NCBI GenBank assembly: GCA_937958875.1
Contig: CALGMJ010000131.1
Location: forward strand, 1-32,442
Length of the DNA stretch: 32,442 bases
Reading direction: 5' to 3'
Origin: an uncultured Verrucomicrobiales bacterium
GTDB taxonomy: Bacteria > Verrucomicrobiota > Verrucomicrobiia > Verrucomicrobiales > Akkermansiaceae
Below the pieces are notes generated by a model. That model worked only from the letters and a program-made list of their open reading frames with translations, was not told where the DNA came from and ran no database searches. Both the position numbers and the translations under genes were made by a program. How positions within the stretch are numbered: the stretch's first letter is position 1; every line of letters begins with the position of its first letter. Shown here one piece after another: positions 1 through 32,442 of the stretch.

Positions 1-100
1 TGAACACACCGCCTCCGCAATGTCTACAATGGCCGTGGTACGGAACGGTATGTCTGGTGGTGAGAGAGGTGGCGGGGGGGATCCCGTCGCCTACTCGATC

Positions 101-1825
101 TCAGTTTGACTCATCCCACTTGGGGTCAGTCAGAGTCTTCAGGAAAGAGACGAGAGCCTTTTGATCCTCTTTTGCCAGCATGAGTCCTAGTTTTGGGTGC
201 TTGGCGAGATGTGGAGAGAGAGTTTTGCTCTGGGGCAGAGGTCCCGAATAGTGAGCAATGACTTCTTCAAGCGTGCTTAGGCTGCCATCATGCATATATG
301 GCGCTGTGCTTGCGATATTTCGGAGGCTAGGGGTGGCGAACTGGAAGAGGTGACGTTCTTCCCCCGTGGCTTGGAAGCGGCCAAGGTCTGAGCCTTGTTT
401 AAGTCCATTATTGTGGAATTGATGATCAGAAAAATTCGCTCCTCCGTGACAGTGGAAGCAGTCGGCTCCGAATTGCTGAGTACGTGGTTCGTATTCAGTG
501 AAGAAGAGTTTCATCCCGCGTTGCTCTATGTCTGATAAGGTTGCTTTTCCTGCCATTGCTTGATCAAATTTTGAGTCATAGCTTGTTAGGCTGAGTAGGT
601 AGTTTTCGAGAGCGAGGCCTAGCTTTTGCGAGGTGATGGGGCCGTGTCCAAACGCTTTTTCAAAGCCAGCGCGATAAGATGGTTCTTGATGAAGTCTAGT
701 GGTGACTTCTGAGAGCGTGGATCCCATTTCGGTGGGGTCTTTGATGGGGTGTAAGACTTGGTTTCGTAAGCTGTGTGAGCGTCCATCCCAGAAGAAAGAG
801 TTTTTCCAGGCTAGGTTAAAGAGGGGCATCGAGTGTCTTTTGCTTAGCTGTCCATTGATGCCAATAGATTGAGGTCGAGAGTCAGAGAAGGCTTTTTCTG
901 GAGAGTGACAGCTCGCACATGAGATCTTGCGATTTGCGGAAAGGATGGGGTCAAAAAAGAGTCGTTCACCGAGTTCTACTCGCTCGGTGAGCAAAGGATT
1001 GTCCCTAGGAAGAGGTGGGATGGGAAAGTGGCGACTGGTCTTAAATGGGAAGGGAGTAAATGTCTTTGGTAGAAAGAGAGGGGGAAGAAGCTCTTGCTGT
1101 GGTTGGGTAGAGATCGAGCTGGTTTGAGTGAGGGTGAGAGCATTGGGTAAATTTGATCTCAGCGAGTGGGAGATCGGGTCATTAGGGTGGGAGTGGCTTG
1201 AGTGACCGTGTGTTTCGAATGAGATCGAGTTTTGAGAGTTGAGTAATGCTTTCAGATCAAAGCTGAAATTTAAAAGGCTGCCTGGCTGTATTATTGCTGC
1301 TTTGAAAGACAGTGGGGTCCGGTTTTGTTCGTTCGCGAGATGAAAGACGAATCCTTTCAGGGACTTGTCTTTTCGGCGATATTTCCCTTCGAGAGCCATG
1401 AAAATGAAGCCCTGCTGCCAATCCCAATGGAGTTGGTTTAGATTTGGATTCAGAGCATGGTGAGCTGGAAATTTGGTAGGGCTTTCAAGGTTAACTAATT
1501 TTGGTAAGCCTAGTGAAAAACGTAATGCCTGATAATTTCCAACTGGGACTTGAGATAGGGTAGCTGTCGTACGACGTTTACCAAAGTCGAGGTAGGCATA
1601 CTGTTCTGGTAGCTCGAGCCAACTTCCGTTGTCTTTTTGGAGAGCGAACTGGCTCAGTAAGAAGCTCCAGCGAGTTAGGGAAAGCTCCTCTTGAGCTTGG
1701 TATTTCAGTGAGTGAAGCTGAAGGGGATGTTCTCCAAATTTTGGCTGAAAGTGGAGCTGGATGGTTCCGGCTCTCACAGTCTGGATGAGAGCTAGAAGGA
1801 ATAGGAGTTGGAGCCTGGGTGGCAT
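101..1825 (-). CDS. MbnP-like domain fused to MbnH/MauG-like di-heme cytochrome c peroxidase
   Basis: Signal peptide. The N-terminal ~200 aa has MbnP-like features (Y..EELSLTRWSFLLSQFAL, VPVGNYQALRFSLGL, LHWDWQQGFIFMALEGKY). The C-terminal half has two heme c motifs, CASCH and CFHCH, with cytochrome c peroxidase context (LGERLFFDPILSANRKISCASCHSPEKAFSD; TPSLRNIASTAPYMHDGSLSTLEEVI). Confidence 0.85.
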   Translation of the reverse strand: MPPRLQLLFLLALIQTVRAGTIQLHFQPKFGEHPLQLHSLKYQAQEELSLTRWSFLLSQFALQKDNGSWLELPEQYAYLDFGKRRTTATLSQVPVGNYQALRFSLGLPKLVNLESPTKFPAHHALNPNLNQLHWDWQQGFIFMALEGKYRRKDKSLKGFVFHLANEQNRTPLSFKAAIIQPGSLLNFSFDLKALLNSQNSISFETHGHSSHSHPNDPISHSLRSNLPNALTLTQTSSISTQPQQELLPPLFLPKTFTPFPFKTSRHFPIPPLPRDNPLLTERVELGERLFFDPILSANRKISCASCHSPEKAFSDSRPQSIGINGQLSKRHSMPLFNLAWKNSFFWDGRSHSLRNQVLHPIKDPTEMGSTLSEVTTRLHQEPSYRAGFEKAFGHGPITSQKLGLALENYLLSLTSYDSKFDQAMAGKATLSDIEQRGMKLFFTEYEPRTQQFGADCFHCHGGANFSDHQFHNNGLKQGSDLGRFQATGEERHLFQFATPSLRNIASTAPYMHDGSLSTLEEVIAHYSGPLPQSKTLSPHLAKHPKLGLMLAKEDQKALVSFLKTLTDPKWDESN

Positions 1826-4788
1826 TAATTCTCTATCGTGAAGGCTTCATTTAAGCCGTAGGTTCTTCGCTGTGGTCCGGTGAAGATGATTTCTGCGGTA
1901 ACTGTTCCGGGAAAGTTTGAGAGGAGGAAGTCAGCTTCAGCGACGTAGCGGCTAGGTCTACTCAGTGATGAGCCTGCGACTCCTCCGATGGTGATACTCA
2001 GGAGATCTCGATCGGTGCCGGGGACGGATGGTTCAGCCGTGGGATCGAGGTTGAATGTGAGTCGAATCATTTCCCCAGCCATTCCTCTGTCGGGGCTTAC
2101 TGAGGTGATACCCGTGGCTGTTGTGCTTGTGTCAGGGCTGAGTTCTTCGTGTCGTGCGATGAGAGCATCATAGGCGAGCTGGTCAGCAGGAGTGAGTCCT
2201 GCGGAAATGAGTTCGCGGTTTTCAAGAGGATCTTCACTTAATTGATAGAGCTCTTCTCGGCCATCCTGGTAAATGATCAATTTATAGTTTCCCTGTCGGA
2301 TAGCACGGCCTGGATCATCTACGTTGCCAAAATTTTCCAGAACGACTCCACCATTAACGGAGCCACTCCCATTGAGGACTCCAAAAAGTGAGCGTGAATC
2401 CAGTGAGATTCCCTCAGGAATCACAGTGTGGGGATTGATTGCAGCAAGGTCTAGGATCGTGGTGTATAAGTCAGTGCATTGGACAGGGTCATTACAGGTG
2501 CCTCTTGCTCTGATATCTGGGCCCAGCGCAATGAAAGGAACTTTGATGCCGCCTTCATATAAAGTGCCTTTTGCTCTTTGGCCTAGCACTGGGGTCTGAG
2601 CGACATTTCCAGGAGTTCCGTTATCTCCGATCAGGAGTATGTTGGTTTCATTAAGATCGATGTTGGCTAATAATCTGCCAATTTCCGTATCCATTGATTC
2701 GAGTAAACGCTCGTAGTTTCCGCGAGTTCCTCCGCCTTGAGAGCCTGAGAGAATAAGAGAGGAGGGGGCTTCATCAAAAGGCCCATGAGGTGCGTTGAAC
2801 GCGAGCCAGCATAGCCACGGGGCGTCTTCTGCATTTTCGATAAAGGCAAGAGCATCATTGACCTGATCTGTGGTGGTAAAGGTGCTGGTGTTCGGGGTGC
2901 TGACCCCATTGATGGTCTTTGTCCAATTGGTATAGCTTTCTACTCCCGATGTTAAAGTGCCGCGGAATTCATCCCAGCCACCGAGAGTTCGAGGGCCGTC
3001 ATCGCCTCCTCCGAGGTGCCATTTTCCGATGGACGCAAGACGGTAGGGGGAATTTGCGGCAATGAAGGCTTCAGGAAGGGTAAACTCAGCTTCGGGGAGA
3101 TTTGCTCCACCTGGGGAGCCAATTCCGTGGCGGAAGGAGTAGCGTCCAGTAATTATCCCCGCGCGAGTCGGAGAGCAGGTCGGCTGAGCGTAAGCATTGG
3201 TGAAGCGGAGTCCTTGCTCGGCCATGTTGGCAAGGTTTGGCATCGAGGCATGGTTCGTGGTGAGAGGATTATCGAGTGGACTGGAGTCTGTGCCCCAGTC
3301 GTCGACGATGATGAGGAGAATGTTGTTCTGCTGCGGTGTTGGAACTGCAGCGAGATCAAATCCCTCGCTGTCATAGGGGGCGATTTCTAAAAGTTCGGAG
3401 CGATAGAATTTCCTCTGCTCGGTAGGCTCCGAAAAGGTGAGAGAGGTATCGGATTGTGAGGTCCGTATAGTTTCCCAGCTCGTAAGATTTTCACTTGATT
3501 GTGAGAGATAAACGCCGCCTTCAATCGTGCTCCACCGGAGGGTGACTTCATCATTTTGGTGAGTAATTTGCGTGGTTAAAGGGGCTTCAGGGCCTCCTTC
3601 GAAAATAATGGTCGCCTCAGCTGGAACCTCTGTGGCTGGCCCCCCGCGGGGCGATCCATAGAATGTTCGGCCGATGTTGTAAGGAAATTTGGGGGTGCCA
3701 TCAGCTTCGATGGAAACGAAGTAGGCATAGACTCCATTTGGAAATTCTGGGGTGATGCAGAAGCGGCCATTATGTTCATCGAGATCAAAATCTGAGCCCA
3801 GTATTTCTCCGGTATCTCCACGGTATTCGTAGTCTTCCAGGTAGTGGCCCAGGATAAATTCTTCACTGACAGGTGGTCCGTATTGATCAGGGGAAAGCTG
3901 TTCAGGGAGGTTTTGAGTTCTTGCGGCGTAGGCGGGAAGTGTTTGGCGTTGTGTGATCGCACGGCGGCGAAAGCCTGAGCGCATGAGGACGACGTTACTT
4001 CCAGAATCGGTGGCATCTTGGTAGCCGTATGGGCCGTAAAGCGGATGGCCATCACTTACCCAGGCAAGGATAGGGGAATGTAGGCCGTTAAAATTTTCGG
4101 TATAGCGATTAGTCGCTGGATCGTAATCGACACTATCTCCGAGTTGGTGGCGGAGTGCAGGAGGGTTTGCGTGATAGTGATAGTTTGACTGTGCTTGATG
4201 AGCATTAGCTGCATCAAAGGTTACCGATTCATTCACGAAAGCGTCCCGATTCCAGATGCTATCGCCTTGAGCATTGTTATTAGGGGTTTCGTCTACTCCC
4301 ATCGAGCTGTCGTAAGAAAAAGCATCCCGACTATCGAACATGGAGACGCCGTCGACAAAGAGCCCGATGCGTCCCAGTCCGGTGAGGCTTTTATTCGTAG
4401 GGGCTCTTTCTAGATTTCTAGGGAGTCGATAAATGAGGGACTGATTTGCGGGGAAATTGGGAAAGAGATTTGTCTTAGCCTCATTCAGATACCAAGGACC
4501 CATGACATGGGAGCCCAATCCTGTGCTACGAAGGTAAATCGCATCTTCCGTGTAGCTGATTTCGTGAATGCCTACATAGGTGGGACTAGTTTGCACCCCT
4601 TGGCCGCGATTCCAGATTGTGACGCTCTCAGCTGCTGTTTCTGCAGCAGTAGTTTCATAGATACGAGCATAGCGTCTGGTGGAACTGGTGTACCAGGAGG
4701 CTAAATTTTGAGAAAGGAGATCCTGCGCTGAGGTCACCGTGGAGACGGAGAGAAGAAAAAGGAGGAGGCGAGAGGGGATGAATGTCAT
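1825..4788 (-). CDS. YHYH-domain protein fused to a type I sulfatase, with C-terminal IPT-like region
   Basis: NYHYHANPPALRHQLGD...HSPILAWVSDGHPLYGPYGY (YHYH domain) followed by NNILLIIVDDWG...CSPTRAGIITGRYSFRHG (sulfatase CxPxR formylglycine motif). The ORF track starts at 4875, but MTFIPSRLLLFLLSVSTVTSA (ATG at 4788) is a better signal-peptide start and leaves room for the upstream terminator. Confidence 0.85.
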   Translation of the reverse strand: MTFIPSRLLLFLLSVSTVTSAQDLLSQNLASWYTSSTRRYARIYETTAAETAAESVTIWNRGQGVQTSPTYVGIHEISYTEDAIYLRSTGLGSHVMGPWYLNEAKTNLFPNFPANQSLIYRLPRNLERAPTNKSLTGLGRIGLFVDGVSMFDSRDAFSYDSSMGVDETPNNNAQGDSIWNRDAFVNESVTFDAANAHQAQSNYHYHANPPALRHQLGDSVDYDPATNRYTENFNGLHSPILAWVSDGHPLYGPYGYQDATDSGSNVVLMRSGFRRRAITQRQTLPAYAARTQNLPEQLSPDQYGPPVSEEFILGHYLEDYEYRGDTGEILGSDFDLDEHNGRFCITPEFPNGVYAYFVSIEADGTPKFPYNIGRTFYGSPRGGPATEVPAEATIIFEGGPEAPLTTQITHQNDEVTLRWSTIEGGVYLSQSSENLTSWETIRTSQSDTSLTFSEPTEQRKFYRSELLEIAPYDSEGFDLAAVPTPQQNNILLIIVDDWGTDSSPLDNPLTTNHASMPNLANMAEQGLRFTNAYAQPTCSPTRAGIITGRYSFRHGIGSPGGANLPEAEFTLPEAFIAANSPYRLASIGKWHLGGGDDGPRTLGGWDEFRGTLTSGVESYTNWTKTINGVSTPNTSTFTTTDQVNDALAFIENAEDAPWLCWLAFNAPHGPFDEAPSSLILSGSQGGGTRGNYERLLESMDTEIGRLLANIDLNETNILLIGDNGTPGNVAQTPVLGQRAKGTLYEGGIKVPFIALGPDIRARGTCNDPVQCTDLYTTILDLAAINPHTVIPEGISLDSRSLFGVLNGSGSVNGGVVLENFGNVDDPGRAIRQGNYKLIIYQDGREELYQLSEDPLENRELISAGLTPADQLAYDALIARHEELSPDTSTTATGITSVSPDRGMAGEMIRLTFNLDPTAEPSVPGTDRDLLSITIGGVAGSSLSRPSRYVAEADFLLSNFPGTVTAEIIFTGPQRRTYGLNEAFTIEN

Positions 4789-4853
4789 GGTGGAGGAACG
4801 GTAGCACGGTGAAGATGAAGAGAAGATGATGGGCGCCAGATTGAACAATAAAA

Positions 4854-4883
4854 AAGCCGCCGTGAATAATATCACGGCGGCTT
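4854..4883 (-). terminator. Rho-independent terminator downstream of the kinase gene
   Basis: Perfect 12-bp inverted repeat AAGCCGCCGTGA-ATAATA-TCACGGCGGCTT. On the minus strand it is followed by a T-rich tract (TTTTTTATT). Confidence 0.85.
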
Positions 4884-4920
4884 GGTTTAGGAAGAAAATT
4901 GGGAGAGCTTAATTTTTTAC

Positions 4921-6708
4921 TTAATTGGGAAACAGGTCCCCGGTGCGATAAGCCCGTAAGAGCTCTGAGAGAACGAGGCTATTATCCACATTTTTATCGA
5001 GAATATCGAAAGCATTCTGAAAATCGAATTTTTTATCGCCAGTGGAATCACCGCAGAATTCTTCGAGGCTGAGCTTGAAATCATCATTCAGGTCACTTTT
5101 ATTGAAGAGCTGATGAGCATTGCTGGGTAGCCCGAGCTCCTCTGCGAGAGTTTTGGCCTCTGGTGCTGGTTCGATCTGATTTTCAGTAGATACTGGAGTA
5201 AGAGTACTGGCTTCGTCAGCAGGGATGCCTGGAGGGCTTTGGGCGATGAAGAATACGACAGCAATTGCAGCTGCCACCCCAACCATCCATAGCCACCAGA
5301 AAGGAGAGCTTTGTTTGGTAGCAAAGCTGCTGCCCTTTGGAAGTGGGGCAACTCGATTAGCTCCACCTACGAAGTTCGGGCTACCCATCGGAGTGGCTGC
5401 GTTTGGGGCTCCCGTAATTGGTCCTGTGATCCGTGGGGCTGATGGCGTCATGGCGATCGCTCCCTGTGGGTTCATTGGGCGAGTGCCTTGGGGCATCGGA
5501 GCACCAGAGAGCATTTGCACCGTTGGTTGAGGTGCTGGGACGGCCTGTTGATGCTGCTGAGGCATGACCATCTGCTGAGTCGGCATTGGAGCTGGGACTG
5601 AGGCGGGCTGTGCTGCTACCGCAGGCTGCTGATGGTGAGGTTGAACTGCCGCTGGCGCAAGTTCCACTGGTTGAGGTTGTGCTTCAGGAAGAGTCGGTCC
5701 TGCTGGAACTGGGTTCGGCTGTGCAGGAGGGGCATATTCTTGCGCAGGGCTAGTCGCAACTGGCTCAGGGATTGCAGCCGCTGCTGGAAGAGGGGCTGGG
5801 GTAGGGGCCGGAGTTGCTGCTGGCTGAGGTTGGGCTTGAGCTACCTCTACAGGAGCGGCGGCTGAAGCGGCCGGGGCTTTAGCTAGTCCTTGACGGATGG
5901 CTGCAAGCTGTTCGATCGCCTTAGAGCAGGAAAGAGGGCGGTGGTCTGGCTCTTTCGCAAGCATAGACATAATCCAGTCACAAAGAGCTGGATCAAGGTC
6001 AGGGCGGAGCTCAGCCAAGTGTGTGGCACCGCCATTCATGGCCCCGATCATGACTTGAGCACCAGAATCTCCATCATATGGATACTGGCCCGTGAGCATA
6101 TGGTAGTAGACTGCGCCTAAAGAGTAAATGTCTGTGCGATTATCAAGTGGCTGACGCTCAAACTGCTCTGGAGCCATGTAGTAGATAGAGCCAAAAAGAG
6201 TATTACTATGAGCAATGGTGCGAATTGAAGGCTCAAGAGAGAATTTAGCGAGGCCGAAATCCTGTAATTTAACCTGAAGGCGACCACTGGGGCGGCGGAA
6301 TACATTGATATTCGAGGGTTTTAAGTCACGGTGGACAAGGTGAATATCATGCGCTGCCATAAGTCCCTCAAGAGACTGCTCAGCGATCTGATAAAAATCC
6401 TCAAGCTCGATCGGTCCCTGATCAATGATCTTCTGAAGAGAGTCTCCTTCTAGTAGCTCAAGCACCATAAAGGGGCCGTCTTCATCACGTCCTACATCAT
6501 GAAGACTAACAATATTGGCAGAGGCTAAGGCAGAGAGAGACTGACACTCACGCATAAGATCGTCATAGTCTTTCCCTGATTCGTCCTCGGACAAGAGACG
6601 CTTGATGGCAACTTTTCGCTGAAGCTGCTTGTCGAATCCTTCGTAGACGGCGCATACACCGCTTTGTTCGATTCTACGTTTTACTTCGTATCTCTCCTGT
6701 GGGTCCAT
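4921..6708 (-). CDS. Hanks-type Ser/Thr protein kinase with Pro/Gln/Ala-rich linker, one TM helix and C-terminal EF-hand motifs
   Basis: VAIKRLL, HRDLKPSNI, DFGLAKF, MAPEQF kinase motifs. TM segment FWWLWMVGVAAAIAVVFFIA. C-terminal DLNDDFKLSLEEF and DKNVDNSLVLSEL match EF-hand loops. Confidence 0.9.
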   Translation of the reverse strand: MDPQERYEVKRRIEQSGVCAVYEGFDKQLQRKVAIKRLLSEDESGKDYDDLMRECQSLSALASANIVSLHDVGRDEDGPFMVLELLEGDSLQKIIDQGPIELEDFYQIAEQSLEGLMAAHDIHLVHRDLKPSNINVFRRPSGRLQVKLQDFGLAKFSLEPSIRTIAHSNTLFGSIYYMAPEQFERQPLDNRTDIYSLGAVYYHMLTGQYPYDGDSGAQVMIGAMNGGATHLAELRPDLDPALCDWIMSMLAKEPDHRPLSCSKAIEQLAAIRQGLAKAPAASAAAPVEVAQAQPQPAATPAPTPAPLPAAAAIPEPVATSPAQEYAPPAQPNPVPAGPTLPEAQPQPVELAPAAVQPHHQQPAVAAQPASVPAPMPTQQMVMPQQHQQAVPAPQPTVQMLSGAPMPQGTRPMNPQGAIAMTPSAPRITGPITGAPNAATPMGSPNFVGGANRVAPLPKGSSFATKQSSPFWWLWMVGVAAAIAVVFFIAQSPPGIPADEASTLTPVSTENQIEPAPEAKTLAEELGLPSNAHQLFNKSDLNDDFKLSLEEFCGDSTGDKKFDFQNAFDILDKNVDNSLVLSELLRAYRTGDLFPN

Positions 6709-6862
6709 AAGATTATTAGAAAGTTAGGGTTGAGCGATTGAGATAGTCAATCTTTTTAGAATTTGGTGACTAGGAAAACTTTTACAGATTTCCGTTGCCT
6801 TCCTGAAAAATGCTGGATAGCTTCCGCCGCCGTCGGCCTGACAGTAGGTCGTACTAAATTTA

Positions 6863-6952
6863 GGACAGGTGCCAGAGTGGTCGAATGGGCTCGCCTGGAA
6901 AGCGTGTGTGGCGGTAACGTCACCGTGGGTTCGAATCCCACCCTGTCCGCCA
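6863..6952 (+). tRNA. tRNA-Ser (anticodon GGA), CCA encoded
   Basis: Acceptor GGACAGG/CCTGTCC, D-stem CCA/TGG, anticodon loop CTGGAAA, long variable arm GTGGCG-GTAA-CGTCAC, T-arm GTGGG-TTCGAAT-CCCAC, then G73 and CCA. Confidence 0.95.
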
Positions 6953-7137
6953 TTTCTCAATGAGAAATGTAATTTGAAGAAATAACCCACGACAAGAGTG
7001 GATATCGATTCATTGAGGGTGCTTTTCATATGCTGGGTGCTTCATATCTGATCTGAGTAAAGCAAGAGATCGGGATACTCATTACTACAGAACCCCCTTG
7101 GGACGGCATAGTTGTAAAAAATCTTCAGATAAATTTT

Positions 7138-7875
7138 TCATTTTTTGCTAAAAAAATATTTTCCCTTTGCTGAGCGAACATTTGGGGGGTGTCGATGTTT
7201 CTCAAACCAGTCATATCCTTGGCGCAAATTTTGCCAAAAGTCATAGTATTGGTGATTGTGAGCCTTTTTAAAGCGGAGCTCATTATTCATGCGGAAGGGG
7301 AAAATGTGGATCTGGAATGCCTTTTGTCCCTTTCGGTGGGCTGCATCACAGAGGTTGTAAATTTCTTCGATTTTTTCATCTGTCATTGCTAGGCAGCCAC
7401 TAGAGACATTTGAGCCGTGGACCATGATGAAGGACCCGGTACGGCCGAGTCCACGATCATAGTGATTCGGGTAACCTATATTAAAGGCGAGATGGAAACG
7501 ACTGTGAGGATTCATCATGCCAGCTGGCACAGAGTAGAAGCCTTCCGGGACTTGCTGGTCTCCTTCTTTCTTTTTGGGGCCTAGTTTTCCAGATGCGGCA
7601 GCGATGGGGTAACTACGAAAGAGCTTGAACGTTTTTTTACCAGTTTCCTGAACCCAGAGTTCAAGAATTTTTTCTTCTTTAAAAGCGCGAAGGTAAACGG
7701 GTGCGCCCCAAGTGAGACCCTGTTGTTTGAGTTCATTTGTTAGGCGAGGTTGAACTCGGTGAAGTGAAGCCTTTGACAGTGAAGATGAAGGACTCTTAGC
7801 GATAATGCGAGGGGCTATAAAGAGCCCGCAACCAATGAGGGCACAGGTGAGGAAGAGTAGCCACTTCAGATTCAT
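7138..7875 (-). CDS. L,D-transpeptidase family protein (YafK-like)
   Basis: IMVHGSNVSSGCLAMTDEKIEEIY matches the HGxxxSxGCxxM catalytic motif. The start at 7875 (MNLKWLLFLTCALIGCGLFIA) is preferred to the annotated 8019 because it begins a signal peptide and removes the overlap with the divergent gene. Confidence 0.85.
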   Translation of the reverse strand: MNLKWLLFLTCALIGCGLFIAPRIIAKSPSSSLSKASLHRVQPRLTNELKQQGLTWGAPVYLRAFKEEKILELWVQETGKKTFKLFRSYPIAAASGKLGPKKKEGDQQVPEGFYSVPAGMMNPHSRFHLAFNIGYPNHYDRGLGRTGSFIMVHGSNVSSGCLAMTDEKIEEIYNLCDAAHRKGQKAFQIHIFPFRMNNELRFKKAHNHQYYDFWQNLRQGYDWFEKHRHPPNVRSAKGKYFFSKK

Positions 7876-8006
7876 GTGGCGGTAAGTCGTCACATCTTGA
7901 GGTGAAGTGCAAGATAAATAAGTATAACCATAGTTATGATATGATGATGTTGATCGGTCTGTTTTAATTTGATTAATATAACAGTTCAACAACAACGTAT
8001 ATATTA

Positions 8007-9626
8007 ATGAATTTACCAAAGCGACTGGTCCGCTGGTGGATTTGCTTACTAGGGGTGATGCCTATCACTGCGAAGGCTTTAGTGTTTCGTGATACGGCTT
8101 CAACTCAGGGAAAGCGTTTCCTCAGTGAGAACGGAGAAATTATTCTTAATCCTAATTTTCATCTATCTGGAGTCGATCTCACGGGAGTGGGGTATCACCC
8201 TGCAGGTAAAGAGCGAGCAGTCACGCTCGTGTCCCCTAAATATTTTCTTTATGCGAGGCACTTTCGGCTCGGTGCTGGGACGACACTGCATTTCGTAAAG
8301 CCAGATGGAGGAGTGGTAGTGGGAACCATTCTTAAAAATCATGATATCATGAATTCTCAGGGAAAGGCGATTGATCTCTGCTTAGGTGAACTTGAGGAAG
8401 CGATTCATGAATCTACAGGAATTGTGAGTCATCCATACCTCAACCATTTTGATCCACTCAGTGATGCTTCCTTCTTCCTGAATCAATCGCACAAAAATTT
8501 GATTGTGCTGGGGAGAAATTGGGAGGGAGGAGTTGGCACTTTGGCTGGTTTTGAACGATTTTACGGAGGAGGGGGGCTCAATGCCTTCCAGGCGACCTTT
8601 TTCGAATACAATGTGAGTAGTGGCGGGGAAAGAGAGGTGTTTTATGAAGCTGGTGATTCTGGAGGGGTGTCACTAACTGAAGTCAATGGTCGTGGCGCGA
8701 TCATCAGTATTCATTCACATTTACAGACCTTTCAAAATCCTCTCCGTCAGGTGACTCGTTATCGGAATTTTGGAGGGTTTGTGGGAATGCCGAATTATAT
8801 TTCTCAGATGAATGACATTATGGAGAAGGATGGTTTCCATATGAAAAAAGCTTATCCCGATGAGCCAGAGGTGACATTGACGGTCGTAACTCAAAATGCC
8901 CCGATCAGAGCCGGGTATGATGGAATCCTGCAGTATGAAATCGAAAATTTAGATCTTCAGGTTAATGCGACGAATCTTAAACTGCAGCATGAACTCGCTG
9001 ACGGTGTTATCGCTTCAGTTTCAGGGGATGGCTGGGTAGATCTCGTGCACGATGATTTCTGTGACGTGCGGTTAGCCGAGCTGCCAGCTGAAGCGAGCAC
9101 GATACTGACAGAGCGTATCCGTTATGATGCTCCAGGTTCAGTGCAGCTTCAGGTCTCACTTGATCTCGATGGTTCAGCAGATCCTTTGCCACAGATAGTG
9201 GAGTTCACAATTCTGGAATCGTATAAAAGTTTTTGTCATAATATGGCGGACCCTTCTTTTGGAGGAGATGATGATGGAGATGGGATTATGAATCTCATGG
9301 AATATGCTTTTGGGGGAAACGTTGATAGTTCTTCCACCACGCAGGAGGACTCGGGGCGCCGAATCATGCCTCAAGTGCTTCCCGTGGAAGGTGAGGGGGA
9401 GGGGCTGATCAAATATGTATTCTTACGGCGAGTTGATGCTCTTGAGCGCGCGCTGAGTTATACTCTTGAGGCTTCTACAGATTTGTCGGGCAATGATTGG
9501 GAGCTAGTGACTCCGCTGAGTGAGGAGATTGAGGATCTCGGGAATGGTTTTGAAGAGATTTCCGTTGTTTTAGAATCTGCGGACCAAGGATGCTTTTACC
9601 GGATTAAGGTGGAGTTGACCGAATAA
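8007..9626 (+). CDS. Secreted trypsin-fold (S1-like) protein with C-terminal calcium-loop-type segment
   Basis: Signal peptide; possible triad YARHF / KAIDLCLGEL / EAGDSGGVSL. The C-terminal DDDGDGIMNLMEYAFGG is typical of secreted Verrucomicrobia proteins. Confidence 0.7.
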   Translation: MNLPKRLVRWWICLLGVMPITAKALVFRDTASTQGKRFLSENGEIILNPNFHLSGVDLTGVGYHPAGKERAVTLVSPKYFLYARHFRLGAGTTLHFVKPDGGVVVGTILKNHDIMNSQGKAIDLCLGELEEAIHESTGIVSHPYLNHFDPLSDASFFLNQSHKNLIVLGRNWEGGVGTLAGFERFYGGGGLNAFQATFFEYNVSSGGEREVFYEAGDSGGVSLTEVNGRGAIISIHSHLQTFQNPLRQVTRYRNFGGFVGMPNYISQMNDIMEKDGFHMKKAYPDEPEVTLTVVTQNAPIRAGYDGILQYEIENLDLQVNATNLKLQHELADGVIASVSGDGWVDLVHDDFCDVRLAELPAEASTILTERIRYDAPGSVQLQVSLDLDGSADPLPQIVEFTILESYKSFCHNMADPSFGGDDDGDGIMNLMEYAFGGNVDSSSTTQEDSGRRIMPQVLPVEGEGEGLIKYVFLRRVDALERALSYTLEASTDLSGNDWELVTPLSEEIEDLGNGFEEISVVLESADQGCFYRIKVELTE

Positions 9627-9694
9627 AAGAATTTTTCTGCCCGAAGTCTTGATCGTGATTTGACCTATCGCGGTCACAGGGCTTCACTGCCCGC

Positions 9695-11470
9695 GTGTCC
9701 CGGGATCAGAAAAATTCACGCCGCATAGATTGGAAGAAGACCTTTGGCCTTTATCACTATCTAGGATCTTATCGGCGGATTTTTATCCCTTCCCTGATTG
9801 CTCTGTTTATCACTGCAGGCTTATCGCTCGCATTTCCTTACTTTCTTGGCTCATTGATTGGGTCTCCTCAAAAGGTATCAGCTGAGGGGCTGGATTCTGT
9901 GCTTGTCCGGGAGAATATTAATCGGGTTGTCTTGACCCTGCTGGCGATTCTTTCCCTACAGGCTTTCATTTCCTACTGGCGAGTGAGGGGCTTTATTAAG
10001 GCAGGAGAAAGTGCCTTGCGTGACTTACGGAAGGACGTGTTTTCCCGCCTTGTTCATCTCCCCATGCCTTGGTTTACCGAGCGTCGCAGTGGTGAGGTAA
10101 GTTCCCGCCTTGCGGGTGATCTCGCCGTCCTGCAGGAGACTCTACTCACGACAGTCCCGCAAATGGCTCGTCAAACGGTGATTTTAGTTGGTGGGCTGGT
10201 TTTTATCTTTGTGTCTTCGGTAAAGCTTTCACTCTTCATGCTCGCGATGATTCCGGTGGTAGTCCTCGTCGTTGCAATCGTGGGGCGTAAAATCAGGCAG
10301 TGGTCTCGTGATGCGCAAGACCGATTAGCGGAGAGTAACGTCGTCGTTGAGGAAGCGGTGCAGGGCATTGCCGATGTCAAAGCCTTCACGAATGAAGCTT
10401 ATGAAGAAAATCGTTACCAATCAGCTTTGGATCGATTTTTAGAAGTGACCCTTAAAGGGGCCAAGGCTCGGGCCTCGTTTATTAGTTTTATCATTCTAAT
10501 TCTCTTCGGGACGATCTCAATCGTCGTTTGGTTCGGGGCCGGGATGTTAGCTGAGGGAGAAATTACTGCGGATGAATTTACCCGTTTCATCTTATTCAGT
10601 ATTTTCATTGGTGCATCTCTAGGTGCATTTCCCGAAATTATGAGCCAGCTGCAGAAGACAGAGGGCGCGACAGAGCGTATCCGTGAAATCTTAGCTGAAG
10701 AGCCAGAGGATCAACGTGAAGAGGTGATCAGCTTGCAGGGGAATCTTACCGCGAAGGATTTGAAATTCACCTATCCCTCACGGCCTGATTTTCCAGTCTT
10801 ACGGAGTGTGAATTTTAATATCGAAGCGGGTCAGCGGGTTGCCGTAGTAGGGCCGAGTGGAGCGGGGAAATCGACGCTCTTTTCTCTTCTCTTGGGGTTC
10901 TATGATGCTTCCGGCGGAGAGCTATCCTTCGATAGTCAGGCGGCTGCGGATCTTCCGCTGAAGTCTCGCCGTGATGCGATGGCTGTGGTTCCTCAGGAAG
11001 TGCTGCTCTTTGGTGGGTCAATTCGCGAAAATATTGCCTACGGTCGGCAAGGAGCCAGTGAGGAGGAGATTGAAGAAGCGGCCCGGCAGGCAAATGCGCA
11101 CGATTTCATCACCCAGTTTCCGGAAGGATATGAAACGACAGTGGGTCCCCGTGGTATTAAACTGAGTGGCGGCCAGCGGCAGCGTATCGCCATCGCACGG
11201 GCTGTTCTCGCAAACCCTAAGATCCTTCTTCTGGATGAGGCCACGAGCGCGCTAGATTCGGAGAATGAAAAACTTGTCCAAGAGGCGCTCGACGAACTCA
11301 TGAAAGGCCGAACCAGCCTGATCATTGCGCATCGACTCTCAACGGTGAAAAATGCGGATCGGATTCTCGTGCTGCACGAAGGTGAGATCACTGAAAGCGG
11401 GACTCACGATGAACTGATGGCGAAAGAGGGGACTTATCGTCTTCTCGCGGAGACGCAGCTTCTCGCTTAA
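9695..11470 (+). CDS. ABC transporter, fused permease and ATP-binding domains (MsbA/ABCB-like exporter), GTG start
   Basis: TM domain plus Walker A GPSGAGKST, signature LSGGQRQRIAIARA, Walker B ILLLDEATSALD and H-loop IAHRLST. Confidence 0.92.
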   Translation: MSRDQKNSRRIDWKKTFGLYHYLGSYRRIFIPSLIALFITAGLSLAFPYFLGSLIGSPQKVSAEGLDSVLVRENINRVVLTLLAILSLQAFISYWRVRGFIKAGESALRDLRKDVFSRLVHLPMPWFTERRSGEVSSRLAGDLAVLQETLLTTVPQMARQTVILVGGLVFIFVSSVKLSLFMLAMIPVVVLVVAIVGRKIRQWSRDAQDRLAESNVVVEEAVQGIADVKAFTNEAYEENRYQSALDRFLEVTLKGAKARASFISFIILILFGTISIVVWFGAGMLAEGEITADEFTRFILFSIFIGASLGAFPEIMSQLQKTEGATERIREILAEEPEDQREEVISLQGNLTAKDLKFTYPSRPDFPVLRSVNFNIEAGQRVAVVGPSGAGKSTLFSLLLGFYDASGGELSFDSQAAADLPLKSRRDAMAVVPQEVLLFGGSIRENIAYGRQGASEEEIEEAARQANAHDFITQFPEGYETTVGPRGIKLSGGQRQRIAIARAVLANPKILLLDEATSALDSENEKLVQEALDELMKGRTSLIIAHRLSTVKNADRILVLHEGEITESGTHDELMAKEGTYRLLAETQLLA

Positions 11471-12538
11471 TCAGACTGCTTGATAGTGGCGAATGAGTTC
11501 GGCTGCATTTTCCTGAAAAACCGTCTCGTGATAATGGGATAGCTCGAGGTGAAACTCGGGCTCTTGATAGACTGATTCATCTGAACCGGGGCGGCGATAA
11601 ACAAGGTCGTAATGATGAACTAGAATGGACTCTAGAAAAGTAGGCCAATCTTTTTGGTCAATCTGCTGATGCCATTGATCGACCTGAGCATGGCCACGAA
11701 GGCGTCGCAGTCCATTGAGTTTTTCTTTCAGTCTCTCCGGTTTCTCAATGAAGTGAGGGTAGTCTTCTGCAAGGAAGAGAGCTCGGTCTCGAAGAGGTAG
11801 GCTGACTTGAACGATACGTGCTTGCCCGAGACGTTTCCAGAGGGCTCCTGGACAGTGAATTTTTCCAATCCGATTTGACTCTGCTTCTGTAAAGACTGGC
11901 CGGCTGGGATCAAAACTTTGAAAATCTTGCCACAGGCGAGACTCGAACCATTTCTGCGAAGGTTGTTCCCTAGAAGTCGGATTTCCGAGAATGGAGCCTT
12001 TATGGTCGGCATGGCCTTCGAGGTCGAGAACCTGAGCCCCTTGTTCGGCAAGAGCATGAAGAAGGCGAGTTTTTCCACAGCCGGTAAGGCCGCCAAGTAC
12101 GATGAGTTCTGGTGTCTTAGTGCTTAGCTTCTCATCGAGATCCGCGATGAGCCACTTGCGCCATTGTTTATAGCCGCCATGCAAGAGTCGAGAGCGCCAG
12201 CCAATCGCACGAAAGATGATCGCCATTGAGTTTGAGCGGAGATTTCCTCGCCAGCAATAGATTAAGGGAGCGAAGTCTCGCTGGCGATCTGCGAGAGTAG
12301 TAGCAAGGTGCCGATGGATATTCTCCGTAATTAAAGTGGCCCCGAGCCGTCGGGCTTCGAAGGTATTCGCCGCATGGAGAGTTCCGATGGTTTTTCGTTG
12401 CTCATCACTGAGCACGGGAAGATTGATCGCTCCCGGGATATGGTCATCTTTAAATTCGGAGGGAGCTCGGACATCAATGATGTCCGAGAAATCTCCCGGG
12501 TGAAAAGGAGTTTTGACGCACTCAGGGAGCTGCATCAT
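11471..12538 (-). CDS. mnmH: tRNA 2-selenouridine synthase (MnmH/SelU)
   Basis: N-terminal rhodanese domain (IDVRAPSEF...HIPGAINLP, YCWRGNLRS with catalytic Cys) and a P-loop (GLTGCGKT). Overall architecture matches MnmH. Confidence 0.93.
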   Translation of the reverse strand: MMQLPECVKTPFHPGDFSDIIDVRAPSEFKDDHIPGAINLPVLSDEQRKTIGTLHAANTFEARRLGATLITENIHRHLATTLADRQRDFAPLIYCWRGNLRSNSMAIIFRAIGWRSRLLHGGYKQWRKWLIADLDEKLSTKTPELIVLGGLTGCGKTRLLHALAEQGAQVLDLEGHADHKGSILGNPTSREQPSQKWFESRLWQDFQSFDPSRPVFTEAESNRIGKIHCPGALWKRLGQARIVQVSLPLRDRALFLAEDYPHFIEKPERLKEKLNGLRRLRGHAQVDQWHQQIDQKDWPTFLESILVHHYDLVYRRPGSDESVYQEPEFHLELSHYHETVFQENAAELIRHYQAV

Positions 12539-12994
12539 CTAAAGGATTTCTACAATGAGGCTGATCTCCACGGAAACTCCGAGTGGGAGGGAGGAGACGC
12601 CTACGGCAGCGCGAGAGTGTTTTCCAGCTTCGCCAAATACCTCTACGAGTAGATCTGAGGCACCATTGATGACCTGAGGATGAGCGGTGAAGTCAGGTTC
12701 GGCATTCACATAACCACTGAGTGAGACGATTTTTTTCACCTTACTGAGTTCTCCGATTTCCGCCTTGATAACGGCAAGTCGGGTGAGAAGAGCTGTCCGG
12801 GCTGCAATCTGAGCAGTCTCGAGATCACACTCGCTAGGAATTTTTCCCAGATATTTCTCATCCCCGATAATTGGGAGGCCGCCGGAAATGTGAAGCAAGT
12901 TACCAGTGCGCACACAGTTGACGTATGAACCTACTGGAGGAGCGGCCTCAGGAAGAGTGAGGCCGAGAGTGATAATTTTTTCTTCAGGTGTCAT
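12539..12994 (-). CDS. RidA family (YjgF-like) protein
   Basis: YVNCVRTGNLLHISGGLPI...VKKIVSLSGYVNAEPDF...VINGASDLLVEVFGEAGKHSRAAVGVSSLPLGVSVEISLIVEI is characteristic of the RidA family. Confidence 0.9.
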   Translation of the reverse strand: MTPEEKIITLGLTLPEAAPPVGSYVNCVRTGNLLHISGGLPIIGDEKYLGKIPSECDLETAQIAARTALLTRLAVIKAEIGELSKVKKIVSLSGYVNAEPDFTAHPQVINGASDLLVEVFGEAGKHSRAAVGVSSLPLGVSVEISLIVEIL

Positions 12995-14049
12995 TGAGCT
13001 TGTGAAGGGGTGGGGGCTTTTACGAGTTCATCTGAAAACAGCGCCACAAAGCGTTTTCCAGATTTAGTGAGGCTGGCTTTTCTGCCAGTGCCCTCAAGGC
13101 GTCCGCGGGTATAATATTTATGATCTGAGCGAGTCGTACGAACGAAGGTAATGGTTGGTTGGGTTACCTTTCGAGCACTTGGAGTAACTGAGATCGGGAT
13201 GCCAGAGTCTGTATATGAAATCTCCCAGGAATGACTCGGTTTTGTAGGATCACCTTTTTGAAGCCACGGATAGCGCTGAGCGAGCCGAAGGCGATCTGAG
13301 TGCCGGGGAACAGCCACTTTAAAGTAAGGATTTGCTGTGGCGAGGAATTCAGGGATGCTAATCTGCGGGTTTTGTCTTTCGGCTAAGAATAACGAGGCGA
13401 TATCAATACCGATAAAATTTAATCCGTTATAAAGTCCACGAGGACTCTTTCCTCCAAAGAATTTCTCATGCCAGGCATCGAATTGATCGGTTGCCATGAG
13501 GCAGAGCTCAAGATGAAGGTGCGCGCGCTCCCGGTTAATTCCGCGGCCAGTGAACCCCATGATTGCCAGTGGAGTTCCGGCAAGAACTTGCTGGCCGATC
13601 TCACAATTGATTTGGCTCAAATGCGCATAGAGGCTGAAAAAAGGGCCATCACCCCAATTGTGTTCGACCACGAGGTAACGGCCGTAGCTTCCAGCTCGGT
13701 TGGAATTTACGTAAGCCACAGTTCCGTCTGCGATAGAGCGAATCTCATCTAGCGGATTATTCGAGCGATCTCTTTTGATCGGTTTGATATCGAGCCCTTC
13801 GTGAAAACGAGTTGCGATGATTCCATCAGTTTTCGTTTTTTTTAAATTACGAACAAAACCGTACATTCCTGCGGTCCAGGGCTTCGAGGCCACTCCGCCA
13901 AAGTTTCGGTGCACATACATGTAGTAGTCCTCGGGTTTCCCATCGATCAGTGCGCGATTATCAGTAGGGAGTGCGAGGTTGAGTGGCATCGCACCGATGG
14001 GGGGCAGAGGCACCAGTGCCAGTAGTGCTATGAGTAAAAGTTTCATCAT
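12991..14049 (-). CDS. M23-family metallopeptidase (LytM-like)
   Basis: HEGLDIKP...GTVAYV...GRYLVVEHNWGDGPFFSLYAHLSQI...HLHLELCL, with HxxxD and HxH zinc motifs. Overlaps the RidA gene by 4 bp. Confidence 0.88.
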   Translation of the reverse strand: MMKLLLIALLALVPLPPIGAMPLNLALPTDNRALIDGKPEDYYMYVHRNFGGVASKPWTAGMYGFVRNLKKTKTDGIIATRFHEGLDIKPIKRDRSNNPLDEIRSIADGTVAYVNSNRAGSYGRYLVVEHNWGDGPFFSLYAHLSQINCEIGQQVLAGTPLAIMGFTGRGINRERAHLHLELCLMATDQFDAWHEKFFGGKSPRGLYNGLNFIGIDIASLFLAERQNPQISIPEFLATANPYFKVAVPRHSDRLRLAQRYPWLQKGDPTKPSHSWEISYTDSGIPISVTPSARKVTQPTITFVRTTRSDHKYYTRGRLEGTGRKASLTKSGKRFVALFSDELVKAPTPSQAQ

Positions 14050-14591
14050 TAAGATTTACGTTTTTTCTCAGTCTTGAGAGTGCGTTTTAGTCGTGCCTTA
14101 GCGGCTTTCTTCAAAGCAGCACGTTCTTTTTTCTCCATTCCCTCTCGTGGAATCTGAAGGTCGATCACGTCGACATCACGCTGCTGCATCCCTTTCCATA
14201 CCACTAAAATGCCGTCACGTACGGGTTTGTCGACAAAGACAACATCAGTGGGACGGCCATTGATAACCGCTATCATCCATTTGCCTTGGGATTGAGTTGT
14301 CAGAGCAGCTAAGCGATTCGCGCCTCTACGGCTGAGCTGAAAAACTGCGCCGATCGAGCCGTCATCTGCCGGAAATGGGCGAAAGTGTACGATGTCAGAA
14401 GTGGGGGCGACTGGGATTCTTCTAAAATACTTCGTCCCGTCTGGCGCCTGGAAGGGGAAGATCATCTTCGGGTTGTCGTTTTTCGACCCTTCGATGTGAA
14501 AATTCACCATCGCCTTCGGAATCTTAGGCCCCATGGAGAATGCGATCTGAGTGAAGCCTAGAAATAAGACGGAAAGAAACAACCAACGCAT
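14049..14591 (-). CDS. Small secreted protein with possible SecD-P1-head-like domain
   Basis: Signal peptide. ANRLAALTTQSQGKWMIAVINGRPTDVVFVDKPVRDGILVVWKG resembles the SecD 'lT..n.Gr.lAivldG.v...p.i...I..G...I.G' pattern. Abuts the M23 gene. Confidence 0.55.
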   Translation of the reverse strand: MRWLFLSVLFLGFTQIAFSMGPKIPKAMVNFHIEGSKNDNPKMIFPFQAPDGTKYFRRIPVAPTSDIVHFRPFPADDGSIGAVFQLSRRGANRLAALTTQSQGKWMIAVINGRPTDVVFVDKPVRDGILVVWKGMQQRDVDVIDLQIPREGMEKKERAALKKAAKARLKRTLKTEKKRKS

Positions 14592-14827
14592 GGCGACATT
14601 CTGTCGGGCGACCCTCAGACTGGCAAGTCTGGGCTTTCTCTGGAAGCTTAGTGAGAAAAAGATGACCTAGTGCTCCGTCAAACCTAAGATTTCGGGTTGC
14701 TGCTGGTCTCTCGAAAATTTGGCCGCGTTGTCGATGCTAAGAGAATGCTCGATTCACTGATCATCTCCGCCTTGCCAGTTTTCCGATATCCTTCGCACTT
14801 ACCTGAAATCTTAGTCCTGACAAAGCA

Positions 14828-16972
14828 CTAGTTCTGTAACTTCCAGAGTAATTGATCGATTGCTTTTGCTGGAATGGCTAGAGAACGGTGGCGATAGCTA
14901 CGGGCGATATTGATGCCAATACAGCGACCTTTCAGGTCAAAGAGTGGGCTCCCGGCCTGCTGTGGAGTGATGATTTGATCGTGATAGAACGCAAATGGGA
15001 AGCCGAGTCGTCGCTTGCTTAGTGGTCCTCCTTTTTGTGACAAGCTGCTGAGTGCTTTATCAGTCATCGCAGATTGCTGGAGGTAAACACCTTGGAGGGC
15101 AGGGGGACGCTGTTCAAGAATGGGCGATAATTTGATCTCTTCTGTATTTCTCTGCACGAGAAGAGTGATTTTCTCCCCTGGCGCACGTGGAGTGATTTTT
15201 TTTGCGAAGTCATCCCGTGTTTCAATCTCATGGCCTGCGAATTGGATAATGTGATCTCCTTCTAGAAATCCTGCGCGGTCAGCGGGGCTGCCGATTTCTA
15301 CGGCTGCAATAATTAGGTCCGTGTCAGAGGGAGAAAATGAAATGCCCAACCATCCGGTAGTAGATTCCGGGGTTTGCGCATGTTCATAGCCAGATTTTGG
15401 GGATTCGCGAAAAGGTTGCGTCATACAACCCAGAACCGGGGTTCCTGAAGTGGGGGTGAAAACGAGAGTGCCCACGCGGGGTTCCCGGAGACGAAAGGAG
15501 ACTGGTGTCAGTTCGATGTCAGAAACTTTAAGCAGCGCGAGATCATATTCATGGTCTTTCGCGAGCAGGCTTAGAGAAGATTCTTTTTCACCAGATTTTA
15601 CCGAGAGTGAGCTTAAGTCCGATAGATCTCCGAGTTCACTCAGCTTGGTCAGAATTTCATTATTGGCGACAGCGGTACCGTGGATGATGAGTTCTTCTCC
15701 ACGGTAAATGGTGACCCATGATTCGTTCAGCTTAGGACCAGTCTCGATGAGTGTTTTTCTGGAAATGTTGACTGAATCTGGAGTCTGACCAGTGGCGCTG
15801 TCATTGATGCGCATGTTGATGAGCCCGGCCATAGGCATGGGGAAGAGTTGACGGCGGGGGATGGAGGTGGGTTCGATCTTGAAGGTCTGTGTCCCATTGA
15901 TTTTCAGGGTTAGAGAATCTTCTTTAGGATGGTTGGAAAATGCGAGGGCGAAGCTTTGGGTTGAGGAGATAGGGGTCTCATTCAGCGCGGTGATGATGTG
16001 GCCAGGTTTTAGCCCAGCCTTGGCTGCAGGTGAGTTCTGGGCAACTTCGGAAATGAGGGCGATTTCCCGATTCATGAGTGAAAGGCGAATGCCTAAATAG
16101 GGACGTTGCTTCTTACCGGGATCGACTTTCCAGTCATCGAGATAAGCCTGCATTTCATGAGGCGAAAGTAAGCGAGGGCGTCGCGCAAGCGGGTGCTCAG
16201 GGCGTTCGGCGAGATGCTGAAGAAAGGTCTCTCTGAGCTGCCGGTAAGGGTCATCGTAGAGGTGAGCTGTTTGTAGGGCATTATCTTCGGTCCCGAAATT
16301 TTTTGAGGCAAGTAGGTCGTCCCACTTTGCTACGATCGAAGGAAGTGGGACGTGCTGGTTCGCGCGCCAAGGCATTCCGATGTTTGAATTAATCCCGATC
16401 ACTTCACCTTTTAGGTTAAAAAGTGGACCTCCTGAGTCTCCACTAATCACGATGGCATCAGTGACGATTGGGTCTTTAAATCCGCTCTCTTGTCCGGCCG
16501 CGCTGATTTGGCCTAGGCGGACAGGGGGAGGGCGGTTGACCACAGGACCTCCGGGGTGACCGGTGACAATGACCCAGTCTCCAATTTGATAATTTTTTTC
16601 CCGGATGTAGGGTCGGTAAGGAAAGGGGCCTCCTTCTGTGATTTGAAGGAGAGATCCATCCGTTCCATGATCGACACCGAGAGTAAGCGCTTCCAGCTCA
16701 CGACCATCACTGAGTAAAACGGTGACTTTATTTCCTGGCGAAGAGGTGACGTGGGCTGCGCTAATGCACAAACCATCTGGGCTCACAATCACTCCCGAAC
16801 CAGATCCAGCTCCGCCCATGAAAATTCCGATAGTGGCATCGACCAGATCAGGAACCAGAGAGGTGACTTTTTTATGTAGTTCTTCTGCGGTGAGTTCAGT
16901 CTTCTCAGGGAGGGGCTCAGCTGAGAGAAGGAGGGTGCTGAAGAGGAGAAAAATCCAGCGAGTCGTGATCAT
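14828..16972 (-). CDS. HtrA/DegP-like S1C protease with PDZ, followed by a second degenerate protease domain containing an inserted PDZ
   Basis: Domain 1 triad: SAAHV, DHGTDGSLL, GDSGGPLFN. PDZ: AGLKPGHIITALNETPI. The second protease-like domain has DHEYDLALLKV, but QQAGSPLFD at the nucleophile position, and is interrupted by a PDZ (AGFLEGDHIIQFAGHEI). Confidence 0.85.
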   Translation of the reverse strand: MITTRWIFLLFSTLLLSAEPLPEKTELTAEELHKKVTSLVPDLVDATIGIFMGGAGSGSGVIVSPDGLCISAAHVTSSPGNKVTVLLSDGRELEALTLGVDHGTDGSLLQITEGGPFPYRPYIREKNYQIGDWVIVTGHPGGPVVNRPPPVRLGQISAAGQESGFKDPIVTDAIVISGDSGGPLFNLKGEVIGINSNIGMPWRANQHVPLPSIVAKWDDLLASKNFGTEDNALQTAHLYDDPYRQLRETFLQHLAERPEHPLARRPRLLSPHEMQAYLDDWKVDPGKKQRPYLGIRLSLMNREIALISEVAQNSPAAKAGLKPGHIITALNETPISSTQSFALAFSNHPKEDSLTLKINGTQTFKIEPTSIPRRQLFPMPMAGLINMRINDSATGQTPDSVNISRKTLIETGPKLNESWVTIYRGEELIIHGTAVANNEILTKLSELGDLSDLSSLSVKSGEKESSLSLLAKDHEYDLALLKVSDIELTPVSFRLREPRVGTLVFTPTSGTPVLGCMTQPFRESPKSGYEHAQTPESTTGWLGISFSPSDTDLIIAAVEIGSPADRAGFLEGDHIIQFAGHEIETRDDFAKKITPRAPGEKITLLVQRNTEEIKLSPILEQRPPALQGVYLQQSAMTDKALSSLSQKGGPLSKRRLGFPFAFYHDQIITPQQAGSPLFDLKGRCIGINIARSYRHRSLAIPAKAIDQLLWKLQN

Positions 16973-16988
16973 AAGAGTCAGAAGGCTG

Positions 16989-18584
16989 TTAGAATGAAAG
17001 AGAGGTCATCATGCGGGTGACGGCAGCTTTGATGACAGAGGGAGGTAGAGCGAGTGCGCGGGTCGGAGTGATCGCGGCGATGTTAATCCCGTAGACATGA
17101 CCTTCAGGATCGAGAAGAGGTGATCCACAATCCCAAGCGCTGAGAGGAAGGCTGTGAGCGAGTGTTTCGGGGAAGGGACCGCGATAAACGCTAGGCATAA
17201 TAAGTTGAGGATGTTGGAAGTGGAGTCCAGTTGTCTTTGGAAGAAGGGGGGGAGGACTCAGGGTGAGCTTGCGAGTGAGGTGTTCTTCTCCGCGTTGAAT
17301 ACTCAGTTCTACCACGTCTCCTACTTCTTTTTGAGTCAGTAAGAGTGTGAGTTCATAGCGAGAACGAATGGTCTGATTATCGATTTTTTTCAGGCGATCT
17401 CCTGCCTTGAGGTCACTTTCGGTAGCTGGGCTGTCAGGTCGAATAGCGGCGATGACAAAGTCGCTTTCTAGCTGCTCGGGGATGAGCCCGAGTGAGGTCG
17501 TCTGGCTGCTATCGTGCTGGCTCACAGGGTGAGCGGGTAATTGATGGCTGAAGGTGCTGGTGACATCGAGAGCCGCTTCGCTATTTTCTGCTGAAGCATC
17601 ACCTAACAGGGTGTGATGATAGAGAAAGCTACCTGCCTTTAAGGTTTCAGGATCACTCCAGGATACGGTAGGGAGATTCTGAGCGGAGATGGCAATCAGT
17701 GCCAAATCTGTCTCTTGGTCAGTCGCAAGTAGAGCCGCTGGAAAGTCCTGGCCTTGAAAGCGAAAGAGAAAATCTGGTCCTAGGTCGCTCGCCTTCGTTA
17801 AAATGAGACCATCTGAACGAATGATCGTGCCCACAATAGAATTGGTGAGAGGGCGTCCTTCATTGATGATGAGCCCCGTTGCTGGGTGCTGCTTTCCTTT
17901 GGGAAGCTCTCCAAATTTTGGGATTTTTTTGTCGGAAATGGTAACCCCTTCCAATTCAGGGAAATCTTCTAAGAGACGTGAGATGTCGAGTGCCCGGATC
18001 GACTGTCCTCCATCCTTTTTTCGGAGCTTCATGCTGACCCCTGTCAGGGCTCCCTCAAGATTGAAAATAGGAGTGCCAACAGGGAGGAGTCCCTGTTTTA
18101 CGGCAAAGAGATTTTCGGGAGAAGAGCTAAGAGGATGAGAGCGGGAAAGTACGATGGATACCTTTTCCCCGATGGTAGGGCTCGGCGCTACGACAGGAAG
18201 GTAAAACCAGGTATTCGATTTTGGTGCTGGGGCGATGGTGCTACGGGTGACCTCGACACCTTCAGGGAGTTTCAGCAGGACTGATGAACGTTTTTCGAGG
18301 TCTTTGATCGTCTCCAAGATTTCTCGAGAACCGTTACGCCGGTAGAGTAGGTAAGGGGTGTCACTGCCGTCGATGCTTTCGATCTTAGGAGAGAGAATGT
18401 GCCCCTCTGAGCCGAGCGAGACCGCAGGGAGGATCTGGGTGAGCCCCAGACGTCCGACCATCAGGATCTGGTCCTGTAGCTGCTTCGTAAGAGTAATGGT
18501 ATGCTGCTCGAGAGGCGTTCCTATTGCGCTCACGGTGAGGAATGTGAAGAAGGCTAGCTTTTTAAATGATGAGAGCAGGATCAT
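16989..18584 (-). CDS. HtrA-like pseudo-protease with PDZ domain
   Basis: Two trypsin-like segments without a canonical triad (LLPVGTPIFNLEG; GLILTKASDLG, DQETDLALIAI, WDCGSPLLDPEG) plus PDZ SDLKAGDRLKKIDNQTI. Confidence 0.75.
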   Translation of the reverse strand: MILLSSFKKLAFFTFLTVSAIGTPLEQHTITLTKQLQDQILMVGRLGLTQILPAVSLGSEGHILSPKIESIDGSDTPYLLYRRNGSREILETIKDLEKRSSVLLKLPEGVEVTRSTIAPAPKSNTWFYLPVVAPSPTIGEKVSIVLSRSHPLSSSPENLFAVKQGLLPVGTPIFNLEGALTGVSMKLRKKDGGQSIRALDISRLLEDFPELEGVTISDKKIPKFGELPKGKQHPATGLIINEGRPLTNSIVGTIIRSDGLILTKASDLGPDFLFRFQGQDFPAALLATDQETDLALIAISAQNLPTVSWSDPETLKAGSFLYHHTLLGDASAENSEAALDVTSTFSHQLPAHPVSQHDSSQTTSLGLIPEQLESDFVIAAIRPDSPATESDLKAGDRLKKIDNQTIRSRYELTLLLTQKEVGDVVELSIQRGEEHLTRKLTLSPPPLLPKTTGLHFQHPQLIMPSVYRGPFPETLAHSLPLSAWDCGSPLLDPEGHVYGINIAAITPTRALALPPSVIKAAVTRMMTSLSF

Positions 18585-18585
18585 A

Positions 18586-20931
18586 TTACCAGACTTGTTG
18601 CAGTTGATCGAGAGGGAGCCAGAAGCTGGTGTCTGGAGTTACGATGAAGGCATGCGTTTCATTGCTGCTATCGACTTCGACAATCTGGCCGGAACGAAGA
18701 GCTGGAAAATCCCAGTTCGGCATTCCAACCTTCGGCTCACGTGGGAGTTCATCTGCGAGCACCATGTATTGTTCTGCGGCGTAGGCGTGCGAGTTTCTCC
18801 AGAAAGCAATGGCTGCAAAAATAAAGACAGCGACTAGGCAGAGGAATGCGGGCCATCGTGGAAAGTCTGACTTCAGACGTCGAGTGGCGATGAAGGCGAA
18901 AGTAAAGATCCAGCAGGCTAGAGAAATTTTTAGAAACTGGTCCGGGCGAAGAGCCAAAAATTGAGTTCCTGGCAGGCTTGCCTGGCCGAGACGTGTCAGA
19001 ATTTGATCCATGAGCGTGCGCCCTTCAGGATTTAATGGATCGAGTAGTAAGGCGGTGTGGCAGGCTGCTCGCGCCTGTGCTGGTTGGTCCGCAGCAAGGC
19101 GTGCCTTTGCTAGATTGAGGTGCAGCTCTGGATGTCCAGGGTGATCAACGATGATCTTCTGATAGCTTTCAGCTGCCGCTTGGTAGCGCTTTTCGGTAAA
19201 GGCTTGATTCGCTTCGCTAAGTAAGCTGGCCCGGAGTGGAAGTACGGTGAATGCTAGAATTAAGAGGATTTTGCTGAGATGGGTAACGATCACTTTAAGA
19301 TCGATTTCTGTTTTTTTGGCCCCAAAGGCGGAATCACTATGAGTGATGAGAAGTTCTGCCATCTCTTCATGCTCAGCAGGGAGGGCCTTTGCCACTTCTC
19401 GCGCGGTAGCACCTGTTGGTAAATTCAGAGAATTTCTCAGGGCTGGAAGAACTTCAGTGTCGATCAGGGTGGGAGCGGCTTCGTCGCTTTGCAGGCGTTC
19501 GATAAGTTCTTGGTTGTGGTTTCGTTCTTCCTCAGCTTCAGGATCGCGCTCGTCGAGCCGTTTACGGACAAATCCCGCTAGGAATGGGAGCAGGGGGGCG
19601 AGGGCAATGAGTGGAAATGAGATCGCAGGAAGATTAAGCAAAATCGGACGCTGAAAACTTTTTCCTTTTTCCAGCGAGGGCTGCATCAGTGGAAACTCTG
19701 ATAAGTTGTTCGATACCCCTATGAGTTGAATCTCAGGAGAAATGGAGTGGAGCTTCCAGTCCTCTTGCTGAGGGTCGAAAGTTGCAAGTGTAACTTTAGG
19801 GAAAGTCGCAGCTTCTCCGGTAGCAAGAAGTTCTTGTGAAATTTTGATCGATTGCCTCGTCGCAAGTCGTTGATTCCGATTCTCGTGTTCAGATTTCAGC
19901 TGAATGGAGGAAAAGCCCTTACGAGAAAAGTCGAGTGAACGCAGAAGGGTAGGGTTTCCGTAGCCTTCAGCGAAAATGGAGAGGTAGAGCGGTTCCTTCG
20001 GCTGGATCGCGCGAGGAGAGAGAAGGCCTCTCAGTTCCCAGTCGCCAATAAGTCCGGTATCAACTGCGTTTTCATGAGGGAGCGGAGGCACGCTTTTCAC
20101 GGGGAGATCTAGCTGCGCTAGGGAAACTCGGCTCAGGCGCTTATCGCTACTGGAAATGCTGAAATAACAATGGCCTTTCAACCGCTCCGTGGATCCCACG
20201 GTAAAGCGTGCCTGATAGTTATAAGCGCGGTATTCCTGCTCACCGACGAGCTTGGGCTCGATCCGATAGCGGCGGATATGGCGGCTAAATTGATCTTGGA
20301 ACCAGGAACGAAAGGGCCTCAGGTAATCTTCTGGTCGGGCTCGGCGTCCGGGCGTAGGCGTAAAGACATGCCAGTCGACGCCCTCGATATGGCGGTGCGG
20401 ATTTTCCTGCCTGTTCGCGATGCTGTCTACCGCGACGAGTTGGCGGATGTTAAGATCTACCGACTGACCGATGTAGAGTGTCTTTGGTGGTTCCTCAAAG
20501 CCGTTCCAGTGAAATTGCATGTCACAGCTGTTCGACGGGAGAGGGTTGGGATTAGCAATGAGGTCGTCTAGCTTGATGACAAATGATTCCTTTCCGACTT
20601 TCATCGGGATGGCTGGAAAAGTGATCGTTCCTGGCGAGGTCGCCATGAAGTTGATGGTGACCACATGGGCATCAAAGTGGATCATGCTTTCTTCGCGAGA
20701 GGCGATACGCGATAGCCAGAACACTTTGTGATGTTTCGGAAGCGGTGCGATATCGATTGGCTCTCGAGAGCTTACTGAAAATTGATACTCTCGGTACGTT
20801 TGGATGACAGGATTCGAGGGTTGGACCACTTGGTATTCGACCTCAGCCTTCGCTGAATGAAAGCCCGATAACATAAGTGCGAAAAACACCGGAAGCCAGG
20901 CTGGGTAGGAAATCGTGAAATTCATTCTCAT
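18586..20931 (-). CDS. BatD-like protein fused to a BatE-like TPR/SH3-like C-terminus
   Basis: N-terminal BatD-like beta-rich region; C-terminal TPRs (NQAFTEKRYQAAAESYQKIIVDHPGHPELHLNLAKARLA) and terminal segment RSGQIVEVDSSNETHAFIVTPDTSFWLPLDQLQQVW. Confidence 0.75.
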   Translation of the reverse strand: MRMNFTISYPAWLPVFFALMLSGFHSAKAEVEYQVVQPSNPVIQTYREYQFSVSSREPIDIAPLPKHHKVFWLSRIASREESMIHFDAHVVTINFMATSPGTITFPAIPMKVGKESFVIKLDDLIANPNPLPSNSCDMQFHWNGFEEPPKTLYIGQSVDLNIRQLVAVDSIANRQENPHRHIEGVDWHVFTPTPGRRARPEDYLRPFRSWFQDQFSRHIRRYRIEPKLVGEQEYRAYNYQARFTVGSTERLKGHCYFSISSSDKRLSRVSLAQLDLPVKSVPPLPHENAVDTGLIGDWELRGLLSPRAIQPKEPLYLSIFAEGYGNPTLLRSLDFSRKGFSSIQLKSEHENRNQRLATRQSIKISQELLATGEAATFPKVTLATFDPQQEDWKLHSISPEIQLIGVSNNLSEFPLMQPSLEKGKSFQRPILLNLPAISFPLIALAPLLPFLAGFVRKRLDERDPEAEEERNHNQELIERLQSDEAAPTLIDTEVLPALRNSLNLPTGATAREVAKALPAEHEEMAELLITHSDSAFGAKKTEIDLKVIVTHLSKILLILAFTVLPLRASLLSEANQAFTEKRYQAAAESYQKIIVDHPGHPELHLNLAKARLAADQPAQARAACHTALLLDPLNPEGRTLMDQILTRLGQASLPGTQFLALRPDQFLKISLACWIFTFAFIATRRLKSDFPRWPAFLCLVAVFIFAAIAFWRNSHAYAAEQYMVLADELPREPKVGMPNWDFPALRSGQIVEVDSSNETHAFIVTPDTSFWLPLDQLQQVW

Positions 20932-23435
20932 TTATCCATGGAGCGTGGGACGCGACGGTATTTTTTTTCTAAACCTTCTAATAAACGGTCTCGGAGAGAC
21001 CCTTGGTTTTTTTGAGCTCGTCTTAGATCTGCTTCCCGGTCTGCTTTATCTTCAGGAGCTTGCTGTTGTTCTAAATCATCCGGGGTGCCTTTATCTGGTT
21101 CGGCCTGTTTTTCACCCTCATTTTCTTCCTGATCCTGATCCTGACCTTGGCCCTGACCCTGCTGCATTTGCTGAGGGTCGATGAGATGTTCTAGGGCATT
21201 TTTGATATGCTGAGTGGAGGGATGTAGGTCGCGGATTTTATGCGGTGCGGGCGCGAGTTCGATATCCTCGAGAGCGAGTTGGAATTCAGGAAATTTTTCC
21301 AGATCGAGAAGGGTTGGTTGATCCTGAATGACCTCTGCGGCGTAAATGAGATCTGTGATCGCCGTAGTAGATTTAGAAATTTTTTCCCGGTTGATTTCCT
21401 GACGAGTGGTCACCTCTTGGTCGAGGCTTCGTCGAAAGGCTGTTTCTTGCACCAGAGCTTCCATGGTGTGTTTTACCGCTGAAGTGTAGGCTTGATGGTA
21501 GGTGAGATAGGCTTTCGTACGAGCGAGATCACGGTATGCCATAGCGAGATTCTCTGGAAGTGTTTCATGATTGGGGAAAAGAGGAACAGTCTCGCGGTAA
21601 AATTCGAGTGATTTTTCATAGAGGGCAATGGCCCGTTTGAGCTGCTTCTCGATGCCGCGTTTAGCGATCGAATTTGCCAAATGTTTTCTCACAGCCTCGC
21701 TTGCAGCATCGTCAGGGAAGTCTGGCACCATGAAACGGGCTTTTTGATGATGTAAGATGGCTTGTTGATAGAGGGCGCGAAATTGTAAGTCAGGGCGATC
21801 GACATCGGCTTCTGCGTACGACTGATCATAGAGATCAAGGAGTAGTTCGAATCGGTCTCTCGAAATCAGGCTGAGGTCAGGTTCATTCCGTTCCAGCTGC
21901 ATAGCCTGATTAAAAAGTCGCACCGAACGTTGGTTCCCAGTTAAGCCCGGATCGGTAAGATCCTGCTGCACCTCAGCTGGTAAATGATCGAGCGAGTTCG
22001 GGCTGTCGGAGACGGCTTTATTCCCACCCAAAATTTCATTAGCTCGTCTGATCCATGAAGCGGGACCAGCGGGATCATGAGTGAGCTGGCCAAGAACATT
22101 TTCTGACCCCGGTTCGAGAAAGATAGAAGTGGGGAATGAGGTGACCTTGAACTTCTTGGCCATGAAACGGTGCGCATTTCTTCGCTCCGCAGAAATGCCC
22201 GCCCGTGGAAGGTCAATGGTCCGAGAGATTACCTTCGCCCGTTCCCATTTTTGATAGCTGGAATGGTTGAGGATTTCTCGTTCAAAGGTGAGTGAGAGAG
22301 GGGACCAGTCACTTCCGGTAAAGTGGATTACGAGTGGGATTTCTTCTTCCTCAGAAAGCTTACGAGCATCACTGTAGCCAGCTAGTTTTTCATATGAAGC
22401 GGCCTCTTCCTGAGCATAACACTGACTACCAGTGAAATGTGGTTCGAGAAAGAAGAAGGCAAAAGAAGCAGTGAGTGGGCGCCATTTTTTTCCCCGTAAA
22501 GGTAAGAATAGATGGATTAGGAGTAGGACGAGTGCGATGCTCAGCGGGTAAGCATAGAGTTCCAGAGGGCGATTGTAGATTTCAGGGGCGATATCACCAC
22601 CGAAGAGTTCGATCGCGTCGATTCTCGCGTTCAGCTTACTGACCGTTTCATCAAGGTCTGCTGGCTTTCCGGTGAAAAATCCCCCCAGAGTTTCTTGAGC
22701 CATGGAGCGCAGAGGCTTGTCATTGGCCCGAGACCGAAGCGGACTATTAGGCAGGCTAGCCTCAGTTTTTGTATTGCCGAGGACGATGGTGAATATGGGG
22801 ATGTCTTTTTCAGATAAAGCTTTGATGCTAGCATCAGGATTATTGGAAACATTATCTCCATCAGAAAGGACGATGATTGCCGACCCAGGGGGTGGATTCT
22901 CAGTGAGCAGGGTATTCGCAGAGTCGAGTGCTGCTGCAAAATCTGTGCCTCCCACGGGGATGCTTCCTGGCTCTAGAATATTGAGCCGACTGAGCAGCAT
23001 GGTACGCTCCAGAGTGGTCGGACATTCAGGGAAAGGCGCTCCAGAAAAGGAGATCAACCCGATGCGGTCTGAAGGGCGACTGTCGATGATTTCTCGAGCG
23101 TAGAGCTTAGCCGCGTTCAGCCGAGTCAGACCTTCCGCATCGCTCGCACTCATCGATTTGGAAACATCTAAGAGAAAGATGAGATTCTTTGTCGGTTTAC
23201 GATGTTCGCTCAGAATCGTTCCTCCATATGGACGGATCAGGGTGAGCGCAGTCAGAATGAATGCTCCTAGTAAGACTGCCGTTAAGATGCGGCGGCGGGT
23301 CGGAGAGGCATTACTATGGAGACCGCTGAGTTGCGTCACGAGATCTTTCCGTGTCTTTACGGCGTAGCCGAACGCTCCCAGAACCACCGCAATGGTCGGG
23401 AGAATCCAGATGAGAGCCTCAGTTTTTAAAAACAT
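20928..23435 (-). CDS. BatB-like VWA protein fused to a thioredoxin-like domain and a BatC-like TPR region
   Basis: VWA MIDAS FLLDVSKSMSASD; thioredoxin-like VIHFTGSDWSPLSLTFEREIL...VTSFPTSIFLEPG; TPR-like helices and acidic/Gln-rich C-terminus. The start at 23435 (MFLKTEALIWILPTIAVV) is preferred to 23537, which lies inside the upstream gene. Confidence 0.8.
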   Translation of the reverse strand: MFLKTEALIWILPTIAVVLGAFGYAVKTRKDLVTQLSGLHSNASPTRRRILTAVLLGAFILTALTLIRPYGGTILSEHRKPTKNLIFLLDVSKSMSASDAEGLTRLNAAKLYAREIIDSRPSDRIGLISFSGAPFPECPTTLERTMLLSRLNILEPGSIPVGGTDFAAALDSANTLLTENPPPGSAIIVLSDGDNVSNNPDASIKALSEKDIPIFTIVLGNTKTEASLPNSPLRSRANDKPLRSMAQETLGGFFTGKPADLDETVSKLNARIDAIELFGGDIAPEIYNRPLELYAYPLSIALVLLLIHLFLPLRGKKWRPLTASFAFFFLEPHFTGSQCYAQEEAASYEKLAGYSDARKLSEEEEIPLVIHFTGSDWSPLSLTFEREILNHSSYQKWERAKVISRTIDLPRAGISAERRNAHRFMAKKFKVTSFPTSIFLEPGSENVLGQLTHDPAGPASWIRRANEILGGNKAVSDSPNSLDHLPAEVQQDLTDPGLTGNQRSVRLFNQAMQLERNEPDLSLISRDRFELLLDLYDQSYAEADVDRPDLQFRALYQQAILHHQKARFMVPDFPDDAASEAVRKHLANSIAKRGIEKQLKRAIALYEKSLEFYRETVPLFPNHETLPENLAMAYRDLARTKAYLTYHQAYTSAVKHTMEALVQETAFRRSLDQEVTTRQEINREKISKSTTAITDLIYAAEVIQDQPTLLDLEKFPEFQLALEDIELAPAPHKIRDLHPSTQHIKNALEHLIDPQQMQQGQGQGQDQDQEENEGEKQAEPDKGTPDDLEQQQAPEDKADREADLRRAQKNQGSLRDRLLEGLEKKYRRVPRSMDK

Positions 23436-23439
23436 GACG

Positions 23440-24474
23440 TCAGACGAGCGTTTGTAGGATGGTATAGCGCAGGAGCAGGGAAATTGCGAGGAGGATGAAG
23501 CCGGTAAGGACCCAAGTAGGAAAGAGATCTCGCTCAAAAATCAGCGCTGGGTGAACCCGTGATGTCCGTTCTAGAGCGTCAATGGTATCCATGACTCTTT
23601 CAAAACCGACATTGTCTTTTGCTCGAAAAAATTGCCCTCCAGCGAGGCTAGCTACCTTTTCCAGTGTTCTAGTGTCAAAGCGAATGATTGCTCCCATCGT
23701 CTGCAGGTGTTTAGGGAGATAGGGCTGATCTCCTCCGATGCCGACGGTGTGAATGGTAATGCCTTTCTCCCGAGCCGTTCGGGCTGCTTCTTCAGGGGTG
23801 AACACTTCATCATCCACCGTATTGTCACCATCGGTGATGAGAATAATGGTACGACGGTTTTCGGAATGAGCGAGGAGTGCATTGATCGATGCTCCTAGGC
23901 CACCGCCAATATTGGTGCCACGATTGAACATATCCAAAAGATCATTTTCGAGGAGATCCACCTGCGATATGAGGAAATCATGGTCGAGCGTTGGCGGACA
24001 AGTGACATAAGCGTGGACCCCGAAGACAACGAGTCCGATACGATCGTGGGAGCGGCGTTTTACAAAGCGGGCAATCTGATCTCGAGCTACGCCTAAGCGA
24101 TCTTTTAAAGCGCCACTTTTCACTGCATTGACGACCTCGCGACGGCTATTCATTCCTTGCACGGGATCATAAGCGTCCATGCTATTAGAGTAATCTAATG
24201 CGATGATGATATCAGTGCCCTCCCGGGTAGTCGGCATCAGTTCAATATCTGATTGAGGACGAGCGAGAGCAATGATGAAGGCGATGGCTGCGAGAGCTTC
24301 TAGTAGGATCAAGAAGTGGCGGGATGACCAGAGTCGCTTCTTGATTGGTTCATCAGTGAAGTGTTCAGCTGAAGAAACGGCAATGGCCGCTGGGCGTGCC
24401 AACCATCGCCAGACCACTCCCGCAATGACAAAGGGAATGAGCCAGAGGACATAGGGGAAGGCAAAGTCAGGCAT
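23440..24474 (-). CDS. BatA-like VWA domain membrane protein
   Basis: N-terminal aerotolerance-type TM segment MPDFAFPYVLWLIPFVIAGVVWRW...; VWA MIDAS IIIALDYSNSMD, TNIGGGL and ITDGDNT; C-terminal TM. Confidence 0.88.
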   Translation of the reverse strand: MPDFAFPYVLWLIPFVIAGVVWRWLARPAAIAVSSAEHFTDEPIKKRLWSSRHFLILLEALAAIAFIIALARPQSDIELMPTTREGTDIIIALDYSNSMDAYDPVQGMNSRREVVNAVKSGALKDRLGVARDQIARFVKRRSHDRIGLVVFGVHAYVTCPPTLDHDFLISQVDLLENDLLDMFNRGTNIGGGLGASINALLAHSENRRTIILITDGDNTVDDEVFTPEEAARTAREKGITIHTVGIGGDQPYLPKHLQTMGAIIRFDTRTLEKVASLAGGQFFRAKDNVGFERVMDTIDALERTSRVHPALIFERDLFPTWVLTGFILLAISLLLRYTILQTLV

Positions 24475-25462
24475 GGTCGTCGTCCGGTTCCGGTTGAGGT
24501 TTTGTTTCCTGAATGAAGCGTCGTACTAAGGTGATGGCACGAGGGGAGTGATCTGTCTTAGGCTCATATTCGGCAAACTTAATGCGGTCTGCTAGCTGTG
24601 CCAGCCATGGGAGTTCGGACGCTTCAGCCATCGGGATTTTTTCGAGCCGCGTCACGGTTGCCAAGAATTCCGTGGATGTTTTCGCGGTGGCTCGAATGCC
24701 GAAACGTTTACTCGTGTAACGCTTCAGGAGATCGGTAAGGCGAGAAAAGAAAATGGTAGGGGTGAGCCCTTTCTCTGCTTCTAACTTTGCCAAATCATTG
24801 AGCGCCTTTTCCCAGAATGGCTGCTTAAGACGGCTGGACTCAGATCGAAGGTAAATCACGATCATCATCACAAAAAAGAGAATGGAAATCCCGATCAGAT
24901 ACCAGAATCTAGAAGTAGATTTCTCCTCTGGGGTGGCGGGTTTAAGAGCCGGGACAGTCTCGTTTTGGAAGTTTTTGGGGTTTTTAATAATAGCGGGTAG
25001 ATTCCCTGGATCAAAAACTTTTAGCTTTGGTAGTTTTACCTGCGCGACAAGCGGTGAGGAACGGTCAGTTGGAACAAGTTGAAGCGCGATGGAATGAGTC
25101 TCAGATGGCTGAACGCGGGTTGGGACGAAATGAGTGGTGATTTTCCAAGTTCGATAGCCATTCAGATTAAGCGAACCCCGCCGGAATAGATGTTTGTGGG
25201 TGATGAAATTCTGAACCGGTGGAAGAAACTCTGGAAAGCTCGTGGGAATACTCGTCCGGAGCTCGCGATGCCAAGGCGTTTCGACTTCGAGATAGAGCGT
25301 GGCTGTGTGGCCTAGTGCAATCGTATCGTTTTTCCAGCGGGCCTTAGAGGTTTTAGGTGCCTCATCATTCTGCCAGACTTGGAAAAATAGATAGCCGACG
25401 ATTGCTCCCACGGTGAGTAGTAGGAATGCGATAGCTTTTAGAATCTGGAAGGCTTTTTTCAT
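24467..25462 (-). CDS. DUF4381-like membrane protein of the MoxR/Bat operon
   Basis: Two TM segments with a periplasmic domain between them. The position between DUF58 and BatA and the C-terminal LTDLLKRYTSKRFGIRATAKTSTEFL fit DUF4381-like proteins. Confidence 0.65.
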   Translation of the reverse strand: MKKAFQILKAIAFLLLTVGAIVGYLFFQVWQNDEAPKTSKARWKNDTIALGHTATLYLEVETPWHRELRTSIPTSFPEFLPPVQNFITHKHLFRRGSLNLNGYRTWKITTHFVPTRVQPSETHSIALQLVPTDRSSPLVAQVKLPKLKVFDPGNLPAIIKNPKNFQNETVPALKPATPEEKSTSRFWYLIGISILFFVMMIVIYLRSESSRLKQPFWEKALNDLAKLEAEKGLTPTIFFSRLTDLLKRYTSKRFGIRATAKTSTEFLATVTRLEKIPMAEASELPWLAQLADRIKFAEYEPKTDHSPRAITLVRRFIQETKPQPEPDDDHA

Positions 25463-26331
25463 CGGCGAGACATCCGGCGGTCAAAGAGAGCGATGAGAGC
25501 TGGTAAGTAATCGGTGGCGGTATCGAGTTCGACATAGTCGACCCCACTCTTGCGGCAGAGGGTCCGTAGTGCGTTCGTCTTACCGCTTGCTCGCTCTGAC
25601 AGAGTTTTCGCCTGAGCACGGGTAAGGCGGGAGACTGTACCTGTTTCTAAATCTTCAATTGAAAGCCCCGGAAGGTTCGGGAGGCTCCTTTCCAGCGGGT
25701 CAGAAATATGAAGGACGATGACTTCGTGTTTTCTAGCCAAGGTCTGCAGTGGTTTCTCAAAATCAGGAGTGATGAAATCACTCAGGATAAAGACGATGGA
25801 TTTCCTGAGCGTAGTTTTTAATAGATGCGTGATGCCACCTGCGAGATCAGTGCGGGGAGACTCCGGCTGGAAGGCAAGAAGTTCGCGAATGATTCTTAAG
25901 ACGTGACGGTGTCCTCGCTCAGGATCGAGCTGGAGTTCTTCCTGGTCTGAGTAAAGTAAAAGTCCTACTCGATCCTTATTCATCGTCGCAGAGAAAGCTA
26001 GAACAGCGGCGACTTCGGCCGTGAATTCTGTCTTAGAAGCCTGCCCGGAGCCAAAATTTCCCGAGGCCGATTTATCGACAAGGAGGAAGACATTCTGTTC
26101 CCGTTCTTCCGAGAAGAGCTTGATAAAAGGAGAGCCCATCCGTGCCGAAACATTCCAGTCGATAGCGCGAATTTCATCCCCTTCTTGAAATTCCCTGACT
26201 TCTGCAAACTCGATACCGCTCCCTTTAAAGGATGCCTGCCACGCTCCCGCGGTCCGGTTTTGCACAATGCGTCGGGTGCGGATCTCAATCTGCCGCACCT
26301 TTTCCATCAATTCTGTCGTGAGATCGGACAT
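25459..26331 (-). CDS. DUF58 domain-containing protein
   Basis: GIEFAEVREFQEGDEIRAIDWNVSARMGSPFIKLFSEEREQNVFLLVDKSAS is the characteristic DUF58 core. Confidence 0.93.
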   Translation of the reverse strand: MSDLTTELMEKVRQIEIRTRRIVQNRTAGAWQASFKGSGIEFAEVREFQEGDEIRAIDWNVSARMGSPFIKLFSEEREQNVFLLVDKSASGNFGSGQASKTEFTAEVAAVLAFSATMNKDRVGLLLYSDQEELQLDPERGHRHVLRIIRELLAFQPESPRTDLAGGITHLLKTTLRKSIVFILSDFITPDFEKPLQTLARKHEVIVLHISDPLERSLPNLPGLSIEDLETGTVSRLTRAQAKTLSERASGKTNALRTLCRKSGVDYVELDTATDYLPALIALFDRRMSRR

Positions 26332-26340
26332 AAATTCCCA

Positions 26341-27354
26341 CTAGGGAGTGTGCAGAGTATCGAGAATTCGCTGGATGATGTCATCCGTGTTCATATTTTC
26401 CGCCTGAGCCTCGTAGCTGGGAATAAGGCGGTGACGGAGCACATCTTTGGCAATCGCCTTGATATCTTCTGGTAGAACATGAGCTCGCCCTTCAAGGAAA
26501 GCAATGGTGCGAGCACCGCGCACCATCTGCAGCGTCGCACGCGGAGAAGCCCCTGCCGTGATGAGAGGATCCAGAAAATCAAGCGAGAGGTCTTTCTGTC
26601 GCTCTGAAAGCTGATCTCGCTGGTCCGTGCGGGTGACAAAGATGAGATCGAGAATGTATTCCTCCAGCTTCGGGTCGAGGTAGATCTCATTGATCAGCGA
26701 GCGAGCCGCCGTGATTGCGCTCACTTCCGCGACCGGCTTCGCGCTTGGCACGCTCGTGGTAGAAGACATCCGCCGAAGAACCTCTCGTTCCTCATCTCGG
26801 CTTGGGTAATTGACCACCACTTTCATCATAAAGCGGTCCATTTGTGCCTCTGGAAGAGGGTAGGTTCCTTCTTGATCAAGTGGATTTTGGGTCGCCATCA
26901 CCAGAAAGGGGTCCGGGAGCTTGGTTGTCTCTCCGCCGAGAGTGACTTGCTTTTCCTGCATCGCTTCCAGCAGGGCTGACTGAACCTTGGCTGGCGCGCG
27001 GTTGATTTCGTCCGCTAGTAGGAGATTCGTAAAGATCGGACCACGCTTAGCAGTGAATTTCTGAGTTCCAGGATTATAAATGTGTGTGCCGATGACATCG
27101 GCTGGCAGTAAATCTGGGGTAAACTGGATTCGGCCAAAGTCGGCATTTAAGGTCTGAGCCAGCGTATTCACCGCTAGAGTCTTCGCCAGACCGGGTAAAC
27201 CCTCTACCAGAAGATGGTTTCCCGTGAGAAGACAGATCAACATCCGATCGACGAGAAGATGCTGGCCAATAAGAACGCGGGCAATTTCTTCACGCAGGGG
27301 CGCAACAAAAGCGGAGTGCTGAGAAATTTCTGCCTGGAGATCAGAGGGTGTCAT
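26341..27354 (-). CDS. MoxR family AAA+ ATPase
   Basis: LLVEGLPGLAKT (Walker A), LLADEINRAPAKVQSALLEAMQEKQVT (Walker B), MATQNPLDQEGTYPLPEAQMDRFMMKV. Confidence 0.96.
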   Translation of the reverse strand: MTPSDLQAEISQHSAFVAPLREEIARVLIGQHLLVDRMLICLLTGNHLLVEGLPGLAKTLAVNTLAQTLNADFGRIQFTPDLLPADVIGTHIYNPGTQKFTAKRGPIFTNLLLADEINRAPAKVQSALLEAMQEKQVTLGGETTKLPDPFLVMATQNPLDQEGTYPLPEAQMDRFMMKVVVNYPSRDEEREVLRRMSSTTSVPSAKPVAEVSAITAARSLINEIYLDPKLEEYILDLIFVTRTDQRDQLSERQKDLSLDFLDPLITAGASPRATLQMVRGARTIAFLEGRAHVLPEDIKAIAKDVLRHRLIPSYEAQAENMNTDDIIQRILDTLHTP

Positions 27355-27404
27355 GAAAGAAGAGAATAGCGTGGATTTGAGAAATGGCCGGATTTTTCCT
27401 GTGC

Positions 27405-28598
27405 CTATGAACTAACGTCTGCCGGGGATGGTTTTTTTCCTGCTTTTTTTTCTCTGACTTTATTTGGTCTCTTTTTTGCAAAGATCAGAAGCAGAAGAAA
27501 AGCCAGCAGGAAGGGGGAAAGGGGAAGCCACAGCTGGAACTGAATCGTTAGAAAGGCTGGAACCGCAAGAAATGGAAGAATGAGCCATTTTTGCCAGGAA
27601 ATGAGCCAGATAAATACTAATAACCCTACAATAGCTGAAATCCATCCTATCTGAGCATAGCTCACCGTGTCTCGAGGGAGTCGGGTTGCCTGTGAAGCGA
27701 CGGTCTTTCCTATCTCACGCAGGCGGGGAGGGTCTCGGTCACTCATGAGAAAAGTTGGACCCGAAAGACTGGGGGAGTCCGTGACCATTTTTGCTAGAGA
27801 TCGTGGAATGTTAGATTCTGTTAGGGTAGCCGGAGAGGGGAGTTCATAGCTTCCGCGGCTATCAATGGGTAAAATTACGCCACATTCGATGGATTCGCCT
27901 AACGTGACCTCTACTTCTCCGTCATTTAGAGCGATGAGAAAAGCGAGTTCCAGAGATGGCAGAATTTTATCCCCCCAGCGGACGATCAGCGGCATCCGTC
28001 CTTCGCTTGGGTTCAAGTGAGTGAAACCATAGTATGGAGCTGTCACCGAGGGCGGCGAAATTACGCTATTTACCTCAGGGATCTGGCTAATATCTCCTTT
28101 GTAAGGAATTGTTGCGGCATCGAGATAAGCTGGAAAATTCTGTGGAATAGGGCTCTGGGTCAGCCCAATCGCCATTGCTAAATGTCGGAAGCGATCCAGC
28201 TGCGTTTGAAGCGCACGGAGCGAAATCTCATCGGAATTTGGCCAAGAAAGCGGGTCCGTTAGGACAAGTGAATCACTCCCTGTCTCTCGAAGCCGATTCA
28301 GTAGAAAAACCCAATTTGCGGCTGAGAGCGTCTCGTTACGAAAAACCTTCCGAGTCTCTTCATCGATAATGAACTGCTGGAAATGGAACCGCTCTGACTC
28401 TGATCCAATATTAGAAGCACGCACGAGTCCCTGTTCCCGCTCGATCCAGTGAGGCTCCTTCGAAAATCGTTCCGGGAACCAAAAAACCTCCTCCTCAAAG
28501 CGAGTGAGCTGAGAAAACTGGGGAAGAAAAAAACACAATCCAGCGCCAGCTCCTAGCGGTAGCAGAATAGTGAGAAAGAAACGACAAAAGGACTTCAA
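27405..28598 (-). CDS. Membrane protein with possible CHASE2-like extracytoplasmic sensor domain
   Basis: Signal/TM N-terminus, periplasmic region with GFTHLNPSEGRMPLIVRWGDKILPSLELAFLIAL (CHASE2-like), two to three C-terminal TM helices, no visible output domain. Confidence 0.5.
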   Translation of the reverse strand: MKSFCRFFLTILLPLGAGAGLCFFLPQFSQLTRFEEEVFWFPERFSKEPHWIEREQGLVRASNIGSESERFHFQQFIIDEETRKVFRNETLSAANWVFLLNRLRETGSDSLVLTDPLSWPNSDEISLRALQTQLDRFRHLAMAIGLTQSPIPQNFPAYLDAATIPYKGDISQIPEVNSVISPPSVTAPYYGFTHLNPSEGRMPLIVRWGDKILPSLELAFLIALNDGEVEVTLGESIECGVILPIDSRGSYELPSPATLTESNIPRSLAKMVTDSPSLSGPTFLMSDRDPPRLREIGKTVASQATRLPRDTVSYAQIGWISAIVGLLVFIWLISWQKWLILPFLAVPAFLTIQFQLWLPLSPFLLAFLLLLIFAKKRPNKVREKKAGKKPSPADVSS

Positions 28599-28933
28599 GA
28601 CTGCCCATATCTCACTCCCTCAATGAGCTCACGACAAGTGAGAAGGAAGGAAATGTTAGATTGTCCATTATGCTCCTTTCCGGCACCGAGGAAAGGGACA
28701 CCTCCTACATCCCCCTGAGGGAGAATCCGGATCGAATCTCCAGCAGCGACACCGGTTCCGGTATTGAGCATATTGATGTTCGGCATGGTGGTGCGGTTCA
28801 CATCAGAGACGAGAGTGATCGACCGATGACTATCATCATGATGAATGGCTCCGTATCTTGGTTCCCGCTGAAAGATTTAGAGGACTTGCGATGGGGTTTT
28901 TAAGTGAGCCAGGATTTACTTAGGCCCTAAAAA

Positions 28934-28962
28934 AAAGCCACTCGGTTTGACCGAGTGGCTTT
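28934..28962 (-). terminator. Rho-independent terminator downstream of the metallothionein gene
   Basis: Perfect 13-bp inverted repeat AAAGCCACTCGGT-TTG-ACCGAGTGGCTTT with a T8 tract on the minus strand. Confidence 0.9.
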
Positions 28963-28991
28963 GAGAGATTTACCTTTAGAATAGCAGATTT

Positions 28992-29156
28992 TTAGCCGTT
29001 GCAGTCGCAGCTGTTGTTGCAGCAACCAGAGCCATTTTCATGACCGGAGGCACAAGCTTCGCTGCAGAAATCCTTACCATCACGGGCCACGTGGTGGCCT
29101 TCGCTCACTTCACATTGACAATCGGGGCAGGCGCATTGGGTTGTTTCAGTATTCAT
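28992..29156 (-). CDS. smtA: SmtA-like bacterial metallothionein (54 aa)
   Basis: MNTETTQCACPDCQCEVSEGHHVARDGKDFCSEACASGHENGSGCCNNSCDCNG matches the SmtA pattern CxCxxCxC...YCSEACAxGH...C....CxC. The ORF track start at 29237 overlaps the divergent regulator and is unlikely. Confidence 0.92.
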   Translation of the reverse strand: MNTETTQCACPDCQCEVSEGHHVARDGKDFCSEACASGHENGSGCCNNSCDCNG

Positions 29157-29160
29157 TGTG

Positions 29161-29190
29161 CAAATACATGAACACATGCTCATGTATTTG
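29161..29190. promoter_or_regulatory. Candidate SmtB/ArsR-type operator
   Basis: CAAATACATGAACA-CA-TGCTCATGTATTTG is a 14-2-14 inverted repeat with one mismatch per arm pair. It contains TGAACA-N2-TGCTCA, close to the 6-2-6 SmtB core, and lies between smtA and the SmtB-like gene. Confidence 0.8.
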
Positions 29191-29228
29191 TCAATTGAGT
29201 AATTCCGTTTCCCAAACAATACTCTCGC

Positions 29229-29612
29229 ATGACTCATTTAAGCCCTACGAGCGGCCCTGATTCACCAGAGGAAGGCCTCTGCTCAGAGCGTCACGCCGCT
29301 AACCCAGCTGCCGCAGGTCCTCTCGCAGTCACTGAAGCACAGCGGATGGCTGAATTCTTAAATGTGCTGGCGGATCCCACCCGTCTTCGTCTGATTTCGC
29401 TTCTTGCAGCGGAGGAATATTGTGTCTGCGATCTCGCGAGTAATCTGGGTATGACGGATTCTGCGATTTCACATCAACTACGCGCTCTGCGTGCCGCCCG
29501 TCTGGTGACTTATCGGAAAGTGGGCCGCCAGGTCTTTTATCAACTCCATGATCACCACGTTCTTGAGCTCTACCAGACCGTGCGCGAGCATCTCAATGAA
29601 GAGTCGGCTTAA
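29229..29612 (+). CDS. smtB: ArsR/SmtB-family metal-sensing transcriptional repressor
   Basis: LADPTRLRLISLLAAEEYCVCDLASNLGMTDSAISHQLRALRAARLVTYRKVGRQVFYQLHDHHVLELYQTVREHLNE. Candidate alpha5 ligands D-x-H...H-x-x-E and candidate alpha3N ligands (LCSERH, YCVCD) are both present. Confidence 0.93.
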   Translation: MTHLSPTSGPDSPEEGLCSERHAANPAAAGPLAVTEAQRMAEFLNVLADPTRLRLISLLAAEEYCVCDLASNLGMTDSAISHQLRALRAARLVTYRKVGRQVFYQLHDHHVLELYQTVREHLNEESA

Positions 29613-29627
29613 GTTTTTTGGTCCGCT

Positions 29628-30830
29628 TTATCCAAAAATCGCCATCTTCCATTTCGGAAATGGGTCTTTGAACATCTTGTGCCATTTACGCTCCTCGGTG
29701 GCGATTTCGTCTTCGGTGAGAAGGCAGCTGTCGAGCATTGAAATGAGTGCATTGCGATCCATCTTGCGCCCGATGAGAACGATCTCCTGTCGGCAGTCAC
29801 CATTGGGTCCTTTCCAGACGCGTTCGATATGATCGCGCTCTTCGGGCCAGTGATCTTTTGGCACTGCGGCCCAGAAATGCCCAGCGCATTGATGGCGGAC
29901 GACGGCCCCGGCCTGTGACCAAAAGCCAGCCATCTTGAGTCGCGTCGCAAGCCAGAAAACTCCTTTGGAGCGAATGACGCCGGGCCATTCTTTTTTGAGG
30001 CAATTGAAGAAGCGCTCGGGATGAAAGGGGATTCGACGTTCGTAGATGAAGTTTGAGATACCGTATTCTTCAGTTTCGGGAGTGTGTTCGACTAAGGAAT
30101 CAAGCCAGCCCTCGGTTTCTGCCGCTTTTTCCTGATGATAGAGTCCGGTTCCAAGAACTGAATTGAGAGGCACTTGTGATTCCACCGTATCATGAATGAT
30201 TGCTTGCGGATTCAGGGCACGGATCATCCCGTGCACCGTGTGAAGCTTCTCTTGAGTCACAAGATCTGTTTTATTGACGAGGATGACATCGGCAAACTCG
30301 ATTTGGTCGCTGAGGAGATCGACAATGGTACGCTCGTCTTCTTCGCCGACAGCCTGCTTGCGGTCATCGAGGGTTTCAGAGGTAGAATAATCGCGCAGGA
30401 AATTGGGTGCGTCTACCACGGTCACCATAGTGTCGATATGAGCGAGATCTCCCAGTGATTGTCCGCTTTCATCCTCGAAGGTGAACGTTTCCGCAACGGG
30501 CATGGGCTCAGAGACGCCGGTGGACTCGATGACGAGGTGGTCAAATCGATTTTCGCGCGCTAGTTTACCGACTTCTAACAGAAGGTCTTCACGCAGGGTG
30601 CAGCAGATGCAGCCATTGGTCATCTCGACCATCTTTTCCTCGGTATGAGAGAGTGCGGCATCACCATTGCGAACAAGCTCAGCATCAACATTGACCTCGG
30701 ACATATCGTTGACAATGACCGCCACGCGCTTGCCCTCACGATTACGGAGAATATGGTTGAGAAGAGTCGTTTTTCCGGCTCCAAGGAACCCGGAAAGAAC
30801 GGTAACTGGAAGTTTTGTGGACGTAGTCAT
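29628..30830 (-). CDS. COG0523 GTPase (CobW/ZigA-like putative zinc metallochaperone)
   Basis: [17 protein letters not shown] (P-loop), [13 protein letters not shown] (GCxCC motif), [14 protein letters not shown], and a C-terminal CobW domain. Confidence 0.92.
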
Positions 30831-30878
30831 GATGGAGCAAATGAAACACGTTTAGGTGTGGAAAAAGACTTTACAGAG

Positions 30879-30914
30879 AGTTGTTATTAACGCAACTAAT
30901 TTGCATTATGTTAA
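30879..30914. promoter_or_regulatory. Candidate Zur-like operator in the shared COG0523/MerC intergenic region
   Basis: AGTTG-N9-CAACT (30879-30897) and TTAAC(30887-30891)...GTTAA(30910-30914) inverted repeats in an AT-rich 5' region. Exact family assignment is not possible by eye. Confidence 0.3.
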
Positions 30915-31537
30915 AGGTAATCCCTTCCCAAGAGGCCTCACTGGCTGGAAGTAGAATGAAATTTTGGAATCCAGATCGTGTTGGAGTGTGGGCTTCGGTC
31001 TTGTGTGCCATTCACTGTGCAGCGACCCCAGTTCTTCTTTTAATATTACCGACCTTCGGTAAGGCGTGGTCGCATCCGGCCTCTCATTGGGGGATGGCCT
31101 TGATCGTGGTTCCTATTGCGGGCTTGATGATGACGAGAGGATTTCAGAAGCACCGTCGGAAATGGATTCTGCTGAGTGGTTCATTGGGGATTGTATTTGT
31201 TTTGGTGGGAGCGGTTTTACCCTATTTGGAGACTCCCAAGCAAAGCGTCGCCCTCACGGAGACTCCCGTTGCTGAAACAGAGGAAGGCGTCGATGAAGGA
31301 GTTGGTGTAGGATGAGCAGGCTCTGAAGCAGCGGTCGCTGCTGACGATTCATCCGTCACTGGTTGTGTTGATAATTGTTGTCCTTCTTTTCAAGTGAATG
31401 AAGAAGGAGAACGCAGTTTATACATCCCACCAGCGAGTATCGTGACAACTGCAGGAGGACTCTTTCTCATCGTCACACATGTGGGTAATCTTTGCTGCTG
31501 TTCTTCATGCCGCAAGAAGCGGAAAAAACTCTCCTAA
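30908..31537 (+). CDS. MerC-domain membrane protein with in-frame TGA at 31313-31315; candidate selenoprotein or nonsense-interrupted gene
   Basis: DRVGVWASVLCAIHCAATPVLLLILPTFG...MTRGFQKHRRKWILLSGSLGIVFVLVGAVLPYL (MerC-like). After the TGA the same frame reads AGSEAAVAADDSSVTGCVDNCCPSFQVNEEGERSLYIPPASIVTTAGGLFLIVTHVGNLCCCSSCRKKRKKLS and ends with TAA at 31535-31537. The start could be 30908 or 30956. Confidence 0.6.
31316..31342 (+). promoter_or_regulatory. Candidate bacterial SECIS-like hairpin after the in-frame TGA
   Basis: Perfect stem AGCAGC(31327-31332)-GGTC-GCTGCT(31337-31342). The GGTC apical loop starts 17 nt after the TGA; E. coli fdhF has a GGUC apical loop at a similar distance. 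Confidence 0.4.
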
Positions 31538-31798
31538 GATTTTTTTCGTACTTATGCTTCCTTTTGAATAGTGTCTAAAAAATTGATCAATTCTCTTGCG
31601 GCGTATCGCGACATTCTGAGTTCGAAGCAGCTGTTAGCTTGAGTGAGGAAGGAATAGAACAATGTCGGTCCTCAGGTTTGAGAGCATTGCTTAAAAGAAG
31701 GCCGGGTGAGATCACAACCACCTTCTAAAAAATCCTCAAAGCAATTGCTCTGAGTTAATCACTTGTCATTCAATACTGAATCAAGAAGTCTTCCTCTA

Positions 31799-32442
31799 AT
31801 GCGCAAAATACTCCTTATTCTTTTCACAAGTATCTCATGCGCCGCTGGGCAAGGCTTTGCCGACGGAGTTAAGATAGGTGAAACGAGTGCTACCAGCACC
31901 GTGCTCTGGACGCGACTCACCGCAAAGGCGGCGGCTGATCATCAGGTCGATCAGTGGGACGAGAATAATCCTCACTGGCAAGTTCCAGGCCTCGCTGGCG
32001 AACTGAGATTCGTTTATTGGGAATCGGCATTACCGAGTAAGAAAACAGAAACTCCATGGAAAGAAGTGAGTGCTGACGATGACTTTTGTCATCAGTTGAA
32101 ACTCGAAAATTTAAAACCTGCAACGAACTACCTCTTCGAGGTGAACGCAAAAGGGAGCCAGGCCAAATTTAACGGAAAATTCACAACCGCACCTGCCAAA
32201 GATACGGCGAAACCAATCACATTTGTTGTTTCCACCTGCCAAGATTTTCCACGACGCGATGATAAGGCCAACGGGCACAAAATTTACAAATCGATGCTAG
32301 CGCAGAAGCCCGCATTTTTTGTGCAGACAGGTGACACTCTTTACTACGATAAACCTGAGCCATACGCCAAAGACATGGCCACCGCACGCTACAAATGGAA
32401 TCGCCTCTATTCATTGCCCTACCTGCGTTCCTTTCACAGTCA
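31799..32442 (+). CDS. PhoD-like alkaline phosphatase, 5' part, truncated by the window edge
   Basis: Open frame from ATG 31799 to the window end: MRKILLILFTSISCAAGQGFADGVKIGETSATSTVLWTRLT...ITFVVSTCQDFPRRDDKANGHKIYKSMLAQKPAFFVQTGDTLYYDKPEPYAKDMATARYKWNRLYSLPYLRSFHS. Absent from the ORF track, probably because no stop is in the window. Confidence 0.85.
   Translation, partial: MRKILLILFTSISCAAGQGFADGVKIGETSATSTVLWTRLTAKAAADHQVDQWDENNPHWQVPGLAGELRFVYWESALPSKKTETPWKEVSADDDFCHQLKLENLKPATNYLFEVNAKGSQAKFNGKFTTAPAKDTAKPITFVVSTCQDFPRRDDKANGHKIYKSMLAQKPAFFVQTGDTLYYDKPEPYAKDMATARYKWNRLYSLPYLRSFHS

Follow-up and report, generated by a model that had tools for sequence, protein, structure and literature searches.

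Is the in-frame TGA of a merC-type gene in this Verrucomicrobiales genome a stop codon, or is it decoded as selenocysteine (Sec)? The window, meaning the whole stretch of DNA analysed (32,442 nucleotides), is an entire contig of a 2.94-Mb genome that is 77% complete, and its close relatives are metagenome assemblies. The frame 30908-31537 has the TGA at 31313-31315 as its sole interruption, stays open for 73 further codons and ends at TAA 31535-31537, exactly as the original prediction, made from the sequence alone, had described; past the TGA the translated tail reads GCVDNCC...SIVTTAGGLFLIVTHVGNLCCCSSCRKKRKKLS. Our analysis supports the view that the product of this frame is very likely a MerC-family membrane protein with four helices and with Sec at the UGA. 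Incorporation of selenium is inferred, and there is no direct evidence for it. The features concerned are the following.

30908..31537, forward strand: merC-type gene, very probably encoding a selenoprotein; 209 codons including the UGA taken as Sec, with PF03203 extending across the TGA
31313..31315, forward strand: in-frame TGA, very probably a selenocysteine codon (position 136 if all 209 residues are counted), in the same alignment column in 11 orthologs
31327..31342, forward strand: bSECIS-type hairpin AGCAGC-GGUC-GCUGCU, with the loop at 31333-31336
31361..31381, forward strand: GCVDNCC, a conserved motif that follows the linker and is probably periplasmic; D155, C157, C158 and P159 invariant, C153 in at least 90%
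31430..31534, forward strand: fourth membrane helix with C-terminal CCCSSC and basic tail, located after the UGA; AlphaFold2 helix 175-208, pLDDT of the block 68-89
30889..30907, no strand: palindromic operator AACGCAA-CTAAT-TTGCATT between zigA and merC, probably a Zur box
29628..30830, reverse strand: zigA, zinc metallochaperone GTPase (COG0523) and divergent neighbour; NF038288 ZigA, 611.5 bits against a cut-off of 600
11471..12538, reverse strand: mnmH (selU), tRNA 2-selenouridine synthase; NF008752, 421 bits against a cut-off of 266

A tRNA gene was also detected in the window at 6863-6949 (Rfam, 54.5 bits). Concerning the start of merC, the operator directly adjoins ATG 30908, whereas orthologs such as locus L004 have it farther ahead of the start codon, so that the true start may be ATG 30956. 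This alternative has GGAAG upstream, and a GTG stands at the equivalent position in G022; it is possibly as good a start as ATG 30908, or a better one.

The read-through protein forms a single MerC domain. Its match to the Pfam model MerC (PF03203) covers residues 23-195 and spans the TGA (E = 2.1e-24; 86.6 bits against a cut-off of 27.6), with the fourth membrane helix encoded beyond that codon. No NCBIfam model matched it. The AlphaFold2 model (18 sequences, mean pLDDT 69) predicts four long helices at residues 22-46, 57-82, 85-108 and 175-208, and places residues 111-154, including the Sec site 136, in a disordered segment. Structural search of this model against the PDB gave nothing significant, and sequence search retrieved no solved relative. 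Based on the basic stretches GFQKHRRK (between helices 2 and 3) and RKKRKK (at the end), we infer, from sequence alone, that both termini and the loop joining helices 2 and 3 lie inside, and that the loop bearing Sec and GCVDNCC lies outside. If translation ended at the UGA, the product would lack the GCVDNCC motif, membrane helix 4 and the Cys cluster at the C-terminus.

Homolog searches of the genus, the family and the order led to matches in more than 60 genomes. TGA was found at one identical alignment column in 11 genes, namely that of the window and ten orthologs that are 56-86% identical and belong to three genera of the same family (window, G022, G001, G048, G263, G264, G265, G268, G285, G286 and G291; genera g1, g9 and g12). 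The linker around it otherwise varies freely in length and sequence, and neither TAA nor TAG was seen in the linker of any homolog examined. Flags of TAA or TAG in G037, G378, G208, G251 and G087 proved to be terminal and not linker stops, and a TGA flagged in L014 (G053, which has no selA) was terminal as well. In 10 of the 11 orthologs the base after the UGA is G, and the Sec context is G-U-[AGS] in nearly all.

Selection beyond the TGA was assessed by pN/pS. Between the window and G022 the ratio is 0.18 after the TGA and 0.20 before it, while more divergent TGA-type pairs give 0.24-0.36 past the TGA and 0.24-0.45 ahead of it, at synonymous differences that are close to saturated (pS mostly 0.6-0.9 across TGA-type pairs). 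In every pair tested, purifying selection is no weaker past the TGA than ahead of it, a pattern that a true stop followed by a dead tail would not produce.

The hairpin following the UGA is conserved too. In the window its loop starts 18 nt after the UGA, i.e., with 17 nt between them. In all 11 TGA-type genes the hairpin has 6 bp or more and a G within the first two nucleotides of its loop, which begins 18-24 nt after the UGA. The MAFFT alignment set the two loop types in different registers, and pairs were consequently counted by arm. Inner pairs are standard in 66 of 66 cases over the 11 hairpins, with paired changes, and when arms were exchanged between species full pairing was obtained in only 21 of 110. 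Covariation affects pairs 2, 4 and 6 within the group with a 4-nt loop and pair 1 within the group with a 5-nt loop, the two groups differing in register. Specifically, L105 and L107 encode the same EAGSAS peptide, and two synonymous codon changes (GCT..TCA vs GCA..TCT) swap U-A for A-U with the pair kept; in L109 an A-U pair replaces G-C through two amino-acid changes. Synonymous recoding gave p values of 0.01-0.25 for each positioned hairpin and about 6e-5 combined (1.5e-4 without two close relatives). These p values are not fully independent, and the hairpins were selected for pairing, which makes the recoding test the fairer number. For the 45 nt past the UGA, synonymous recodings did not have a higher overall folding energy than the natural sequences (combined p = 0.29); this energy was dropped as evidence, and the positioned hairpin was used alone. 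Hairpins of merC in genera g9 and g12 include GAAGCAG-GUU-CUGCUUC. SelD is a known selenoprotein family, and in these lineages it bears the UGA in SCxG-U-ASK, with an apical hairpin (ACGCAG-GUU-CUGCGU in G048) that starts about 31 nt after the UGA and is comparable to those of merC.

The machinery for Sec is present in the window genome. SelA (contig C57; 477 bits, cut-off 268), SelB (contig C86; 309 bits, cut-off 242) and a tRNA-SeC with anticodon TCA (contig C49) were identified, the last by ARAGORN, because Rfam tRNA-Sec matches above cut-off are not specific here and are obtained even in genomes that lack selA. No SelD was found in the window genome (77% complete), but most relatives of the same genus have it, including G001 and G022. 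As a separate observation, SelD of most same-genus genomes itself contains an in-frame TGA and is a selenoprotein (L115-L119 and other selD loci). Nine of the 11 TGA-type genomes have selA, among them all five that are more than 90% complete. It was not found in G001 (86% complete) or G022 (72% complete); both possess SelB and SelD, and G022 also has tRNA-SeC. The merC homologs of G053, G208 and G251, which lack selA, have open linkers. The mnmH gene of the window is an independent sign of selenium use.

In a maximum-likelihood tree, TGA and non-TGA merC genes are interleaved and at least four changes are needed. Within the main mixed clade, each of the four genes without the TGA (G034, G037, G045 and G284) carries 1-4 linker Cys; G284 has a two-Cys linker, and no selA was found in that genome (83% complete). 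Family-wide, non-TGA linkers mostly hold 1-10 Cys in an acidic stretch, and about a quarter are without any. The linker is variable, and the exact Sec column could not be aligned to a Cys. Sec thus does not occupy the place of an invariant catalytic Cys, and by inference this favours metal binding over classical redox catalysis. One further merC homolog (L027, reverse complement, around position 2229; G024) has ten linker Cys and the C-terminal arrangement CV-TGA-CDGEKVTA-TGA, in a genome with Sec machinery. The TGA of CV-TGA-C was considered as a second Sec site and rejected, its hairpin being weak and an ordinary stop likelier.

Taken as a selenoprotein candidate, the original prediction is strongly supported by the orthologs, the selection pattern, the hairpin and the machinery. 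Its claims that the tail is real protein (GCVDNCC, a hydrophobic helix, CCCSSC and a basic tail), that a perfect 6-bp stem bears the loop GGTC 17 nt after the TGA, that mnmH lies at 11471-12538, and that UGA is not globally reassigned all held. It had proposed to ask whether close homologs carry Cys or TGA at the site; ten orthologs have TGA in the same column, and related non-TGA genes have linker Cys. It would have been refuted by a genome without selA, selB and selC, or by relatives with a sense codon and no conserved hairpin, and neither situation was met. A nonsense mutation in the linker or an assembly error, which it regarded as a serious alternative, is very unlikely given the same TGA in independent assemblies 56-86% identical. 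Its weak point was the hairpin evidence from one sequence: the window hairpin by itself is unremarkable against synonymous recoding (p = 0.14), and conservation and covariation carry the case.

The surroundings of the gene, which the prediction had missed, point to zinc. The divergent neighbour of merC is zigA, with the palindrome between them, and COG0523-type genes adjoin many other merC homologs. No mer genes were identified beside merC in the window, and the gene does not stand in a mer operon. Since the context is zigA and a probable Zur box rather than a mer operon, we class the gene only as a member of the MerC domain family and not as a mercury-resistance MerC, transport being inferred only.

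The palindrome AAYGCAA-N5-TTGCRTT occurs upstream of most merC homologs. The only perfect copy in the window genome is 30889-30907; five others have one mismatch, and three of these stand ahead of genes for a TonB receptor, a ZnuD-like TonB receptor and a His/Glu-rich outer-membrane protein. Genome-wide, 14 perfect copies in six relatives stand before merC (six), metal-ABC binding proteins (two), FolE2, a TonB receptor and a His-rich outer-membrane protein (two), and two remain unassigned. Both metal-ABC binding proteins have the zinc protein AztC as best match, below that model's cut-off, and FolE2 is above its own. Loci with this operator include L134 and L140 (znuA/AztC-like), L132 (folE2), and L124, L127 (ZnuD-like) and L136 (TonB receptors). 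Metal-ABC binding proteins, FolE2 and TonB receptors are typical members of Zur regulons. Because the same palindrome precedes such genes in relatives, we infer that it is very probably a Zur box, and one that defines a regulon across these Verrucomicrobiales. Three FUR-family proteins are encoded in the window genome, none of which could be assigned with certainty as Zur. We also observed a His/Glu/Asp-rich outer-membrane protein behind the same operator (L126, ORF 1564-2721; L138; L141) with a weak match to BBP2 porin, a candidate zinc-regulated porin.

Four rival explanations were considered. The one that survives best accepts the selenoprotein and assigns it to mercury handling, redox defence or metal efflux in place of zinc acquisition, and it remains possible. 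MerC proteins are known as mercuric-ion transporters, MerC in mercury contexts is also found in PMC12452194, and selenols bind Hg very tightly. Against it, no mer gene was identified next to merC and its neighbour is ZigA, the operator is shared in relatives with genes of the zinc-uptake type and folE2, and COG0523 genes flank many homologs.

According to the second rival, the UGA is a true stop and the tail is either translated separately (a split gene or reinitiation) or a decaying nonsense remnant. In its favour, annotation pipelines end the gene there, and a variable linker is a good place to split a protein. It is nevertheless very unlikely: selection past the TGA resembles that before it in every pair tested, 11 species share the TGA column with never a TAA or TAG, the stretch from the TGA to GCVDNCC offers no in-frame ATG or TTG (an in-frame GTG first occurs past that motif), and a lone fourth helix would be a mere fragment of PF03203. 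The third rival, equally hard to sustain, is programmed read-through of the UGA in which a standard amino acid such as Trp or Gly is inserted, without selenium. The G after the UGA in 10 of 11 genes would suit it, and the Gly-rich linker would tolerate most residues. It is opposed by the Sec machinery in the same genomes (with selA in every one of the five TGA-type genomes above 90% completeness), by the hairpin, which in 11 of 11 has the spacing of a bacterial SECIS and a G in its loop, by the linker Cys of non-TGA members of the main mixed clade, and by the open linkers in G053, G208 and G251, which lack selA. Finally, a sequencing or assembly error, conceivable for a metagenome-assembled contig, or a UGA reassignment in this lineage is all but excluded, since the same TGA appears in independent assemblies of ten other species, TGA is an ordinary terminator for 8 of the 20 main window genes (followed by 1-43 open codons, with none of the genes having an in-frame TGA), and the tRNA with the TCA anticodon is called tRNA-SeC by ARAGORN.

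Under the selenoprotein reading, the UGA would be decoded as Sec under the direction of the downstream bSECIS hairpin, using the genome's own SelA, SelB and tRNA-Sec. As inferred from sequence and context, Zur very probably represses merC through the operator that it has in common with the divergent zigA, and the gene would hence be induced by zinc shortage. Sec would lie in a disordered, acidic and probably periplasmic loop between helices 3 and 4, taking the place of the 1-10 loop Cys of most non-Sec homologs. Together with GCVDNCC it may capture a soft metal, most likely zinc, which a MerC-like relay would pass by way of CAIHC, the Cys pair in helix 1, to CCCSSC at the cytoplasmic end, and perhaps onward to ZigA. 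Whether the protein transports zinc at all could go either way, as this is inferred from regulation and neighbours only. A bolder reading, to which we give slightly less credence, is that a Zur-regulated Sec acts as a ligand for zinc or another soft metal in a periplasmic capture loop, for metal acquisition and not redox catalysis, and interchanges with a multi-Cys loop.

Regarding known systems, the window protein resembles MerC (PF03203) in its full-length Pfam match, four predicted helices, the Cys pair CAIHC of helix 1 and Cys near the C-terminus. It differs in the internal Sec, in an extra acidic linker with GCVDNCC between helices 3 and 4, and in standing beside zigA with a probable Zur box instead of in a mer operon. 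A selenoprotein annotated as 'putative mercuric transport protein' MerT (PF02411), with the Sec motif C/SxxU, is listed in PMC13188914. It is likewise a small Mer-type membrane metal transporter predicted to contain Sec, but it belongs to another Pfam family and another genetic context, and its motif differs from the G-U-[AGS] seen here. The same paper lists a SO_0444 family Cu/Zn efflux transporter selenoprotein (NF033936) with the motif UxC, which is also a membrane Zn/Cu transporter annotated with Sec, yet from a different family and acting in efflux. A further parallel is the CobW-related selenoprotein (NF041053): COG0523-type proteins are tied to selenium in some bacteria, and the neighbour of merC in the window is a COG0523 protein; however, this ZigA has no Sec (54.5 bits for NF041053 against a cut-off of 180), and the selenoprotein here is MerC.

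MerC (PF03203) is absent from the inventory of 119 prokaryotic selenoprotein families and subfamilies in that paper (2026), and the open-access literature searched yielded no paper that describes MerC as a selenoprotein or connects it with COG0523 or Zur. Selenoproteins and MerC are both known kinds, and it is their combination under probable Zur control that is likely new. MerC would thus be added to the predicted selenoprotein families, and a likely systematic misannotation would be corrected, as standard gene callers would end such genes at the UGA and report a truncated MerC. The finding also connects Sec with control by zinc starvation, a setting in which its role would probably be metal binding, and related species that have alternated repeatedly between a single Sec and several Cys offer a natural test of the benefit of selenium in a metal-binding loop.
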